Shown here one piece after another: positions 1 through 64,000 of a DNA stretch of 64,000 bases. Below the pieces are notes generated by a model, which was not told the origin of the DNA, searched no databases, and was given only the letters and a program-made list of their open reading frames with translations. Where the stretch lies: NCBI GenBank assembly GCA_024742275.1, contig JANSYS010000006.1, positions 62,001 to 126,000 on the forward strand. Reading direction: 5' to 3'. A program made the translations under genes and the position numbers. The stretch comes from Alphaproteobacteria bacterium. GTDB taxonomy: Bacteria; Pseudomonadota; Alphaproteobacteria; Thalassobaculales; Thalassobaculaceae. Position 1 is the stretch's first letter; each line of letters starts with the position of its first letter.

Positions 1-1
1 G

Positions 2-310
2 TCGAACCGGGCGATCAATTTCGGCCATGCGCTGAAGAACACGCTGGTACCGGTGATCACCATCGCCGGCCTCAATATCGGCGCGCTGATCGCCTTCTCG
101 ATCATCACCGAGACCGTGTTCCAATGGCCTGGCATGGGGCTCCTGTTCATTCAGGCTGTGTCGTTCGCCGACGTGCCGATCATGTCCGGCTATCTGGTCC
201 TGGTGGCCCTGGTCTTCGTCACCATCAACCTGATCGTCGACCTGCTCTACTACGCCGTGGATCCCCGCCTCAAAGTCGATCGCGGCACGTCCGCCGGGAG
301 GATCGCATGA
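2..310 (+). CDS. ABC transporter permease, DppB/OppB type (5'-truncated)
   Basis: This is the C-terminal 102 residues of an inner-membrane permease; the gene starts left of the window. The frame opens at base 2 with an INFGHALKNTLVPVITIAG segment, the usual EAA-loop tail of DppB/OppB permeases, followed by the TEtvFqwPGMG-type signature and a last membrane helix ending in a ...DPRLK tail. The family forms a heterodimer with a DppC-type partner to import peptides or similar solutes using two ATPases and a binding protein. The stop codon overlaps the ATG of the next permease gene (ATGA), so the two are translationally coupled. The substrate cannot be read from this fragment. Confidence 0.93.
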   Translation, partial: SNRAINFGHALKNTLVPVITIAGLNIGALIAFSIITETVFQWPGMGLLFIQAVSFADVPIMSGYLVLVALVFVTINLIVDLLYYAVDPRLKVDRGTSAGRIA

Positions 311-1245
311 GCATAGACAGCGACAGCGGCGCAAAGGGCCTGCTGGGCCGAGCGCTGGACAGCGACCTCTGGTTCAGTTTCACCCGCTCGCCGGTGGTGA
401 TGGTCGCTGCCGTGGTGACGCTCCTGTACTTCCTGGCGGCGATCTTCGCGCCGCTTGTTGCGCCTCAGAACCCGTTCGACCCGGCCAGCCTGTCGCTGGG
501 CGACAGCTTCACCGCGCCGGCCTGGACCGAGTACGGAATGCCGGAATACCTGCTCGGAACGGACGACCAGGGGCGCGATATTCTGTCCACTTTGATTTAC
601 GGCGCGCGGATCTCTTTGCTGGTCGGGTTCGCGGCGGTGATCCTCTCCGCCGTTATCGGTATCAGTCTCGGGGTCACCGCCGGGTATGTCGGCGGCGGTT
701 TCGAGAGCGTGGTGATGCGCGTCGCCGATGTTCAGCTCACGGTGCCGGGGATCCTCGTCGCCTTGATGATCGACGGGGTGGCGCGGACCGCCATGCCGCG
801 CGAACTGCACGACCAGATCGCGATCTACGTCGTCATCTTCGCCATCGGCGTCTCCGATTGGCCGCAATACGCCCGCGTTACCCGAGGCGCCACCATGGTG
901 GAGAAGAGCCGGGAATACGTGCAGGCCGCCAAGGTGATCGGAATCCACCCGCTGCTGATCATGCTGCGTCATATCCTGCCGAACGTCATGGGGCCGGTGC
1001 TCGTTCTGGCGACTATCGGCCTTGCGCTCGCGATCATCGCGGAGGCGACCCTCTCGTTCCTCGGCGTCGGCGTTCCGCCCACGACGCCCAGTCTTGGAAC
1101 GCTCATCCGCGTCGGGAACAACTTTCTGTTCTCCGGTGAATGGTGGATCACGTTCTTCCCCTGTCTCGCCCTGATCGGACTGGTGCTGAGCGTCAATCTG
1201 CTCGGCGACTGGCTCCGGGATGCGCTGAATCCGCGCTTGCGATAG
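307..1245 (+). CDS. ABC transporter permease, DppC/OppC type
   Basis: A 312-residue inner-membrane permease, the partner of the truncated DppB-like gene with which it overlaps by 4 bases (ATGA); that overlap fixes the start at 307. The N-terminal helix (about residues 32-55) is followed by a long periplasmic loop, then the conserved LGTDDQGRDILS motif and a five-helix core. The EAA loop (EYVQAAKVIGIHPLLIMLRH) contacts the ATPase. The end, NLLGDWLRDALNPRLR, is typical of DppC. No ATPase or binding-protein gene follows; they may lie left of the window. The next gene encodes a ribokinase, so a nucleoside or sugar-linked substrate is possible, but this is inference. Confidence 0.94.
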   Translation: MSIDSDSGAKGLLGRALDSDLWFSFTRSPVVMVAAVVTLLYFLAAIFAPLVAPQNPFDPASLSLGDSFTAPAWTEYGMPEYLLGTDDQGRDILSTLIYGARISLLVGFAAVILSAVIGISLGVTAGYVGGGFESVVMRVADVQLTVPGILVALMIDGVARTAMPRELHDQIAIYVVIFAIGVSDWPQYARVTRGATMVEKSREYVQAAKVIGIHPLLIMLRHILPNVMGPVLVLATIGLALAIIAEATLSFLGVGVPPTTPSLGTLIRVGNNFLFSGEWWITFFPCLALIGLVLSVNLLGDWLRDALNPRLR

Positions 1246-1288
1246 GGCGATCTTCGCCCGTCCGACCAAGTCCGGCCATGGAGGCGGC

Positions 1289-2209
1289 ATGATCACGGTA
1301 TTCGGTTCTCTGAACGTCGACCTGGTGTTCGGTCTGGATCGGCTTCCCACCCGAGGCGAGACGGTGCTGACCCGTGAGATCGTGCGTTTTCCAGGAGGCA
1401 AGGGCGCCAATCAGGCGGCCGCCGCGGCCAAGTCGGGTGCGGTAACCCGGTTCGTCGGTTGCGTCGGCACGGACGGACAAGGGGAGCCGGTACTCGAGGC
1501 CCTTCGAGGCGCCGGATGCGATGTCTCCGGCGTCGTCGCCGTGCCTGGCGCCACCGGAACTGCCGTGGTGATGGTGGAGCGGTCCGGGGAGAACCAGATC
1601 GTCGTCGGCAGCGGCGCGAATATGTCGGTAACGGCGGAACTGCTGGAGGCGGCGCCACTCGCCGGCGGCGATACGCTGGTCTGCCAGATGGAGATTCCGG
1701 TGGAAGCGACCGTTCGCGCGCTCGCCGTCGCCAAGGCGAGGGGGGCGCGAACCGTGCTGAACCTTGCTCCGGCGCAACCGATTGCTCCGGAAGCGCTGGC
1801 AGCGGTTGACGTGCTGATCGTCAACGAAGGCGAGGCGGCCCTGATCGCTGGCGGCGGCGCGCGACCGGAAGCGACAGCCCGCGCCTTGGCTCGTGCGCAC
1901 GATCTGATCTGCGTCGTCACTCTCGGAGCCGACGGCGCGGTCGCGGCCACGCCGCAAGGACAGGGATGGAATGTCGGCACCCTGGCGGTCGAAGCCGTGG
2001 ATACGGTTGGGGCCGGGGACGCCTTTGTGGGGATCCTGGCGGCGTCGCTCGACCGGGGGCTGGACCTTGCGGACGGGATGCACCGTGCGTCGGTCGCCGC
2101 CGGACTGGCCTGCTCCCGTCCCGGCGCGATGTCCGCCATGCCCACACGGCCGGAGATCGAGGACCGGCTTTCAGCCCTCCCGCGGCCGACGGAATTGGGT
2201 GACGGTTAG
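1289..2209 (+). CDS. Ribokinase-like PfkB-family carbohydrate kinase
   Basis: A 306-residue cytosolic sugar kinase that transfers phosphate from ATP to ribose or a related sugar or nucleoside. It begins with the family signature ITVFGSLNVDLVF, has the substrate-binding GGKGANQA motif near residue 35, and the DTVGAGDAF anion-hole/catalytic-Asp motif near residue 236. The length fits RbsK (about 305). A good ribosome site (GGAGGC) lies just before the ATG. It follows the permease genes by 43 bases on the same strand, consistent with phosphorylation of an imported sugar. Its last 39 bases overlap the 3' end of the opposing membrane-protein gene. Exact substrate among PfkB kinases cannot be fixed from sequence alone. 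Confidence 0.9.
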   Translation: MITVFGSLNVDLVFGLDRLPTRGETVLTREIVRFPGGKGANQAAAAAKSGAVTRFVGCVGTDGQGEPVLEALRGAGCDVSGVVAVPGATGTAVVMVERSGENQIVVGSGANMSVTAELLEAAPLAGGDTLVCQMEIPVEATVRALAVAKARGARTVLNLAPAQPIAPEALAAVDVLIVNEGEAALIAGGGARPEATARALARAHDLICVVTLGADGAVAATPQGQGWNVGTLAVEAVDTVGAGDAFVGILAASLDRGLDLADGMHRASVAAGLACSRPGAMSAMPTRPEIEDRLSALPRPTELGDG

Positions 2210-4144
2210 CGGGAAGGAACTCCCCCAGAAGCGCTGCTGCGTCTTGCCGGCGTTGATCCGAAAGGCGGCAATCGGCGTGCCCGCCGCGTTGCCGTCGAAC
2301 ATGGCCTTGATCTGGCCGGCGTCCGTAATGACAGGAGAGACGGGGAATCCCGCCCCGAACTGCCCTGGCACGAGCCGATGGGTCTGCTCGCCGCCATCCT
2401 CTCGGCGCAGGGTGATCGAGATCTGGGGCGGCTTGAAGACGAGGGCCAAGGCACGTCCGAGAAGCGTCGGTCGGATGTCTCCCTGGATCTGAACGATCGT
2501 GCCCGGTTCCTGAGGCGGCAGATCGATCCAGGAGTTGAAGGCCGCTTGGATGTCCGATGTCGCGCGCACGTCCGGGTCGAGCGGCGTTTCGCGCCGCTCG
2601 AGCACAAGTCCGAGCGGTACCGTGTCAACCGGATCGTACCGTGCCAGAAAGTCCGGCCACAGGTATCCGCCGTCGGCGAGGACGGGCCGCCCGTCGATGC
2701 TGAGGGGGTGGATCACATAGACCTCCGCACCGTCGCTCCGCATCTGCGCCACGTCCCGCGCGGCGAGCGCCGGCAAGTAGGCCTGGTAGGACTGGATCAC
2801 CGGCCTGGGATGATAGGGCAACCCGGCGACGATCGCGGCTCCGGCATTGGTCGAGAAAACGTCGATGGATCGAGCCTTGGCGATGCGGGGGTGAGGGCCG
2901 CCCAACAGCCGATTGGCCTCCGCCGCGGCCGCCGCATAGTCACCCACGCGCCCGTGCCCGGCGCCGTTCTCGGAGAGCACGTCCGTCGCCGCCTGCGCGT
3001 AGTGGCGCGGCGCCGTGAGAAACGGTTCGGCGAGCTTGGCAACCAGATCCCGCCGGCCGTCGAATAGCCTGTCATTGGCTTCGAACAACCAGCCGATCGC
3101 GACGGCCAGGAAAACGACCTGGACCGCCAACGGCCATGGCGGTCCGGAGAGTCGTGGAAGCAGCCGGGCAATCACCAGTGCGGCGGTGATGATGACCATG
3201 CCGAACGGAAACAGTGCGTGACCGTCGTGGCGCACGAAGCCTGCTTTGGCGACGAAACTGAACAGCGCGATCCAGCCGAGCAGGACGGCCGCCTTGACTG
3301 GCCAGGGGGGGCGGTGCCGGAATCCACTCCACACGCCGAAGAGCAGAACGAGGACCAGGACGCCATAGACGGCAAGATCGCCCCAGTAGCTGGTCAGCGA
3401 CATCGCGGCGGCGTATCCGCTGCCGACCAGGAACGACACCCGCACCCACTCGACAAATCCCCCCATCTCCTGGCCGGCCAGCGCCCACATCACCGCGATG
3501 AGGGCGCCGTAGAGCGGCAGCGCGGCAAGGGTCAACGGATCCCGGCGATACGCCGCCGAGATGGTCCAGGCGATCAGCGCGGTCGCGCCCATGACCAGGA
3601 ACGAGAACTTGGCCAGGGTCGCGAACGCGATCGACAGCACGAGCAGCGCGAGCAGGCCCGGCGGTGTCGCGGTGTCATCGAGGGCGAGGGCGGCCATAAG
3701 GAAAGATGGCAGGATCCAAAGTGGATCGATGCCGGAGACGGTAGCGCCGGCCGCGAGCAGGGCCAGCAGTGTCACCGGCAAGCCAGGCTTCGACGTGCCG
3801 CGCGACAGAACCCTCAGGGTCCATACCAACGCGACCGCCAGGACGGCGGCATGGGGCAGACGGATCAGATACCAGAGGCCGATCAGATCCGGGTGAAAGG
3901 TCGAGGCGTAGAAGGCCCCGTAAGGCCCGTGCGGGAAAACGATGTCGCGGCCGAACTGAAGGCCCTGAAGCCAAGCGAACTGCATCGCAGCCTGCCAGGC
4001 GTCATCTAGTCGCTCCGGCCCGGGAATGTGAAGGTTGCCGATCTTCGTGAAGAACAGGAAGCAGACCGCCGTCGCCGCCACCGTCAGCAGCCGGTCGACG
4101 GCCTGCATTTTGCCGCCGGTGACGCTTGGTGTGTCGTTTCCCAC
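2171..4144 (-). CDS. Large multi-pass membrane protein of unknown function
   Basis: A 657-residue protein with about ten to twelve hydrophobic helices in its first 370 residues, followed by a soluble C-terminal part of about 290 residues that should face the periplasm. The layout (many helices with short conserved loops such as FGRDIVFPHGPYGAFY, then a soluble tail) resembles lipid-linked-sugar glycosyltransferases of the GT39/GT87 kind, but I see no decisive DD or DE catalytic motif, so I do not assign an activity. GTG at 4144 is chosen because CGGAG lies upstream; ATG at 4108 is the alternative. The gene is alone on its strand and runs tail-to-tail into the kinase gene with a 39-base overlap. 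Confidence 0.75.
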   Translation of the reverse strand: MGNDTPSVTGGKMQAVDRLLTVAATAVCFLFFTKIGNLHIPGPERLDDAWQAAMQFAWLQGLQFGRDIVFPHGPYGAFYASTFHPDLIGLWYLIRLPHAAVLAVALVWTLRVLSRGTSKPGLPVTLLALLAAGATVSGIDPLWILPSFLMAALALDDTATPPGLLALLVLSIAFATLAKFSFLVMGATALIAWTISAAYRRDPLTLAALPLYGALIAVMWALAGQEMGGFVEWVRVSFLVGSGYAAAMSLTSYWGDLAVYGVLVLVLLFGVWSGFRHRPPWPVKAAVLLGWIALFSFVAKAGFVRHDGHALFPFGMVIITAALVIARLLPRLSGPPWPLAVQVVFLAVAIGWLFEANDRLFDGRRDLVAKLAEPFLTAPRHYAQAATDVLSENGAGHGRVGDYAAAAAEANRLLGGPHPRIAKARSIDVFSTNAGAAIVAGLPYHPRPVIQSYQAYLPALAARDVAQMRSDGAEVYVIHPLSIDGRPVLADGGYLWPDFLARYDPVDTVPLGLVLERRETPLDPDVRATSDIQAAFNSWIDLPPQEPGTIVQIQGDIRPTLLGRALALVFKPPQISITLRREDGGEQTHRLVPGQFGAGFPVSPVITDAGQIKAMFDGNAAGTPIAAFRINAGKTQQRFWGSSFPLTVTQFRRPREG

Positions 4145-4249
4145 TGCTTATCTCCGCTTATCGATGCAGGGTCGCCCTTCGAACCGCTCGCCAACCTGCA
4201 GTGTAGAGACGCTAGTCGATATCCTCGATCAGGGCCAAGCGCCGCTCCA

Positions 4250-4274
4250 CCCGATACGCCGAGGGCGTATCGGG
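4250..4274. promoter_or_regulatory. Perfect inverted repeat (11-bp arms, 3-bp spacer) in the intergenic gap
   Basis: CCCGATACGCC, spacer GAG, then GGCGTATCGGG: an exact dyad of 11-base arms. It lies between the divergent membrane-protein and amidohydrolase genes, 64 bases before the amidohydrolase ATG. No T-run follows on either strand, which argues against an intrinsic terminator. A binding site for a dimeric regulator is the more likely reading; the regulator is unknown. Confidence 0.55.
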
Positions 4275-4338
4275 GCTGTTCCTGGGCGGGCGAATTGGAT
4301 AAGCGAGTATGTATAGACGCTTGGCGGGAGATACCTGA

Positions 4339-5529
4339 ATGACGACTCTTTACTCCGGCGGCAGCCTGATAGATGGCGCCGGGACCGTTCTCGCCGAGCA
4401 CGGTGTGCTGGTCGAGGGGACGGTGATCAAGAGACTCGCCCCGATCGGCGAGTTCGCCGGTTTCGAGGGCAATCGCGTCGACACGTCCGGCGGCACGCTG
4501 CTTCCCGGCCTGATCGACTGCCACGTTCACATCTGCTTCGGCGCCGAAGGGAACCCCTGGGCGGCGATGATGGCACTGCGCGAAAGCCAGATGACCATGA
4601 GGGCGCTCGACAACGCCCAGATGACATTGCGGGGCGGCGTGACCGCTATCCGCGACTGCGGCGGCAAGGAATACCTGGAGTTCGCGGTGCGCGACGCGTG
4701 CAACGACGGCCGCCAGTTCGGTCCCACGATCCGCGCCTCGGGCAGGGTGATCTGCATGACCGGCGGCCACGGCAACCGGCACGGCCGGATCGCCGACGGG
4801 CCGGACGAAGTGGTCAAGGCGGTGCGCGAGCAGATCCACGCCGGCTCCGACCTGATCAAGCTGATGGCCACCGGCGGCGTGATGACGCCGGGCGTGAACC
4901 CGGAAGACGCCCACTACACCTTCGAGGAGATTTCCGCCGGCATCGCCGAGGGGCATCGGTTCAACCGGACCTGCGCCAGCCACGCCCAGGGCTCCGAGGG
5001 CATCCTGAACGCCGTGCGGGGCGGCATCGACTCGATCGAGCACGGCATCTTCATGACCGAGGAGTGCGTCGAGGAGATGACCGCGCGCGGCACCTATTTG
5101 GTGCCGACCCTGGCGGCGGTGAAGAACATCATCGCCAACAAGGACAACGGCGTGCCGGCCTATGCGGTGGAGAAATGCGAGCGGGTGACCGTCGAGCACG
5201 TGAAGTCGATCCGCATGTTCTACGAGGCGGGCGGCAAGATCGCCATGGGGACCGACGCGGGCACCCCCTACAACAGGCACGGGCAGAACGCGCTCGAGCT
5301 CGAGTACATGGTCAATGACACCGGGATCAGCCCGATGGACGCGATCACCATCTCCACCCGCAACGGCGCCGACCTGATGCGCCTCGAGGACCGCGGCACC
5401 ATCGCCGAGGGCAAGGCGGCCGACATGCTGATCGTCGACGGCGACCCGCTGACCGACATCACCCGAGTGTCGCGCCGGGAGAACCACCGGATGGTGGTGA
5501 AGAACGGGATCCAGGTGACGGGCGGCTAG
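4339..5529 (+). CDS. Metal-dependent amidohydrolase (imidazolonepropionase-like, COG1228)
   Basis: A 396-residue amidohydrolase-superfamily enzyme, cytosolic by lack of a signal peptide. The N-terminal beta-sandwich (YSGGSLIDGAGTVL) leads to the first metal motif HVH in GLIDCHVHICF (about residue 55). Further ligands are visible: the carboxylated-Lys candidate in SDLIKLMATGG, His in ASHAQG and IEHGIF, and the catalytic Asp in GTDAGTP. The C-terminal ADMLIVDGDPL is typical of the group that includes Xaa-Pro or Xaa-Arg dipeptidases and aryl/organophosphate hydrolases. The ATG follows GGGAG. The next gene on the same strand encodes an M20 amidohydrolase, suggesting joint breakdown of an N-acyl or peptide compound; substrate unknown. 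Confidence 0.88.
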   Translation: MTTLYSGGSLIDGAGTVLAEHGVLVEGTVIKRLAPIGEFAGFEGNRVDTSGGTLLPGLIDCHVHICFGAEGNPWAAMMALRESQMTMRALDNAQMTLRGGVTAIRDCGGKEYLEFAVRDACNDGRQFGPTIRASGRVICMTGGHGNRHGRIADGPDEVVKAVREQIHAGSDLIKLMATGGVMTPGVNPEDAHYTFEEISAGIAEGHRFNRTCASHAQGSEGILNAVRGGIDSIEHGIFMTEECVEEMTARGTYLVPTLAAVKNIIANKDNGVPAYAVEKCERVTVEHVKSIRMFYEAGGKIAMGTDAGTPYNRHGQNALELEYMVNDTGISPMDAITISTRNGADLMRLEDRGTIAEGKAADMLIVDGDPLTDITRVSRRENHRMVVKNGIQVTGG

Positions 5530-5727
5530 AGGGCGCGCGGTATTCGGTTCGAGAATGGCGGCCCACACACGCTCCCGGTGGCCAGAGACTTTGCGCCGCC
5601 GTCTCTGACCGTTGGCGGAGGAACCGCTTGGTGCCTGGCGGACTCTCGTAGGTCCGCTGCTCCGCCGCATGATGACACCGGCGGCGCGCAGGCCTAATCT
5701 GACGGCAACGAAATCTGGAGTCCCCTC

Positions 5728-6906
5728 ATGCCGATCATCAACCGCATCGCCGATTTCCATGCCGACATGACCGAGTGGCGCCGATATCTGCATGAAAATC
5801 CGGAGCTCTGCTTCGAGGAGGTCATGACGTCGGACTTCGTGGCCAAGAAGCTCGAGGAGTTCGGAATCGAGGTGCATCGCGGCCTGGCGAAGACCGGCGT
5901 GGTCGGCAAGCTGGTGGGCAAGACCGACAGCGGCCGGGCGATCGCCCTGCGCGCCGACATGGACGCCTTGCCGGTCTACGAAGCGAACGACGTGCCCTAC
6001 AAGTCGAAGACCGAGGGCAAGATGCACGCCTGCGGCCATGACGGTCACACGACGATGCTGCTCGGTGCCGCGAAGTACATGGCCGAGACCCGCAATTTCG
6101 ATGGGACGGTCTATTTCGTGTTTCAGCCGGCCGAAGAAGGCGGCGGCGGCGGCCGGGTCATGATCGAGGAGGGGCTGTTCGACGATTTCCCGGTCGAGAG
6201 TGTCTGGGGCATGCACAACTGGCCCGGCCTGGAGGTCGGCAAGCTTGCCGTCATGCCGGGCCCGATGATGGCGGGAACCGCCGTGTTCGATGCCGTCATC
6301 CACGGCAAGGGCGGGCACGCCGCCATGCCGCATCAGACCGTGGACCCGATCGTCATCGCCAGTCAGGTGGTCACCGCGCTTCAGTCGATCGCCAGCCGCA
6401 ACACCCATCCGGTGGACAGCCTTGTCGTCTCGGTCACCCAGATCCACGCCGGCGACGCCTACAACGTGATCCCCCCCTCCGTTGTGCTTCGAGGCACCGT
6501 GCGGACCTATTCCGAGGAGGTCATGAAGGTGGCCGAGGAACGGATGCGCGCGATCGTCGAAGGCATTCCGGCGGCGAATGGCGGCAGCGGGGAATTGGAC
6601 TTCCAGTACGGCTATCCGGCGACGGTTAACAGCGAGGCCGAGACCGTGGTCGCCGCCGACGTCGCCGCCGGCCTGATGGGGGCCGAGAACGTGGTCGGCG
6701 ACCTGCTGCCGAGCATGGGCGGCGAGGACTTCGCTTATATGCTGCTGGAGAAGCCGGGCGCCTATGTTTGGATCGGCAACGGCCCCGCCGGGCCGGGCGA
6801 GGGCCTGCACAACCCGGGCTACGACTTCAACGACGAGGTTCTGACCTGGGGCGCGAGCTATTGGACCCAACTGGTCGAGACCGTGCTCGGCGACAAGGCG
6901 GCGTAG
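5728..6906 (+). CDS. M20-family amidohydrolase (hippurate hydrolase / N-acyl-amino-acid deacylase type)
   Basis: A 392-residue cytosolic metallo-amidohydrolase that would remove an acyl group from an amino acid or similar amide. Visible motifs are the FEEVMTSDFV N-terminal signature, RADMDALPV, the metal-binding MHACGHDGHTTMLLG (about residues 99-113), the catalytic FQPAEEGGGGG, a dimerisation domain starting near residue 190 (GKGGHAAMPH), and the last metal ligand region PSMGGEDFAYML. Length is normal for the IAA-amino-acid-hydrolase/HipO group. GGAG lies 9 bases before the ATG. The 198-base gap after the upstream amidohydrolase gene shows no clear signal; co-transcription is possible. Confidence 0.92.
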   Translation: MPIINRIADFHADMTEWRRYLHENPELCFEEVMTSDFVAKKLEEFGIEVHRGLAKTGVVGKLVGKTDSGRAIALRADMDALPVYEANDVPYKSKTEGKMHACGHDGHTTMLLGAAKYMAETRNFDGTVYFVFQPAEEGGGGGRVMIEEGLFDDFPVESVWGMHNWPGLEVGKLAVMPGPMMAGTAVFDAVIHGKGGHAAMPHQTVDPIVIASQVVTALQSIASRNTHPVDSLVVSVTQIHAGDAYNVIPPSVVLRGTVRTYSEEVMKVAEERMRAIVEGIPAANGGSGELDFQYGYPATVNSEAETVVAADVAAGLMGAENVVGDLLPSMGGEDFAYMLLEKPGAYVWIGNGPAGPGEGLHNPGYDFNDEVLTWGASYWTQLVETVLGDKAA

Positions 6907-6943
6907 GACGTCCTGCACGCCGGCGGACGGGTGGTGCGGATGT

Positions 6944-7354
6944 CTAACGGCACGTTGCCGAGTACGTGAAACCCTCGCCGTTCGGCCGCGCGAAGATCTC
7001 GATCGCCTCGTCGACGGTCGTGTAGCAACTGAAGATCGGCATGGTGACGAAGTTCGTCACCACGAGGCTCACCGTGTAGTTGCCGAAGGTGGTCCCGCTT
7101 AGGCACAGCCTGGTGGTCTTGTTCCGCGCGAGACGGAACGTGGCGCGCTCACCGCCCTTGAGTTCGATCCGTCCGGTGATCGTGAAGGGCGCGCGGTTGC
7201 GGACGACCGCGCAGAGATCGCCCGTGAATTCCGGTCCTTTCGGCGGCAGGCCCGCCCGCTGATTCTGCGGCGCCGGTGCGGCCGGCTGCTCCTCGCAGGC
7301 GGCGAGACCGAGCGGGAGCGACAGCAGGATCAGGAGGGCGATGGGGCGAATCAT
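6944..7354 (-). CDS. Small Cys-rich lipoprotein of unknown function
   Basis: A 136-residue predicted lipoprotein. Starting at the ATG at 7354 gives a clean type II signal peptide (MIRPIALLILLSLPLGLAAC) with lipid attachment at Cys20; an upstream start at 7396 would add 14 residues with no signal value. The mature part begins with a Pro/Ala-rich linker, then a compact domain with four more Cys (in DLCAVV, RLCLSG, FSCYTT and ATCR), which probably form two disulfides in the periplasm. I do not recognise a family. It lies 80 bases downstream of the leftward permease genes and could be the last gene of that transcript. Confidence 0.72.
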   Translation of the reverse strand: MIRPIALLILLSLPLGLAACEEQPAAPAPQNQRAGLPPKGPEFTGDLCAVVRNRAPFTITGRIELKGGERATFRLARNKTTRLCLSGTTFGNYTVSLVVTNFVTMPIFSCYTTVDEAIEIFARPNGEGFTYSATCR

Positions 7355-7434
7355 ACCCAAAGAGTGGTGAGCCGGCCCGCCTGCGTCAACGCGCACAGTT
7401 CTCCGTCGTCCAAGCTCGGCGCGTTAGCGCCGTG

Positions 7435-8307
7435 TCATCGTCTGACAGTCTTCGGATCCAGGGCGTCGCGCAGGGCGTCGCCGAGGAGGTTCACGCTTAC
7501 GACCGTCGCGAAAATCAGCAGACCGGGCCAGATCGCCAGACGGGGAGCTTCCCAGATCAGTTCCTGCGCGCCGGTGAGCATGTTGCCCCAACTGGGCGTC
7601 GGCGGTCGGATGCCGAGGCCGAGGAAGGACAGCACGCTTTCAAACAAGACCACGTTCCCGACCGAGAGGGTGGCGGCGACCAGGATGGGCGCCATCGCGT
7701 TGGGCAGGACATGGCGCAGGGCGATCCGCCAAGGGGTGTATCCGAGCGTTCTCGCCGCCTCGACGAACTCCCGTTTTCGCAGGCTGAGAGTGGAGGCCCG
7801 AACAAGCCGCGCCGTCACCGGCCAGCCGACCAGGGAGACCAGGATCACCAGACGCACCAGCGATGTGGTTTCCGACTGGGCGACGTCCGGCGGCAGACCG
7901 AGCTTGGAGAGGTCGATGGCGGCGAGGACGATCAGCAGCGGCAGCAGGGGGAGCGCGATAACCCCGTCGGCGATCCGCATCAAAATGGCGTCGAGACGGC
8001 CTCCGACATAACCGGAGGCGAGGCCGATCAGCGTTCCGATGGCCGAGGCCACGAGTGCCGCCGACAAGCCGACGGCGAGCGACACCCGCCCCCCTTCCAG
8101 CAGGCGCAGCATCAGGTCACGACCCAACTTGTCGGTCCCCAGGGGGTGCGCGGGCGAGGGTGGCGACAGGCGGTTGAACAGATCCACCGCGTCAGCATCC
8201 ATGCCCATGGCCGCCTCGATCAGCGGCGCGCAGACGGCGGTCAGCGACAATACGGACAAGACGAGAAGCGCTGCCAGGGCGGCCGGATCGCGGAACAGGC
8301 GTCTCAC
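7435..8307 (-). CDS. ABC transporter permease, DppC/OppC type
   Basis: A 290-residue inner-membrane permease with the DppC hallmarks: N-terminal helix, PLGTDKLGRDLMLRLLEGG motif after a periplasmic loop, EAA loop (EFVEAARTLGYTPWRIALRH) and the tail NLLGDALRDALDPK. Its start overlaps the stop of the DppB-like gene by 4 bases, so the pair is coupled. No ATP-binding subunit or solute-binding protein lies next to it; this half-transporter must borrow them from elsewhere or the operon has been split. The upstream gene order (OYE oxidoreductase, DUF2256, photolyase-like) is unusual for a peptide importer. Substrate unknown. Confidence 0.93.
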   Translation of the reverse strand: MRRLFRDPAALAALLVLSVLSLTAVCAPLIEAAMGMDADAVDLFNRLSPPSPAHPLGTDKLGRDLMLRLLEGGRVSLAVGLSAALVASAIGTLIGLASGYVGGRLDAILMRIADGVIALPLLPLLIVLAAIDLSKLGLPPDVAQSETTSLVRLVILVSLVGWPVTARLVRASTLSLRKREFVEAARTLGYTPWRIALRHVLPNAMAPILVAATLSVGNVVLFESVLSFLGLGIRPPTPSWGNMLTGAQELIWEAPRLAIWPGLLIFATVVSVNLLGDALRDALDPKTVRR

Positions 8308-9275
8308 GACCCGGGCTCCGCCCGGTAGACGATCCGGGGATCGAGGCGCGCATAGGCGATGTCCGCGGCGAGGTTGCCGATCAGGGTCGCCGTCGCGGCG
8401 GTCAGCAGGCCGACGAGGGCGAGGTTGTAGTCGTTGCCCATCACCGCGTCGTAGATCGTCTTACCCATGCCGAGCTGCGAAAACATCGTCTCGGTTATCA
8501 GCGCGCCGGAGACCAGGGAACCGAGGTCGAGCCCGACCAGAGTGACCACGGGCAGCAGGGCGTTGCGCAGCGCATGGCGGGTCATCACCCGATGCTCCGA
8601 CACGCCCTTGGCCCGGGCCGTGCGGATGAAGTCCTCACCCAGGACTTCGATCAGGGCGGAGCGGAGATGACGGGTATAGGCGGCCACGGTGGCGGCCGAA
8701 AGGGTCAGGACCGGCAGGATGAGATGACGGGCCCGGTCGAGCACGCCACCCTCGCCGGAGGCGGTGGACATGCCGCCCGCCGGCAGCCATCCCAGTACCA
8801 CGGCGAAGAGGATGATCAGGAGCAGAGCGAGCCAGAACGGTGGAACGGAGACCCCGGCGAAGCACAGCAGATTGATGGTCCGGTCGACCCAGCCGCCGGG
8901 ATTGCGGGCGGCGACGATCGCCGCCGGCACGGCGACGGAGAGCGCGGCGACCAGCGACAGGCCGATCAACAGGATCGTCGTCGGCAGGCGGTGGGCGACG
9001 ATGTCCAGCACCGGTTGGGCGTACAGCCGGGAGTAGCCGAAATCGCCCTGCAACGCGGCGGAGAGCCAGGTCAGGTAGCGTTCCCATATCGGCCGGTCGA
9101 GCCCGTAGAGCGCCTTCAGACGCGCGATGTCCGCGGGCGTGATGTCAGGATCGGCGCCGGCCATGAGGTCGACAGGGTCGCCCGGCATCAGCCCGAGTAG
9201 CCCGTAGGTCGCCATCGACAGCAGCAGCAGGACCACGAGGGTCTGGATCAGACGGCCGACCAGATACCGACTCAT
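8304..9275 (-). CDS. ABC transporter permease, DppB/OppB type
   Basis: A 323-residue inner-membrane permease beginning with MSRYLVGRLIQTLVVLLLLS, the normal DppB first helix, followed by the periplasmic loop (GLMPGDPVDLMAG) and five further helices. The EAA loop reads DFIRTARAKGVSEHRVMTRH and the TEtmFsqlGMG signature is present. It overlaps both neighbours by 4 bases (OYE gene upstream, DppC-type gene downstream), so all three should be made from one message. With its partner it forms a channel for a peptide-like or other small solute; the ATPases are not in this window. Confidence 0.94.
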   Translation of the reverse strand: MSRYLVGRLIQTLVVLLLLSMATYGLLGLMPGDPVDLMAGADPDITPADIARLKALYGLDRPIWERYLTWLSAALQGDFGYSRLYAQPVLDIVAHRLPTTILLIGLSLVAALSVAVPAAIVAARNPGGWVDRTINLLCFAGVSVPPFWLALLLIILFAVVLGWLPAGGMSTASGEGGVLDRARHLILPVLTLSAATVAAYTRHLRSALIEVLGEDFIRTARAKGVSEHRVMTRHALRNALLPVVTLVGLDLGSLVSGALITETMFSQLGMGKTIYDAVMGNDYNLALVGLLTAATATLIGNLAADIAYARLDPRIVYRAEPGS

Positions 9276-10513
9276 TGCGCGGCTGCGGCTCCGGTATCGC
9301 CGAGGAGAGCCGCAAACGCGGCCGCGCTTTCCGGCCCAGGCCGGTTGAAGCTCATCTCCTGCTGGCGATCGCGCAGGTCGAGCCGGTGGGCGTATTCCTC
9401 CGGCATCAACCGGTTCGCGCCGGCGGCGCCGAGGGCCTTTGCGGCATGGGCCGCCCAGTCAGCGTTCCAGATAAGCTCGCGGGCGATGGCGATTATGTCG
9501 GCCCGGTCGCTTTGCAGGATGTCCTCCGCGTGGCGCGGGTCGGTGATCATCCCGACCGCCACCACCGGCAGGTCAGTCGCGGCGCGGATGCGCTCGGCAA
9601 AGGGGACGTGGTAGCCGGGAGTGCGCGGGAGTGCCGGCATGTCGGTCTCGCCGCCGATGCCGCCGGACGAGATGTCGAGCACATCCACGCACCGCTCCTT
9701 CAGGGCCAGGGACAACGCCAGGCTGTCCTCGAGACCCCAGACCCCGCCCTTGCCGTCGACCACGGAAAACCGGACGAACACCGGCCGATCCTGGGGCCAG
9801 ACGGCGCGCACGCGTTCGGTGACTTCCAACAGAAGGCGCATGCGCCCCTCGCGGTCGCCGCCATAGGCGTCGGTTCGCTTGTTTGTGATCGGCGAGAGGA
9901 ACTGGTGCAGCAGGTAGCCATGGGCGCCATGCACCTCGATGATGTCGTACCCGGCATCGACCGCGCGACCCGCGGCCTCGCCGAACGCATCGATCACATC
10001 GCGAAGGTCGTCCGCGTCCATCTCCTTCGGCGCCAGGAATCCTGGGCCGTAGGGAAGCGGGCTCGGCGCCAGTCCCTGCCAGGGCGGTCGGCCCTCGGCG
10101 GCATCCGCAGCGGTCAGCGGGGCCCAGTCCTTCACCGCCCCGTGGCATCCCGCCTTGCGCCCGCAATGGCCGATCTGGATCGCCGGCACCGCGCCCTGCT
10201 GCCGGATGAAGTCGGTCAGCCGTGCGTAGTGGGGGATCTGTGCGTCCTCCCAAAGTCCGGCGCATTCGTGGGTTTTGCGGCCGCGCGCCTCGACGGCGGT
10301 CTCCTCGCCGAACAGAATTCCGGCACCGCCGACGGCCAGTCGCCCCAGATGCATCATGTGCCAGTCCGTCGGCGACCCGTTCACGGAATGGTACTGGCAC
10401 ATGGGCGAGACCATGACGCGATTGCGTGCGGTGACGCCGCGCAGCGTGATGGGTGTAAACAGCTTCGGCGTCTCGCGGTCGGTGTCGGTGCTCGGGGCGG
10501 GGCGGTCGGTCAT
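9272..10513 (-). CDS. NADH:flavin oxidoreductase, Old Yellow Enzyme family (YqjM-like)
   Basis: A 413-residue FMN enzyme that reduces activated C=C bonds (enoates, quinones, nitro compounds) with NAD(P)H. Family marks: TPITLRGVTARNRVMVSPMCQY near the start (about residues 20-41), IQIGHCGRKAG, the HGAHGYLLHQFLSP motif with the active-site His pair region, RTDAYGG, and the FMN phosphate site region VVAVGMITDP. The SPMCQY Cys is the redox-tuning Cys of the YqjM class. The stop overlaps the DppB-type start by 4 bases. It starts 27 bases after the DUF2256 stop, so it is probably in one message with the photolyase-like gene. Physiological substrate unknown. Confidence 0.92.
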   Translation of the reverse strand: MTDRPAPSTDTDRETPKLFTPITLRGVTARNRVMVSPMCQYHSVNGSPTDWHMMHLGRLAVGGAGILFGEETAVEARGRKTHECAGLWEDAQIPHYARLTDFIRQQGAVPAIQIGHCGRKAGCHGAVKDWAPLTAADAAEGRPPWQGLAPSPLPYGPGFLAPKEMDADDLRDVIDAFGEAAGRAVDAGYDIIEVHGAHGYLLHQFLSPITNKRTDAYGGDREGRMRLLLEVTERVRAVWPQDRPVFVRFSVVDGKGGVWGLEDSLALSLALKERCVDVLDISSGGIGGETDMPALPRTPGYHVPFAERIRAATDLPVVAVGMITDPRHAEDILQSDRADIIAIARELIWNADWAAHAAKALGAAGANRLMPEEYAHRLDLRDRQQEMSFNRPGPESAAAFAALLGDTGAAAAQ

Positions 10514-10540
10514 CTGTTACCCTCCGGTTTCGCGTCCACG

Positions 10541-10705
10541 CTAGCCTTTCGCAGGCGGACGCGGCAACCGGCCACGGTCGCGGCGGCAGCGTTCGGAACA
10601 GTAGCGGACCTGCTCCCAGTCGCGGGCCCATTTCCGCCGCCACGCGAAGGGGCGGCCGCAGGTAGCGCAGGTCTTGCTCGGCAGGGTCGGCTTGCGATGG
10701 GCCAT
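10541..10705 (-). CDS. DUF2256 zinc-ribbon-like small protein
   Basis: A 54-residue protein matching the DUF2256 pattern: [14 protein letters not shown] followed by [12 protein letters not shown], i.e. a CxxC...CxxxC set of four Cys that should bind one zinc ion. The start is the ATG at 10705; the longer open frame upstream is a shadow of the photolyase-like gene. It lies 11 bases after that gene's stop on the same strand. DUF2256 genes are, from memory, commonly found beside cryptochrome/photolyase genes, as here. Function is unknown; a small nucleic-acid- or partner-binding role is a guess. Confidence 0.85.
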
Positions 10706-10716
10706 CCGCAGCGGAC

Positions 10717-12246
10717 TCACACGTCCAGGCTCGCCTGGCGCCGGTCGGGCGGGGATCTGCGGCGCCGCGACGTGGTTGGCGACAACCCGCTCTTCCGGCT
10801 GCCGTGGCGATCCTGGATCGCATCGGCGGCGGCCCTGTAGGCGTCGCCGCGTCGAACCGACCAGATCCGCTCCCGCGCTCTGCGGGCCGCTGTCACCGGA
10901 TCGACCACGGGCTCCGGGTAGGACAGGGCGAGATCCTTGCGCTCCAGCGGCGAGAGTCTCCAGGGCTCGTGGATCAGGGGCGTGGGGATCGCGGCGAGTT
11001 CCGGCACCCATCGACGCACGAAAGTCCCGTCGGGATCGTGGTCGTGGCCTTGCTTGATCGGATTGTAGATGCGAGCCGTGTTGATGCCGGTCGAACCGGA
11101 CTGCATCTGCACTTGGCTCCAATGGATGCCGGGCTCGAAATCGGTGAATTGCCTTGCCAGATGCAGACCCGGTTCGCGCCAGTGGTTCCAGAGATGGTAG
11201 CTCGAGACGCTCACCAGCATCGCCCGCATGCGGAAATTCAGCCAACCGGTGGCCGACAGTGCCCGCATGCAGGCATCGACAAACGGCAACCCGGTGCGCC
11301 CCTCCGCCCAGGCGGTGTACCGCTCCGGATCGAATTCGCGCAGCCCCGCATAGGCCGGGTGCAGGTCCCGGTGTTCGATCTCCGGTTCGCTTTCGAGTTT
11401 CTGGATGAAGTGGCAATGCCAGTGCAGCCGCCCGACGAACGACCTCAGGGCGCCTTGCCAAAGTCCGGTCTCCTCGCGGGGCAGCCCTCGCAGGCTTGCC
11501 ATCCGGCCCCATGTGGCCTGCGTCGCCTCCCGCATGGAAAGCGTTCCCCAGGCGAGATGCGGGCTGATCCGCGAGCATGCGTCCTCCGCCGTCAACGGAC
11601 TGGACATGGCGCGCTGGTATGTCTCGCCGCGATGGCGCAGGAAACCGTCGAGCGTGTCCGCTGCGGCGCGGCTGCCGCCGGGTTGCCGGTACGCGCATCC
11701 ATCTTCGGCAAGTCCGAGTTCGTCGGCCGTCGGAATTGGGCCCGGATCCAGGTCGGGAACCGGGACAAGCCGGCGCGGCGGCGGCGTTACAGGCTCCTCC
11801 ATGAAGCGGTCCCAACGCCGCGCCCATCCGTCGCGGTTCCGAAGAGGACGGATGACCCCGTGCTGGGGAAATTCGGTCCAGCGGATCCCGCTCCCGCGCG
11901 CCCAGGCCGCGACCACCTTGTCACGGGCGAAGGTCCAAGCCCCGCCTGTCTCCTCGTGGCTCCAGATGGCCGAGACGGTGTAGCGCGCGTTGATGTCGGC
12001 CAACACATCCGTCACCGCGCCGGTGCGGACAACCAGCGGCGCGCCGCTTTCCGACAGATTCCGTCTGAGTTCGACGAGGGACTCGGCAATGAACGCCCAG
12101 TGGCGGTGGCCCAAGTCGGGCTCGGCCCACAAACCGGGCTCCACGATGTAGAGAGGCAAGACCGGTCGCCCGCTCGCTGCGGCTGCCGACAGCGGGCGGT
12201 GGTCGGTCACCCGCAGATCCCGTTTGAACCAGACGATCTCGATCAT
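10717..12246 (-). CDS. Photolyase/cryptochrome-like FAD protein (DUF2256-associated subgroup)
   Basis: A 509-residue flavoprotein of the photolyase/cryptochrome superfamily. The N-terminal Rossmann antenna domain starts [13 protein letters not shown] (residues 4-16). The C-terminal FAD domain shows [30 protein letters not shown] and RIYNPIKQG. In ordinary CPD photolyases the stretch before the last motif is close to ANNAASWQW; here it is [15 protein letters not shown], so FAD-site and electron-transfer residues differ and the substrate may not be a CPD. The tail after residue 470 is Arg/Ser-rich. It follows pdxJ by 42 bases and precedes the DUF2256 gene by 11. Either a specialised photolyase (for instance on single-stranded DNA) or a blue-light sensor is possible. 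Confidence 0.85.
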
Positions 12247-12288
12247 GGCCCTGAGATAGGGCGCCCGAAGGCCTCAGCCAGGGGACGT

Positions 12289-13032
12289 TCAGTCGGTGAC
12301 GGCGAGGCAATCCTTGTAGGCGCGAACCACGGCATCCAAGCCCATCCAAAGGGCCTCGCCGATCAGATGATGGCCGATGGAGACTTCGTCGATCCAGGGG
12401 ACCGCCCGCGCCAGGGTCGGCAAGTTCTCCAGGGTTAGGTCATGCCCGGCGTTCACGCCGAGCCCGAGGTCGCGTGCGGCTGCAGCCGTCGCGGTCACGG
12501 CTGCCAGGACGGCGGCGTTCTCCGGCGTGCCGAAGGTCTCGAAATAGGGACCCGTATAGATCTCGATCCGATCGGCACCGGTTTTCGACATGGTCTCGGC
12601 AATTGCGGGATCGGCATCGGCGAAGAGGGAGACCCGACAGCCGAGATCCCTCAGGCCGGTGACGATGGGCGCCAGGAAATTGTGTTGCGCCGGAAGATCC
12701 CAGCCATGGTCCGACGTGGCCTGATCCGGCGCGTCGGGCACGAGCGTTACCTGATCGGGCTTCACCTGGCGGATCAGGTCCAGGAACCGATCGTCCGGGT
12801 AACCCTCGATGTTGAACTCGCGCCCGGCATAGACGGGCTCTCGCATCACCTCGGCAAGGTCCAGGACATCCTGCTCCCGGATGTGTCGGGCGTCGGGGCG
12901 AGGATGCACCGTGATTCCGGCGGCACCGGCATCGAGAACCGTGCGGGCGGCCCGGACCACGCTCGGATCGTCGTGTGGGCGGGTGTTGCGGAGGGTCGCG
13001 ACCTTGTTGAGGTTGACGCTGAGCGCGATCAT
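12289..13032 (-). CDS. pdxJ: Pyridoxine 5'-phosphate synthase
   Basis: A 247-residue TIM-barrel enzyme that condenses 1-deoxyxylulose 5-phosphate with 3-amino-2-oxopropyl phosphate to make pyridoxine 5'-phosphate, the last ring-closing step of the DXP-dependent vitamin B6 pathway. The start SVNLNKVATLRNTR is the classic PdxJ signature; the phosphate-binding and catalytic region GITVHPRPDARHI and the active-site Glu in FNIEGYP are present, as is GVNAGHDL near residue 205. Length is standard. Here it sits upstream of a photolyase-like gene rather than beside acpS or recO, which is its common place in other proteobacteria. Confidence 0.96.
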   Translation of the reverse strand: MIALSVNLNKVATLRNTRPHDDPSVVRAARTVLDAGAAGITVHPRPDARHIREQDVLDLAEVMREPVYAGREFNIEGYPDDRFLDLIRQVKPDQVTLVPDAPDQATSDHGWDLPAQHNFLAPIVTGLRDLGCRVSLFADADPAIAETMSKTGADRIEIYTGPYFETFGTPENAAVLAAVTATAAAARDLGLGVNAGHDLTLENLPTLARAVPWIDEVSIGHHLIGEALWMGLDAVVRAYKDCLAVTD

Positions 13033-13124
13033 TGGAGGCTCCAGGCTTTTGGTGCGGTCATTCTAGCAAGAACGAGCGGCGTGATGGAGCCAACTCTCCG
13101 GGATGGATTTTGGTCCAACGCGGA

Positions 13125-14534
13125 TTAGCGATGGTCGGTGACCGTCCGTAGCGCGTTTCCCAACGCGCCGAGGATGCCGAGGGCGACCGCCGGCAGCAAG
13201 GCCAGATAGGTCCAGCGGGCCGCCGCCTCGATTACCTCGGTCTCAGGGGTACCGGACAGGCCGACCCGGTCGCCGACGACGCCGACGGCCGCGGCACCGA
13301 ACGCCATTCCGAGCGACTGCATCGTCGGCATGGTCGAGCCGACCCGATCCCGGTCGGCTTCCCCGGCGGCATCGAAGACGCGTTTGGCGACATGGCCCCA
13401 CGCGGTGCCGATGCCGAAGCCGAGCACCGCTATCGACAGTACGGCCAGCGGCAGCGGGCCTTGGGGCAGGAAGAGAACGGTGCCGATGCATCCGATCGCG
13501 GTGACGATCGGACCGGCGGCGATGGCGATCCGAGCCTTGGTCCCGGCAAGCCCGGACAGCACGATGGCCGCCGTGGTCCAGCTCAGGGATTGAATGGTGA
13601 CTGTGTATCCCGCAGCCAGCGGCGGAACCCCGTGGAGGAGCTGCAGGAAATAGGGTCCGTAGACGCCTGTCGCGACCGTACCCATGGAGATGAAGAAGAA
13701 GAAGCAGGCGCCGGCGCCAAGCGGAGTCGAGGGCCGGAACATGTCGCGCGGGAAGATCGGGTTCGTCGACCGCCGCTCCCAGGCCACGGCGACGACCAGG
13801 GCGAGAAGGGCCGCGGCAGTGAGCGCCAGTTCCTCGCTGGCATGCGCACCCTTCCCCGTCGCGCCCACCAGCAGAGCCGCGAGGCCGATCAGAGCGAGGC
13901 GGAACACCGGCGTCAGCCCACCCTTGTCTTCGTGAGCTCGGTCGACAACCGTGCGCAGGACGAGCGCCAGGAAGACGGCGGAAACCGGAACCATCGCGAA
14001 AAATCCCCAGCGCCAGTCCTCAAGCTCGGCGAAGATGCCGCCGATCAGGGGCCCGGACAGAGCGGCGATCCCCCAGGCGCCGGAGACGGCCGCGAACAGC
14101 CGGGCCCAGCTCTTCGCCGGATAGATGTCGCGGATGAGCCCGTGTGAGTTGGCGACAAGCAGGCCCGATCCCAGTCCCTGAAGGACGCGGGCGGCGAGCA
14201 GCCAGGGCATGGTGGGCGCCAGGCCGATTGCCGCAGACCCGGCGGCAAAGCCGATGATGGCGATCGTCAGGGCCCGGCGGGCGCCGATCCGTGATCGGAC
14301 AAGGCCGCCGGCGGCGGTGGAGACGATGGAACTCACCACGTAGAGCGTGGTCGCCCAGGGCAGCAGTTCCAGCCCTCCGATGTCGCGCACAACGCTCGGT
14401 GCCAGCGCGGAAAAGACGAAGAAATTGATCGCGTTCAGCAGGATACCGAGACCGATCATGATCGTGGGGACGCGGTAGTCGGAGCCCAGCAGTTCGCCCC
14501 AGCGCAGGAGGCGGTCCTCTTCCCGGTCTGTCAT
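13125..14534 (-). CDS. MFS transporter, drug:H+ antiporter type (14-helix-like)
   Basis: A 469-residue inner-membrane carrier with at least twelve hydrophobic helices. The N-terminal half shows the MFS motif-A region as VRSRIGARRAL and motif C-like LQGLGSGLLVANSHGL, both typical of DHA2/EmrB-type efflux proteins. No periplasmic domain is seen. It is transcribed away from a SufR-like regulator gene; the 227-base gap between them holds an AT-rich stretch with CAAATT/AATTTG arms. The regulator may control it. The exported compound is unknown. Confidence 0.88.
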   Translation of the reverse strand: MTDREEDRLLRWGELLGSDYRVPTIMIGLGILLNAINFFVFSALAPSVVRDIGGLELLPWATTLYVVSSIVSTAAGGLVRSRIGARRALTIAIIGFAAGSAAIGLAPTMPWLLAARVLQGLGSGLLVANSHGLIRDIYPAKSWARLFAAVSGAWGIAALSGPLIGGIFAELEDWRWGFFAMVPVSAVFLALVLRTVVDRAHEDKGGLTPVFRLALIGLAALLVGATGKGAHASEELALTAAALLALVVAVAWERRSTNPIFPRDMFRPSTPLGAGACFFFFISMGTVATGVYGPYFLQLLHGVPPLAAGYTVTIQSLSWTTAAIVLSGLAGTKARIAIAAGPIVTAIGCIGTVLFLPQGPLPLAVLSIAVLGFGIGTAWGHVAKRVFDAAGEADRDRVGSTMPTMQSLGMAFGAAAVGVVGDRVGLSGTPETEVIEAAARWTYLALLPAVALGILGALGNALRTVTDHR

Positions 14535-14761
14535 GGCAGTGTCGCGTCCAAATTTTACAAATTGCTTCTTGTTATAATTTGCGGGCCTCCGTCGCGAAAG
14601 CGTTTTCCCCGCCCTTTACCGCAGCCGGAGAGCGCTGAGCTCCTGGAGCCGGCTTCGCGGATCGAGAAGATCAATCCGCAGAACGGAGTTGATCGCTCTG
14701 TGGAAATCCGGCTGCGGAACGTCTATTTACAAGGGGTGGCTTGGCTAAACAGGAATCCGAC

Positions 14762-15388
14762 ATGTCCGATACGACGGTGGACCGTATTCTGTTCCGCCTG
14801 AAGACCCGGGGCCCCGACAGCATTGCCGGGTTGAGCAGCGCATTCGGCGTTACCAGCGAGGCGGTGCGGCAGCTTCTGGTCAAGCTGGAGGCGGACGGGT
14901 TGGTTTCCTTCGAGGATCAGCGCTCCGGGCGCGGTCGGCCGAAGCGGCTCTGGCGTCTGACCGATACGGGCCATGCGCGTTTCCCCGACCGGCACTCGGA
15001 CCTGACGGTGGGGCTGCTCGACGCGGTGCGCTCGGAGTTCGGCGAGGACGGACTAGAACGGCTGATCGCTCGCCGGGAAAACGAGCAGCGGCGGATCTAT
15101 GTCGAGGCGACATCGGGTGCGGCGACGTTGGAGCAGCGTGTTTCCCGGCTCGCCGAGCTGCGCGATCGCGAGGGTTATATGGCCGAATGGCGACGGGATG
15201 AGGACGGGTCTCTGCTGCTGATCGAGAACCATTGCCCGATCTGCGCCGCAGCCGAACGGTGCCAAGCCCTATGCCGGTCGGAGCTTGACGTGTTTCGCGA
15301 GGCGCTCGGGACGGACGCGGTCGTCGAGCGTGTCGACCATGTGCTTGCAGGCGGCCGCCGTTGCGCCTATCGGGTCACCGCGACCTGA
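14762..15388 (+). CDS. HTH transcriptional regulator with C-terminal Cys cluster (SufR-like, COG2345)
   Basis: A 208-residue DNA-binding protein. Residues 5-70 form a winged helix (DRILFRLKTRGPDSIAGLSS followed by AVRQLLVKLEADGLV). The C-terminal half carries NHCPICAAAERCQALC, a Cys group placed like the Fe-S-binding Cys of SufR. It may therefore sense redox state or Fe-S status; this is by family resemblance, not proof. The start is the ATG at 14762 with AGGAA 8 bases upstream; a TTG at 14741 is less likely. It is divergent from an MFS gene and 63 bases upstream of a quinone oxidoreductase gene, both plausible targets. Confidence 0.85.
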   Translation: MSDTTVDRILFRLKTRGPDSIAGLSSAFGVTSEAVRQLLVKLEADGLVSFEDQRSGRGRPKRLWRLTDTGHARFPDRHSDLTVGLLDAVRSEFGEDGLERLIARRENEQRRIYVEATSGAATLEQRVSRLAELRDREGYMAEWRRDEDGSLLLIENHCPICAAAERCQALCRSELDVFREALGTDAVVERVDHVLAGGRRCAYRVTAT

Positions 15389-15451
15389 GGCACACTTGCC
15401 CGACCTGCCATACACTCGAAAACCGTCAAGAATAAAACCGGGGAGAAAACC

Positions 15452-16426
15452 ATGCGTGCCGTGCTGTGCAAGGCTTATGGCTCGATCGACGATCTTGTGA
15501 TCGAGGATGTCGAGTCGGCACCGCTGGAAGCCGGGCAGGTCCGCCTGAAGGTCGCCGCCTGCGGTGTCAACTTTCCCGACGTGCTGATCACCCAGGGCAA
15601 ATACCAATTCAAACCGGAGCCGCCGTTCTCCCCGGGCGGCGAGGTCGCCGGCACGGTGGCCGAGGTGGCACCGGACGTTGCCGGCTTCGCGGTCGGCGAT
15701 GCCGTCATCGCGACGACCACATGGGGTGGATTTGCCGAGGAGATCGTGACGACACCTGACCGGCTGCTCCGCAGGCCGGGAAGCATGGACGAGGTGACGG
15801 CAGCCGGCTTCGCCATCACTTACGGCACCTCCTATCACGCCCTGGTTCAGAGGGCGGCGCTTCGGTCCGGCGAGACGGTCTTGGTGCTGGGGGCGTCCGG
15901 CGGGGTCGGAGTCGCGGCGATCCAGATCGCCAAGGCCCTCGGCGCCAAGGTGATCGCGGCGGCGAGCACGGCTGAGAAGCTCGCCGTGGCGAAGGCGCAA
16001 GGCGCCGACGAGCTGGTGAACTATGCCGAGGAGGGGTTCCGCGACCGGCTGAAGGAGATCACCGGCGGGCGCGGGGTGGACGTCGTCTACGATCCGGTCG
16101 GCGGCGACCTGCTGCAGCCGAGCCTGCGGTCGATGGCCTGGAACGGCCGGTATCTGGTCGTCGGTTTTGCCAGCGGCGATATCCCGCAGGTTCCGGCCAA
16201 CCTTACGCTGCTCAAGGGATGCTCCGTGGTCGGCGTGTTCTGGGGCCAGTTCCGCCGCAACGAGCCGGAGGTGGATGCGGCGAACTTCGCCGCGCTGTTC
16301 GATCTGCACGCGGCCGGGAGGATCAAGCCGCTGGTCAGTCAAACCTTCCCGCTCGACCGGGCCCGGGACGCGCTGGCAGCGCTCTCGGCCCGGTCGGTGA
16401 CGGGCAAGCTCTTGCTGACGGTCTAG
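15452..16426 (+). CDS. NADPH:quinone oxidoreductase-like, MDR family (zinc-free type)
   Basis: A 324-residue cytosolic reductase of the medium-chain dehydrogenase family. The GroES-like N-terminal domain (residues 1-120) lacks the zinc-ligand Cys set of true alcohol dehydrogenases, and the nucleotide site VLVLGASGGVGVAAIQIAKA lies near residue 145, followed by AASTAEKLAVAKAQGADE. These are the marks of QOR/zeta-crystallin-like enzymes that reduce quinones or enoyl compounds with NADPH. The gene follows the SufR-like regulator gene, perhaps in one transcript, fitting a redox-stress role. A weak GGGGAGAAA ribosome site precedes the ATG. Confidence 0.9.
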   Translation: MRAVLCKAYGSIDDLVIEDVESAPLEAGQVRLKVAACGVNFPDVLITQGKYQFKPEPPFSPGGEVAGTVAEVAPDVAGFAVGDAVIATTTWGGFAEEIVTTPDRLLRRPGSMDEVTAAGFAITYGTSYHALVQRAALRSGETVLVLGASGGVGVAAIQIAKALGAKVIAAASTAEKLAVAKAQGADELVNYAEEGFRDRLKEITGGRGVDVVYDPVGGDLLQPSLRSMAWNGRYLVVGFASGDIPQVPANLTLLKGCSVVGVFWGQFRRNEPEVDAANFAALFDLHAAGRIKPLVSQTFPLDRARDALAALSARSVTGKLLLTV

Positions 16427-16509
16427 GCACGCTTCCCCAAAGCCCTATCCATCTCGACGCACGCCCCGGATCCACTCCGCGGCGTGCGCGGCGGCTTGGA
16501 AAAAGAAAC

Positions 16510-17145
16510 TCAGGTCGGTCCGGGCGCCCCTTCCGGACGGAACATCTCGAACACCTCGGTCACGGTCGCGTAGTCGAAATAGCCGAGCCTGGAGACCGGT
16601 TGCCATTTGGTCACATCGGCCTTGCCGTCGACGATCACGTCTTCCGAGACGTGGATACCGATCACCTTGCCGATCAGCATGTAGTTCTTGTGGGCCGGGT
16701 CCCAGGATTCCATCTCGATGGTCTGCTTGTAGACGCATTCGAAGGCGATCGGCGCCTTGGCGACCCGCAGCGGCTTGATCAGGCGCGACGCGGCACCCTC
16801 GATCCCGGCAGTCTCGAACTCGCTTTCGCCGTGCGGCAGGGCGGCGGAGCTCTTGTTCATGTCGTCCTTCAGCGCGTGGGCGACGATGCTGAGGGTGAAC
16901 TCGCCGGTCTGCTCGATGTTGAGCTGGCTGTCCTTCTTGGTTCCGTCCGGACGGCTGCCGGTGCCGAACACGATCTGCGGCGGGTTCGAGGCCATGGCGT
17001 TGAAGAAGCTGTAGGGCGCCAAGTTCGTGCGGCCCTGGTCGTCGACAGAACCGATCCAGCCGATCGGGCGCGGGCTGCAGAACGCCTTGAAGGGGTCGTG
17101 GGTGAACCCGTGCTCCTTGTGCTGCCCCGGCTCGTAGAAAATCAT
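16510..17145 (-). CDS. Flavin reductase-like FMN-binding split-barrel protein
   Basis: A 211-residue protein of the flavin-reductase-like domain family. The core signature CSPRPIGWIGSVDDQGR lies at residues 23-39, followed by NLAPYSFFNAMASNPP, which contacts the flavin. Such proteins reduce free FMN with NAD(P)H for a partner monooxygenase, or bind FMN as the sole cofactor. The true start is the ATG at 17145, preceded by AGGAGAG; the longer upstream frame is antisense to the AEC transporter gene and is not coding. It is alone on its strand here and its partner is not evident. Confidence 0.88.
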   Translation of the reverse strand: MIFYEPGQHKEHGFTHDPFKAFCSPRPIGWIGSVDDQGRTNLAPYSFFNAMASNPPQIVFGTGSRPDGTKKDSQLNIEQTGEFTLSIVAHALKDDMNKSSAALPHGESEFETAGIEGAASRLIKPLRVAKAPIAFECVYKQTIEMESWDPAHKNYMLIGKVIGIHVSEDVIVDGKADVTKWQPVSRLGYFDYATVTEVFEMFRPEGAPGPT

Positions 17146-17328
17146 ACGTCTCTCCTGCTGCAGTCGGTTCGTTGACCGACAGGTGACGCAGTGCGCGGCG
17201 TTTGACAAGTGCCCGCCTGGAACGGGTGCATGCCCTGTCGCCCCACGGCCCAGCCGCTGCGGCGCAGCATACACGGTGACGCCGGGCCGCGGTTCCGATA
17301 TTGAGGGGCTTTCCCGTCGGAGTTCCGC

Positions 17329-18219
17329 GTGCTGATTCTGCTCGACCTCCTTGCCCTGGTCTCGCCCGTCTTCGCCTGCGCGGCCATCGGGTGGGTCTGG
17401 CGGCGGATGGACCGTCCGTTCGACAGCGAGACCATCACCGGCCTGACGGTGAATATCGGCACGCCCTGCATCGTGTTCGACACACTGACGCGCCTGGACG
17501 TGTCGCTTGCCGATTTCGGCCTCATGGCCGCTGCCTCGATCACGGCTATCGCGGGATTCGCGGTTGTCGGCCTGGTCTGGCTGATGATCGCCGGGTTCTC
17601 TCGCGCCGCCTTCCTGCCGGCGCTGATGTTCCCGAACTGCGGCAATATCGGGCTGCCGGTCTGCCTGTTCGCGTTCGGCAATGCGGGTCTCGGCTTCGCC
17701 GTGTCGTTCTTCGCGGTGATGATCGTCCTGCAGTTCACGGTGGGCGTGGCCATCGCGGCCGGCAAGGCGTCGTTCCGCCTGCTGCTCACCTCTCCGGTGG
17801 CCTACGCCCTGGTGCTGGCGCTGATCGTCATGAGCCTCGACGTCGAGGTGCCCGAACCGATCGCCAAAACGACCCAACTCCTGGCGGGGGTCACCATCCC
17901 GGTCATGTTGATCGCGCTCGGCGTCTCCATCGCCCAGCTCAAGGTCTCGTCGCTCGGCGAGAGCCTGGCGGTAGCGGTAACCCGTATGGTGCTCGGCTTC
18001 GGAATCGGGACCGCGACCGCCTGGGCCTTCGCCCTGCCGCCGGTGATGGCGGGGGTGCTGATCATCCAATCGTCGCTGCCGGTGGCGGTGTTCACCTACC
18101 TGTTCGCCCTGCGCTACGGCCGGTCGCCGGAGACCCTGGCGGGAGCGGTGGTGTTGTCCACCCTGCTCAGCTTCGTCACGCTGCCGGTGGTCCTGTATCT
18201 GGTCATGCCGGGAAGCTGA
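17329..18219 (+). CDS. AEC-family transporter (auxin efflux carrier-like)
   Basis: A 296-residue inner-membrane protein with about ten hydrophobic helices in two similar halves. The family motif PNCGNIGLPVCLFAFG near residue 101 and the second-half counterpart around IIQSSLPVAVFTYLFA are visible. In bacteria AEC proteins export or import small organic acids such as malate or malonate; the substrate here is unknown. The start is GTG at 17329 in LILLDLLALVSPVFACAAIGW. The next gene starts 11 bases downstream of the stop with AGAGGAAAG as its ribosome site, so the two are probably co-transcribed. Confidence 0.9.
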   Translation: MLILLDLLALVSPVFACAAIGWVWRRMDRPFDSETITGLTVNIGTPCIVFDTLTRLDVSLADFGLMAAASITAIAGFAVVGLVWLMIAGFSRAAFLPALMFPNCGNIGLPVCLFAFGNAGLGFAVSFFAVMIVLQFTVGVAIAAGKASFRLLLTSPVAYALVLALIVMSLDVEVPEPIAKTTQLLAGVTIPVMLIALGVSIAQLKVSSLGESLAVAVTRMVLGFGIGTATAWAFALPPVMAGVLIIQSSLPVAVFTYLFALRYGRSPETLAGAVVLSTLLSFVTLPVVLYLVMPGS

Positions 18220-18230
18220 GAGGAAAGACC

Positions 18231-18758
18231 ATGATCCGCGCGCTTTCCGCCGTTCTGGCGCTGTGCCTCGGCTTCGCGGCGTTCGCCGGTCACGCCGCCG
18301 ATCTCGGGATCGCCCATAACAAGGTCTTCCTCGAGGCTTTTCTGACGCGCTGCATGCCGGCGGCGCATTCAGAGACGCCCATCCCAGAGGACGGCATGAC
18401 GAAACTCGGCGGGGAACTCGCGGACGCGTGGCTGCAGGGCAAGCCTGGAACGGTCTGGAGCTACGACGGGGAGCACGACGTGCTGCTCGTCTCCGTCAGG
18501 CCGTCCAATTGCTTCGTCGTCTCGAAGTACAGCGACGTTCCCGATCTGAGAGAGCGGGTGGCCGAGTGGTTCGAGGAAGACGACTCCGGCTTCGCCGAGG
18601 ACGAGTTCCGAACCAATCCGGCCGGCGAGTTCACCGCCTCCTACACGCGCAGGGTGGGCGACGGTTGGGCGCATCGCATCCTGATCCAGGCCCGGCCGGT
18701 CCCCGAGAGCGGCGGGCTCGCCATCCTGGGGACGGCGGGCTTGGTGGTCGCGAACTGA
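18231..18758 (+). CDS. Exported hypothetical protein
   Basis: A 175-residue protein with a Sec signal peptide (MIRALSAVLALCLGFAAFAG, cleavage after HAA near residue 23). The mature part has two Cys (in LTRCMPA and PSNCFVV) that may form a disulfide, and an acidic stretch around EWFEEDDSGFAEDEF. I do not recognise a domain. The start is the ATG at 18231 behind GAGGAAAG, 11 bases after the AEC transporter gene. Its stop is 10 bases from the stop of the converging COG0523 GTPase gene. Confidence 0.75.
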   Translation: MIRALSAVLALCLGFAAFAGHAADLGIAHNKVFLEAFLTRCMPAAHSETPIPEDGMTKLGGELADAWLQGKPGTVWSYDGEHDVLLVSVRPSNCFVVSKYSDVPDLRERVAEWFEEDDSGFAEDEFRTNPAGEFTASYTRRVGDGWAHRILIQARPVPESGGLAILGTAGLVVAN

Positions 18759-18768
18759 TCTGCCTGTC

Positions 18769-19908
18769 TCAGGCGAACTCGAGCGCCAGATAGGAGTTGA
18801 AAATCCGGGTCATCTGATCCTCCTCCATGTCGCGGGCGATGATCACGAGCTTGGAGCGTCGGTCGTCGTCCGGCCAGGCGTCGAGCTTCGCCGGTGGATG
18901 GAACAGGTGCTGGACGGCGTGGACCACCACCGGCTGGTCGATCTCCTCGACGTTCAGGATGCCTTTCATCCGCAACAGATTGGCGCCGTGAGTCTGGACG
19001 AGCATGTCCAGGGCGGGAGCGATCTTGTTCCAGGGGAACGGCTCGTCGAAGGTCAGGCAGAATGCCCGAATGCGATCGTCGTGCCGGTTCACGTCGTGAT
19101 GGTGGTGCCCGTGCCCGTGATCATGACCGCCCTCGCTATCATGTCCATGATCATGATGGTGGTGGTGTCCGTCCTCGCCGTCGCGGTGATAGACGTGGCC
19201 CTCGGTGTCCCGATAGGCTTCCTCCTTCAGCCAGCGCTGGACGTCCGAGGACTTGGTCATCGGGTTGTAGAGCCCGGCGTTGAACAGCTCGGCCGGATCG
19301 ACCTCCCCGTTCACCACCCTGAGCACCGGCGCCGCCGGGTTCATTGCGGTGAGCCGGGCCTCGGTCTGCGCGACGGCCTCCTCGGGGACCAGATCTGTCT
19401 TGGTCAGCACGATCCGGTCGGCGACGGCGACCTGTTTCACGCTCTCGAACTGCCGGTCGAACTGGCCCATGGCGTTGACCGCGTCGACCACGGTGACCAC
19501 GCCGTCCAGGGTGAAGCGTGTCACCAGGAAACCGTCGGACATCATGGTGTGCAGGATCGGTGCCGGATCGGCGAGGCCGGTGGTCTCGATCACCACCCGG
19601 TCGAAGTCCGCAATCTCGCCCTTGGCGCGGCGCTTGTAGAGCGACTTCAAAGTGTCCAGAAGGTCGCCGCGCACGGTGCAGCACAGGCAGCCGGAGTTCA
19701 GCAGGATCGCATCCTCATCCACTCTCTCGATCAGGCTGTGGTCCAGTCCGATCTCGCCGAACTCGTTGATGATGACCGCCACCCGGTTCATGCCCGGATG
19801 CGCCAGCAGCGCTTTGAGCAGGGTCGTCTTTCCGCTGCCGAGAAAGCCGGTGAGGATCGAGACGGGCATCCGCTCCAATGGGGAGGGAGGGGCTGTATCG
19901 TCGGACAT
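18769..19908 (-). CDS. COG0523 (CobW/ZigA-type) GTPase metallochaperone with His-rich loop
   Basis: A 379-residue G3E-family GTPase. It has the Walker A motif GFLGSGKTTLL near residue 20, the metal-binding CxCC motif as NSGCLCCTVRGD (about residues 70-81), Walker B/switch ETTGLADP, and the guanine-specificity motif TKTDLV. Between the GTPase and C-terminal domains (roughly residues 245-280) lies a very His/Asp-rich stretch, suited to binding Zn or another soft metal. The C-terminal CobW_C domain is present. It lies 29 bases downstream of a Zur-type gene on the same strand, which points to a zinc chaperone used under zinc shortage rather than cobalamin synthesis. Start ATG at 19908 with GGAG upstream. 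Confidence 0.92.
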   Translation of the reverse strand: MSDDTAPPSPLERMPVSILTGFLGSGKTTLLKALLAHPGMNRVAVIINEFGEIGLDHSLIERVDEDAILLNSGCLCCTVRGDLLDTLKSLYKRRAKGEIADFDRVVIETTGLADPAPILHTMMSDGFLVTRFTLDGVVTVVDAVNAMGQFDRQFESVKQVAVADRIVLTKTDLVPEEAVAQTEARLTAMNPAAPVLRVVNGEVDPAELFNAGLYNPMTKSSDVQRWLKEEAYRDTEGHVYHRDGEDGHHHHHDHGHDSEGGHDHGHGHHHHDVNRHDDRIRAFCLTFDEPFPWNKIAPALDMLVQTHGANLLRMKGILNVEEIDQPVVVHAVQHLFHPPAKLDAWPDDDRRSKLVIIARDMEEDQMTRIFNSYLALEFA

Positions 19909-19937
19909 ATGAAGGCTCCAGGGAGAAGCTGTGTCTC

Positions 19938-20438
19938 TCAAGTCTCGGCCGGTGCGTGGCAGTCGGCACAGAGACCGGCGACCTCGATGGTGATCCGCCG
20001 CACCTTGAAATCCAGATTGTCGGCGTAACTGCGCAGTTCCCGGTCCAGCGCGCCGCCGGCCAGTTCGTGGGCGGCTCCGCATCCCTCGCAGATCAGGAAG
20101 TAGCCCCGGTGCGGACGTTCAGGCTCGGCGCAGCCGACGAAGGCGTTCAGGCTTTCGATCCTGTGGACCAGCCCCTGTTCGATCAGAAAGTCGAGCGCCC
20201 GGTAGACGGTGGGCGGCGCTACCCGCGACTCCTCGCCGTCATCCGCTCGGGCCCGGCTCAGCTTGTCGATCAGGTCGTAGGCGCCGATTGGCGCGTGACT
20301 GTCCCAAATCAGCTCCAGAACCCGACGGCGCAGGTCGGTCAGCCGGGCGCCCCGCTGCATACACACGATCTCGGCCGACGACAGCGCATCGGCGACGCAG
20401 CGGTCATGGTCGTGATTGGTGTCGGGAAAACTGCTCAC
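19938..20438 (-). CDS. zur: Fur-family transcriptional regulator, probably Zur
   Basis: A 166-residue Fur-family repressor. The N-terminal winged helix includes LTDLRRRVLELIWDSHAPIG and PPTVYRALDFLIEQGLVHRI. The C-terminal metal domain has two CxxC pairs, CEGC and CADC, which hold the structural zinc. The late His-containing N terminus (NHDHDRC) and the downstream COG0523 GTPase gene favour zinc (Zur) over iron as co-repressor. The gene is divergent from the DUF6134 gene. I looked for a clear Zur-box dyad in the 171-base gap and saw only an AT-rich TTTATATAG stretch about 30 bases before the start. Confidence 0.85.
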   Translation of the reverse strand: MSSFPDTNHDHDRCVADALSSAEIVCMQRGARLTDLRRRVLELIWDSHAPIGAYDLIDKLSRARADDGEESRVAPPTVYRALDFLIEQGLVHRIESLNAFVGCAEPERPHRGYFLICEGCGAAHELAGGALDRELRSYADNLDFKVRRITIEVAGLCADCHAPAET

Positions 20439-20539
20439 GTGCCTTGCGTCCGGTGTTGTGTCTAGGGTGCTTTATATAGCGCAGCGGACCCGGTCTCACC
20501 ACCCGACCGCTCCGAACGGCGTGCCAATCGAATTGATGG

Positions 20540-20565
20540 TGATCCGGTTGGATCGGCGTGACGTA
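20540..20565 (+). promoter_or_regulatory. ECF11/RpoE-ChrR-type promoter, TGATCC-N16-CGTA
   Basis: TGATCC at 20540-20545, then exactly 16 bases, then CGTA at 20562-20565, followed by TAGCTA. The start codon of the DUF6134 gene lies 44 bases further on. As I recall, Rhodobacter RpoE (ECF11) uses TGATCC with a downstream CGTA/TA element. The same element with the same spacing precedes the amine-oxidase gene and the CPD photolyase gene, and overlaps the DUF3833 start. Those are the only exact copies I found in 64 kb on both strands. Confidence 0.75.
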
Positions 20566-20609
20566 TAGCTATCTACTCAAAAACCAAGATACCAGAGGCA
20601 TCCGTATCG

Positions 20610-21374
20610 ATGACCGGCATCGCTTCCCGTAGAGTCTCCCGGCGAGCCGTCTTGGGCGGCCTTGCCGCGGCGGGGGCCGCAACGCTGCTGCCGTCAGGCA
20701 GTGCAGGGGCTGCGCCGGGCCTGGCATCGGCTTATCCCGAAATCCTCAAATTCCGGGTCGAGCGCGACGGTGGTTTCATCGGTCATGTGATGCAGCGCTA
20801 TCGCCAGCTGCGGGACGACCTGCAAGTCGACGTCTTTATCGGGTTTTCCGTCTCGTTCGCTTTCATTCCCGTCTATCGGTACGAACACCGGGCGCGCGAA
20901 ATCTGGCGCGATGGGCGCTTAAGCAGGTTAGACACGGTGACCAACGACAATGGCGAGAGTGAGCAGGTGCGCGGCATGGCGGGAGTGTCGGGTTTCGCGG
21001 TCGACGGCCCGAAAGGAGCGCTGATTGCGCCCGCCGATATCCTACCGTCCAGCTATTGGCACCCGCGCTTCATCGAGTCGACGCGGATGTTGGACAGCCA
21101 GAAGGGCCGCATCCTGGACTTCGAGATCGTCAAGGTCGGGACCGAGAAAATCGCCGCGTTGGGGCAAACGGTGGATGCCGACCGCTTCGCAATGCGCGGC
21201 GATATCGATCTGGACTTCTGGTACGACGCTGACCGCGTCTGGCAGAAGATGGCCTTCACGATCAAGGGCGGGTACATGGAATACACCCGCGTTCCGCCAG
21301 GTCCGGAGGACAGCGGCTTATTTTTGTCGCCCCTATCGACCGGCCTCGCGCTGCCGCCGCCGGGAACGGCGTGA
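20610..21374 (+). CDS. DUF6134-like exported protein with Tat-type signal
   Basis: A 254-residue protein. The N terminus has twin arginines (SRRVSRRAVLGGLAAAG) and an Ala-rich hydrophobic stretch ending near GSAGAAPG at about residue 35, so export by the Tat route is likely. The mature part is a beta-rich domain of the DUF6134 type (YEHRAREIWRDGRLSRLDTV in the middle), whose function is unknown. It is the first gene behind the upstream TGATCC-N16-CGTA promoter, and the photolyase gene follows 12 bases after its stop. Placement suggests a periplasmic part in the light/singlet-oxygen response. Confidence 0.82.
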   Translation: MTGIASRRVSRRAVLGGLAAAGAATLLPSGSAGAAPGLASAYPEILKFRVERDGGFIGHVMQRYRQLRDDLQVDVFIGFSVSFAFIPVYRYEHRAREIWRDGRLSRLDTVTNDNGESEQVRGMAGVSGFAVDGPKGALIAPADILPSSYWHPRFIESTRMLDSQKGRILDFEIVKVGTEKIAALGQTVDADRFAMRGDIDLDFWYDADRVWQKMAFTIKGGYMEYTRVPPGPEDSGLFLSPLSTGLALPPPGTA

Positions 21375-21386
21375 GGACAGCACCGC

Positions 21387-22910
21387 GTGACGGTTCTGCG
21401 CTTCGTTCTCGGCGACCAGCTCGACCGGAAGATCTCCAGCCTGAAAGACATCGATCCGGATGCCGACGTTGTTCTGATGGCGGAGGTGGCCGACGAGGCC
21501 ACCTATGTGCCGCACCATCCGAAGAAGATCGCGCTGATCCTGTCGGCCATGCGGCACTTCGCGGCCGAGCTGGAAAGAGAGGGCGTCCGGGTCCACTACG
21601 TCCGCCTGGACGATGGCGCCAATACCGGCAGCTTCACCGGCGAGCTGAAGCGGGCGATCGAACGGCTCGAGCCGGACCGCGTCGTCGTTACCGAACCCGG
21701 CGAATGGCGGGTCGAACAGGATATGAAGGCGTGGGAGAAGGCGCTCGGCGTACCGGTTGAGATCCGCGCCGACGACCGCTTCCTCTGCTCGCGCGAGGAA
21801 TTCCGGGACTGGGCCGACGGCCGCAAACAACTGCGGATGGAACACTTCTACCGCGAAATGCGAAAACGGACCGGAATCCTGATGGACGGCGATAAGCCGG
21901 TCGGCGGTGATTGGAACTACGACGAGCAGAACCGAAAAGCGTTGCCCAAGCGCATTGCGACGCCGGACTTCGATGGGGCCGATCCGGACGACGTCACCGC
22001 CGAGGTGCTCGCGCTCGTCGCCGACCGTTTCGCAGGCAATTTCGGCGATCTCGAGGGTTTCCGCTTCCCGGTCACCCGCCAGGACGCCCTTCAGTTGCTC
22101 GACAGGTTCATTGAGCGGGGGCTGGGCAGGTTCGGCGATTACCAGGACGCCATGGCGGTCGGCGAGCCCTTCCTGTTCCACTCCCTGGTATCGCCGGCCC
22201 TGAACATCGGCCTTCTGCGGCCGCGCGAGGTGCTGGAGCGGATCGAGGCCGCCTACCACGACAAGGGTGCGCCCCTCAATGCGGTGGAGGGCTTCATTCG
22301 GCAGATCCTCGGGTGGCGGGAATACGTGCGCGGGATCTATTGGCTGCGCATGCCCGAATATGCCGACACAAACGCCTTGGGAGCGGACCGTCCGTTGCCG
22401 GACTTCTTCTGGACCGCGGAAACCGACATGCGCTGTCTCGCCGAAGTCATCGACCAGACCCGACGGGAAGCCTACGCCCACCATATCCAGCGCCTGATGG
22501 TGACCGGCTGCTTCGCGCTGCTGATCGGCGCCGATCCGGACGACGTGAACGAGTGGTATCTCGCGGTCTACGCGGATGCCTTCGAATGGGTCCAACTCCC
22601 GAACACGCACGGCATGGTGCTGCACGCAGATGGTGGCTATCTCGGGTCCAAGCCCTATGCGGCGTCGGGCAAGTATATCGACCGGATGTCGGACTATTGC
22701 AGCGGTTGCCGCTACGATGTGAAGGACACAGAAGGGGACAATGCCTGTCCCTTCAATTCGTTATATTGGCATTTCCTTGACCGGCACGCGGAGCGGCTGC
22801 GCGGCAACCGGCGCATGGCGATGATCTACAAGACGTGGGAGCGGTTCGACGAGGAGCGCCGAGCGGCGATCCTGAAGCGCGCTGAACACGTCCTGGAAAC
22901 CCTGACCTGA
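21387..22910 (+). CDS. Fe-S bacterial (6-4) photolyase (PhrB/CryB type)
   Basis: A 507-residue cryptochrome/photolyase-family protein of the Fe-S bacterial class, which repairs (6-4) photoproducts in DNA using blue light, FAD, a ribolumazine antenna and a [4Fe-4S] cluster. The N terminus LRFVLGDQLD is typical of the class. Four Cys occur at residues 350, 438, 441 and 454 (the last three in YCSGC and ACPFN), the exact numbering I recall for the cluster Cys of Agrobacterium PhrB. The start is GTG at 21387. It is the second gene of the ECF11-type operon and is followed 12 bases later by an SDR gene. Confidence 0.94.
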   Translation: MTVLRFVLGDQLDRKISSLKDIDPDADVVLMAEVADEATYVPHHPKKIALILSAMRHFAAELEREGVRVHYVRLDDGANTGSFTGELKRAIERLEPDRVVVTEPGEWRVEQDMKAWEKALGVPVEIRADDRFLCSREEFRDWADGRKQLRMEHFYREMRKRTGILMDGDKPVGGDWNYDEQNRKALPKRIATPDFDGADPDDVTAEVLALVADRFAGNFGDLEGFRFPVTRQDALQLLDRFIERGLGRFGDYQDAMAVGEPFLFHSLVSPALNIGLLRPREVLERIEAAYHDKGAPLNAVEGFIRQILGWREYVRGIYWLRMPEYADTNALGADRPLPDFFWTAETDMRCLAEVIDQTRREAYAHHIQRLMVTGCFALLIGADPDDVNEWYLAVYADAFEWVQLPNTHGMVLHADGGYLGSKPYAASGKYIDRMSDYCSGCRYDVKDTEGDNACPFNSLYWHFLDRHAERLRGNRRMAMIYKTWERFDEERRAAILKRAEHVLETLT

Positions 22911-22922
22911 GAGGCTGCGGCG

Positions 22923-23690
22923 ATGAGCGAACGGATAGTCTGGATCACCGGCGCCAGTTCCGGTATCGGCCGGGCGGTCGCCTTGGAGATGGCGCGTGAG
23001 GGCTGGAGGGTCGTCGTCTCCGCCCGGCGTCCGGAAGAACTCGACAGTCTCGCCGAGGAGGGACCCCCGGGCCGCATCACCGGCATTCCGGTGGACGTGA
23101 CCGATCCGGATGCGACCGTGGCGGCGGTAGAGCGGATCGAGGCGGAGATCGGACCGATCGATTGCGCTGTGCTGGCCGCCGGGACCCACATCCCCACTTC
23201 GGCCGGCGACTTCAAGACGGAGGACTTCCGAAAGCTCATCGAGGTCAACGTCATGGGGGTCGTCCACGCGACCGCCGCCGTTCTTCCCGGGTTCAAGGAA
23301 CGCCGGTCGGGTCATCTGGTCGTCGTCGCCAGCATCGCCGGCTATCGCGGCCTGCCGACGGCCGCCGGGTACGGGGCGACCAAGGCGGCGCTGATCAACT
23401 ATACCGAGGCGCTGAAATTCGATCTCGACGATTGGGGGGTTAAAACCCAACTCGTTTGTCCCGGTTTCGTGCGGACACCGTTGACCGACAAGAATCCGTT
23501 TCCCATGCCGTTTCTCATGGAAGTGGACGACGCAGCTCGGGCGATGGTGCGGGGGATGCGGGGCAACGGCTTCGAGATCACGTTTCCGAAGCGTTTCACG
23601 ATGCTGGTCCGGCTGGTATCGCGCTTACCCTACGCCCTGTACTTTCCGCTTGTGCGGAAGGGCACGAAGACCGGGGAGAACGCGGGGTGA
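22923..23690 (+). CDS. Short-chain dehydrogenase/reductase
   Basis: A 255-residue cytosolic NAD(P)-dependent oxidoreductase. The cofactor site WITGASSGIGRAVALEMA starts at residue 6, with an Arg following the second strand (SARRPEEL) that favours NADPH. The catalytic Ser-Tyr-Lys set is visible in ASIAGYRGLPTAAGYGATKA, and the C-terminal CPGFVRTPLT is standard. It has a C-terminal hydrophobic stretch (LVSRLPYALYFPLV). An SDR gene is part of the RpoE-ChrR target operon RSP1087-1091 of Rhodobacter sphaeroides as I recall it. The stop overlaps the GTG start of the next gene (GTGA). Confidence 0.93.
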   Translation: MSERIVWITGASSGIGRAVALEMAREGWRVVVSARRPEELDSLAEEGPPGRITGIPVDVTDPDATVAAVERIEAEIGPIDCAVLAAGTHIPTSAGDFKTEDFRKLIEVNVMGVVHATAAVLPGFKERRSGHLVVVASIAGYRGLPTAAGYGATKAALINYTEALKFDLDDWGVKTQLVCPGFVRTPLTDKNPFPMPFLMEVDDAARAMVRGMRGNGFEITFPKRFTMLVRLVSRLPYALYFPLVRKGTKTGENAG

Positions 23691-24112
23691 CGGATTTGCG
23701 TATGGCGTTGGACGCATACATCGACGTCTTCGAGGCGATCTCTCCGGATCGGCTCGACGTTTTCGACACCGTCTGCGATCGCGACGTCCGCTTCGTCGAT
23801 CCGTTCAACGATGTGCGCGGCCTGGACCGCTTCAAGGACGTGTTCCGCCATATGTATGCGACTCTAGAAGAGCCGCGATTCACGATCCTGGACACCGCCG
23901 TTGGCGACAATGCGGGATACATCCGCTGGCAGTTCGATTTCGTCCTGCGCGGTGAGGCGGTACGAATCGGCGGAATGTCCGAGGTGTTGTTCGGCGCCGA
24001 CGGCGTTGTCAAAGAGCATATCGACCACTGGGATTCCAGCATCCAAGTCTATGGCCGCATCCCAATTCTCGGCGCCGTAGTCCGTTGGGTGCGGGGGCGG
24101 CTGTCGGCTTAG
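23687..24112 (+). CDS. NTF2-like (SnoaL-fold) protein
   Basis: A 141-residue protein with the NTF2/SnoaL fold pattern: an N-terminal helix (LDAYIDVFEAISPDRLDVF), then VRFVDPFNDVRGLDRFKDVF and a beta-sheet ending EHIDHWDSS. These proteins hold small hydrophobic ligands and can be isomerases, cyclases or mere binding proteins; no activity can be named. GTG at 23687 overlaps the SDR stop (GTGA) and has GGGGAG upstream, so it is translationally coupled; ATG at 23702 is the alternative. The TAG stop lies within a 19-bp palindrome shared with the converging DUF3833 gene. Confidence 0.85.
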   Translation: MTDLRMALDAYIDVFEAISPDRLDVFDTVCDRDVRFVDPFNDVRGLDRFKDVFRHMYATLEEPRFTILDTAVGDNAGYIRWQFDFVLRGEAVRIGGMSEVLFGADGVVKEHIDHWDSSIQVYGRIPILGAVVRWVRGRLSA

Positions 24113-24123
24113 ATCCTAAGCCG
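24105..24123. terminator. Perfect 19-bp palindrome holding both convergent stop codons
   Basis: CGGCTTAG, ATC, CTAAGCCG: 8-base arms with a 3-base loop. The TAG stop of the NTF2-like gene (24110-24112) is in the left arm and the TAG stop of the DUF3833 gene on the other strand is in the right arm. Transcripts from either side would form the same hairpin at their ends. There is no T-run, so it may act as a weak bidirectional terminator or an RNA 3'-end stabiliser. Confidence 0.5.
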
Positions 24124-24688
24124 CCTCGCGCGTTCCGTTGTCGCTTTTCGCGCTGTCGGACGCCGGTTTCTGGAAAAACAGAGTCACTGTTCCCAGCTCA
24201 ATGCCGAACTTGGTGACCCGGGCGCGGTTCACGACCACGCCGCCGGGCTGCAGAAACATCCAATCGTCGAACCGGACTCGAACTTCGCGTCCCTGGATCG
24301 GGAGGTCCAGTTCGTAGGTCCACGTGAACGCTTTGCCGGCTATTCTGCCCTCGGCTGTACCGACGACGTCGTCGGCACGGCCGACGTAGCGGTCGCCGTC
24401 CACCTTCTCGATCGTCCAGACCCGGCGGTCTTTTTCACCGTCGGCGTACTGAAACCGTTCGTCGAGCGTCAGGGTGGTGCCGTCCCAGGTCCCGTCGATA
24501 TCGACGACGAACTCCCGCCGCAGATTGCCGAAGCGGTCCTCGAATATTCCCCACGCCTTGGTCTTGCCCTCGAAATACTGCTCAAGGACGAATTTCGGCT
24601 CTGTTTCCTTGAAGTCTTCGATTTCCATGGACTGACAAGCTCCCAATAGCAGGAGAACCATCAACAGATACGTAGTGCGTGCGATCAT
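24116..24688 (-). CDS. DUF3833 family lipoprotein
   Basis: A 190-residue predicted lipoprotein. The signal is MIARTTYLLMVLLLLGAC with lipid-carrying Cys18. The mature domain matches the DUF3833 pattern: LEQYFEGKTKAWGIFEDRFGN at about residues 36-56, then a lipocalin-like run of strands (RRVWTIEKVDGDRYVGRADDVVG). DUF3833 genes commonly sit with cfa, DUF1365 and amine-oxidase genes. A lipid-binding role in the envelope is likely but unproven. GGGAG lies 8 bases before the ATG, and the gene starts 21 bases after the GPH transporter stop. An ECF11-type element overlaps the start codon region. Confidence 0.9.
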   Translation of the reverse strand: MIARTTYLLMVLLLLGACQSMEIEDFKETEPKFVLEQYFEGKTKAWGIFEDRFGNLRREFVVDIDGTWDGTTLTLDERFQYADGEKDRRVWTIEKVDGDRYVGRADDVVGTAEGRIAGKAFTWTYELDLPIQGREVRVRFDDWMFLQPGGVVVNRARVTKFGIELGTVTLFFQKPASDSAKSDNGTREAA

Positions 24689-24694
24689 GGATCA
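24669..24694 (-). promoter_or_regulatory. Possible internal ECF11-type element at the DUF3833 start
   Basis: On the minus strand TGATCC (24694-24689), 16 bases, CGTA (24672-24669), an exact match in sequence and spacing to the three promoters nearby. The -35 part ends right at the DUF3833 ATG, so a transcript from here would begin about at codon 10 (an ATG) and would lack the charged signal start. Chance is a real possibility: an exact 10-base pattern is expected about 0.1 times in 64 kb on both strands. Confidence 0.25.
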
Positions 24695-24709
24695 GGCTCC
24701 CGCGTGCAT

Positions 24710-26059
24710 TCATGTCTCTCTACGCCGGATCTCCGCGCTCAGATCTGCATGGGCCGCACGATCGAGCGGAAATCGCACCATCAGCGCGATCGCAAACGCC
24801 TTCAGCACCACGGGTAGGCCGCCATACAGCAGGGCGAGCGCCAGCAGCGCCTCTGGCGTGTTGGTGGCCGCGCCGGCGTCGAAACCGGCAACGTCCAGCA
24901 GTCCGAAACCGATCCCAACGGCCAGTGCCAAGGCCAACTTCGTTGCCATTCCCCAGAACGCGAAGTAAAGCCCGGTTCGCCGGCCGCCGCCCTTGGCCGT
25001 ATCGACATCGACCACATCGGCCTGAATGGCGCTTGGAAGCGTCAGGTCGGCTCCCAGACAGAGTCCGGTGGCGACGCAGATCGCGAGAAACAGATCGGCG
25101 TCCCCGGCACCGAGCAGCGGCACGGTGGCGAAGATTGCCGCGTTGATCGTCATGGCCGTACACCAGGTTCGATGCTTCCCAAGGCGGCGGGCGACCCAGA
25201 GCCAAAGCGGGACGCCGAGGATACCGAAAAGGAAATACACGAACAAAAGGTCACCCTGCCGCTCGGGAGCCGCCAGAACGTGCTCGACAAACAGCAGGAA
25301 CAGGGTCGCCGGAAGGCCGTTGGCGAGGCCGTTGATCAGATAGGCGACGATCAGGCGCAGGAACGGCTTGTTCTGAAGCAGGAGGCGGCGTGACTGGGAC
25401 CAGAGAATCGGATCGCGCGCCGCGGTCCGGTGATCGGGAACGGCGACCGCCGCGACTCCCACCGTGACGGGCAGCACGACCATCAGCGCCACGGCCAGGG
25501 CGGCGAGGGCGGCCCCGGGGCGCACGTCTCCGTCGATGCCGAGCATCACCGGGGTCCCGGCGGCGAGCAGAGTGCCGATCACGACGAAGCCTTCGCGGGA
25601 GCCGGCGATCCGGCTGCGCTCGTCGTAGTCGTCCGAGAGCTCCGCGCCCCAGGCGCCGTGGGGAAGCTGAATCATGGTCCAGCCGAGATACAGAAGAAGG
25701 CTCCAGATCAGCAGGTGCAGCACGCCGGCGTCTTCGGGCGGTCGGAAGATCATCCACACCGACAACATGAGCAGCGGGACTGCGGCGATCAGCCAGGGGC
25801 GGCGGCGCCCGAAACGGCTACGGGTGCGGTCCGACAGGGCGCCGATCACGGGATCGGTCACCACATCCCACAACCGGGCGGCCAGGAGAACGCCGCCCAC
25901 CATCGCGAGGCTCAGTCCAACCTCCTGCGAATAGAAGGTCGGCAGGAAGATGAACAGCGGAACGCCGAGCGCACCGATCGGAAGGCCCGGCAACCCGTAG
26001 GCCAGCAGTGCGGGAACCGACAGGGCCCGTCCGGTCGGGCCGGAACCGCCCTCAGCCAC
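24710..26059 (-). CDS. MFS transporter, GPH (glycoside:cation symporter) family
   Basis: A 449-residue inner-membrane carrier with about twelve helices. The family marks are in the first half: LAARLWDVVTDPVIGALSDR (about residues 60-80, the GPH motif with the conserved Asp) and RSRFGRRRPW. The start is taken as GTG at 26059, whose GTGGCTGA overlaps the stop of the cfa-like gene by 8 bases; the frame stays open further upstream but only inside cfa. A GPH member is also in the Rhodobacter RpoE-ChrR operon as I recall (RSP1089). The substrate is unknown; a lipid-related or osmolyte cargo would fit the neighbours better than a sugar. Confidence 0.9.
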   Translation of the reverse strand: MAEGGSGPTGRALSVPALLAYGLPGLPIGALGVPLFIFLPTFYSQEVGLSLAMVGGVLLAARLWDVVTDPVIGALSDRTRSRFGRRRPWLIAAVPLLMLSVWMIFRPPEDAGVLHLLIWSLLLYLGWTMIQLPHGAWGAELSDDYDERSRIAGSREGFVVIGTLLAAGTPVMLGIDGDVRPGAALAALAVALMVVLPVTVGVAAVAVPDHRTAARDPILWSQSRRLLLQNKPFLRLIVAYLINGLANGLPATLFLLFVEHVLAAPERQGDLLFVYFLFGILGVPLWLWVARRLGKHRTWCTAMTINAAIFATVPLLGAGDADLFLAICVATGLCLGADLTLPSAIQADVVDVDTAKGGGRRTGLYFAFWGMATKLALALAVGIGFGLLDVAGFDAGAATNTPEALLALALLYGGLPVVLKAFAIALMVRFPLDRAAHADLSAEIRRRET

Positions 26060-27275
26060 GTTGGAAGGCGAACTGCCGCACGTCGATGTTCTCCGACCGG
26101 AAACCACCCTCGCAATAGGCAAGGTAGTAGAGCCACATGCGCTTGAAGCGCTCGTCGAACCCGAGCTCGGCGATCTCCGGCCAGGATGCCAGGAACCTTT
26201 CCCGCCACTCCGCCAGGGTCCGTGCGTAGTCGAGGCCGAACCCGTGCTCGTCGCGAGACATCAACCCTGCCCTGGAAGCATGATCGAGAACGTGCTCGCG
26301 GGTCGGCAGCATACCGCCAGGGAAGATATACCGCTGAATGAAGTCCGGATTCCGCCGATAGTCCTCGAAGGAATCCTGATCGATGGTGATGATCTGCAGC
26401 GCCGCGCGGCCCCCTGCCTTCAGCCTTTCGGCCACGGTCGAGAAGAACGCCGGCCAGTACTGTTCGCCCACCGCTTCGAACATCTCGATCGAGGCGACGG
26501 CATCGTAGCTGCCGGCGACGTCCCTGTAGTCCCGAAGTTCGAACGTCGCCCGATCGGCGAGACCGGCTTTCGCCGCCCGTTCCCGAGCGTAGGCCAGTTG
26601 CTCGCGCGAGAGCGTAATGCCGTGGACATGGGCGCCGTAGTCCCGCGCGGCGACTTCGGCGAAGCCGCCCCAGCCGCAGCCGATCTCCAACACCCGATGC
26701 CCCGGCTCCAGCGCGAGTTCACGCGCGAGACGGTGGTACTTCGCGTGCTGCGCCGCCTCCAGGTCCTGCTGGCTGCCATCGAACAACGCCGACGAATAGG
26801 TCATGCTCGGATCAAGCCACCGTTCATAGAACGCGTTGCCGAGATCGTAGTGGTAGCTGATGTTGCGCCGCGACCCGCTCTTGGAGTTGCGGTTGAGCAG
26901 GTGGAAGACCCGTCGCGCCAGCTTGGCAAGCGGATGGGCACGGGTATGGTGCTCGATCGCCGCTTTGTTCCGGCAGAACAGCTCGACCAGCGCCGTAAGG
27001 TCAGGGCTTTCGGCCTCGTCCTCGATGAACGCCTCGGCGAAACCGAGATCGCCGCCGGTCATGAAACGCTTCACCACGCCGCTGGTTTTCAGGCGCACCG
27101 TGGCGGCCGGGCCGGGCTCCCGGCCCTCGAAGGTTATCTGACGTCCATCCGGGAGCTGGACCGTCAGCCGGCCCACGGCCAGCCGGGTCAGCAGTTTCAT
27201 CCCGCGTCGGGTCCAGGCGTCGAGCCCGCGCAGGTCGAAGCCGGCAAGCGGCGAGGAATAGGTGGTGTCGGACAT
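26052..27275 (-). CDS. Cyclopropane-fatty-acyl-phospholipid synthase-like SAM methyltransferase (CfaA/UfaM type)
   Basis: A 407-residue enzyme that transfers a methylene or methyl group from S-adenosylmethionine to a double bond of a membrane phospholipid acyl chain. The N-terminal lipid-binding region (residues 1-110) precedes YHYDLGNAFYERWLDPSMTY and the SAM site VLEIGCGWGGFAEVAARDYG. The C-terminal YLAYCEGGF is standard. ATG at 27275 with GGGAG upstream is preferred; a TTG at 27317 adds 14 residues. In R. sphaeroides a homologue (UfaM/CfaA) makes a methylated acyl chain on the way to furan fatty acids and belongs to the singlet-oxygen response, by my recollection. Here it lies third in the leftward ECF11-type operon. 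Confidence 0.93.
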   Translation of the reverse strand: MSDTTYSSPLAGFDLRGLDAWTRRGMKLLTRLAVGRLTVQLPDGRQITFEGREPGPAATVRLKTSGVVKRFMTGGDLGFAEAFIEDEAESPDLTALVELFCRNKAAIEHHTRAHPLAKLARRVFHLLNRNSKSGSRRNISYHYDLGNAFYERWLDPSMTYSSALFDGSQQDLEAAQHAKYHRLARELALEPGHRVLEIGCGWGGFAEVAARDYGAHVHGITLSREQLAYARERAAKAGLADRATFELRDYRDVAGSYDAVASIEMFEAVGEQYWPAFFSTVAERLKAGGRAALQIITIDQDSFEDYRRNPDFIQRYIFPGGMLPTREHVLDHASRAGLMSRDEHGFGLDYARTLAEWRERFLASWPEIAELGFDERFKRMWLYYLAYCEGGFRSENIDVRQFAFQRG

Positions 27276-27328
27276 GGGGGCGGTCTCCCTCGTGTCTGGC
27301 AGCCGATGGACGGACAACCGTTATGGCG

Positions 27329-28150
27329 TCAGGCGGCTTGGATGGGGCGTGGTGGTGTCGGCGTCCTCGAGTGGCCGCGCGTGACCGGCATGTCCGGCGG
27401 TGCGGGACGGCGATGAAAGCGGGCCTTCTTCATCCACAGCCTCAGGGCCTCCCAGTGAATTCCGACGATCACTTTAAGCGTGTTCGCGGGGTGGGTGAAC
27501 AGGGTTGCCGCCAGACGCGCATCGCTGAGCGAGCGCCGCTCGGCGGCATGGGTCGCGATCATCCGGTCGGCGCCATCGGGCCCGACGAGCCGGATCAGCA
27601 GACGCAGCGTCTCGCCGGGCTCGTCGGTGCGGAAACGGTAACCGCCGGCCAGGTCGAAGAACGGGGAGACATGGAACACCTTGTCGGCCGTCTGGACCAA
27701 CGGTTCGCCGGGGACGTGGTCGGGCGCCGCCGGGGCAAAGTAGCAATGCTGGTCGCCAAAGGTGTTCTTGACCTCGTACAGGACACCAGCGAGCGAACCG
27801 TCGGCTCGGTAGCCCCAGTAGACCGTCAACGGGTTGAAGGCGTAGCCGAGCGTGCGCGGCATGCAGAGGCACAGCACGCGTCCGCCGCCGATCTCGCTGC
27901 CCTGGTCGGCGAAGACGGTCTCGACCCACGGTTTGAGCGGTGCTCCGTCGCGCGGGCCGTGGTCGCGCTGATGGAACGAGAAGAGGTTGCGGCGGTCGAC
28001 GGAGAAGCAGCGCATGTCCCGGTCCAGATCCGCCAATTCGTCGAGGTCGATGAGGATCGAGGCCAGGCGGTAGCGGAAGCGATGCCGCTTCGGCGCGAAC
28101 CGGCAGTGCATCACTTGTCCAAGGTACAGTGCGGAGCGGCAATCGGTCAT
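27329..28150 (-). CDS. DUF1365 family protein
   Basis: A 273-residue cytosolic protein of the DUF1365 family. The pattern YLGQVMHCRFAPKRHRFRYR at the start, then DHGPRDG, RVLCLCMPRTLGYAFNPLTV (about residues 90-110) and a C-terminal region with SDARLAATLFTHPANTLKVI are all typical. The gene is almost always next to a FAD amine-oxidase gene and a cfa gene, as here (9 bases after one, 53 before the other). The biochemical role is not established; the Rhodobacter homologue RSP1090 has been connected with furan fatty acid formation as I recall. Confidence 0.92.
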   Translation of the reverse strand: MTDCRSALYLGQVMHCRFAPKRHRFRYRLASILIDLDELADLDRDMRCFSVDRRNLFSFHQRDHGPRDGAPLKPWVETVFADQGSEIGGGRVLCLCMPRTLGYAFNPLTVYWGYRADGSLAGVLYEVKNTFGDQHCYFAPAAPDHVPGEPLVQTADKVFHVSPFFDLAGGYRFRTDEPGETLRLLIRLVGPDGADRMIATHAAERRSLSDARLAATLFTHPANTLKVIVGIHWEALRLWMKKARFHRRPAPPDMPVTRGHSRTPTPPRPIQAA

Positions 28151-28159
28151 CGCATTGCC

Positions 28160-29485
28160 TCAGTCGGCTGCCTCGAGCGGTCGGGAGGGCGACGGGGCGT
28201 GGTCCTTGCCGTTGGCCGGCAGTACACTTTCCGTCCAAGGCGGCGCGCTGCCCAGAGCCTTGGCGACTGCGATGCCGGCCTTCAATCCGTCCTCGTGGAA
28301 ACCGTAGCCGCAATAGCTTCCACAGAACCAGGTCCGGTGCCGCCCCTGGATCTCCGGCAACCGCGCCTGGGCGTCGACCGCGGCGGCGTCGAGCACCGGA
28401 TGATCGTATTCGAACCGGGCGAACACGTTGTCCGGATCGGGATCGGCGAGGGGGTTCAGGCTGACGAAGAGAGGGTAGCGGCGATCGATGTTCTGGAGCC
28501 GGTTCATCCAGTACGTGACCGCGACGTCCCGGGCGCCGGTTCGACCTTCCGTGAGGTAGTTCCAGGAGGCCCAAAGCCGTTTGCGCCGAGGCATCAGCGT
28601 TGGGTCTCGGTGCAGGACGGCGACGTTCTTCTGATAGGTGAAGCAGGAGAGGATTTCCTGCTCCTGGTCATCCGGCGAGTCCAGAAGGCGAAGCGCCGTA
28701 TCCCCATGAGTCGCCACGACCACCTCATCGAATCGCTCGTTGCCATGGTCGGTGACCACGTCCACGCCGAAGCTGTCGCGGACGATGCGGCGGACCGGCG
28801 TCGACAGCCGGATGCGATCGGCGAAAGGTGCCGAGATTCTGCGCACGTATTCGCGCGATCCGCCGGTGACCGTGTACCATTGCGGGCGGGCGGCGAAGTC
28901 GAGCAGGCCGTGATTGCAGAAGAAGCGGACGAAGGACCGGGCCGGAAACGTCAGCATGGTCTCTGCCGGGCACGACCAGATGGCAGCCGCCATGGGCAGC
29001 AGGTGGTCCTCGATGAAGCCGGGACCATAGCCCTCTCGCGTCAAGTATTCGCCAAGCGTGGGCGATCCGTCATTGGCGGGAGCGTCCAGCAGGACGGGGG
29101 CAGTCCGATAGAAGCGCACCAGGTCGCGCAGCATTCTCCAGTATCGCGCGCTGACAAGGTTGCTGGCCTGGGCGGTGAAACCGCCGACCGAGCCCTCGTA
29201 CTCCAGCCGGCCGTGATCCACGGATACCGCGAACGACATGTCGCTGCGTTCCGTGGCGACGCCCAATTCGGCGAACATCGCGATCAGGTTCGGGTAGGTC
29301 CGCTCATTGTAGACGATGAAGCCCGTGTCCACCGGAAGACGCACGCCATCGTAATCGACGTCGACCGTATTGCTGTGGCCGCCGAGGCGATCCTCGGCTT
29401 CGAAAACAGTTACCTCGTTATCCCGGTTGAGAAGCCAAGCGGTGGACAGGCCCGAAATTCCGGTGCCGATGACGGCTATGCGCAT
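28160..29485 (-). CDS. FAD-dependent amine-oxidase-like protein (putative acyl-chain desaturase, UfaD-like)
   Basis: A 441-residue flavoprotein. It starts with the dinucleotide site MRIAVIGTGISGLSTAWLL and has the amine-oxidase-like RLGGHSNTVDV motif near residue 34. The C-terminal FAD motif is HRTWFCGSYCGYGFHEDGLK, ending in the usual GxxxA helix. It heads the leftward operon, 32 bases behind a TGATCC-N16-CGTA promoter, with a strong GGGAGAGAG ribosome site. The Rhodobacter counterpart (RSP1091) has been described as a desaturase needed for furan fatty acids, by my recollection; the activity here is inferred from the conserved gene order. Confidence 0.9.
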   Translation of the reverse strand: MRIAVIGTGISGLSTAWLLNRDNEVTVFEAEDRLGGHSNTVDVDYDGVRLPVDTGFIVYNERTYPNLIAMFAELGVATERSDMSFAVSVDHGRLEYEGSVGGFTAQASNLVSARYWRMLRDLVRFYRTAPVLLDAPANDGSPTLGEYLTREGYGPGFIEDHLLPMAAAIWSCPAETMLTFPARSFVRFFCNHGLLDFAARPQWYTVTGGSREYVRRISAPFADRIRLSTPVRRIVRDSFGVDVVTDHGNERFDEVVVATHGDTALRLLDSPDDQEQEILSCFTYQKNVAVLHRDPTLMPRRKRLWASWNYLTEGRTGARDVAVTYWMNRLQNIDRRYPLFVSLNPLADPDPDNVFARFEYDHPVLDAAAVDAQARLPEIQGRHRTWFCGSYCGYGFHEDGLKAGIAVAKALGSAPPWTESVLPANGKDHAPSPSRPLEAAD

Positions 29486-29516
29486 TGGCGATCTCTCTCC
29501 CTGGATGCCCTCATGA

Positions 29517-29542
29517 TACGAGGCGCCGAGGTTTGCGGATCA
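29517..29542 (-). promoter_or_regulatory. ECF11/RpoE-ChrR-type promoter of the amine-oxidase/cfa operon
   Basis: On the minus strand TGATCC (29542-29537), exactly 16 bases, then CGTA (29520-29517) followed by TCATG. It lies in the 110-base gap after the CPD photolyase gene, 31 bases before the amine-oxidase ATG, the expected leader length. It matches the elements at 20540 and 31115 in both hexamer and spacing. Confidence 0.75.
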
Positions 29543-29595
29543 TCTTTGCCACCCGCTGACCCTTCTGGCCGTTAGTCTACCCCGTATTTCGCCGA

Positions 29596-31053
29596 TTACC
29601 CCTTCTTGATCGTCTCAAGCGCCTCGAGCGCCCGTTTGCGCGCGACGGCGTGATCGACGATCGGGTGCGGATAGGTCTTGCCGAGGGTTACGCCGGCTTT
29701 CCTGAGAACGTCGGGCTTGGCTTCCCAGGGCTTGTGGATGACGGAGTCCGGCAGGTCGGCGATCTCCGGCACCCATCGACGGACATAGGCGGCGTCGCCG
29801 TCGAACTTCTCGCCCTGCAGAACCGGATTGAAGATCCGGAAGTAAGGAGCGGCGTCGGCCCCGCAACCGGCTACCCACTGCCAACTCGCCGCGTTGTTCG
29901 CCAGATCCGCGTCGACCAGCGTGTCCCAGAACCAAGCCTCGCCCTCCCGCCAATGCACGAGCAAGTCCTTGATCAGGAAGGAGGCGACGATCATCCGCAC
30001 CCGGTTGTGCATCCAGCCGGTGTGCCAAAGCTCCCGCATGCCGGCATCGACGATGGGATAACCGGTGCGGCCGCGTCGCCAAGCCGCCAAGCCGTCCGGG
30101 TCCTCGCGCCAGGGGAAGTCTTCGAACTCCTGGCGAAGCGACGTTTCCGGCAGCGTCGGATTGTTGAAGAGCAGGTTGTAGGAGAATTCCCGCCAGGCGA
30201 CTTCGGACAGGAACGTGGACGTGCCCCGGTCCATGGCCTCGTTGCTCCTCGCTTCGCTTGCGGCACGGGCCGCATGCCAGATCCGGCGCGGCGAAATCTC
30301 GCCGAAATGCAGATGCGGAGACAGTCCCGATGTGCCCGCAAGTCCCGGCAGGTTTCGGTGCGCCTTGTAGTCGGCGACCGTTCCGTCGAGGAAATCCTCC
30401 AGTCGGGCAACCGCCCCCGCTTCTCCGGGCGTCCAGGCGTCCCGCAGGCCGCCGGCCCAGTCTGGCTTGGACGGCAGCAGCGACCAGTCTTCCAACGCTT
30501 CGCTCGTCGGTATCGCTTCCGGCGCCGCCAGCGCCTCCGGCGCGGGCAGCGGGTCGGCCGGATCACCTTTCGACTGTATCTCGCGCCAGAACGGCGAGAA
30601 GACCTTGAACGGCGTGTCCTGCTTGGTGGTGACCTCCCACGGTTCGTAGAGCAGGCCGCCATTGAAGCTCCGCACGTCGAGATCGCGTTTCTTCAAAGCG
30701 TCCTTGATGCGGCTGTCCCTCTCCCGCGCCCAAGGTTCATAGCGTCGGTTCCAGTAGACCGCGTCGGCGCCGCTCTCCTCGATCATCGCGTCGACGACCT
30801 CGGCAGCCTCGCCGCGGCGCAGGATCAGCGGCGTGCCGATCTTCGATAGGGCCTCGCCAAGCGCCTTCAGGGACCCGTGCAGCCACCAGCGCGACGCTCC
30901 GCCCGGTTTCCAGTCTCCCGCGTCCGCGTCGTCCAGAATGTAGAGCGCGAGCACTGGAGCCCCGCGATCCGCGGCTGCGGCGAGGGCGGGGTTGTCGAAC
31001 AGTCTCAGGTCCCGTCGAAACCAGACGAGGGTCGGCGCAGAGCTGGCGGGCAT
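29596..31053 (-). CDS. phr: Deoxyribodipyrimidine (CPD) photolyase, class I
   Basis: A 485-residue DNA repair flavoenzyme that splits cyclobutane pyrimidine dimers with blue light. Residues 6-16 (LVWFRRDLRLF) open the antenna domain. The FAD/DNA domain has SPHLHFGEISPRRIW, GRTGYPIVDAGMRELWHTGWMHNR, HWREGEAWFWDTLVDADLAN and the dimer-binding ASWQWVAG. The terminal part (KTYPHPIVDHAVARKRALEA) is normal, so the gene appears complete and active. It is alone between the EAL-like gene and the amine-oxidase operon; its own ECF11-type promoter starts on the stop codon of the upstream gene. The Rhodobacter phrA gene is likewise an RpoE target, as I recall. Confidence 0.95.
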   Translation of the reverse strand: MPASSAPTLVWFRRDLRLFDNPALAAAADRGAPVLALYILDDADAGDWKPGGASRWWLHGSLKALGEALSKIGTPLILRRGEAAEVVDAMIEESGADAVYWNRRYEPWARERDSRIKDALKKRDLDVRSFNGGLLYEPWEVTTKQDTPFKVFSPFWREIQSKGDPADPLPAPEALAAPEAIPTSEALEDWSLLPSKPDWAGGLRDAWTPGEAGAVARLEDFLDGTVADYKAHRNLPGLAGTSGLSPHLHFGEISPRRIWHAARAASEARSNEAMDRGTSTFLSEVAWREFSYNLLFNNPTLPETSLRQEFEDFPWREDPDGLAAWRRGRTGYPIVDAGMRELWHTGWMHNRVRMIVASFLIKDLLVHWREGEAWFWDTLVDADLANNAASWQWVAGCGADAAPYFRIFNPVLQGEKFDGDAAYVRRWVPEIADLPDSVIHKPWEAKPDVLRKAGVTLGKTYPHPIVDHAVARKRALEALETIKKG

Positions 31054-31089
31054 TTTCGGGCAATCTTGGTTGGAGGGCCTACAGACAGG

Positions 31090-31115
31090 TACGCGCGCGA
31101 CCTGCCGGCGGATCA
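31090..31115 (-). promoter_or_regulatory. ECF11/RpoE-ChrR-type promoter of the CPD photolyase gene
   Basis: On the minus strand TGATCC (31115-31110), 16 bases, CGTA (31093-31090), 36 bases before the phr ATG. The first three bases of TGATCC are the TGA stop codon of the EAL-like gene (31115-31113), so coding end and promoter share sequence. Match and spacing are identical to the sites at 20540 and 29542. Confidence 0.72.
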
Positions 31116-32342
31116 GCCGCCAAAGGTCTTGTTGAACCAGCCCGATGTCGTCGCCGGCGGCGTCGGTTCAGACTGCTCGGGAGGTTTCCGCTGCGTCATC
31201 GCATCGACCTCTGCGTCGTGCAGCCGTTCCAGCCGCTCGTCCACGCCCCAGCCTTGAAGGGTGGTGACGCCCAGAGCCAGAGCGGTATCGACCGCGTCGG
31301 CATCGGGGCAGTGATAGAGGACGACGCGCTCCCGGCCGATCTTTTCGATGCACTCCCGGACGCTGTTCCGCTCGGCGCCGTCGAGGCCGGCGAGCGCTGG
31401 AGCCCACTCCACTTTCAGCAGCCGGATGTCCGCCGGCGCGTCGACCATGTGAGCCAGGGAGGTCCAGGGAATACCGTCTATGGCGATGGTCGCGCCCATG
31501 TCCTCGAGACGGGCGATCGCGGCGGCGTAGCGTTTGGGCTCGTCTATCATCTCCATGTGAGAGAGTTCGAAAATCAGGCTTCGCCGCCAATCGAACCGCG
31601 GGTCCAAGACGAACTTCTCGAAGGGATCCGACAGAACCGTCGACAGGTGAAGGTTGATGGAAAGGCGCCGTGTAGATCGGGCCCGCTCGCGCGCCAGATG
31701 GAACAGCATCCGCTGGTCGAGGACTTCGGTGACCCGATCGAACAGCCAGGGATTGCGCCGCAGGGACACGCCGTAAAGGTCCTGCACGGCACGGATAGAG
31801 GTGAAGACCTCGATGGCCACTGGCGTGGGGTGTCGGGGATTCGTGAAGTCGACGATCGGCTGTTCGCGTATCAGGTTGGAAATATCGGCGCTCGCAAGGT
31901 TGCGCTCGATCGCCAGGAAGGCTGAGAGAGCCTTGCCATCGTCATCTTCGCTGTTGAAATCCGGGCGGGTCTCCACCGCCGCCGCCAAGTCTCGACACAA
32001 GGTCAGGAACTGGTCCGGCCGGCCGTTCAGGGAGAAGCGCTGTGCGTCCAGCGAAGACCGGCCGTGGGAAACCAGCAGTCGGGACAGCGACGCCACAGCC
32101 CGATCCAGGCTCGCCGCCGCCTGGGCCGCGACGACGAAGCAGATCCGGTGATCCGCCAGATCGAACCGATGGGCGTCCAGCTGCTGGGCGCGCTGTTGCA
32201 GGCGCCCGATCAGGACGCGGAAAAAGGCGGGGTCGTCGATATGCGGGACCTGCGACAGGTCGATGAGTAGCGCGACCTCGTCCGGATGCTCTGCCATCGC
32301 CCGTTCGGCATAGGCAAGCAATTCGGGTTCCCGGGTTCTCAT
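31113..32342 (-). CDS. Degenerate EAL-domain protein (probably catalytically inactive)
   Basis: A 409-residue soluble protein. The C-terminal half (about residues 170-385) aligns with the EAL fold: LSINLHLSTVLSDPFEKFV, IFELSHMEMIDEPKRYAAA, then GATIAIDGIPWTSL where active enzymes have a DDFGTG motif, LLKVEWAPAL in place of IKID, and TTLQGWGVDERL for the QGY end. The EAL triplet itself and the paired catalytic Asp are missing, so hydrolysis of cyclic-di-GMP is unlikely; binding or a scaffold role is possible. The first 160 residues show no known domain. It overlaps the PdeM start region by 4 bases (its ATG lies within the PdeM gene end) and is immediately upstream of phr. Confidence 0.8.
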   Translation of the reverse strand: MRTREPELLAYAERAMAEHPDEVALLIDLSQVPHIDDPAFFRVLIGRLQQRAQQLDAHRFDLADHRICFVVAAQAAASLDRAVASLSRLLVSHGRSSLDAQRFSLNGRPDQFLTLCRDLAAAVETRPDFNSEDDDGKALSAFLAIERNLASADISNLIREQPIVDFTNPRHPTPVAIEVFTSIRAVQDLYGVSLRRNPWLFDRVTEVLDQRMLFHLARERARSTRRLSINLHLSTVLSDPFEKFVLDPRFDWRRSLIFELSHMEMIDEPKRYAAAIARLEDMGATIAIDGIPWTSLAHMVDAPADIRLLKVEWAPALAGLDGAERNSVRECIEKIGRERVVLYHCPDADAVDTALALGVTTLQGWGVDERLERLHDAEVDAMTQRKPPEQSEPTPPATTSGWFNKTFGG

Positions 32343-33070
32343 CGCGCCGTCTCCCGGTATCGAAACGGCGCTGCGAGTTGCGCCGGAGGCGGTGCCATCA
32401 ACTCGGACGCGGGGATTCGCCAGATCCTACCGTCACGGATCAGCCCGACCTCGAAACGTCGGGCCAGAAGGCGCCGCAGATCCGGTGCCCGCACGTCCAG
32501 GCCGCCGGTATAGGCGCCGAAGGCGGGAAGGATCAGCCGGCTGCCGTCATGCACGAAGCACCGACCTGATATGGTTCGCCCCTTCACGCGCAGCCGGGCG
32601 GCCGGGTGATAGTGACCAGAAATCTCGCCTGAGGCAGCGCCGTCCTCCGCTTCGTGGCGAAAGGTCAGAGGACCGTCGACGATCGTGTCGGCCACGGTCC
32701 CGCCGAGCCCGTCGGGCGGGAGCGGGTCATGATTCCCGGCGATCCAAATCCACTCGGCGCGCCGGACGAGCGCGGCAAGATCGGCGCGATCCTCTCCCGC
32801 GAGGCGCCCGGCCCCCGCCATGTCGTGGAAGCTGTCACCGACGCAGATCACCCGTTCGGGCATGTAGGTCTCAACGGCGGCGCGCAGGCGGTCGATCGTC
32901 GCTCGCGTGTCGAAGGGCGGCAACAGCGTGCCCTTGCGCGCCAGGCTGGAGCCTTTCTCAAGATGCAGGTCGGCGACGATCAGGGTTTGACGTGCGGGCC
33001 AGAACAGCACGCCGCCGGCATCCGCCAGCAAGTCCGCACCGTTTACGACAAGACTGATCGAGGTGGACAT
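32339..33070 (-). CDS. pdeM: Ligase-associated DNA damage response endonuclease PdeM
   Basis: A 243-residue calcineurin-like metallophosphoesterase. The metal motifs run in order: VADLHLEKG (residues 33-41), CVGDSFHD, the GNHD box in WIAGNHDPL, and SGHYHPAARLR. The C-terminal extension with a Cys-containing strand (GRCFVHDGSRLILPAFG) and the ending GRIWRI identify the PdeM subgroup, which usually lies with an ATP-dependent DNA ligase, a ligase-associated helicase and an exonuclease. None of those partners is next to it here. The neighbours are instead the EAL-like gene (4-base overlap) and hemF. A DNA repair role fits the nearby photolyase gene. Confidence 0.9.
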   Translation of the reverse strand: MSTSISLVVNGADLLADAGGVLFWPARQTLIVADLHLEKGSSLARKGTLLPPFDTRATIDRLRAAVETYMPERVICVGDSFHDMAGAGRLAGEDRADLAALVRRAEWIWIAGNHDPLPPDGLGGTVADTIVDGPLTFRHEAEDGAASGEISGHYHPAARLRVKGRTISGRCFVHDGSRLILPAFGAYTGGLDVRAPDLRRLLARRFEVGLIRDGRIWRIPASELMAPPPAQLAAPFRYRETAR

Positions 33071-33146
33071 GGGGCGACGTTAGCGGGCGGACGGGGCGGG
33101 TCAAGCAGGGAGTGGCGGGTTCCGTCGTCCTGTCGCCATATGTGTC

Positions 33147-33995
33147 TCAAGGCCAGCGCACCTCTGGCGGCAGGCTCATTAGAATCGCTTCGACATTGCC
33201 GCCGGTCTTGAGCCCGAAGATCGTGCCGCGGTCGTAGAGCAGGTTGAACTCGACGTAGCGCCCGCGACGGATCAGCTGATGCTCGCGCTCGGCCCCGGTC
33301 CAGCTCTCGTTCATGCGCCGCGCCGCGATCTTTGGGTAGGTTTCCAGAAAGGCTAGGCCGACATCCTTGGTGAAGACGAAGGCGCTGTCGAAGTCTTCAT
33401 CCAGATAGTCGTAGAATATGCCGCCGATACCGCGCGGCTCGTCCCGGTGCTTCAGATGGAAGTACTCGTCGCACCACGCCTTGAACTTCGGGTAGTAACC
33501 GGCGTCATGCTTATCGCAGGCGATCTTGAGGCCGGCGTGAAAGGCGTCGGTGTCGATCTGCTCGGGCACCATCGGCGTGAGGTCGGCACCGCCGCCGAAC
33601 CAACTCTTCGTGGTCGCGATATGGCGCGTGTTCATATGGACCGCCGGAACTTTCGGCGACTGCATGTGGGCGACCAGCGAGATGCCGGTGGCGAAGAAGC
33701 TCGGATCCTCGTCGGCGCCGGGGATCTGCTTCCGGAATTCCTCGGAAAACTCGCCGTGCACGGTCGAGATGTTGACGCCGACCTTCTCGAAGACTCGGCC
33801 CTTCATGACGGACATCACACCGCCGCCGCCGCCATCGCGTTCCCATGCCTTGCGTTCGAAACGGCCCGGGTCGCGGTCCTTGAGCGGACCGTCATAGGAG
33901 TCCTCCAGCGCTTCGAAGGCGGCGCAGATTCGATCGCGCAACTCCTTGAACCAGGCGCTGGCTTCGGCGCGTTGGTCTTCGCTGGAAAGATACAT
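33147..33995 (-). CDS. hemF: Oxygen-dependent coproporphyrinogen III oxidase
   Basis: A 282-residue enzyme that oxidatively decarboxylates coproporphyrinogen III to protoporphyrinogen IX with O2, late in haem synthesis. Motifs include [19 protein letters not shown] (about residues 108-126), the [13 protein letters not shown] helix and [19 protein letters not shown]. The start is ATG at 33995 with GGGAGC upstream, giving the usual HemF N terminus; a start at 34052 would add 19 unlikely residues. It lies 76 bases upstream of pdeM on the same strand. The divergent neighbour encodes a haem protein, which it could supply, but no shared control is visible. Confidence 0.96.
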
Positions 33996-34203
33996 GGGCC
34001 GCTCCCGGACAGGCTGACGCGTTGCCGTGGAGAGAAGCATCACGGAACGCACAGGGCAAGCGGGCTGAGGTCGCTTGGCCGTTCTTCACCGTCTCACGGG
34101 GCGATGACCGACACGTGACCTCGCGTGAAGCTTTGGATGTCTACAGTCGGGATGCCGGGCGGAGCATCCGTCGGCAGTATTCTATCTGGATAGGGGGAAA
34201 CTG

Positions 34204-34812
34204 ATGAGCCAGACCTTGCGCGGACTCGCGCTGTCGGCCTTGATCGCCGTCGGCGTTCACATGCCGTTCTCAAATGACGCCCATGCGGCTTGCGAAGCGG
34301 GAAAGCCCGGGAGCGAACTGACCGGCAGCGAGGCCCAGGCCGTCTATGACTGCCTGAAAGACTCTCTGGCTGCGGGGTATGCCAAGGGGGACAAGCGCTG
34401 GATTCCCTCCAACTACGTGACCGACTACCGGTCCTGGACGTCGGCCAGCACGTTTCCCGCCGCGCCGGGTTTCCACGGCGAGCGATTTCTTCTGACTTTC
34501 GTCAATGCTGTCGGCGCCGAGCAGTACCTGAAATATGCGGAGGAAGGTTTCACCATGCCGGCGGGAACGGTGATCGCCAAGGAATCCTTCTCGGTAAACG
34601 ATCAGGGCAAGGCATCGCCAGGGCCCCTTTTCCTGATGGAGAAGGCCCCCGCCGGGGCCTCTCCGCAAACCAATGACTGGTACTACATGATGGTCGCTCC
34701 GAACGGACAGCCGCAGGCGATCCCGGTGGCGGATGCCTGCCACGCATGTCACTCCGGGTTCGATGCCCGCGACGGGCTTGGATACCCGGTCGAAGAGGCG
34801 CGGGTGGAATAG
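34204..34812 (+). CDS. Cytochrome P460-like periplasmic c-type haem protein
   Basis: A 202-residue protein with a Sec signal (cleavage near SNDAHA, about residue 28). The middle matches the cytochrome P460 domain: NYVTDYRSWTSASTFP near residue 75 and a beta-rich core (AGTVIAKESFSVNDQGKASP). A single haem c motif CHACH occurs near residue 180. P460 family proteins detoxify or oxidise hydroxylamine or bind NO; whether the family's crosslinking Lys is present cannot be settled by eye. The start ATG follows TAGGGGGAAA. It is divergent from hemF and converges with a methyltransferase gene. Confidence 0.85.
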   Translation: MSQTLRGLALSALIAVGVHMPFSNDAHAACEAGKPGSELTGSEAQAVYDCLKDSLAAGYAKGDKRWIPSNYVTDYRSWTSASTFPAAPGFHGERFLLTFVNAVGAEQYLKYAEEGFTMPAGTVIAKESFSVNDQGKASPGPLFLMEKAPAGASPQTNDWYYMMVAPNGQPQAIPVADACHACHSGFDARDGLGYPVEEARVE

Positions 34813-34846
34813 CGGCACTGGCGATCCGGAGTCCAAGCCAGGGCGA

Positions 34847-35635
34847 TCAGTGGGCCTTGTGCTTCTGCCGGGTCGCATAAAGCGCCGAGAACGCGAGTTG
34901 TTCCTCGAACAGTCCTGACGGCTCTAGTTCAAGCAGACGGGAACGGGCGTCGATCTCGAAACGCTCTGTTCGGGACCCCAGACGCTCCGGGTTGAAATAC
35001 GAGGTCGAGAACATGTGGCCGATAGCGTCGTCCACGCTCCACCGGCGGGTCACCGGGTAGAGGACCCGCTCGATGTCGCTGAAGGCGGAGGCGCTCAAGT
35101 GCTCTTCGTGGTTCCCTCGGCTTGCCGCACCGGGAATGCCGTCCGGACACCAGTCCCGCTTCAGCGCCTCGACGACCTGGCCGATCTTCGTCTCGGAACG
35201 GGTGCGTGTGTCCTCGTGAACCACGACGACGCCCCCACCCGGTTCGATCACCGTCTCCAGTCTCCGAAGCACCTCGGACCGGTCGGTCCAGTGAAAGGAT
35301 CGGCCAAACAGGGCGACCCGGGCGGGCCCATCTTCCGGTGCCATAGCTTCCGCTGTCTTGTTGAGAAAGGGGAGACGGATGCCCCGCTTCCCGGCAGTCG
35401 TCATTGCTGCTGCCAGCATCGCATCGTTCGGCTCGATCCCGGTAACCCTTACGCCGAGATCGTGCAGCGCGAACGTCAGCGTGCCAGGGCCGCAGCCGAT
35501 GTCCAACACCCGCCCGATTCCGTCCCCGAGATCGAAACGACCGACGATGTCGGCGATCATTTCCGACGGATAGGGAAGCCGAAAGCGGACATAGTGGCCG
35601 ACGGCACTGTCGAAGAGCCTAGTCGTGTCGCTCAT
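34847..35635 (-). CDS. Class I SAM-dependent methyltransferase
   Basis: A 262-residue cytosolic methyltransferase of the UbiE/type-11 fold. After a short lead (SAVGHYVRFRLPYP), the SAM-binding motif I VLDIGCGPGTLTFAL is at about residues 44-58, the acidic ribose contact in VTGIEPNDAM, and motif III in VIEPGGGVVVVHED. The start at ATG 35635 is chosen since the open frame beyond it codes Arg-rich shadow sequence. The family includes enzymes acting on quinones, trans-aconitate and many small molecules; the substrate cannot be told. It is alone on its strand and converges with the P460 gene, 34 bases apart. Confidence 0.88.
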   Translation of the reverse strand: MSDTTRLFDSAVGHYVRFRLPYPSEMIADIVGRFDLGDGIGRVLDIGCGPGTLTFALHDLGVRVTGIEPNDAMLAAAMTTAGKRGIRLPFLNKTAEAMAPEDGPARVALFGRSFHWTDRSEVLRRLETVIEPGGGVVVVHEDTRTRSETKIGQVVEALKRDWCPDGIPGAASRGNHEEHLSASAFSDIERVLYPVTRRWSVDDAIGHMFSTSYFNPERLGSRTERFEIDARSRLLELEPSGLFEEQLAFSALYATRQKHKAH

Positions 35636-35837
35636 GGCTTGGTCCCGATCACCAGCGTGTCCCCTCAATCGCCCTCGGCGGTGCGAGAATAGCGTATCCC
35701 TACGGTCTGACCAGGAACGGGGGACGAAGGGCGCGTCGATCTCAGGTTGATCCTTGGGAGCCGCCGTCCGGCCCTGTACTCTTTCCGAAATCGATCCATG
35801 TTTTCGCGACGGCTGTTTAGAAACTGGGGAGGATGAC

Positions 35838-36242
35838 ATGACCACCGCCTACGCAGAGATCACCGAACTCATGCAGCGCTATTTCGACGGCTTCTACAAT
35901 GGCGACGTGGACCTGCTGAAGACAGTGTTCCATCCGAGTTGCCATCTATTGTCGGCCCGAGACGGCAGTCTGACGGACGACGACATGGAGGCCGTCTACA
36001 AGCGGGTGGCTGGGCGCGCGGCACCGTCGGCGAACGGGGAGGTTAACCGCGACCGCATCCTGTCGATCGATCTCGCCAATCCGGAGATCGCGCTGGCGAA
36101 GGTTCAGATCGCTATCGGCCAGAAGCTGTTCACCGACTACCTGAACTGCATCAAGATCGATGGCGACTGGAAGATCATCTCCAAGGTCTTCACCTACGAC
36201 GTATTGGAGCAGGGCGCCGTCAGCGCACAGGCCGCCGAGTAG
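35838..36242 (+). CDS. NTF2-like (lumazine-binding-like) protein
   Basis: A 134-residue protein of the NTF2-like superfamily in the putative lumazine-binding branch: ITELMQRYFDGFYNGDVDLL at the start, VFHPSCHLLSARDG, and the ending FTDYLNCIKIDGDWKIISKVF, which is the strand pair characteristic of this group. ATG at 35838 has GGGGAGG 6 bases upstream; the longer frame starting at 35754 has no ribosome site. Members bind small ligands; no reaction can be named. It stands alone, with a 350-base gap downstream. Confidence 0.86.
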   Translation: MTTAYAEITELMQRYFDGFYNGDVDLLKTVFHPSCHLLSARDGSLTDDDMEAVYKRVAGRAAPSANGEVNRDRILSIDLANPEIALAKVQIAIGQKLFTDYLNCIKIDGDWKIISKVFTYDVLEQGAVSAQAAE

Positions 36243-36592
36243 CCGCCTCTCGAATGGCCGCTTGAAACGCTGTCGGCCGTTCGATTGGCCGGAGCGACCT
36301 GCGCGTTTCTGCAGTCAGCAATCCGGCAGCCTTTCTTTTGTTGATGCTGCCGGTGTTGAGATACGCCTGTTCCGACGGTTGGTATTCGACAAAGAATGTG
36401 TGGTGTAAGGAATTTACGGTGACGCTTTGGATCCATCGTTCATGCTCGATCTCGCATGGCGGTCGTTTATTGCGAAAGATTTTTTAAGGCTCGTCGTCCC
36501 CGAGGCGGGGACGTTCGAGCGGTCCCGGATATGGAGAAGGCCCGCGCATCGCGGGCCTTCCCAGATGTGTCGTGTCAACCGGTTCCGTGTCG
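36243..36592. other. Intergenic region between convergent genes, several hairpins, no gene
   Basis: No convincing coding frame. It holds CCGGCAGC/GCTGCCGG arms at 36323-36353 with a 15-base T-rich loop, CGTCCCC/GGGGACG arms at 36495-36513, and the strong terminator-like hairpin at 36536-36560. An AT-richer stretch (36405-36485) between them includes a TTTTTTAAGG run. A small RNA here is conceivable but no promoter could be matched to a hairpin end with confidence. Confidence 0.4.
36536..36560 (-). terminator. Strong hairpin downstream of the DUF2852 gene
   Basis: GAAGGCCCGCG, loop CAT, CGCGGGCCTTC: an exact 11-bp stem, 33 bases after the DUF2852 stop on the minus strand. The flanking minus-strand bases are CTCCATATCC rather than a T-run, so it may be a Rho-assisted or 3'-stabilising hairpin. 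Confidence 0.55.
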
Positions 36593-36958
36593 TCAGGCAG
36601 TGCCGGCACTTGGTGCCGCGCCGTCCGGGCGGCTGCGGCGATTCGACATGAATTGGTCGAATTCGGCCTTGTCCTTGGCTCGGCGCAGTTGCTCGAGGAA
36701 TTCCCGGAACTCCTGTTGCTCTTCTTCCAGGCGCCGAAGGGTCTCGGCCTTGTAGTCGTCGAAAGCGGTGTTGCCGCTGGATCGCGACTCTGCCTTCCAC
36801 CACTGACCGCGGCTGCGCTTGAAACAACCCATTCGTCCACTCCACATCATGTAACCCAGGATCGCGAGGCCGATCGGCCAGAAAACGACGAAGCCGGCAA
36901 TCATCAGCCCGATCCATGCAGGCTTTCCGTACTCGTCGAGCTTGTGTACCAGCTCCAT
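36593..36958 (-). CDS. DUF2852 family membrane protein
   Basis: A 121-residue protein with one strong membrane helix (about residues 10-35, ending GLAILGYMMWSGRMG), then a basic junction and a long charged helix likely to form a coiled coil (AETLRRLEEEQQEFREFLEQ). This is the DUF2852 layout; the function is unknown. ATG at 36958 is preceded by an ideal GGAGG. A 25-bp dyad lies just upstream, and the TetR-family gene is the next gene upstream on the same strand. Confidence 0.88.
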   Translation of the reverse strand: MELVHKLDEYGKPAWIGLMIAGFVVFWPIGLAILGYMMWSGRMGCFKRSRGQWWKAESRSSGNTAFDDYKAETLRRLEEEQQEFREFLEQLRRAKDKAEFDQFMSNRRSRPDGAAPSAGTA

Positions 36959-36968
36959 GGAACCTCCA

Positions 36969-36993
36969 ATGTAAATGTTTATAACATTCACAT
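36969..36993. promoter_or_regulatory. 25-bp near-perfect dyad, likely operator for the DUF2852 gene
   Basis: ATGTAAATGTT, TAT, AACATTCACAT: 10 of 11 arm positions pair. It starts 11 bases upstream of the DUF2852 ATG, where a bound dimer would block a promoter. On the minus strand TTGAAT lies upstream at 37017-37012, 17 bases before a weak TATGTG. The adjacent TetR-family gene is the obvious candidate regulator; the arm sequence also resembles AcrR-type operators as I remember them. Confidence 0.6.
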
Positions 36994-37078
36994 AAGACGA
37001 CTCCTTTGGCGATTCAAGAAGCCGCTCGTATTTTTCGGATCGTCTCTGCGCGTTGCCTGACGGCGGCCTGAGGCGGTT

Positions 37079-37726
37079 TCAGGAGCGGTTGACGGGCAAC
37101 CCGAGGCCCTGGAGGTAAACCAGGACGCCTGCTTCAAGCAGGTCCTCCGGCGTCATCGGCATCGTCCGAGATCCGGCCTCGTTCCGGGTGAACAGAGAGG
37201 CGATGCCATGGGCGAGGCTCCAGATATGGAGGGCGACCATCAGTGCCGGAGGTCTGTTTCCCTCTGGCGCCACAGCACATAGGGTCTCCGCCGCTCGGCG
37301 CAAGACCGCGAAAGCGTCATCCGAAGCGCGGCGCAGGTCCGGCGTCGCATTTCGATCGATGCCGGCCTCGAACATGGCCGAATAGTGGGAAGGCTCCTCG
37401 CGGGCGAAAGCGAGATAGGCCTGTCCCGTCCGTTCGAACGCAACAAACGGGTCGGGGCGTCCGTCATCCCAGGCTTCCGAGAGCCTTTTTGCAAACAGGG
37501 TGAAGCCGCGCTCGGCTACATCCGCGAGCAGCGCGTCCCGGTCGCGGAAGTGCCTGTAGGGGGCGGCGGGACTGACCCCCGCCGATCTGGCGGCGTCGGC
37601 AAAGCTGAAGCCCCCGGCTCCCTTTTCTGCAATGAGGTTCAGCGCGGCCTGGATCAGCGCTTCGCGCAGGTTTCCGTGATGGTAACCGCGGCGCCGGCCG
37701 CCCGGTTCGTCTCTGGACCAGCTCAT
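37079..37726 (-). CDS. TetR/AcrR-family transcriptional regulator
   Basis: A 215-residue DNA-binding repressor. After a basic leader (RRRGYHHGNLREALIQAALN) the TetR helix-turn-helix reads FSFADAARSAGVSPAAPYRHF (about residues 40-60), with the YHHGNLR start typical of one AcrR subgroup. The C-terminal ligand domain has Trp/His-rich HIWSLAHGIASLF. The gene lies 120 bases upstream of the DUF2852 gene on the same strand with a dyad in between. The ligand is unknown. Confidence 0.92.
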   Translation of the reverse strand: MSWSRDEPGGRRRGYHHGNLREALIQAALNLIAEKGAGGFSFADAARSAGVSPAAPYRHFRDRDALLADVAERGFTLFAKRLSEAWDDGRPDPFVAFERTGQAYLAFAREEPSHYSAMFEAGIDRNATPDLRRASDDAFAVLRRAAETLCAVAPEGNRPPALMVALHIWSLAHGIASLFTRNEAGSRTMPMTPEDLLEAGVLVYLQGLGLPVNRS

Positions 37727-37874
37727 CCAGCCTAATTAGGCCATCGGCGCCGCGATTGCAGCCGCAATCTCCCATAGTCCGCACCGGTCGCTGCCGTCCT
37801 GCTCCGGAAGGTTGACGCGACGGCGACCGGATAGCATTGCTGTGCGATCTTCTGGATCCGTAGGCGAGGGCGCT

Positions 37875-38573
37875 ATGGCGACCATCCTGAACTGTTTTCC
37901 GCTAACCGTTTTCAAGGACGGGCTGGGCCTGGATCCGGCGTACCGCCGCCGTATTGGCGATGCGGTGATCGACTCGTACCGGACCGGGCCGAAAGCCGGA
38001 GTGACCCGGACCAGTGCCTGGACCGGCGACCGCAACGGTCGGGAGTTCCTGCATCTGGAGCCGGCGATGGCGCCGATGTTCGAGGCGATCCACACGCGCA
38101 TGGTCGAATACCTGCGCGCCTTGAAGATCGACCCTAGGAAATTGGATCTCCATTTCACCCGGTCCTGGGGCACGGTCAGCGAGCCGGGCCAGTCGATCCG
38201 GCGCCACCGCCACAACCAAAGCCACATCTCGGTCGTCTACTACCCGGTCAAAGATCCCGGCACCGGAAATCTCGTCTTCCACATGCCCGATCCGCTCAAC
38301 GAGTTTTCCCCCGGTCTGTTCGAGCAACACTCCCGTACCATGGGCCTGATCACAGAGAGCAACATCCTGAATTCGGAGATGGTGGATTTGCCGGTCGAAG
38401 AGGACGAGGTGGTGATCTTTCCTTCGAAGACCTATCACGGTACCGAACCGAACAATACCTCGGGTACGCGCATCTCGATCGCCGTCGACGTGGTGATCAC
38501 CCTGAAGGACAGCGGTGGTGTCGAGTACCTCATGCCGCCGGTGGAGAAGTGGCGGAAATCCGGGGGAGACTAG
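37875..38573 (+). CDS. TIGR02466-type putative 2-oxoglutarate/Fe(II) dioxygenase
   Basis: A 232-residue protein of the TIGR02466 family. The double-stranded beta-helix metal site is visible: IRRHRHNQSHISVVYYP supplies the first ligands, and FPSKTYHGTEPNNTSGTRIS gives the distal His and the Arg for 2-oxoglutarate. Such enzymes hydroxylate an unknown small molecule or protein. The ATG at 37875 lies behind GCGAGGGCG. It stands alone between the divergent TetR gene and the convergent TauE gene, whose stop is 15 bases from its own. Confidence 0.86.
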   Translation: MATILNCFPLTVFKDGLGLDPAYRRRIGDAVIDSYRTGPKAGVTRTSAWTGDRNGREFLHLEPAMAPMFEAIHTRMVEYLRALKIDPRKLDLHFTRSWGTVSEPGQSIRRHRHNQSHISVVYYPVKDPGTGNLVFHMPDPLNEFSPGLFEQHSRTMGLITESNILNSEMVDLPVEEDEVVIFPSKTYHGTEPNNTSGTRISIAVDVVITLKDSGGVEYLMPPVEKWRKSGGD

Positions 38574-38588
38574 TGGTTCCGGGCCACC

Positions 38589-39524
38589 TTACTGGGGGTC
38601 CAGGGTCACCGGGTGGAAGAATTCCGAGGAGAACGTATCGTCCGGCGATATGGTCAGGTCGAAGCAGAGCTTCAGACTGACGGCCAATACCATGAGCGCC
38701 AGCAGACCGCGCAGTTGCTCCCCGCGCAGATTGGTACCCAGCCGCGTGCCGATCTGTGCGCCGATGACGCCGCCGATCAGCAGGAGGATCGCCAGAACGA
38801 CGTCGACCGTCTGCGTATGGATCGCCTGGAGGAATGTCACGTTGGCGGTCACGAAGATGATCTGGAACAGCGATGTGCCGACCACGACGCTGGTCGGCAT
38901 GCCGAGCAGGTAGATCATCGCCGGCACTAGGACGAAGCCCCCGCCGACGCCCATCATCGCGGTGAGGGCGCCGATCAGGACACCGACACCAAGCGGCAAC
39001 AGCACACTGATATAGAGCTTGGACTTTCGAAATCGCATTTTCAGCGGCAGGCCATGCAGCCAAGTGTGCTGATGGATCTTGCCGCGACGCGGTGTCGCGG
39101 AACGGCTCCGGCGGATGGCGCGCACGCTCTCGTAGAGCATCAGTCCGCCGATGCTGCCGAGCAGGACGACATAGCTGAGCCGGATGACGAGATCGATCTG
39201 GCCCAGGGTCCTGAGCAGATTGAAGAGGACGACGCCGATTGATGAGCCGATCAGCCCGCCGATCAGCAGGAACACGCCCATCTTCAGGTCGACATTGCCG
39301 CGCCGCCAATGGGCCAGGACGCCGGAAACAGAGGCGCCGACGATCTGGTTGGCGCTGGTCGCGACCGCGATGGACGGCGGAATGCCGATAAAGATCAGCA
39401 GCGGTGTCATAAGAAACCCGCCGCCTACGCCGAATAGGCCGGAAAGGATCCCGATCCCGCCGCCGAGCCCGAGGATCACCAGCAGGTTCACGGAGACCTC
39501 GGCGATCGGCAGATAGACGTGCAT
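38589..39524 (-). CDS. TauE/SafE-family sulfite/organosulfonate exporter-like protein
   Basis: A 311-residue inner-membrane protein with about eight helices in two repeats, each opening with the family motif (GGGIGILSGLFGVGGGFLMTP near residue 21, and GVLIGALTAMMGVGGGFVLVP near residue 185). A basic loop (RRSRSATPRRGKIH) separates the halves. The family exports sulfite, sulfoacetate or related anions. No sulfur-metabolism gene is nearby, so the cargo is open. Its 222-base upstream gap shows nothing distinctive. Confidence 0.93.
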   Translation of the reverse strand: MHVYLPIAEVSVNLLVILGLGGGIGILSGLFGVGGGFLMTPLLIFIGIPPSIAVATSANQIVGASVSGVLAHWRRGNVDLKMGVFLLIGGLIGSSIGVVLFNLLRTLGQIDLVIRLSYVVLLGSIGGLMLYESVRAIRRSRSATPRRGKIHQHTWLHGLPLKMRFRKSKLYISVLLPLGVGVLIGALTAMMGVGGGFVLVPAMIYLLGMPTSVVVGTSLFQIIFVTANVTFLQAIHTQTVDVVLAILLLIGGVIGAQIGTRLGTNLRGEQLRGLLALMVLAVSLKLCFDLTISPDDTFSSEFFHPVTLDPQ

Positions 39525-39746
39525 GGCGGCGCTGTCCGGTTCGCAAGACGGAGACCGTTCTTATGCGCCCTCTCCGGTGGGGGGTGTCAATCCACGACGG
39601 CGACGGCGGCATCCGGTTTCGGGCCTAGTCGAGCGGTACCGGCAAGATCGCGCTGCCTATGTCCGGCAACCGTCGGTATCGAGGACGGTCAATCCCCGGC
39701 GGTCTGACGAGGCAGACGTGGACGGGCAGCGCCCGTCCACTGACGT

Positions 39747-41687
39747 CTAGCCCCGGTTCATCCGGTTGTCGACGAGATCGTCGACGACGGCCGGATCGGC
39801 CAGGGTCGACGTATCGCCGAGTTGATCGTGCTCGTTGGCGGCGATCTTACGGAGAATACGACGCATGATCTTGCCCGACCGGGTTTTCGGCAGACCGGGA
39901 GCCCACTGGATCAGGTCCGGCGAAGCGATCGGGCCGATTTCCTTTCGCACCCACTGCACCAGTTCCTTCCGCAGGTCCTCACTCGGCTCCTCGCCTGCGT
40001 TCAGGGTTACATAGGCATAGATGCCCTGGCCCTTCAGGTCGTGCGGGTAGCCGACCACCGCCGACTCGGCGACCTTCGGATGGGCGACCAGCGCGCTCTC
40101 GACCTCGGCTGTCCCCATGCGGTGGCCGGAGACATTGATGACGTCGTCGACACGCCCGGTGATCCAGTAGTAGCCGTCCGCGTCCCGTCGGCAGCCGTCG
40201 CCGGAGAAGTAGCGGCCGGGGAAGGTCGTGAAGTAGGTTTGGATGAACCGCTCGTGATCGCCGTAGACGGTTCGCATCTGGCCCGGCCAGCTATCCTGTA
40301 TGCACAGATTGCCTTCGGTCGCGCCCTCGAGGATGTGGTTCTCGTTGTCGACGATCACCGGATGGACGCCGAAGAACGGAAGCGTGGCGGAACCCGGCTT
40401 CAGCTTCGTGGCACCGGGCAGCGGCGTGATCAGGATGCCGCCGGTCTCGGTCTGCCACCACGTATCCACGATCGGGCAGCGTTCGTCGCCCACGACGCGA
40501 TGGTACCACAGCCAGGCTTCCGGATTGATCGGTTCGCCGACCGATCCCAGCAGCCGGAGCGAGGATCGGTCGGTCTTCTTGACCGGTCCCTCGCCTTCGC
40601 GCATCAGCGCGCGGATGGCGGTCGGGGCGGTGTAGAACGTGTTGACCTTGTGCTTGTCGACCACCTGCCAGAAACGGCTGGTGTCCGGATAGTTCGGCAC
40701 GCCCTCGAACATCAGGGTGGTCGCCCCATTGGCCAGCGGACCGTAGACGATGTAGCTGTGCCCGGTGACCCAGCCGACATCGGCGGTACACCAGTAGATC
40801 TCGCCCGGCTTGTAGTCGAAGACGTACTCGTGGGTCATCGAGCTGTAGACCAGATAGCCGCCGGAGGTATGCAATACTCCTTTCGGCTTACCGGTCGAGC
40901 CGGATGTGTAGAGGATGAACAGCGGGTCTTCCGCCCCCATCTCCTCAGGCGGGCAATCCGGCGACGCGGCTCCTGTGACCTCGTGGTACCAGTGATCGCG
41001 GCCGTCGACCATGGCCACGTCCGCCCCGGTATGCTGGACGACGATCACCGTCTTGCAGTTGGGGCAGTGCTGCAGCGCCTCGTCAGAGTTCTTCTTGAGC
41101 GGGACCTGCCGGCCGCCGCGCAGACCGGCATCAGCGGTGATCAGGACCGTGCTGTCGCAGTCCTCGATCCGCCCATGCAGGCTGTCCGGGGAGAAACCGC
41201 CGAACACGACGGAATGAACGGCGCCGATCCGAGCGCAGGCGAGCATGGCGTAGGCCGCCTCGGGGATCATCGGCAGGTAGATGGTGACTCGGTCGCCCTT
41301 TTTGACGCCCAGGTCCTTCATCGCGTTCGCCAAGCGGCAGACCTGCTCATGCAGTTCGCGATAGGTGATGATCTTGCTGACGCCGGGATCGTCGCCTTCC
41401 CAGATGATGGCGGGTTGATCGGCCTTGTCGGCGAGGTGGCGATCGACACAATTGGCGGAGACGTTCAGGGTTCCGTCCTCGAACCAGCGGATATGCAGGT
41501 TCTCGGCGTCGTAGGAGACGTCCTTGACCTTGGTGTACGGCTTGATCCAGTCGATGCGCTTGCCGTGCTCGGCCCAGAAGCCTTCCGGGTCCTCGATCGA
41601 GCGCTTGTACATCTCCTGATACTTCGCAGCGTCCACGAGGGCGTTGCCGGCGAATTCCGCTGGTACGTCAAGGATGTCTGTGGACAT
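39747..41687 (-). CDS. acs: Acetyl-CoA synthetase (AMP-forming)
   Basis: A 646-residue enzyme that makes acetyl-CoA from acetate, ATP and CoA through acetyl-AMP. The N-terminal ACS domain, the AMP-loop [20 protein letters not shown] (about residues 268-287), the WWQTETGG acetate-pocket motif with its Trp, the hinge [20 protein letters not shown], and the C-terminal [15 protein letters not shown], whose Lys is regulated by acetylation, are all present. Length is standard. It is monocistronic here, 184 bases upstream of the recX stop region. Confidence 0.97.
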
Positions 41688-41871
41688 GCGATCGCTCCCT
41701 CTGCCCTACGTGTTTTTTCCCCCAATGCCAGGGGCGGTTATCACCGCGCAGTATCGACATCGCGCGGCTGGTTAACAAGATGCAGGGGTGCGAATTCCCC
41801 CAACGATCAACGATTCTGTCAACGGGCGCATCGTCTTGCACAGGCGGTTGTCAAAAAATTTACTAACGAAT

Positions 41872-42450
41872 TTACAGCGATCCACCGCGTATCGCCTCCT
41901 CCAGCGCATCGCTGTCCTCCAGGTCGAGCACCCGGCGCGCGACGTCCAGGGAGAAGCCGGCACGGGCAAGGGCGGCCATGTCCCGATCGCGTCGATCCGC
42001 GCGTTCCGCCGGGTCGCGCAACGGGCCGAGGCGGCGGCGTCGCGCGAAGCGACAGGCAGCGGCAAGTTCGGCCGCCTCGCCATCCGGTCCGTCCTGTTCC
42101 TGCAGAACGGCACCGATAAGATCGCCGTCCACTCCTTTTTCCCGCAGCTTCAGGGCGATCCGCCGGGCAGACTCGCCACGCCGACGCAGGCTTGCCGCGC
42201 GGCCCTCGGCAAAGGACCTGTCGTCGACCAGCCCGGCGGCAGCGAAACGGGCGACGATTTCCTCGACCCAGGGCGTTGCCTCCGTCGGATCGCCGCGATC
42301 CTCGCGCGCAGCCTTGTCGACCCGGCGCATGAGCACCCGCCGCAGCCCTTCGATCGAACTGGCGTAGCGTTCGAGATAGTGCAGAGCAGCCCGTTCAAGG
42401 TAGGCCTTGCTGAGCGGCCGCTGCGTCCTTCGGCGGTCTGGTCTGTTCAT
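41872..42450 (-). CDS. recX: Regulatory protein RecX-like
   Basis: A 192-residue, Arg-rich helical protein that in other bacteria binds the RecA filament groove and limits its activity. The three-helix repeats are recognisable: ALHYLERYASSIEGLRRVLMRRV near the start, GLVDDRSFAEGRAASLRRRGESARRIALKLREKGV in the middle (about residues 85-120), and a degenerate third repeat with LARAGFSLDVARRVLD. There is no recA next to it. It is the first gene transcribed toward acs; divergent argD lies 190 bases upstream. An AATTTAC direct repeat (41857 and 41869) lies at its 3' end. Confidence 0.85.
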   Translation of the reverse strand: MNRPDRRRTQRPLSKAYLERAALHYLERYASSIEGLRRVLMRRVDKAAREDRGDPTEATPWVEEIVARFAAAGLVDDRSFAEGRAASLRRRGESARRIALKLREKGVDGDLIGAVLQEQDGPDGEAAELAAACRFARRRRLGPLRDPAERADRRDRDMAALARAGFSLDVARRVLDLEDSDALEEAIRGGSL

Positions 42451-42639
42451 GGCGAGAGCCTATCACGGCCCGCTCGTCTCTCCGCACGTCAGCGTGCATG
42501 GAAAGTGCATCGAAGCCGGCGCGTGCGCCGATCGCGCGGTTCACGTTGACAACCGCGGGGCGCATACTGACTATCGCCGTTTTCGCCGGTCGGGGGCGAT
42601 TCGCGTGAACCCGGCGGCAACGATCGAGGAGAATGTGTC

Positions 42640-43827
42640 GTGGTGACTAGCGTGATGCCGACCTATGGCCGGATCGACATCGCCTTCGAGCGGGGCGAGG
42701 GACCCTACTTGTACAGCACCGACGGCCGACGATTCCTCGACTTCGCCACGGGCATTGCGACCAACTCGCTGGGTCATGCCCATCCGAAGCTGGTGACGGC
42801 GATCGCCGATCAGGCGGCCAAGCTGATGCATGTCTCCAATCTGTATCGGATTCCGGAGCAGGAGGCGCTGGCCGACAAGCTGGTGGCGACGTCTTTCGCC
42901 GACACGGTTTTCTTCTGCAACTCGGGCGCCGAGTCGTTGGAAGGATCTATCAAGGTCGCGCGCCGTTACCAGTTCCATGTTGGCCAGCCGCAGCGGACCA
43001 AGATCATCTGCTGCAACCACTCCTTCCACGGGCGAACCCTGGGGACGTTGTCGGCCACCGATAAGGAAGCCTATCGGGAGGGTTTCGGACCGAGGGTGCA
43101 GGGCTTCACCCATGTCGCATTCGGCAACCTCAACGAGATGCGCGACGCGGCCGCCGCCGAGGACGCTGCGGCGATCCTGGTCGAGCCGGTGCAGGGCGAG
43201 GGCGGGATCTTCGTGGCCACGCCGGAGTATCTGCGGGCGCTGCGCGAGATTGCCGACGAGTTCGGCCTGATGCTGGTCTTCGACGAGGTGCAGTGCGGCA
43301 TGGGCCGGACCGGCAGGCTCTGGGCCCATGAGTGGGCCGGGATCGCGCCGGACATCATGGCGACGGCCAAGGGGCTTGGCGGCGGCTTTCCGGTCGGTGC
43401 CGTGATGGCCAGCGAGAAGGCCGCATCCGGTATGAAGCCTGGCCTGCACGGCTCGACCTACGGCGGCAACCCGCTGGCGATGGTAGCGGCGAAGACGGTG
43501 CTCGACGTCGTCAGCGAACCCGCCTTCCTGGAGCACGTCGAGAAGACCGCGGCCTCCCTGTGCGGGAAGCTCGAGCGAATAGCCGGCAAGCATTCGAGCG
43601 TGATCGAGGAGGTCCGCGGCGCCGGCCTTCTGATAGGGCTGAAGTGCCGGGTTCCCGCCGGCGACCTGCAGACGGCGTTGCGCGAGCAGCAGGGGATGTT
43701 GACGGTTGGGGCCGGAGAGAACGTTCTCCGCGTCCTGCCGCCGCTCACGATCGATGAGAGCCATGTTTCGGAAGCGGTCGAGAAGATCGACGCGGCATGC
43801 GCCGGGCTGGCCCGTCATGCCGCTTGA
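42640..43827 (+). CDS. argD: Acetylornithine aminotransferase
   Basis: A 395-residue PLP enzyme that transfers an amino group from glutamate to N-acetylglutamate semialdehyde in arginine synthesis (and often N-succinyl-LL-DAP aminotransfer in lysine synthesis). Motifs: [33 protein letters not shown], the cofactor Asp in [14 protein letters not shown] and the Schiff-base Lys in [16 protein letters not shown] (about residue 243). GTG at 42640 with GAGGAG upstream is the likely start; GTG at 42643 and ATG at 42655 are close alternatives. argF follows after 16 bases, so arginine genes form an operon with hslO. Confidence 0.95.
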
Positions 43828-43843
43828 TCGGAGAGGAGAGCCG

Positions 43844-44758
43844 ATGCCGGACGGCTTGAAGCACTTCCTGGATCTCGACAGGATCGATGCGGACACCCTG
43901 CGCGCGATGATCGAGCAGGCAAAGGCGTACAAGAGAGGCGACGGACTGGCGGAGAAGCCGCTGGACGGCAAGGTGTTGGCCTTGATCTTTGAGAAGCCGT
44001 CGACCCGGACCCGGGTCTCTTTCGAGTCGGGTATGAAGCGGCTCGGTGGCGAGGTTATCGTCTTGAACGGCGCGGATCTCCAGCTTGGCCGCGGCGAGTC
44101 GGTGGCCGATACTGCGCGCGTCCTGTCGCGCTATGTCGACTGCATCATGATCCGCACCTTCGCCCATGAGACGCTGCAGGAACTGGCCGACAACGCGACG
44201 GTGCCGGTGATCAACGGCCTGACCGATGTCAGTCATCCCTGTCAGCTTATGGCGGACGTGATGGCGTTCGAGGAGCATCGCGGGCCGATCAAGGATCGGG
44301 TGGTGGCCTGGTGCGGCGACGGCAACAACATGGCGGTGTCCTGGATTCAGGCTGCGGTGCAGTTCGATTTCGTGCTCCGAATTGCCTGCCCTTCGGAACT
44401 CATGCCACCGCAGTCCGTGCTCGACTGGGCGAAGGCTCAGGGCGGTCGGGTGGAGATCACCCACGATCCGGCGGCCGCGGTCGAGGCGGCGGATGCCGTG
44501 GTGACCGATACCTGGGTGTCTATGGGAGACGAGGATTCCAATCGTCACAACCTCCTCGCACCCTTCCGTGTCGACACGGCGCTGATGGATCGTGCCAAGC
44601 CGGAGGCGGTGTTCATGCACTGCCTACCCGCGCATCGCGGCGAGGAGGTGACGGCGGAGGTGATCGACGGACCGAAGTCGATTGTCTTCGACGAGGCCGA
44701 GAACCGGATGCATAGCCAGATGGCTATCCTGAACTGGTGCCTATCGGGGACGAGATGA
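43844..44758 (+). CDS. argF: Ornithine carbamoyltransferase
   Basis: A 304-residue transcarbamoylase that joins carbamoyl phosphate to ornithine to give citrulline. The carbamoyl-phosphate site [16 protein letters not shown] is at about residues 47-62, the [20 protein letters not shown] region and HPCQLMADV motif follow, and the catalytic [15 protein letters not shown] with its Cys is near residue 262. GAGGAGAG lies just before the ATG at 43844. The stop overlaps the ATG of the Hsp33 gene (ATGA), so arginine synthesis and this redox chaperone are translationally coupled, an arrangement seen in other alphaproteobacteria. Confidence 0.97.
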
Positions 44759-45711
44759 GAGAACGCGAGACGCTGTTCGAGAACACCGGTCGCGACGACA
44801 TCATCCTGCCCTTCCAGATCGATCCCTACGGACTTCGTGGGCGTCTGGTGCGCCTGGGACCCGTGATCGACGGCATTCTGGGGCGTCACGACTACCCGGA
44901 GGCGGTGTCGGCGATGCTGGGCGAGACGGTGGCGCTGGCCGCCTGTCTGGCCGGATCGCTCAAGTATGACGGGGTCTTCACCCTGCAGACGAAGGGCGAC
45001 GGGCCGATCGGCGTGTTGATGGCCGACGTCACCAGTGCCGGTGCGGTTCGGGCCTACGCGACGTATGACGCCGACCGGGTCGCGGCCTTGGATCCTGCCG
45101 ACGTGGCCGCGCGGTCGGTCCCGCGTCTGCTCGGTGGCGGCTACATCGCCTTTACCGTCGATCAGGGACAGAACACCGACCGCTATCAGGGGATCGTTGA
45201 GCTTGCCGGCCGCTCGTTGTCGGACTGCACCCATGCCTATTTCCAGCAGTCGGAACAACTCGATGCCGGCGTGGTGATCGCGGCTGGCAGGCGGGAGGAA
45301 GGCTGGCGCGCCGGTGGGATCATGGTGCAGCGCCTTCCCTATTCCCGCGATCTGCCGGGCCGGCCGAGCGAAGAGGAGTATGACGATCTCTGGAGAACCG
45401 CAGTGACGCTGATGAGCAGTACCCGCGCGCGGGAACTGATCGCCGGCGATCTGCCGCCGGATCAGCTGCTCTACCGACTGTTTCACGAGGCCGGCGTACG
45501 GGCCTACGAGGCGCAGGCCATGACCGATACCTGCCGGTGCTCGAGTGGGCGGGTCGAGCGGGTTCTGCTGTCGCTGAGCGGCGAGGAACTGGACGACATG
45601 AAGGTCGACGGCGCCGTGATCGTGACCTGCGAGTTCTGCAAAAGGGAATGGCGATACGATGATGACGCGCTCGACGCATTGCGCAGATCCGATGCGTCCC
45701 CCACCTTCTGA
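44755..45711 (+). CDS. hslO: Redox-regulated chaperone Hsp33
   Basis: A 318-residue cytosolic holdase that is switched on when oxidants release its zinc and form disulfides. The N-terminal Hsp33 domain includes [16 protein letters not shown] and [16 protein letters not shown]. The C-terminal zinc switch has the required CxC and CxxC pairs, as [10 protein letters not shown] and TCEFCKREW (about residues 264-301). The start ATG at 44755 overlaps the argF stop. It adds to the set of oxidative-stress functions in this window. Confidence 0.96.
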
Positions 45712-45742
45712 TTTTACAACGACCGAGGAGAGGATTCGCGTC

Positions 45743-46342
45743 ATGCGCCTCGACCGCCGTACCCTGATGCTGTCGGCTCTTGCCGCCGCCGGCGCCATCC
45801 CGCTGTCAGCCTGCACGACACCAGATCCGACCCCGGTCTACCCGGACCTGACCTTCGTCAATCGACAGCCAATTCGGCTGGATGTGGCGGAAATCCGTAT
45901 CATCGATGAGGTTGTGCCGCCCTTGACCGCGCCGAATGTGGAGCACCTGGCGCCCGTGACGCCGGCCGCGGCGATGGAGCGCTGGGCCCGCGACGTGCTA
46001 CAGGCGTCAGGCGCCGCCGGGCGGGCCGTGATGGCGATCCGGCAGGGAAGCATCGTCGAAGAGCGACTGAAGACGACCGGCGGGATCACGGGAGCGTTCA
46101 CCACCGACCAGTCCGAGCGCTACATCGTGTCCATGGCCGGTCAACTCGACCTTTTCGACGGCGCCGGGCAGCGCTCTGGGCAGGCTTTGGCGGAATCCGA
46201 GCGTTCCCGCACGATCGCCGAGAACGCATCGCTCAACGATCGCGAACGGCTCTGGTACGATCTCGTCGAGGCCACCGCCCGGGATTTCGCCGCCGCGATG
46301 GAAACCGCGATCCGCCGAGAGTTGGGCGCCTACGTTGTCTGA
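45743..46342 (+). CDS. Predicted lipoprotein of unknown function
   Basis: A 199-residue protein with an N-terminal DRRTLMLSALAAAGAIPLSAC segment: a twin-Arg start followed by a lipobox, so a lipoprotein exported by Sec or Tat with lipid Cys near residue 22. The mature domain has no motif I recognise beyond a helical C-terminal part (WYDLVEATARDFAAAMETAI). GAGGAG lies upstream of the ATG at 45743. It begins 31 bases after hslO and may be the last gene of the arg-hslO operon. Confidence 0.75.
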   Translation: MRLDRRTLMLSALAAAGAIPLSACTTPDPTPVYPDLTFVNRQPIRLDVAEIRIIDEVVPPLTAPNVEHLAPVTPAAAMERWARDVLQASGAAGRAVMAIRQGSIVEERLKTTGGITGAFTTDQSERYIVSMAGQLDLFDGAGQRSGQALAESERSRTIAENASLNDRERLWYDLVEATARDFAAAMETAIRRELGAYVV

Positions 46343-46373
46343 GGAAGGCTCCGCGTCCTGAGCGACATGAAAA

Positions 46374-46397
46374 GGCCGGCCCCTACCGGAGCCGGCC
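46374..46397 (-). terminator. Intrinsic terminator of hsp20 (possibly bidirectional)
   Basis: GGCCGGC and GCCGGCC arms with a 10-base loop. On the minus strand the hairpin is followed by TTTTCATG, fitting a terminator 41 bases after the hsp20 stop. Read from the plus strand it also lies 31 bases after the lipoprotein gene, without a T-run on that side. Confidence 0.65.
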
Positions 46398-46437
46398 AGT
46401 TCATATGAGCCCCTAGAGCGAGTCAGTCGCGCCGGCG

Positions 46438-46911
46438 TCAGGCGGCCTGACGGTCTTCAAGACGCTTGGTCGCGCCGGCTGTCGCGATTTCGATCTTGCG
46501 TGGCTTTTTCTCCTCCGGCACCTCATGAACGAGATCGACATGCAGGAGACCGTTCTCCACGCTCGCGCCGACGACCTTGATGGCCTCCGCGAGGTGGAAG
46601 CGTCGCTCGAAGGCGCGCGTCGCTATGCCGCGATGAAGGAAGCTGCGGTCGGACTCCCGCTCGCTCTTCTCAACCTTGCCCGAGATCACCAGTGTCGTGT
46701 CTTCGACGGTGATGTCGAGATCGCCCTCAGCGAAACCGGCAACCGCCATGGTGATGCGGTAGTCGTCTTCGCCAAGCTTCTCGATGTTGTAGGGCGGATA
46801 AGCCGGAACGTTGCCGGTATCGCCGGCGCGCAACATGTCGTCCATGAGTCGCGCCATCCGATCGAAACCGACGGTGGACCGGAAAACAGGGGTGAAATCG
46901 ATCGTACGCAT
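46438..46911 (-). CDS. Small heat-shock protein, Hsp20/alpha-crystallin family
   Basis: A 157-residue ATP-independent chaperone that keeps unfolding proteins soluble. The start TIDFTPVFRSTVGFDRMARL is like that of IbpA-type proteins. The alpha-crystallin domain spans about residues 38-135, with YRITMAVAGFAEGDLDITVED, FLHRGIATRAFERRF and the VENGLLHVDL motif. A C-terminal KKPRKIEIA replaces the usual IxI element. SD AGGAGG lies 7 bases before the ATG within a hairpin. A RpoH-type promoter and a ROSE-like leader precede it, so heat should raise both transcription and translation. Confidence 0.94.
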   Translation of the reverse strand: MRTIDFTPVFRSTVGFDRMARLMDDMLRAGDTGNVPAYPPYNIEKLGEDDYRITMAVAGFAEGDLDITVEDTTLVISGKVEKSERESDRSFLHRGIATRAFERRFHLAEAIKVVGASVENGLLHVDLVHEVPEEKKPRKIEIATAGATKRLEDRQAA

Positions 46912-47007
46912 GCCACATCCTCCTTGGAAGCGAAGTGGTAGTTGTTCGTTGCCCGCCGAATTCGGCCGGGCGGTTGATGAGGGAACCCGATCCCCGGCGT
47001 TCCCACG
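46912..47007 (-). promoter_or_regulatory. ROSE-like RNA thermometer in the hsp20 leader
   Basis: The about 95-base leader can form three hairpins in order: GGGAAC/GTTCCC (47004-46981), a GC-rich stem with an AATT loop (46971-46951), and a final hairpin (46938-46913) that includes the SD. In the last one UCGCU pairs with AGGA leaving a bulged G, the U(U/C)GCU rule of ROSE elements as known from rhizobial heat-shock genes. CCAC/GUGG arms close it. Heat would melt this weak pairing and free AGGAGG. Confidence 0.65.
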
Positions 47008-47013
47008 TCTTCC

Positions 47014-47042
47014 AGATAGGAATGGCAGAAATTTCGTTCAAG
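47014..47042 (-). promoter_or_regulatory. RpoH (sigma-32)-type promoter of hsp20
   Basis: On the minus strand CTTGAA (47042-47037), 16 bases, then CCTATCT (47020-47014). This matches the alphaproteobacterial RpoH pattern CTTG with a CNTATNT-like -10. The predicted start near 47007 falls just ahead of the first leader hairpin. Confidence 0.68.
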
Positions 47043-47091
47043 GGGCCTAAGCGACTTGGCGCTTGCGCGCTCCTGCGGCATACTTGTTTTG

Positions 47092-47523
47092 ATGGCGAAA
47101 CAAATTAACCATATGACCGGGGATGCCACGGTCTTGGTCCTGGACGGCCCGTATCGGGAGGTTATGGACCTTCTGGAACAAGCCCGAAGTCACGCGGAAC
47201 GGACGCGTAGGCGCCACGGGCACCACCCCCGCCGGACCCCGTCCCGCAGCCGCACACGGGCGAGCTGCGAGGCGCTCAGGGTAACCACCCGGCTCTCGCA
47301 TTGCCTAGCCTGGCTGATGGTTCAGAAGGCCATCCACGCGGGGGAGCTTCCGCCTGAAGCAGCGCTCGACCCGGACAAACGTTTGGACGGCCACGATGTT
47401 TGTGCCGTCACCGAGGCCGAAGATGATCCGGAGATTCCGCCGGAGCTGCGTAGTCTGCTGACCCGGAGTCGACGGCTGTTCGAGCGGGTCTCCAGGCTGG
47501 ATAACCGGATCGGCGGCGCCTGA
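47092..47523 (+). CDS. DUF1465 family protein
   Basis: A 143-residue, mostly helical protein matching DUF1465, an alphaproteobacteria-restricted family. The helix ATVLVLDGPYREVMDLLEQA is followed by a basic stretch and RVTTRLSHCLAWLMVQKAIH (about residues 75-95), then PELRSLLTRSRRLFERVSRLD. The function is not settled, though some relatives are tied to cell-cycle or envelope control. The ATG at 47092 is chosen over an upstream start at 47056 because conservation usually starts there. It is divergent from hsp20. Confidence 0.85.
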   Translation: MAKQINHMTGDATVLVLDGPYREVMDLLEQARSHAERTRRRHGHHPRRTPSRSRTRASCEALRVTTRLSHCLAWLMVQKAIHAGELPPEAALDPDKRLDGHDVCAVTEAEDDPEIPPELRSLLTRSRRLFERVSRLDNRIGGA

Positions 47524-47564
47524 CGTTGGGCGGCTATATTGGAAGACAGGAAGCCTAACGAAAA

Positions 47565-47584
47565 CGGCGGCCTGAAGGCCGCCG
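47565..47584 (-). terminator. Terminator of rpmE
   Basis: CGGCGGCC, TGAA loop, GGCCGCCG: an 8-bp GC stem. On the minus strand it is followed by TTTTCGTT, 23 bases after the rpmE stop. It also lies 41 bases past the DUF1465 stop and may end both convergent transcripts. Confidence 0.72.
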
Positions 47585-47607
47585 CTGAACGTCCGCGATC
47601 GCGATGA

Positions 47608-47826
47608 TCAGATGCCGAGGCCGGCGAAACGCTTGTTGAAGCGCGCGACCTGGCCACCGCTGTCGACGATGCGGTGCTGACCGGTCCAGGCCGGATGGGA
47701 CTTGGAGTCGATTTCGAGCTTCAACACGTCGCCGGGCTTCCCGTAGGTCGAGCGCGTCGTGTACTCGGTGCCGTCGGTCATGACGATCTTGATCTCGTGG
47801 TAGTCCGGATGGATATCGGCCTTCAT
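47608..47826 (-). CDS. rpmE: 50S ribosomal protein L31
   Basis: A 72-residue ribosomal protein. [19 protein letters not shown] at the start and [13 protein letters not shown] at the end are diagnostic. The four zinc-ligand Cys of the classic form are absent (the middle reads [17 protein letters not shown]), so this is the zinc-free (C-minus) version, which does not need zinc. That fits cells able to live with low zinc; a Zur gene is also in this window but far away. A hairpin terminator follows. Confidence 0.96.
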
Positions 47827-47938
47827 CGGGTCTCTCCCGTCGCGTCTTCGAGGCGCCCCAACGGTCGCCGGTGATTTCAGAACGCGGGTAAGTACCCGAC
47901 TGTCACCCGCAACGCAAGGGGCAACGGCGGAAAATCCG

Positions 47939-49582
47939 CTAGCGCTGGGTCAGCTTCAGTTCGATCCGGCGATTTCGGTTCTGATTTTGCGTATCGATTG
48001 GCTGGAACTCACCGTAGCCAGTGGCCGACAGCCGGTTCGCCGGAATGCCCTGCTGTATCAGGAATTCGACGACCGAGATTGCCCGGGCGGCGGAGAGGTC
48101 CCAGTTGTTGGCGAACCTCTCATTGGAGATCGGCACTGCGTCCGTATGGCCCTCGATCTGCAGAATCCAATTGATGTCGTCCGGGATCCTTTCTGCGATT
48201 TCCTTCAGGGTCGACGCGAGTTGAGCCAGCGACTCCCGGCCTTGTTCGCCGATGTCGGCCGAGCCCGATGCGAACAGGACCTCAGATTGGAAGACGAATC
48301 TGTCGCCGACAACGCGGATATCCTCACGGCCGGATAGAACCTCGCGCAATCTGCCGAAGAACTCGCTTCGGAAGCGCGCCAATTCCTGGACCTTGGTGGC
48401 CAAGGCGGCATTCAGCCGCTTGCCGAGATCGACGATCCGGGCGTTCTTCGACTCATTCTCCCGCTCCGAGACTTCCAGCGCTTCCTCGATCCTTGCGAGT
48501 TGTTGACGCAGTGCCGCGATCTGGGCATTGAGCAACTCGACCTGCTGACGCGCCTCGGCCGCCGCCCGCTCCTCTTCCGACAGGGCTTCGCGGGCCTGGA
48601 CGAGGGTTTCCCGGCTCGCGTTCAGGTCGCTGAACAACTCCTCCAGACGGATGTCGCGATCCTCGATCTCCTTCTGCGCAAGCAGGGTCCGCTCGGTCTG
48701 ATCGGCCAATCTCGCCTCGAGAGCCTTGGTTTTGTCGCGCTCGGCGCCGAGGGTCTGGTTGAGGTCCTGTACGGTCTCGCGGCTGGCGGTCAGGTCGGTG
48801 TCCAGGGCGGCGATCCGAGCGGCGGCGGCCGCCTGATCGGTCTTCAGAGTCGCGATTTCGGCCCCGGCGCCGGCAAGGTCGGCCTCAAGGCGCTGGCGGA
48901 GGGCGACGAGGCCGGCGATCTGCCGCTCCAGATCGGCTCGGGTCTGCCGGAGCGCGGACAAATCGCGCCGCAGACGCTCGAGATCCTTGAGCTGGGCCTC
49001 GATGGTATCGCGGTTCGCCTGGACCACATCAAGGGCGCGTTCCAGGTCGATGGCGATGGCGTCGCGCTCGGACGTGGCGATGCGCTCCTTGCGCTCGATC
49101 TCCGCGAGCTTCCCAAGCAGCGCGTCACGCTCCCTCAGCACCTCCAGCAGCCGCGAGTCGACGCCGGTGCGGCTGGCTTCCAGGCTGTCAATCCGGCCCT
49201 GCAGAACCGCCCGCTCCCGCGTGAGATCCGCCAGCCTGGTCTCAAGAGTGGATTGCGCGGCGGTCAGACGGTCTACCTGTGCGTTGAGCCGGTCGCGGGC
49301 GGAGAGCGAGGTCTGCAGCTCGGAGGAGAGTTGCGCCACGGTCACCCGCAGCTCCGCATTGGCTTCGCGCTCCAGCGACAGCAGATCGGTCAGCTCCGCG
49401 ATCTGCTGATTCAGCCGGGCCAGCGTGTCGTCCTTCCCGGAGAGGATCTGCGTCAGATAGAACTGCGCGACGATGAAGATCATCAAGACGAAGATGATCA
49501 CCATCAGAAGAGAGGCGAGCGCGTCGACGAATCCGGGCCAGGTGTTGGTGTCGCGGTTGCGGCGGCGGGCGAGCGCGGACAT
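47939..49582 (-). CDS. MotB/OmpA-like protein with long coiled coil (partner of MotA-like protein)
   Basis: A 547-residue inner-membrane protein. One N-terminal helix (about residues 17-43, [20 protein letters not shown]) carries an Asp at residue 20, placed like the proton-binding Asp of MotB. Residues 50-410 are a continuous heptad-rich coiled coil. The C-terminal OmpA domain binds peptidoglycan: [46 protein letters not shown] and RNRRIELKL. It starts 3 bases after the MotA-like stop, so both are made together. This suggests a proton-driven motor spanning a wide periplasm; it is not a flagellar MotB, as no flagellar genes are near. Confidence 0.88.
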
Positions 49583-49585
49583 GGA

Positions 49586-50722
49586 TCAGTCCCGCCGTTC
49601 CTCTTCGGCCAGTGCCGCGATGGTCCGCGCCACAAGCCGGATCTCTCCCCGCAGTTCTTCGGTCATCTGAGCCCGGCCGTTGCCGGTGTCCTCAAGCAGG
49701 CGGGCCATGTAGGCCTCGATGTTGCGCAGGTGGCTGCGCACGATCTCGTCTCGACCGCCGCCGCTGGCTTCGGCCAGGCGGGAGAGGATCGGTCGCAGCT
49801 CGTCCTGCCCCGCGACCATCCGACGAAGCATATCCCGGTCGTTGTCGAGCTTGTCCGTCAGTTCGCGAAGTTGTTCGACCAGGGCGACCATGGTGGCGTT
49901 GTTGGACCGGCGGTCGTCTTCACCGCGCGCCATGATGCGTTGCAGCTTGTCCAAAGACTCCGCCGTCTGCTCCATCAGCGCCTGCTGGTAGGCGGTTGCG
50001 GAATGTTCTCCATCCCCGAGGATTGACGATCCGCCGAGGCGGGTGAAGCTCGACAGCCATTCTTCCAGTTCGTTGTAGAACCGGTTCTGGGCCTTGCCGA
50101 GTTGCAGGTCCAGAAAGCCGAGCACGAGCGAGCCGGCGAGCCCGAAGAGGGACGAAGCGAAGGCGGTGCCCATGCCCGACAGCGGCGACTGCAACCCGGC
50201 TTTCATGTCGGCGAACACGGTCCCGAGATCGCCGCTCTCGATGCTCAGGCCATTGATCACGTCGCTCACCGCGCCGACCGTTCGAAGCAGGCCCCAGAAC
50301 GTCCCAAGCAGGCCCAGGAAGATCAGAAGACCGATCAGATAGCGCGATATGTCCCGGGAGTCCTCGAGCCGCACGCTGATACTGTCGAGCAGGGAGCGGA
50401 GGGAGAGTGCCGAGAGCGTGCTTTGCCGGCCGCTTGATTGCCGCTCGTTGAGCAGCGTCGCAACCGGAGCAAGCAGGATCGGGGTGCGCTGCATCGACAT
50501 GTTGTTGCGGAACGAATCGATCCAGGCAGCTTCGGGAGCTAGCCTGAACACCTGCTGAAAGACGAACAGGATGCCGATCACCGCCACGCCGAGGATGACG
50601 CCGTTCAGGGGCGCGTTGGCCATGAACGCTTCGGTCAGGGGAACGAACAGCACGCCCGCGACGACCAGCACCGCGACGAGGAAGGTGATCATGCGGACCA
50701 GATAGCGTCGCGGATCGGTCAC
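49586..50722 (-). CDS. MotA/TolQ/ExbB-like ion-channel protein
   Basis: A 378-residue inner-membrane protein with four helices: two near residues 11-32 and 38-58, then LIGLLIFLGLLGTFWGLLRT (about 135-154), the MotA/ExbB signature helix, and PLSGMGTAFASSLFGLAGSL (about 185-204). The C-terminal 160 residues are a cytoplasmic helical tail. The pair with the MotB-like protein should form a pentamer-dimer rotary unit powered by protons. Similar pairs occur in Zorya defence systems, but the effector genes of those are not here. The next gene upstream encodes an OmpA protein; the three may be one operon. Confidence 0.88.
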   Translation of the reverse strand: MTDPRRYLVRMITFLVAVLVVAGVLFVPLTEAFMANAPLNGVILGVAVIGILFVFQQVFRLAPEAAWIDSFRNNMSMQRTPILLAPVATLLNERQSSGRQSTLSALSLRSLLDSISVRLEDSRDISRYLIGLLIFLGLLGTFWGLLRTVGAVSDVINGLSIESGDLGTVFADMKAGLQSPLSGMGTAFASSLFGLAGSLVLGFLDLQLGKAQNRFYNELEEWLSSFTRLGGSSILGDGEHSATAYQQALMEQTAESLDKLQRIMARGEDDRRSNNATMVALVEQLRELTDKLDNDRDMLRRMVAGQDELRPILSRLAEASGGGRDEIVRSHLRNIEAYMARLLEDTGNGRAQMTEELRGEIRLVARTIAALAEEERRD

Positions 50723-50786
50723 GAGGCGATACGTCCCTTTCTCCGGTGACCCTCGGGGAGAGGGCCGTTGGCCCGCGCGGCGGACC

Positions 50787-51806
50787 TTATCGGTTGATCA
50801 CGACCAGATCGACCCGGTCGGCGGGACCGTCGTCGGCCCTGTTCCCCAGCGCACGCACGTCCATGCGGGTGCTGGCGATCTCGTTGTCGATCAGGTAGGC
50901 GCGCACCGCAAGCGCGCGGGACAACGAGAGCCTACGAGCCTTGTTGGCCCCGTCCTGGTCGCCATCGGCATATGCCATGAGCTGGACCCGGAGCTTGTCA
51001 TCCTGCTTCAGGCGGGAGATGACCGGATCGAGCTTGGCGCCGGCATCGGCCGGAAGCTGGGATTGGCCGCCGGGGAACGCGATGCGCGTGGTATCGCCGC
51101 TGGCGCTCTGTGACGACGGTACGGTCGCGGGCGCCGCAGCGGGTGCCGATGTGGTGGCGATCGCGGGCGCCGGAGGCGCGGAGACCGGTTGGGCCGGCTG
51201 GCTCCTCGGCACGACAGGCGGTGGCGGCGGCGGCGCGGCCGAGGCGATGCGGCTCGGTTCCTGAACACTTGGCGGCGGCGGAACAGCAGCTGCCGCAGCG
51301 GCGCTGGAACGGGTCGACGCCACAGGGGTTGGTGCCGGGGGTGGTGTCGGTGCCGGCGCGGCAGCCGCTGGTGGCGGTGGTGCCGAAGCTGTCCGCGCGG
51401 GCGCTGCCGGCCGTGCCGGTGTCGGCGCCGCGGCCGGCGCGGATCGGGCCATCGGAGCGGCCGCCGCCGGCGCGGCTCCACTACGGCCCTGAAGAAGGGC
51501 CTGAACTTCGGGCGGCGGTGCGGCATACCGGGGGGCATCCGGCCGTACCAGGAACGTCGGCACACCGGCGGGTGCGCCAACTCCGGCGCCTTGCGCGCCG
51601 TAGCCCGGCGTCGCGTAGTTGCCCGGTACGGCGAGACCCGAACTGCTCCCCAAGCCGTCCAGCACGCTCAGATCGACCGTGACGTTTGGGTTGGGCTCAA
51701 TAAACGGACTTGTCACCGACTGCGCCCACACGGAGGCCGATCCCGCCGAGGCGGTGATGGCGGCGGCGATAAGCGTCAATGCGACGTGCGCGCGATTTCC
51801 CCGCAT
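50787..51806 (-). CDS. Exported OmpA-family protein with long Pro/Ala-rich linker
   Basis: A 339-residue protein with a Sec signal peptide (about residues 1-28, ending SVWAQ). Residues 85-230 are a low-complexity Ala/Pro linker, suited to span the periplasm. The C-terminal OmpA domain (from about residue 235) has FPGGQSQLPADAGAKLDPVI and LSLSRALAVRAYLIDNEI; the usual peptidoglycan-binding Asp and Arg positions are in DGDQDGANKARR. It precedes the MotA-like gene by 64 bases on the same strand and may anchor or modify that motor complex. Confidence 0.85.
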   Translation of the reverse strand: MRGNRAHVALTLIAAAITASAGSASVWAQSVTSPFIEPNPNVTVDLSVLDGLGSSSGLAVPGNYATPGYGAQGAGVGAPAGVPTFLVRPDAPRYAAPPPEVQALLQGRSGAAPAAAAPMARSAPAAAPTPARPAAPARTASAPPPPAAAAPAPTPPPAPTPVASTRSSAAAAAAVPPPPSVQEPSRIASAAPPPPPPVVPRSQPAQPVSAPPAPAIATTSAPAAAPATVPSSQSASGDTTRIAFPGGQSQLPADAGAKLDPVISRLKQDDKLRVQLMAYADGDQDGANKARRLSLSRALAVRAYLIDNEIASTRMDVRALGNRADDGPADRVDLVVINR

Positions 51807-51924
51807 CGTTCCTCCAGAACCAGCGAATCCAAGCCGGTTATACCAGAGGTGGGGAGTCCGACAACAGCGCCGCCGTGACTCCCGTGCGGTCTGGCGGCGC
51901 CGAAGTCAGGGAACACGCGGTTGA

Positions 51925-52728
51925 TCAGGGCTTGGCGCCGCGAAGCAGTTTCAGGAATGGCGCGTGGAGCGCATCGTTCGCGGCGACGATGTCGCCGGAT
52001 TCGAGGACGTCCGCCCGACCGGCGAAGTCGCTGACGTAGCCGCCCGCTTCCTTCACGAGGAGCAGACCGGCGGCGATATCCCACGCGTTCAGCTTGTGCT
52101 CCCAGAAACCGTCGAACCGGCCCGAGGCGACCCACGCGAGGTCCAAGGCGGCGGCGCCGAACCGGCGGACGCCGGCGGTCGCGCCCATGACGGCGCGCTG
52201 CTGGGCGACAAAAGTATCATGGTCCCCACCGAGCCCCGTCACCGGGATACCAGTGCCGAACACCGCTTCCTGCATGTTGCGTCGACCGGAAACCCGGAGC
52301 CGGCGATCGTTCAGGTACGCTCCGGCGCCCTTCTCCGCCCAATAGAACTCATCGGTAACCGGCTGGTAGATGCCACCGGCGATGATCTCGCCTTTTTCCT
52401 CCAACGCCACCGAAATGGCGAAATGGGGAATGCCGTGCAGGAAGTTCAGGGTCCCGTCCAGCGGATCGATGATCCAGCGTTGCTTGTTCGGATCCGTGCC
52501 CTCGACTGTGCCAGATTCCTCCATCAGGAACCCGTATTTCGGACGGGCGTGACGAAGTTCCTCGTACAGAACCTTCTCGGCCTGCTTGTCGGCAGTCGAG
52601 ACGAAGTCCGCCGGCCCCTTTTTGGAGACCTGGAGATTCTCGACCTCGCCGAAATCGCGGCGCAGGCTCCGCGCCGCCTTCTGGCAGGCCTTGAAGACGA
52701 CGTTGTACAGGGCCGATCGGACGGCCAT
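51925..52728 (-). CDS. Inositol-1-monophosphatase family protein (SuhB-like)
   Basis: A 267-residue Mg-dependent phosphatase. The metal motifs are complete: FLMEESG (about residues 68-74), the central WIIDPLDGTLNFLHGIPHFA (88-107) and KLNAWDIAAGLLLVKEAGG near residue 214. It would hydrolyse myo-inositol 1-phosphate or a similar sugar phosphate. SuhB relatives also modulate ribosomal RNA transcription. The gene lies 52 bases downstream of efp on the same strand, a common pairing in Rhodospirillales-like genomes, and shares a promoter region with it. Confidence 0.93.
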   Translation of the reverse strand: MAVRSALYNVVFKACQKAARSLRRDFGEVENLQVSKKGPADFVSTADKQAEKVLYEELRHARPKYGFLMEESGTVEGTDPNKQRWIIDPLDGTLNFLHGIPHFAISVALEEKGEIIAGGIYQPVTDEFYWAEKGAGAYLNDRRLRVSGRRNMQEAVFGTGIPVTGLGGDHDTFVAQQRAVMGATAGVRRFGAAALDLAWVASGRFDGFWEHKLNAWDIAAGLLLVKEAGGYVSDFAGRADVLESGDIVAANDALHAPFLKLLRGAKP

Positions 52729-52780
52729 GGGCGGATCCTCGGTTGGTTCGCGGCCGGGAGCGGCCGTGTGCGGCGGCGGC

Positions 52781-53347
52781 TCAGTCTTTGGCGCGCTCGA
52801 CGTATGTGCAGTCTTCCGGCTTCACGACGATACGGGTGCCAGCCTCGATATGCGGCGGCACCAGGACCTTCACGCCGTTCTCCAGAATTGCTGGCTTGTA
52901 GGAGGAGGAGGCGGTCTGACCCTTCACCACGGCGTCCGCCTCGACGATCTCCATCACTACCGTATCCGGAAGCGTTACGGACAACGGCTCTTCCTCGTAG
53001 GACTCGATCGTCACGGTCATACCGTCCTGCAGGAAGGCCTTCTGATCGCCGACCATCTCGGTCTTGACCATGATCTGTTCGAACGTCTCGCCGTCCATGA
53101 AGTGCAGGTTGTCGTCATCGGCATAGAGGAAGGTAGCCTCGCGCTGCTCCAGTCGGACACGCTCGACCTGCTCGTCGGCGCGGAAGCGCTCGTTCAGCTT
53201 GGTGCCACTGCGAATGTCCTTCATCTCGACCTGATTGAAGGCGCCGCCCTTGCCGGGCTTCACCGCCTGCGTCTTGGTCACGACCCAGAGCCGGTTCTGG
53301 TGCTCGACCACATTGCCGATCCGCACCGCGTTGCCATTGATTTTCAT
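52781..53347 (-). CDS. efp: Translation elongation factor P
   Basis: A 188-residue ribosome-bound factor that helps make Pro-Pro bonds. The three-domain layout is standard: [20 protein letters not shown], then the loop [15 protein letters not shown] with the modifiable Lys near residue 35, an OB-like middle domain ([21 protein letters not shown]), and the C-terminal [15 protein letters not shown] signature. The EpmA/EpmB-type or other modification enzymes are not in this window. It is divergent from the hypothetical gene starting at 53649. Confidence 0.97.
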
Positions 53348-53648
53348 CGAAGTCCCGTCCGCAGAAAGAAATGCCGGAAATCGCGGCGGCTTTTATCAGG
53401 CGCGGCGCGCGGTGTCCACGCCCGCCCTTTTCCCGGTGAGTCGCTTCCGGCGTCGATAGGTATGCGCTCAAGTCGGTGCAGGTTCTTGGCAGTCGAATGG
53501 CGCCGCCGCTTTATCCTGAACGGCCTTATGGGTCGTGTTGTCTTGTCGCACGCCAGAGTACTGGAATTCCAGATACTTGATGACCATTTTGTCATTCGAG
53601 TGTAAACTTGACCCGCGGTGGCGATCACGGGTTTGGAGGCCGACGCGC
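53348..53648. other. Intergenic region between divergent efp and a hypothetical gene
   Basis: No convincing coding frame. On the plus strand TTGATG (53577-53582), 18 bases, TGTAAA (53601-53606) is a passable sigma-70 promoter for the gene at 53649. The efp side (53348-53470) is GC-rich with no clear promoter match. Between them lies a moderately AT-richer block (53535-53605). Confidence 0.35.
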
Positions 53649-54023
53649 ATGGCACGGCAGCGGCACAAGCCGGAGACTTTGGACAAGAGCACGCGGCGCA
53701 GCTTGACCGTTCTCGCCGACGCGACGGCGGACGTGGTCGGGCGGGGCGAGGTCTACAAGGCCATCGTCAAGGTGGCGAAGGACGGCACCGAGACCGACTA
53801 TGAGACGGCGCGCGACAAGTTCGACCACATGGAAGTCGATGACCGCGTTCGGATTCGTGCCCAGGCGATAGAGAGTCTGGAAGAGGGGGAGCCCGCTCCG
53901 GACGGGTTACGACAGGTGCGACAAAAGCAGAAACCCAAGGAAGAGCCCGAGCAGCTCGATTGGGCGATGCAGATGATGACCAGTTTCCCGAAGCTCTCCG
54001 AAGGGCTGGACGGCGACAAGTAG
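53649..54023 (+). CDS. Small hypothetical cytosolic protein
   Basis: A 124-residue, highly charged protein with no signal or membrane segment. The start MARQRHKPETLDKSTRRSLT is basic; then comes a helix-rich stretch around TDYETARDKFDHMEVDDRVR and an acidic/Lys-rich tail (KQKPKEEPEQLDWAMQMM). I do not recognise a family. The ATG at 53649 follows GGTTTGGAGG at a short distance. It stands alone on its strand and its stop is 4 bases from the thiE stop. Confidence 0.62.
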   Translation: MARQRHKPETLDKSTRRSLTVLADATADVVGRGEVYKAIVKVAKDGTETDYETARDKFDHMEVDDRVRIRAQAIESLEEGEPAPDGLRQVRQKQKPKEEPEQLDWAMQMMTSFPKLSEGLDGDK

Positions 54024-54027
54024 GGGA

Positions 54028-54651
54028 TCAGCCCTTCAGAGGCCCTTCGAACGCCCTGACCCCGGCGGCAGCCCCGTCGGGATGACCCCATACCGCGCCG
54101 ATGACGGCGAGAAAGTCCGCACCGGCTTCGACCAGCGGGCGGCAGTTGTCCGCGGTGATTCCGCCGATGGCGACAGACGGGACCGTCATCATTTCGCTCC
54201 ACCACCCCAGCACCTCGATCGAGGCCTGAGTGGTGGTGGCTTTGGTGCCGCTTGGGAAGAAAGCGCCGAAGGCGACATAGTCGGCGCCGGCCTCGCCGGC
54301 TTCCATCGCCAGATGACGGCTGGCCTTGCACGTGACACCGATCTGTGCGCCCGGACCCATCAGTCTCCGCGCCTGGGCGTAGGGCGTGTCATCCTGGCCG
54401 ACATGGCACCCGTCGCAGCCCGATTTGACCCCAAGATCGGGGCGGTCGTTCATCAGAAGCGGCACCCCGCGGGCATGGCAGACCGGCAGGACGGCGTCGG
54501 CCGCGCGCAGGATCTCGTCGTCCTCGACGTCCTTGAGGCGAAGTTGCAGACAGGCGACCGGGCCAGCGTCCAGCGCCGCGCCCAACTCCTCGCAAAACGC
54601 CGCCACGTCGGGAAGACGCGGCGGCGTGATCAGGTATAGTTCACTGGCCAT
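54028..54651 (-). CDS. thiE: Thiamine phosphate synthase
   Basis: A 207-residue TIM-barrel enzyme that joins the thiamine pyrimidine and thiazole phosphates. Motifs: [24 protein letters not shown] (residues 65-74), the phosphate-binding [30 protein letters not shown] and [11 protein letters not shown]. The last conserved AIGGITADN is near residue 161. It is the last gene of a run tkt-gap-fba-thiE, 9 bases after the aldolase gene. A thiamine enzyme of that run, transketolase, needs the product. No TPP riboswitch is visible before the run. Confidence 0.93.
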
Positions 54652-54660
54652 GTGGCCCGG

Positions 54661-55587
54661 TCACTTCCCTTTGTAGATGTCGATGATCTGGTCGAGCATC
54701 TTCAGCGCCTCGTCGCGCGGGCGCTGGAAGGTGTTGCGGCCGATGATCGAACCGTTGGCGCCACCCTGGTACAGGCCGCGGATCTCCTCCATCAGCCCGT
54801 CCAGGCCCTTGGCGTCGCCGCCGGAGAACACCACGATGCGGCGGCCGTTGAAGCTCGACTGCATGACGTGGCGGACGCGCTCGGCGAGCGTGTCGGTCGG
54901 GATGTGGTTGCTCTCATAAGCCTTGCGTGCGGCTTCCAGGCCGATTCCGGCCTTCGGCGGCTTGACCTTGATGATGTGGGCACCCATCAGGGCGGCCATG
55001 TGCGCCGCGTAGGCGGAGATGTCGACGCTGGTCTCTGCCTCCTTCGACAGATCGCCGCCGCGCGGATAGGACCACATCACGACGGCGAGGCCGACCGATT
55101 TGGCTTCCTCGGCCATCTCCCGGATCTGACCCATCATATCGAACTGCGCATCCGAGCCGGGATAGATCGTGAAGCCGATCGCAGAGCAGCCGAGGCGCAG
55201 CGCGTCGCCGACCGAGCCGGTGATGGCCTGTGAGGGGCCTTCCTTGTCGCGGGCGAGGCTGTTCGAAGAGTTCACCTTCAGGATTGTCGGGATTGCACCG
55301 GCAAAGCTGTCGGCACCGGCCTCGATCATCCCGAGCGGTGCCGCATAGGCGTTCAGCCCGGCGTCGATCGCGAGCTTGTAGTGGTAATGCGGATCGTAGC
55401 CCTCCGGGTTCGGCGCAAAGCTGCGGGCCGGGCCGTGCTCGAAGCCCTGGTCGACCGGCAGGATGACCATCTTGCCGGTGCCGCCGAGCTTGCCCTGCAT
55501 CAGGATGCGGGCGAGATTGGCCTTGGTCCCCGGATTGTCGCTCTCGTAGCAATCCAGGATCTTCTTGACCTTCTGGGTGATCTTCAT
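54661..55587 (-). CDS. fbaB: Class I fructose-bisphosphate aldolase (DhnA/FbaB type)
   Basis: A 308-residue Schiff-base aldolase of the archaeal/DhnA class, cleaving fructose 1,6-bisphosphate to the two triose phosphates. Motifs: MVILPVDQGFEHGPARSFAP near residue 38, the substrate region AIGFTIYPGS with the conserved YPGS, VMWSYPRGG, and the Schiff-base Lys in IIKVKPPKAG (about residue 202). The C-terminal phosphate loop IVVFSGGDAKGLDGL is intact. It follows gap by 27 bases and precedes thiE by 9, completing a Calvin/glycolysis set with transketolase. Confidence 0.95.
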   Translation of the reverse strand: MKITQKVKKILDCYESDNPGTKANLARILMQGKLGGTGKMVILPVDQGFEHGPARSFAPNPEGYDPHYHYKLAIDAGLNAYAAPLGMIEAGADSFAGAIPTILKVNSSNSLARDKEGPSQAITGSVGDALRLGCSAIGFTIYPGSDAQFDMMGQIREMAEEAKSVGLAVVMWSYPRGGDLSKEAETSVDISAYAAHMAALMGAHIIKVKPPKAGIGLEAARKAYESNHIPTDTLAERVRHVMQSSFNGRRIVVFSGGDAKGLDGLMEEIRGLYQGGANGSIIGRNTFQRPRDEALKMLDQIIDIYKGK

Positions 55588-55614
55588 GGGTGCTCTCCTC
55601 GGATCGCTCGTGTC

Positions 55615-56622
55615 TTAGAGGGTCTTCGCCAGCGCAGCGGTGGTGTCCAGCATACGGTTGGAGAAGCCCCACTCGTTATCGTACCAGGACAGCACGCGGA
55701 CCATCTTGCCCTCGATCACCTGGGTCTGGCCCAGATCGAAGGTGGAGGAGTGGCTGTCGTGGTTGAAGTCGGTCGACACCAGCGGCTCGTCATTGGTGCC
55801 GAGGATTCCCTTAAGCGGTCCGGCGGCGGCGTCGGAGATGGCCTTGTTGACCTCTTCGATGCTGGTATCGCGCTTCGGCACGAATTTGAAATCGATCAGG
55901 CTGACATTGGCGGTCGGGACACGGACCGAGGTGCCGTCGAGTTTGCCCGCCAGTTCTGGCAGCACCAGGCCGACGGCCTTGGCGGCGCCCGTGGAGGTCG
56001 GGATCATCGATTGGGCGGCGGCGCGGGCCCGGTGCAGGTCCTTGTGCAGCGTGTCCAGGGTCGGCTGATCGCCGGTATAGGCGTGGATCGTGGTCATGTA
56101 GCCACGCTCGATTCCGATCGCGTTGTTCAGCACGAAGGCCACCGGCGCGAGGCAGTTGGTCGTGCATGACGCGTTGGAGATGACCTCGTGCTCGGCGCTG
56201 AGCTGGTCGTGGTTGACGCCATAGACGACGGTCAGGTCGGCACCGGTTGCCGGCGCCGAAATGACGACCTTCTTGGCGCCCGCCTCGATGTGCTTCGCGG
56301 CCTGCTCGCGCTTGGTGAAGATGCCGGTGCAGTCGAGCGCGATGTCTACGCCCAGGTCCTTGTGGGGCAAGTTCGCCGGATCGCGCTCGGCGGTCACCTT
56401 GATCTTGCCGAGCCCGATGTCCATCCAGTCTTCACCGGTCGTCACCTTGCCCGGAAAGCGGCCGTGCACCGTGTCGTAGCGGAACAGGTGCGCGTTGCTT
56501 TCGACCGGGCCGAGGTCGTTGACCAGAACCACCTCGATATCGTCGCGCTTCGCTTCGTAGAGCGCGCGCAGAACGAGGCGGCCGATCCGCCCAAACCCGT
56601 TGATCGCAACCTTCGTGGCCAT
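55615..56622 (-). CDS. gap: Glyceraldehyde-3-phosphate dehydrogenase
   Basis: A 335-residue enzyme oxidising and phosphorylating glyceraldehyde 3-phosphate with NAD(P). The Rossmann start [20 protein letters not shown], the catalytic [15 protein letters not shown] (Cys near residue 154) and the anion-site Arg in RVPTANVSL are present. [17 protein letters not shown] ends it. The Asp after the second strand region (LVNDLGP) favours NAD. It follows tkt by 77 bases on the same strand. Confidence 0.97.
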
Positions 56623-56699
56623 TCTCTATCTCCTCACAGTGTCGTCGCGGACAGTTGGTTCAGGTCGGCATATGGGGCAGAACGGCGCCATTGAAACCG

Positions 56700-58703
56700 C
56701 TAGAGCCGGGCCTTCACCGCTCCGACGGCATCGTCCGCGGTGATCCGGAAATGGTTGTAGAGCTCCTGATACGGCCCGGACTCGCCGAAGCCGGACATGC
56801 CGATAAACACCCCGTTCTCGCCGAGCACGCCGTCCCAGCACTGGCGGACGCCCGCCTCGATCACGATCCGCAGAGAGCCGCCGAGCACACTCTTCCGATA
56901 GGCCGCGTCCTGTGCTGCGAACAGCTCCATGCTCGGCATCGAGACAACCGCTACCGCAATGCCCTCGGCCTCCAGCTTCTCCTTGGCGGCCAGCGCGATC
57001 TCGATTTCGCTGCCGGTGGCGATCAGCGTCGCCTTGCGGGGGCCGTCGGTTTCGGCAAGGACGTAACCGCCTTTGGCGGACAGGTTGGCAGTCTCGTGAA
57101 CGGTGCGCACCGTCGGCACGTTCTGTCGGGTCAGCGCCAGAACGCTCGGACCGGACACCCGCTGCAGCGCCAACTGCCATGCCTCGGCTGTCTCGACCGC
57201 ATCGGCCGGCCGGAACACCGCAAGGTTCGGGATCGCCCGTAGAGCCGCCAAGTGCTCGACCGGCTGGTGGGTCGGACCGTCCTCGCCAAGGCCGATGCTG
57301 TCATGGGTCATGACGAAGATGCACCGGATGCCCATGAGAGCGGCCAGACGGATCGAAGGGCGGCAATAGTCCGTGAAGACCAGGAACGTCCCGCCATAGG
57401 GAATCACGCCCCCATGCAGGGCCATCCCGTTCATCGCCGCCGCCATGGCATGCTCGCGGACACCATAGTGAATGTAGCGTCCACCATAGTCGTCCTTCGA
57501 GAGGACCGACATCGACGCGACCTTGGTGTTGTTCGAGCCCGACAGATCTGCTGAGCCGCCGACGAATTCCGGCAGGGTGGGCGCGATGACCTCGATCGCC
57601 TTCTGAGAGGCGACACGAGTGGCCAGTTTGGGCCGCTCCTCGCTCAAGCTCTTCTTGTGCGCGGCGATCGCCTCGGCCAGTTCCGCCGGCAGGGCGCCGG
57701 AGAGCGCGCGTTCGAAGGCGTCCTTGTGGCCGGACTTGGACAGGCGCTTGGTCCAGGCGTCATAGGCTTCGGCCCCACGATCGCCCAGGGACAAGCCGAT
57801 TTCGACAACGGCCTCCGGAATCTCGAACGGCGCATGCGGCCAATTCAGCGCGGCGCGGGCGCCGGCAATCTCCTCGGCGCCAAGCGGCGCACCGTGTGAG
57901 GACGCTTTACCCGCTTTTGTGGGCGCACCGAAGCCGATCGTCGTCTTGCAGGCGATCAGGGAGGGCCGCGGGTCCGCCGCCGCCTCGGCCATGGCAGCCG
58001 CGAGCGATTCGGTGTCGTGACCGTCGCAGGATACCACATGCCAACCGTAGGCGGCGAAGCGGGCGTGGACGTCGTCCGACACGGTCAGATCGGTCGAGCC
58101 GTCGATGGAGATGCTGTTGTCGTCCCACAGGACGTTCATTCTGCCGAGGCCCAGATGCCCTGCAAGCGAGGCGGCCTCGTGGCTGATGCCCTCCATCAGG
58201 CAGCCGTCTCCGGCGATGACCCAGACCCGGTGATCCACCAGATCGTCGCCGAAGCGGGCGTTCAGGTGGCGCTCGGCGACCGCCATACCGACGGCGTTGG
58301 CGAAGCCTTGGCCGAGCGGTCCGGTCGTGGTCTCGATACCGCCGGCCGCACCGAACTCGGGATGGCCCGCCGTCTTCGAGCCGAGCTGACGGAAGTTCTT
58401 CAATTCGCCGATCGTCATGTCGGCATAGCCGGTCAGATGCAGCAGAGTATAAAGCAGCATCGAGCCGTGGCCGGCCGAGAGGATGAAGCGGTCGCGATCG
58501 GCCCAATCCGGATGGGTCGGGTCGAAGCGCAGGAAGCGGGAGAACAAAACGACGGCGGCGTCTGCCATGCCCATCGGCATGCCCGGATGTCCCGACTTCG
58601 CCTGTTCGACGGCGTCCATGGAAAGCGCGCGAATGGCGCTGGCGAGGCTGGCGTGGTCGGCGGCCGACAGGGTGGCGCCGGAAATCGGAGATGTAGCGGT
58701 CAT
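56700..58703 (-). CDS. tkt: Transketolase
   Basis: A 667-residue thiamine-diphosphate enzyme that moves two-carbon ketol units between sugar phosphates. The ThDP-binding motif [13 protein letters not shown] (about residues 156-168) ends in the [13 protein letters not shown] segment. The pyrimidine domain shows [17 protein letters not shown] and [20 protein letters not shown], and the substrate His residues are in HGAPLG. Length is standard. It heads the tkt-gap-fbaB-thiE run, with a 300-base gap to the divergent DUF4164 gene. Confidence 0.97.
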
Positions 58704-59003
58704 GGTGCGGTTCGCAGGCTTTTGGCGGGCGTCCAGCGACCGCCGGCGCCTCGGTGGCGCGGAACATGCCGAGGCGGGGCGTCGGCGTCAAGCGCAGCAA
58801 AGGCCCGGAAGCGCGTTTGCACGTGGTCTTTCGGTACGCGCGGAACGCCCCCATGCTGGTTTGATTGACGGTCCGCATGGGCGACGCATATCATGCGGCG
58901 CCTGAAGGACGGGGCTTAACCCCTTTGTTTCGGGGGCTACATCGCAGACGATGCGGGGTGACCCGGTGGCGATGATCGGGAGCGACGAACCAGGACGGCG
59001 GGT
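58704..59003. promoter_or_regulatory. Divergent promoter region between tkt and the DUF4164-zapA genes
   Basis: No gene seen. On the plus strand TTGACG (58865-58870), 18 bases, TATCAT (58889-58894) is a reasonable sigma-70 promoter for DUF4164-zapA. A GGGG-CTTAA-CCCC hairpin (58911-58923) then lies in its leader. I found no matching promoter on the minus strand for tkt. Confidence 0.42.
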
Positions 59004-59228
59004 ATGTCTCGGCTGAATGCGGCACGTGAACGGCTCGATAAGGCGGTCGGCCGTCTTGAGAAGGCTCTGGAGGGTCTGGACGGCGATGCGGGCGCCGACT
59101 CCGCGGCACTGAAGGGCGAATTGTCGGCGGTGCGCCGGGACTATGCCAAGCTTTCCAAGGCGGCGGATCAGGTCGAGCAGCGGCTCGATAAAGCGATTGG
59201 CCAGCTCACTCTTGTACTGGAGCCCTGA
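59004..59228 (+). CDS. DUF4164 family small coiled-coil protein
   Basis: A 74-residue protein that is almost all heptad-repeat helix (LNAARERLDKAVGRLEKALE and YAKLSKAADQVEQRLDKAIG), the DUF4164 layout. DUF4164 genes in alphaproteobacteria usually precede zapA, as here with a 3-base gap. A part in cell division or in binding ZapA is likely by context only. The ATG follows GGCGGGT. Confidence 0.85.
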   Translation: MSRLNAARERLDKAVGRLEKALEGLDGDAGADSAALKGELSAVRRDYAKLSKAADQVEQRLDKAIGQLTLVLEP

Positions 59229-59231
59229 TCG

Positions 59232-59561
59232 GTGGCGCAGGTCGATATCAGCATCAACGGGAAGACCTACCGGATCGCGTGCGAGGATGGCCAGGAAAAG
59301 CGCCTGACAGAACTGGCGCAGATGGTCGACGCGCATGTCGCCGACATGGTGGATCAGGTTGGCCAGGTTGGCGACACGCGACTGCTGGTTATGGCGAGTC
59401 TTCTTGTGGCCGACGAACTGATGGATCTGCGCGATGCGGCCAACGAGGTCGACGAGGGGGACGAGGAGTTCTCGCCGAACGAGATCGAGGACATATCCTT
59501 CGCCATCGAAGGACTGGCGGAGCGGATTGAGCGGATCGCCGGGCGGCTTGAGGGCGCGTGA
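59232..59561 (+). CDS. zapA: Cell division protein ZapA
   Basis: A 109-residue protein that bundles FtsZ filaments at the division site. The start VDISINGKTYRIACEDGQEKRL and the following helix LAQMVDAHVADMVDQVG, then LLVMASLLVADELMDLR, are diagnostic; the C-terminal part is coiled coil. The start codon is GTG at 59232, 3 bases after the DUF4164 stop. Downstream lie a structured RNA candidate and the 5-FCL gene, the order zapA-ssrS-fau known in many proteobacteria. Confidence 0.94.
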   Translation: MAQVDISINGKTYRIACEDGQEKRLTELAQMVDAHVADMVDQVGQVGDTRLLVMASLLVADELMDLRDAANEVDEGDEEFSPNEIEDISFAIEGLAERIERIAGRLEGA

Positions 59562-59734
59562 TTCCGACCGCTCTGGGGGCGCCGCGCGGCGCGGTTTTCT
59601 AATTTATTGAAATCAGGTTATTTTTTGAGCAACCAAGGGCCTCCATATCTGCGCTTGAATTTAGCGGGTCCAGGGTTACGTTGAGGCCAGCGACGGGGCT
59701 GCGCGGTCCGTCAGGCCGCAAATACCCCTGGGGC

Positions 59735-59870
59735 TATAATCTCTCTGAGGGAGCTGCCTCTTTCGGAATCGTGGTTCCGGAACTGCGGCGCCCACCTGCT
59801 ATGCAGGCCACAGAGGGTATGCATATGCCAACGGCCGAGGTGGCTCCGTCGCACCGAAACGTCAGGGGCG
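59735..59870 (+). ncRNA. Structured RNA candidate between zapA and 5-FCL, possibly 6S RNA
   Basis: The 437-base gap 59562-59998 has no gene but strong RNA structure. TATAAT at 59735-59740 is a perfect -10 (the -35 is weak). Just after it, GGAGCTGCCTC (59750-59760) can pair fully (two G-U pairs) with GAGGTGGCTCC (59837-59847). Inside are hairpins CGGAA/TTCCG (59764-59779), CCTGC/GCAGG (59795-59807) and GGTAT/ATGCC. Outside, CCCCTG (59725-59730) matches CAGGGG (59863-59868). Position between zapA and the 5-FCL gene is the usual place of 6S RNA (ssrS), which binds RNA polymerase. The branched interior is not a textbook 6S rod, so the identity is uncertain. The start of the gap (59590-59660) is AT-rich. 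Confidence 0.5.
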
Positions 59871-59956
59871 TGCGCAAAGCGGCGTGCGTCCGAGTGTCCG
59901 CAGACCGGCCAATCGGTCCGGCGGTTCGAGATCTGACCCGGCGGTGCTTCCGTCAG

Positions 59957-59984
59957 CCAGCCCATCACGCGCCCAGCCCATCAC
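59957..59984 (+). repeat. 12-bp direct repeat ahead of the 5-FCL gene
   Basis: CCAGCCCATCAC occurs at 59957-59968 and again at 59973-59984, period 16, just upstream of the 5-FCL start at 59999. It could be a polymerase-slippage scar or a tandem binding site; nothing else supports either. Confidence 0.5.
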
Positions 59985-59998
59985 AGAGCAGAGCGGCA

Positions 59999-60598
59999 AT
60001 GATCGATCCCATATTCGACCCGGAAGAGTTGAGCCGCGCGAAGGCGGAACTTCGTACCCGGATGAGCCGTGATCGGGAGGTCATGGCCGAGGAGGCCGCG
60101 GATGCAGCGCACCGGCTGTCCGTGAACCTCTCCGCAGCGCTTGCGCCTTCGTCCGGAACGGTCGTGTCCGGGTATTGGCCGATGCGCGACGAGATCGACC
60201 CCCGTCCATGTCTGCACACGCTTTGGACGGGCGGGTGCAGGATCGCCTTGCCAGTCGTACCGGACGGCAAGCAGGCGCTGGTCTTTCGCGAGTGGGAACC
60301 GGACGAGGAACTGGTCCCCGGTCCCTACGGCACGTCCGAGCCTGCGCCGGAGGCTGAGATCGTCTACCCGTCGCTTCTGCTGGTGCCGCTGCTCGCTTTC
60401 GACCGCCGGGGGCGCCGTCTCGGGTACGGCGGCGGATACTACGACCGCACCCTCGCCGCTCTGCGGGAATGGCAGACCGTGCAGGCGATCGGTGTCGCCT
60501 TCGCCGCTCAGGAGATCGACGCCGTGCCCGCGGGGCCCCATGATGCGTTGCTCAACGGCATTGTCACCGAGGCCGGATTCATCGAAGTTGCGGAGTAG
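59999..60598 (+). CDS. 5-formyltetrahydrofolate cyclo-ligase
   Basis: A 199-residue enzyme that converts 5-formyl-THF to 5,10-methenyl-THF with ATP. Diagnostic parts: AKAELRTRMSRDREVM at the start, GYWPMRDEIDPRP near residue 53 (substrate site), and the ATP/phosphate loop RRGRRLGYGGGYYDRTLA (about residues 136-153). ATG at 59999 gives the usual length; the frame further left runs through the RNA candidate and is not protein-like. YmdB follows 3 bases after the stop. Confidence 0.94.
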   Translation: MIDPIFDPEELSRAKAELRTRMSRDREVMAEEAADAAHRLSVNLSAALAPSSGTVVSGYWPMRDEIDPRPCLHTLWTGGCRIALPVVPDGKQALVFREWEPDEELVPGPYGTSEPAPEAEIVYPSLLLVPLLAFDRRGRRLGYGGGYYDRTLAALREWQTVQAIGVAFAAQEIDAVPAGPHDALLNGIVTEAGFIEVAE

Positions 60599-60601
60599 AG
60601 T

Positions 60602-61417
60602 GTGCGTCTCTTGTTTCTCGGCGACATCGTCGGACGGGCCGGCCGCGAGGCGGTGATCCATCATCTGCCGGCTCTGATGCGCGATCTGAAGACCGATTTC
60701 GTCGTGGTCAACGGTGAGAATTCAGCCCACGGTTTCGGGATCACCGCGAAGATCTGCGCCGAACTCTACGACGCGGGAGTGGACGTCATCACGACGGGCA
60801 ACCACGTCTGGGATCAGCGTGAGATCCTCGACGTGATCGCCGATGACGATCGCCTCGTTCGACCGATCAACTTTCCCGCCGGCGCGCCCGGCAAGGGAGC
60901 CGTGATGCATGAGACACGGGACGGTCGCCGGGTCCTGGTCATCAACGTCATGTGTCGCCTGTTCATGGACCCGCTCGACGATCCCTTCGCCGCGGTGGAG
61001 AAGGCGATCGACGGGATCGGCCTTGGCGGAGACATGGATTTCATCCTGGTCGACGTCCACGGCGAGGCGACCAGCGAGAAAATGGCCTTTGGTCACGCCT
61101 TCGACGGCCGCGTGTCGCTGGTGGTCGGAACCCATACGCACGTTCCGACCGCCGATGTCGTGGTGCTGGCCAACGGTACCGCATACCAGAGCGACGCCGG
61201 AATGTGCGGCGACTATGACAGCGTCATCGGAATGAAGAAGGAATACCCGGTCAAACGGTTCACCACCAAGTTGCCGACCCCGCGTCTGGAAGCCGCCGAC
61301 GGCGAGGCGACTGTCTGCGGCGTCTTCGTCGTGACCGATGACCGCACAGGCCTCGCGATTAGTGCCGAACCGCTGCGGGTGGGCGGCCTGCTCTCGGAGA
61401 CGATCCCGATAGGGTGA
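60602..61417 (+). CDS. YmdB-type metallophosphoesterase (TIGR00282)
   Basis: A 271-residue phosphodiesterase of the YmdB family, thought to hydrolyse 2',3'- or 3',5'-cyclic nucleotides. Motifs in order: LFLGDIVGRAGREAV (metal-binding Asp), VVNGENSAHGFGIT, TTGNHVWDQREI, VDVHGEATSEKMAFGH and GTHTHVPTAD, then GMCGDYDSVIGM. GTG at 60602 is the start, 3 bases after the 5-FCL stop, so the genes are coupled. A similar 5-FCL/YmdB pair occurs in other alphaproteobacteria. Confidence 0.94.
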   Translation: MRLLFLGDIVGRAGREAVIHHLPALMRDLKTDFVVVNGENSAHGFGITAKICAELYDAGVDVITTGNHVWDQREILDVIADDDRLVRPINFPAGAPGKGAVMHETRDGRRVLVINVMCRLFMDPLDDPFAAVEKAIDGIGLGGDMDFILVDVHGEATSEKMAFGHAFDGRVSLVVGTHTHVPTADVVVLANGTAYQSDAGMCGDYDSVIGMKKEYPVKRFTTKLPTPRLEAADGEATVCGVFVVTDDRTGLAISAEPLRVGGLLSETIPIG

Positions 61418-61821
61418 GCGCTGCGCGGCTGCCGCGCACCCTCCTTGCTCTGAAGATCGCATCCGCAAACCGTCGTTCAGCAAGCTCCTTGTCGAATGGG
61501 CGCCGTGGCGTCAACCGGATCGGGTTTTAACAGCGATCCTGGCGTGTCTTGTCGCGCGAGACCCGTGCGGCGTAGCGGTGCGCGCGATTAAAGGTTAATT
61601 CGCTATCGCTCATACGATCTTGCGCGATAACCGACTCAACGCTTTTCGCAGGGAAGGATTTGAGCATAAAACCCTATCATTTATTTTTATTTTAATTTCT
61701 GAATAGAATTTTATTTTAAGCAATATTTATGAGTATTGGTAGTTTTGCTTTTTGGTGTCTTGAGAAAAATCTCACCCTTTCTATTCTGCAGTGAATGTTG
61801 CGCTGCAAAATAGGAGTGTTC
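61418..61821. other. Intergenic region with a strongly AT-rich block (about 61660-61800)
   Basis: The first 240 bases look like ordinary GC-rich spacer. From about 61660 to 61800 the base composition drops sharply, with runs such as TTTATTTTTATTTTAATTT and ATTTTATTTTAAG. Such DNA is favoured by H-NS/MucR-type silencers and can also supply promoters. TTTGCTTTTTGG and similar runs give several weak -10-like options for the downstream secreted-protein/MCP genes; none is decisive. No coding frame is evident. Confidence 0.5.
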
Positions 61822-62457
61822 ATGGATTGCTGGGGTATTTGTGGAGGGCTGCGAACGGCTGCGGCAGTGTCCGCAGTCCTGGTTTTCGCCACGCCGACCC
61901 ACGTCCGGGCGGACGCCATGCCGTCGAAAGCCCTGGTCGACGACGCGTTGCTTGAACGTCTTCGGAGCGCGGTGGAGGTTCCTGTCGCGACGATCTCGGT
62001 CGAGGCGCAGAACGCGCGAACGTCGGGTCTGTCGCAGAGCGAGGTCTATGCGTTGGATCGCGAGTGGCGCCAACAGCGCGAGGCGGAAAATCAGCCGATC
62101 GTCGCTGAATTGCTCGGGAGTCCGCTCTCCGCGTACCTGATGTACGTCCAGGCCGCGTCTGTCGGCCTGATCACCGAAATCATCGTCATGGACGCGCGCG
62201 GCCTGAACGTCGGGCAAAGCGCGCTGACGTCGGACTACTGGCAGGGGGACGAGGCGAAATTCACAAGGACGGTGCCCAGAGGCGCCGCCGCCGTGTTCGT
62301 CGATGAAGTCTCCTGTCACCGGGAAACCGGCACCTGGCGGTGTCAGGCGAGTCTCACGTTGTCCGGGTCGAACGGGATGGTCATCGGCGCCGCCACGTTC
62401 GAGATCAATCTGAACGAACTCGCCCGCCTGCGGGCTTTGAAGGCCGAGAGTCACTGA
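61822..62457 (+). CDS. Secreted hypothetical protein in operon with an MCP
   Basis: A 211-residue protein with an N-terminal signal (hydrophobic residues 12-24, cleavage near HVRADA at about residue 31). The mature part has a helical start (LVDDALLERLRSAVEVPVAT), then a sensor-like alpha/beta core with LITEIIVMDARGLNVGQSAL and DEAKFTRTVPRGAAAVFVDE, resembling PDC/PAS-type periplasmic ligand domains. Two Cys (SCHRETGTWRC) likely form a disulfide. ATG at 61822 follows TAGGAG. The MCP gene starts 7 bases after the stop, so this may be a binding protein or co-receptor for it. Confidence 0.8.
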   Translation: MDCWGICGGLRTAAAVSAVLVFATPTHVRADAMPSKALVDDALLERLRSAVEVPVATISVEAQNARTSGLSQSEVYALDREWRQQREAENQPIVAELLGSPLSAYLMYVQAASVGLITEIIVMDARGLNVGQSALTSDYWQGDEAKFTRTVPRGAAAVFVDEVSCHRETGTWRCQASLTLSGSNGMVIGAATFEINLNELARLRALKAESH

Positions 62458-62464
62458 GGAAATC

Positions 62465-64000
62465 ATGCTTAAGCGATCGTCTATATCAACGAGAATTTCC
62501 GCCGTGTTTGTGACACTGGTGCTGGTGCTCGGCGGTGCGGGAGGAGTGATCTGGCAGCAGTCGATGCAATTGGATGAGTCCGCCCGGCTCCAGGGCGAGC
62601 AGGTGGAACGGCTCAGGGCGCTTTCGGCGATACAGACCAGCGTTTTCGACCAGCGGACGGCGGTCCTGAACATGCTGATCACGGGCCGGCAGGATTTCGC
62701 CGACGAGTACAGGAATGCCGTGGCGGAGGTCGACGGGGAGCAAAGCGAACAGTTCCGCCAGATCGCGGAGGGGCTTTCCACGCAGGGTCGTGGCAGACTC
62801 GAGGAGATCGAGCGCGACATCCGGATCTGGCGTCGGGACTACGCCGACACTCAGATTCGCTTGATGAACCGTCCGTCGACGGTGAACGAGGCTCGCGCGA
62901 TAGAAGTCGCGGGAGACCCGCAGGCGCTCTTCGACCGTTTGGATCAGGGGTTCGACACGCTCCGCGGCGTCGTGCTTGCCGATCTGTCGCGCCGCGATGC
63001 CGACTTTCACTCGGCGGCGATGCTGCTGCAGCTTTGGGTCGGGCTCAGCGGGGTGGTGCTGGTCGTGATCGCCGTCCTGGCGGGGGTGACCATGGTTCGT
63101 GGCGTCAGTCGCCCGATCCGGGGCATGACCGAGGCCATGCGGCGCTTGGCCGAAGGGGATCATCAGATCCATGTTCCCGGGCACGGCGCCGCCGCCGAGA
63201 TCGACCGCATGGCCGGTGCGGTCGAAGTGTTCCGGACCGCCTTGGTGCGGAACGAGGAGTTCCAGCGCGAGACCGATCGGCTGCAACGCGAGAGCCGAGA
63301 CGCGCTCAGCCGGGCGCGTTTGGAACTTGCCGATAGATTCCGCCTGCGGGTGGGATCGTTGATCGATGCGATCGTCGCGGACAGCGACACGCTGCGCGAC
63401 GACGCGACCGGCCTGTCTTCCACGGCGCGCCAGACCAAAGGAATAGCGGTCGCTGCCGCGTCGTCGGCGGATCTCGCGGCGGAGAACGGCGATAGTGTGG
63501 CCGCGGCGACAGAGCAACTCGAAGCGTCGATCAACGAGATCTCCGGACAGGTTGCTTCGCAGACGCATATGGCGAAGGACGCGGACAAGCTGGTAGGCGA
63601 ATCCACGGTTGTCATGCAACGCCTCGGCGCGGGCGCACGCGACATCGATTCGGTCGTCGATCTGATCGAAAAGATCGCCGACCAGACGAACCTGCTGGCG
63701 CTGAACGCCACCATCGAAGCCGCCCGTGCCGGCGTCGCCGGGCAGGGGTTCGCGGTCGTGGCGGGGGAGGTCAAGCGGTTGGCCGACCAGACGCGGGAGG
63801 CGACGGGCGATATCGCCGAGAGGATCTCAGGCATCCAGGCTGATGCGCAGGCGACGGTCGATGCGATCGCGTCGTTGCGGCAAAGCGTAGACCGGTTCGG
63901 CGAGGCGTCGAGTGTCGTCGGCGCTGCGGTTGAACAGCAGAATGCCGCAACGGGAGAGATCGCATTGGCGGTCCAGGGCGCGGCCAGGAATGCGCGCGAC
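62465..64000 (+). CDS. Methyl-accepting chemotaxis protein (3'-truncated)
   Basis: The first 512 residues of a transmembrane chemoreceptor; the gene runs off the window. A first helix (about residues 10-29) precedes a periplasmic helical-bundle domain (QTSVFDQRTAVLNMLITGRQ, a 4HB-like sensor). The second helix (about 183-207, VGLSGVVLVVIAVLAGV) leads to a HAMP domain (RPIRGMTEAMRRLAEGDH). The signalling hairpin with IADQTNLLALNATIEAARAG near residue 400 is canonical. It should relay to CheA/CheW. ATG at 62465 is 7 bases after the secreted-protein gene. No che genes are in view. Confidence 0.95.
   Translation, partial: MLKRSSISTRISAVFVTLVLVLGGAGGVIWQQSMQLDESARLQGEQVERLRALSAIQTSVFDQRTAVLNMLITGRQDFADEYRNAVAEVDGEQSEQFRQIAEGLSTQGRGRLEEIERDIRIWRRDYADTQIRLMNRPSTVNEARAIEVAGDPQALFDRLDQGFDTLRGVVLADLSRRDADFHSAAMLLQLWVGLSGVVLVVIAVLAGVTMVRGVSRPIRGMTEAMRRLAEGDHQIHVPGHGAAAEIDRMAGAVEVFRTALVRNEEFQRETDRLQRESRDALSRARLELADRFRLRVGSLIDAIVADSDTLRDDATGLSSTARQTKGIAVAAASSADLAAENGDSVAAATEQLEASINEISGQVASQTHMAKDADKLVGESTVVMQRLGAGARDIDSVVDLIEKIADQTNLLALNATIEAARAGVAGQGFAVVAGEVKRLADQTREATGDIAERISGIQADAQATVDAIASLRQSVDRFGEASSVVGAAVEQQNAATGEIALAVQGAARNARD

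Follow-up and report, generated by a model that had tools for sequence, protein, structure and literature searches.

Furan fatty acids are known from R. sphaeroides and R. palustris, in which UfaM adds a methyl group to vaccenoyl phospholipid, UfaD (RSP1091) introduces a double bond, and UfaO (RSP1090, a DUF1365 protein) forms the furan (PMC7380195). In R. sphaeroides, UfaD, UfaO, a GPH carrier, RSP1088, an SDR, and a photolyase (RSP1091-1087 plus RSP2144/2143) belong to one sigma-E regulon, controlled by sigma-E/ChrR, and sigma-E also drives rpoHII (PMC6852236, PMC7074977, PMC3818230). The published consensus of ECF11 promoters is TGATCC-N16-CGTA (PMC5507510). Because the cassette has already been described within the sigma-E core regulon, the idea examined here is not new; what is new are a residue signature of the UfaM type, hints of lipid handling by the carrier and the DUF3833 protein, and a balance of the UfaO reaction without a reductant.

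The window is a stretch of 64,000 nucleotides of contig JANSYS010000006.1 from Alphaproteobacteria bacterium (Thalassobaculaceae), and its numbering is used for all coordinates. Its minus strand carries, from 29485 to 24116, ufaD, ufaO, ufaM, a GPH carrier, and a DUF3833 lipoprotein, in that order. The gene order that a sequence-only reading of this DNA had proposed (FAD amine oxidase, DUF1365, Cfa-like enzyme, then GPH carrier and DUF3833) was thus recovered by Pfam and sequence, and the furan pathway that it had named is the one in PMC7380195. The features are:

20540..20565, plus strand: exact ECF11 motif (TGATCC-N16-CGTA) of the facing DUF6134 operon
20610..21374, plus strand: DUF6134 protein, first gene of the facing operon (family match)
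21387..22910, plus strand: DPRP photolyase-related protein of the facing operon (family match), presumably of the Fe-S 6-4 photolyase-like subtype
22923..23690, plus strand: SDR oxidoreductase of the facing operon (family match)
23687..24112, plus strand: SnoaL_2/NTF2-like protein, convergent with the DUF3833 gene (family match)
24116..24688, minus strand: DUF3833 lipoprotein (Pfam DUF3833, 1.4e-65)
24669..24694, minus strand: exact ECF11 motif (TGATCC-N16-CGTA) overlapping the DUF3833 start codon
24710..26059, minus strand: GPH/MFS_2 carrier (Pfam MFS_2, 6.4e-94)
26052..27275, minus strand: ufaM, Cfa-family SAM methyltransferase (Pfam CMAS, 9.4e-89)
27329..28150, minus strand: ufaO, putative DUF1365 furan-forming oxygenase (Pfam DUF1365, 3.6e-78)
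28160..29485, minus strand: ufaD, putative acyl desaturase of the FAD amine-oxidase family (Pfam Amino_oxidase, 1.8e-24, and NAD_binding_8)
29517..29542, minus strand: exact ECF11 motif upstream of ufaD (-35 TGATCC, -10 CGTA)
29596..31053, minus strand: phr DNA photolyase, upstream of and co-directional with ufaD (Pfam DNA_photolyase, FAD_binding_7)
31090..31115, minus strand: exact ECF11 motif (TGATCC-N16-CGTA) upstream of the photolyase gene

Judging from the sequence, ATG 27275 is a better ufaM start than TTG 27317, and the carrier start is best set at GTG 26059, overlapping the ufaM stop. We are highly confident that these genes form the ufa operon, controlled by sigma-E/ChrR (ECF11) and predicted to make furan fatty acids, of an alphaproteobacterium that is probably phototrophic. 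Genes, promoter motifs, regulator pair, and UfaM-type active site are read from the sequence, and the reactions and their induction would follow the work on R. sphaeroides and R. palustris. UfaM would act on membrane phospholipids, turning vaccenoyl chains into 11-methyl-12-trans-18:1; UfaD, with FAD and O2, would give the 10,12-diene; and UfaO would add oxygen from O2, closing a furan ring that scavenges singlet oxygen. The DUF1365 match is the only one in the genome, and UfaD adjoins UfaO and UfaM in all 52 other loci with linked cassettes, with a photolyase match upstream of ufaD in 25 of them. The homology search proposed by the sequence-only reading was made against the orthologues of Luteovulum (Cereibacter) azotoformans, a near relative of R. 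sphaeroides; the sigma-E proteins of the two share 94% identity over 168 residues. The search gave 44% over 415 aa for UfaD (encoded next to rpoE in L. azotoformans), 35% over 249 aa for UfaO, and 49% for UfaM. The low identity of UfaO to the characterised clade was counted against the best explanation.

The motif before ufaD matches 10 of the 10 fixed consensus bases and ends 31 bases from the ATG. The ECF11-type promoter expected there is therefore present, and three further exact copies in the window had been missed. The arrangement on the DUF3833 start codon recurs in the locus of one other genome (G107, L180). There are 14 exact motifs genome-wide, against 0 for a reversed control pattern, among them copies before rpoE-chrR, an rpoH, phr, ufaD, and the DUF6134 gene; the 52 other loci (770,804 bases) hold 70 copies against 2 of the control. 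Occurrence of the motif in these sequences exceeds chance, and these counts rule out a chance promoter. Only 28 of the 52 loci have an exact motif no more than 350 bases upstream of their UfaD or photolyase match, which counts against the best explanation. The genome encodes both an ECF11 sigma factor and a ChrR-type anti-sigma, as rpoE-chrR on another contig (C34); their best solved relatives are R. sphaeroides SigE (2q1z, 2.8e-47) and ChrR (2z2s, 1.5e-43). It also encodes two Photo_RC proteins, i.e., photosynthetic reaction-centre genes. Regulator pair, promoters, and reaction-centre genes together back the proposed photo-oxidative control: singlet oxygen would cause the loss of ChrR and free sigma-E, which would then transcribe phr, the genes from ufaD through ufaO, ufaM, and the carrier to DUF3833, and the facing DUF6134 operon.

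The methyltransferase carries S139/E236/E239/A240/Q266/I268/Y317 (E. coli Cfa numbering). Cfa has Gly236/His240/His266 where the UfaM type has Glu236/Ala240/Gln266, and of the Cfa bicarbonate residues C139, E239, H266, I268, and Y317 the window has S, E, Q, I, and Y, so that the Cfa set is incomplete. Besides the window protein, all 51 UfaO-linked CMAS proteins that were read in other genomes of the same class carry Glu236/Ala240/Gln266, and so do all eight readable linked proteins from nine plasmid loci (beta- and gammaproteobacteria, Streptomyces, Mesorhizobium). In each of the eight genomes that lack a linked CMAS, a single unlinked CMAS has all three residues, and the CMAS of the L. azotoformans chromosome has them too. 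None of the 30 CMAS proteins read from genomes without UfaO (30 of 47 matches, from a search of 80 of 148 genomes) has all three together; among them, CAEAHIY and CGEHQIY are exceptional at one or two positions. The residue count leaves out A. thermophilum (L008), the comparison leaves out two CMAS fragments (G078:C5, G216:C32), and in Photobacterium (L330) no linked CMAS passed the motif filter. In BLASTP, the window protein scores 298-465 bits with signature proteins and at most 247 with the His266 proteins in the set (222 with the E. coli Cfa segment). On the tree, 2 changes suffice to explain the Gln/His label, against a shuffled mean of 39.3, although in this quick tree the deep Gln/His split is not a starred branch and 58 of 115 inner branches are weak; two short Gln266 proteins (second copies in G033 and G123) were left out by length.

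We weighed whether the enzyme is an ordinary cyclopropane synthase, the cassette then making (further modified) cyclopropane acids against oxidative stress. Its best NCBIfam matches are indeed Cfa models, yet all three scores fall under the cut-offs (299 vs 600, 288 vs 400, 249 vs 650). It could be the sole Cfa because it is the genome's only full-length CMAS match; yet the L. azotoformans chromosome 1 record, the replicon searched, also has a single full-length CMAS, of the UfaM type. Cotton cyclopropane synthases are likewise reported with another residue in place of H266, in most cases Gln (printed as Q737, I729, and Q734), and with Ser for C139 in two of the three (PMC3132707). For this reason Gln266, as a feature of the sequence, is a marker of lineage and no proof of the product. 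Halomonas UfaM gave 11-methyloctadec-12-enoate when expressed in E. coli, but cyclic acids were seen besides (PMC12089945); this host has a cfa of its own, as a PDB match confirmed. Active-site residues, tree, BLASTP, and NCBIfam scores all reject an ordinary Cfa; the alternative that the sequence-only reading had left standing is thus disfavoured, and we regard it as highly improbable. By its sequence, the methyltransferase is of the UfaM type. In Cfa, His266 helps to hold the catalytic bicarbonate; because UfaM has lost it and gained Glu236, we infer that the proton would leave the neighbouring chain carbon rather than the new methyl. Three-term literature searches, which papers with two of the words may escape, found none joining UfaM or furan fatty acid with bicarbonate. 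The three-residue rule separated UfaM from Cfa wherever UfaO allowed checking, which makes likely furan fatty acid producers predictable from sequence; where a gene next to ufaO bears a cyclopropane synthase annotation, it is probably ufaM. Mutants of the signature residues would also offer a direct way to learn why one fold makes a cyclopropane ring and the other shifts a double bond.

For UfaO, 135 sequences of 230-340 aa were aligned. H15, R17, D63, F105, P107, N129, T130, K157, S162, P163, F164, and Y171 are identical in all 135, and H135 is kept in 132 (Tyr in Azoarcus, Arg in Caballeronia). A heme or 2-His-1-carboxylate site was considered and set aside; because H15 is the sole invariant His, we claim no metal site. 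The predicted model (pLDDT 88.3) has nitrobindin in all of its nine best Foldseek matches (E 2.3e-4 to 1.0e-3), but VIA Z values reach at most 7.4, so that a nitrobindin-like barrel is no more than a candidate fold. Since diene + O2 balances to furan + water, UfaO would need no reductant, whereas the authors of PMC7380195 suppose that wheat-germ extract supplied one.

The roles of the carrier and the DUF3833 protein are harder to assign. Among solved structures, MFSD2A lysolipid symporters (2.1e-33) come closest to the carrier, ahead of MelB (2e-12), and MFSD2A outscores MelB for the window carrier and for all 21 linked carriers read in the genome set, against 2 of 8 unlinked GPH carriers read. 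The window carrier, which has an MFS_2 domain, keeps D55 and D59 of MelB, which we take to be the cation-site Asp residues, and lacks K18, D19, D124, W128, and R149, presumably the sugar-site residues; this loss is not specific, because most of these residues are missing from unlinked GPH carriers as well. In the DUF3833 protein, the lipobox LGAC ends the signal peptide MIARTTYLLMVLLLLGAC. Its model (pLDDT 87.4) is a ten-stranded up-and-down beta barrel, predicted to be a calycin: the best 17 matches have VIA Z of 13.0-15.8 over 128-161 residues (15.8 for a designed barrel, 15.4 for BFA1, 14.4 for OssO, ~14 for nitrobindin), with ~9.9 for fatty-acid-binding proteins. These data would fit a lipid pair, i.e., an MFSD2A-like inner-membrane symporter of lysolipids or damaged acyl lipids with a lipid-binding periplasmic calycin. 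Against this, the tree, with its long branches, places MFSD2A on the MelB side of the midpoint root and not inside the linked carriers, and thus does not support MFSD2A as their close clade. The seven carriers read from Rhodobacterales loci, two of them partial, reach 0 to 24 bits against either reference, and none of the 27 DUF3833 sequences in those loci (one without its N-terminus) shows a lipobox. In-frame deletion of RSP1089 (carrier), RSP1088 (DUF3833 position), or RSP1087 (SDR) left the R. sphaeroides fatty acid profile unchanged (PMC7380195), and for this reason a role in moving or holding lipid stays a suggestion.

The same deletions favour the view that the carrier is a sugar/cation symporter and the DUF3833 protein an envelope protein, sharing the stress regulon and unrelated to lipid. 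RSP1089 is annotated as a GPH sugar/cation symporter, and of the 52 linked loci, some of them short, 21 have no carrier match and 27 no DUF3833 match. Yet where they are found, both genes mostly lie directly behind ufaM, and in Azoarcus, Salinivibrio, and Aeromonas the ufa genes are still accompanied by DUF3833, with no carrier annotated beside them in the last two. We consider this second view possible, if short of probable, and the lipid pair rather doubtful; lipid handling by an MFSD2A-like carrier and a calycin DUF3833 is plausible but unproven. It does assign a testable role to genes whose deletion left acyl profiles unchanged. A complete system that makes and handles furan lipids, unlikely as a whole, would join several steps. 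UfaM would be an old and recognisable lineage that gave up the bicarbonate base of Cfa, through the changes His266 to Gln and His240 to Ala, and in which Glu236, set beside the conserved Glu239, steers the proton to the chain; UfaO, as a barrel resembling calycins, would add O2 across the conjugated diene and then dehydrate the resulting endoperoxide without reductant; and the MFSD2A-like carrier and the calycin DUF3833, the latter with its own sigma-E promoter, would transport or retain furan or photo-oxidised acyl lipids in the periplasm.

Comparison with known systems places the locus among several relatives. Its gene set, as read from the sequence, matches the R. sphaeroides sigma-E regulon, and L. 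azotoformans has a DUF3833 match at the position of RSP1088. The R. sphaeroides ufaM is unlinked, whereas that of the window lies inside the operon, and the SDR, which is RSP1087 within RSP1091-1087, here belongs to the convergent operon. In R. palustris, where 9M5-FuFA was shown, RPA2571-2570-2569 (ufaD-ufaO-ufaM) encode the same three enzymes in the same numbered order, and FufM additionally serves the dimethyl furan (PMC7380195); compared by gene numbers, the window has phr, the carrier, DUF3833, and the facing DUF6134 operon, with ECF11 motifs, beyond the R. palustris ufaDOM. P. syringae PSPTO_1121-1116 holds phrB, SDR, UfaD-, UfaO-, and Cfa-like genes, serially numbered behind an ECF11-type motif, with the SDR inside the phrB cluster and the RSP1088-like lipoprotein gene elsewhere, without the motif (PMC5507510). 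In Halomonas, ufaM, ufaD, and ufaO are consecutive, and UfaM made the methylated intermediate in E. coli (PMC12089945). In plants (AtUFAMD1/AtUFAO1), AT3G23510 resembles both UfaM and UfaD in one eukaryotic protein (PMC10940516), and the cotton enzymes, also eukaryotic and with His266 replaced, are described as cyclopropane synthases (PMC3132707).

The minus-strand cassette in the window is in all likelihood a known system: by its sequence and by analogy, the ufa (furan fatty acid) operon under sigma-E/ChrR (ECF11) control. The sequence-only reading had proposed a cassette of amine oxidase, DUF1365, Cfa-like methyltransferase, GPH carrier and DUF3833 genes, and these genes do lie in that order on the minus strand (29485-24116), spaced by 9, 53 and 21 bases, with ufaM and the carrier gene overlapping.

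31053-29596, minus: photolyase gene
29485-28160, minus: amine oxidase (ufaD)
28150-27329, minus: DUF1365 protein (ufaO)
27275-26052, minus: Cfa-like methyltransferase (ufaM), start read from the sequence
26059-24710, minus: GPH carrier, start read from the sequence
24688-24116, minus: DUF3833 lipoprotein
20610-24112 (20540-24112 from the motif), plus: facing operon of DUF6134, DPRP photolyase-related protein, SDR and SnoaL_2, with its own exact ECF11 motif

Among solved structures, UfaD comes closest to LkcE (about 5e-52), an amine oxidase that is a lankacidin enzyme and not a fatty acid enzyme.

The ECF11 consensus is TGATCC-N16-CGTA (PMC5507510), and its elements are also given as TGATCC and CGTATT (PMC4336711). 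Exact copies lie in the window upstream of the photolyase, ufaD and DUF6134 genes and on the DUF3833 start codon, and the whole genome holds 14, against none for the reversed pattern. One copy precedes rpoE-chrR on contig 34, whose products have R. sphaeroides SigE (2.8e-47) and ChrR (1.5e-43) as best solved structures. Others precede genes for an rpoH-type sigma-32, a response regulator, DUF3422 and MAPEG (L022, L009, L012, L020). The sigma-32 protein scores above the NCBIfam cut-off of PRK07500, and rpoHII is also driven by sigma-E in R. sphaeroides (PMC6852236). Closer inspection covered the genes behind all 14 motifs except L018 and L021; three of the 14 (L011, L013, L019) have no convincing gene start close downstream. 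Because the genome encodes two Photo_RC proteins, the source organism is very probably phototrophic. The earlier proposal of a furan fatty acid pathway under photo-oxidative control is thus supported by these proteins, the ECF11 motifs, the organism's own rpoE-chrR and the UfaM-type residues described below. The motif on the DUF3833 start (24669-24694, minus strand) has its -35 element abutting the ATG and its -10 element within the signal-peptide codons, and a genome of the same family (G107, L180) carries one at the identical place; if used, it would give a transcript without the signal-peptide start.

Of 289 genomes sampled from the window's class, 141 encode UfaO. We picked 60 of the 141 by hand, mostly better-scoring ones, and in 52 of these, the window's included, UfaO is followed immediately by a Cfa-family gene in the same orientation. 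The window proteins were used to scan the neighbourhoods of 52 linked loci, i.e., the 51 others and one from Azospirillum thermophilum; the resulting counts are lower bounds because some loci are short. UfaD was matched in 52 of 52, SDR in at least 39, the carrier in at least 31, SnoaL and DUF6134 in at least 26 each, photolyase and DUF3833 in at least 25 each, ChrR in at least 21 and RpoE in at least 19. DPRP (at least 6 of 52) is rare near these loci, unlike SDR, SnoaL and DUF6134, which recur. The 52 loci (770,804 bases) hold 70 ECF11 motifs, against 2 for the control. Exact copies at most 350 bases upstream accompany the UfaD or photolyase match in 28 of the 52 loci; for RpoE the figure is 16 of 19, for DUF6134 12 of 26 and for DUF3833 4 of 25. 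Eighty loci fetched via R. sphaeroides SigE, and hence chosen by regulator, gave 114 motifs against 0, and encode UfaO (76), UfaD (71), the carrier (60) and DUF3833 (56). On named plasmids, UfaO matches best in Azospirillum, Rhizobium and Mesorhizobium, and on this ground we take the window's class to be Alphaproteobacteria. The A. thermophilum ufaM (L008, 10646-11050) is annotated as a short fragment, with similarity beginning at 9885, and is perhaps a broken or mis-called gene. A rpoE-ufaO locus titled Exiguobacterium profundum SSD5 (L118) resembles Rhodobacterales ones, and this title is probably wrong.

The sequence-only reading would fall if the methyltransferase were a cyclopropane synthase; residues, tree and scores favour UfaM. 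E. coli Cfa holds bicarbonate by C139, E239, H266, I268 and Y317 (PMC3132707), where the window protein has S, E, Q, I and Y (E. coli numbering). Apart from the window's, the 60 genomes have 119 CMAS proteins; we read 117, leaving out two fragments. All 51 UfaO-linked proteins have Gln266, Glu236 and Ala240, with position 139 varying (S 36, A 13, G 1, C 1). Among the 66 unlinked proteins, 54 have His266 and 12 Gln266. The full set of three residues is found in 9 of these 12: each of the 8 genomes lacking a linked CMAS contributes one, and G157 a second copy. As a control, we searched 80 of the 148 UfaO-less genomes (CMAS in 37, 47 matches), and none of the 30 proteins read had all three residues, Gln266 occurring in one. 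We also took nine plasmid loci in addition to the A. thermophilum one; the linked CMAS was readable in 8 of the nine and had the three residues in all 8 (Azoarcus, Cupriavidus, Caballeronia, Salinivibrio, Aeromonas, two Streptomyces and Mesorhizobium); a second, DUF1295-linked CMAS of Caballeronia has His266. A quick tree of 118 rows was built with the five bicarbonate columns removed, 236 and 240 kept and two short Gln266 rows omitted. The Gln/His label changes twice on it, against a shuffled mean of 39.3 (0 of 500 shuffles as low), on a topology with many weak inner branches and an unstarred deep split. The window protein scores 298 bits with the lowest signature protein, at most 247 with the His266 proteins of the set and 222 with E. 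coli Cfa. We infer that Glu236 may act as a base in UfaM.

UfaM, UfaD and UfaO work in turn on phospholipid chains; the furan oxygen derives from O2, and in the assay as described UfaO was given no added reductant, the authors supposing that the wheat-germ extract contained one (PMC7380195). From the FAME masses reported there (diene 308.2, furan 322.2) we computed the balance C20H36O2 + O2 = C20H34O3 + H2O, in which a reductant is unnecessary. A synthetic furan route adds singlet oxygen to 1,3-dienes and then dehydrates the endoperoxide (PMC10777415). Because of this route and of the balanced equation, UfaO may form an endoperoxide and then dehydrate it. The predicted UfaO structure resembles a barrel; nitrobindins fill the nine highest Foldseek rows, but with a middling VIA Z of at most 7.4. 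R. sphaeroides needs both RSP1091 (UfaD) and RSP1090 (UfaO) to defend itself against singlet oxygen and to activate RpoE fully (PMC3818230).

The best solved relatives of the carrier are MFSD2A (2.1e-33), then MelB (2e-12). Besides the window's, we found 22 linked carriers in 24 genomes (21 read) and 14 unlinked ones (8 read). MFSD2A outscores MelB for the window's carrier, all 21 linked and 2 of the 8 unlinked ones. Two results argue against a special kinship with MFSD2A: the 7 carriers read of the 60 in named Rhodobacterales loci, two of them incomplete, give 0 to 24 bits against MFSD2A and MelB alike, and MFSD2A stays on the MelB side of the carrier tree. For DUF3833, structure prediction gives, with good confidence, a calycin barrel of ten strands. 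None of 27 DUF3833 N-termini from Rhodobacterales loci (L058 to L133; L075 incomplete) shows a lipobox; lipidation is thus not constant across the family. In R. sphaeroides, transcripts of RSP1089 (carrier), RSP1088 (DUF3833 position) and RSP1087 (SDR) are raised after singlet oxygen stress (PMC7074977), yet single deletions left acyl profiles unaltered (PMC7380195). Given these data and the MFSD2A and calycin likeness, a role of the carrier and DUF3833 in lipid handling is possible. The Azoarcus, Aeromonas and Caballeronia ufa clusters (L322, L327, L326) have annotated chalcone-isomerase-family or lipocalin genes, which add to the hints of small lipid binders beside the pathway.

What the analysis offers is a clean residue rule by which UfaM can be recognised, together with ideas on UfaO, the carrier and DUF3833 that can be tested. 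The UfaM residues mark a lineage, because H266 is likewise replaced in the cyclopropane synthases of cotton (printed Q, I, Q; PMC3132707). In L. azotoformans, a bacterium with a sigma-E 94% identical to the R. sphaeroides one, the chromosome 1 record contains one full-length CMAS match, which is unlinked like RSP2144 and carries all three residues.
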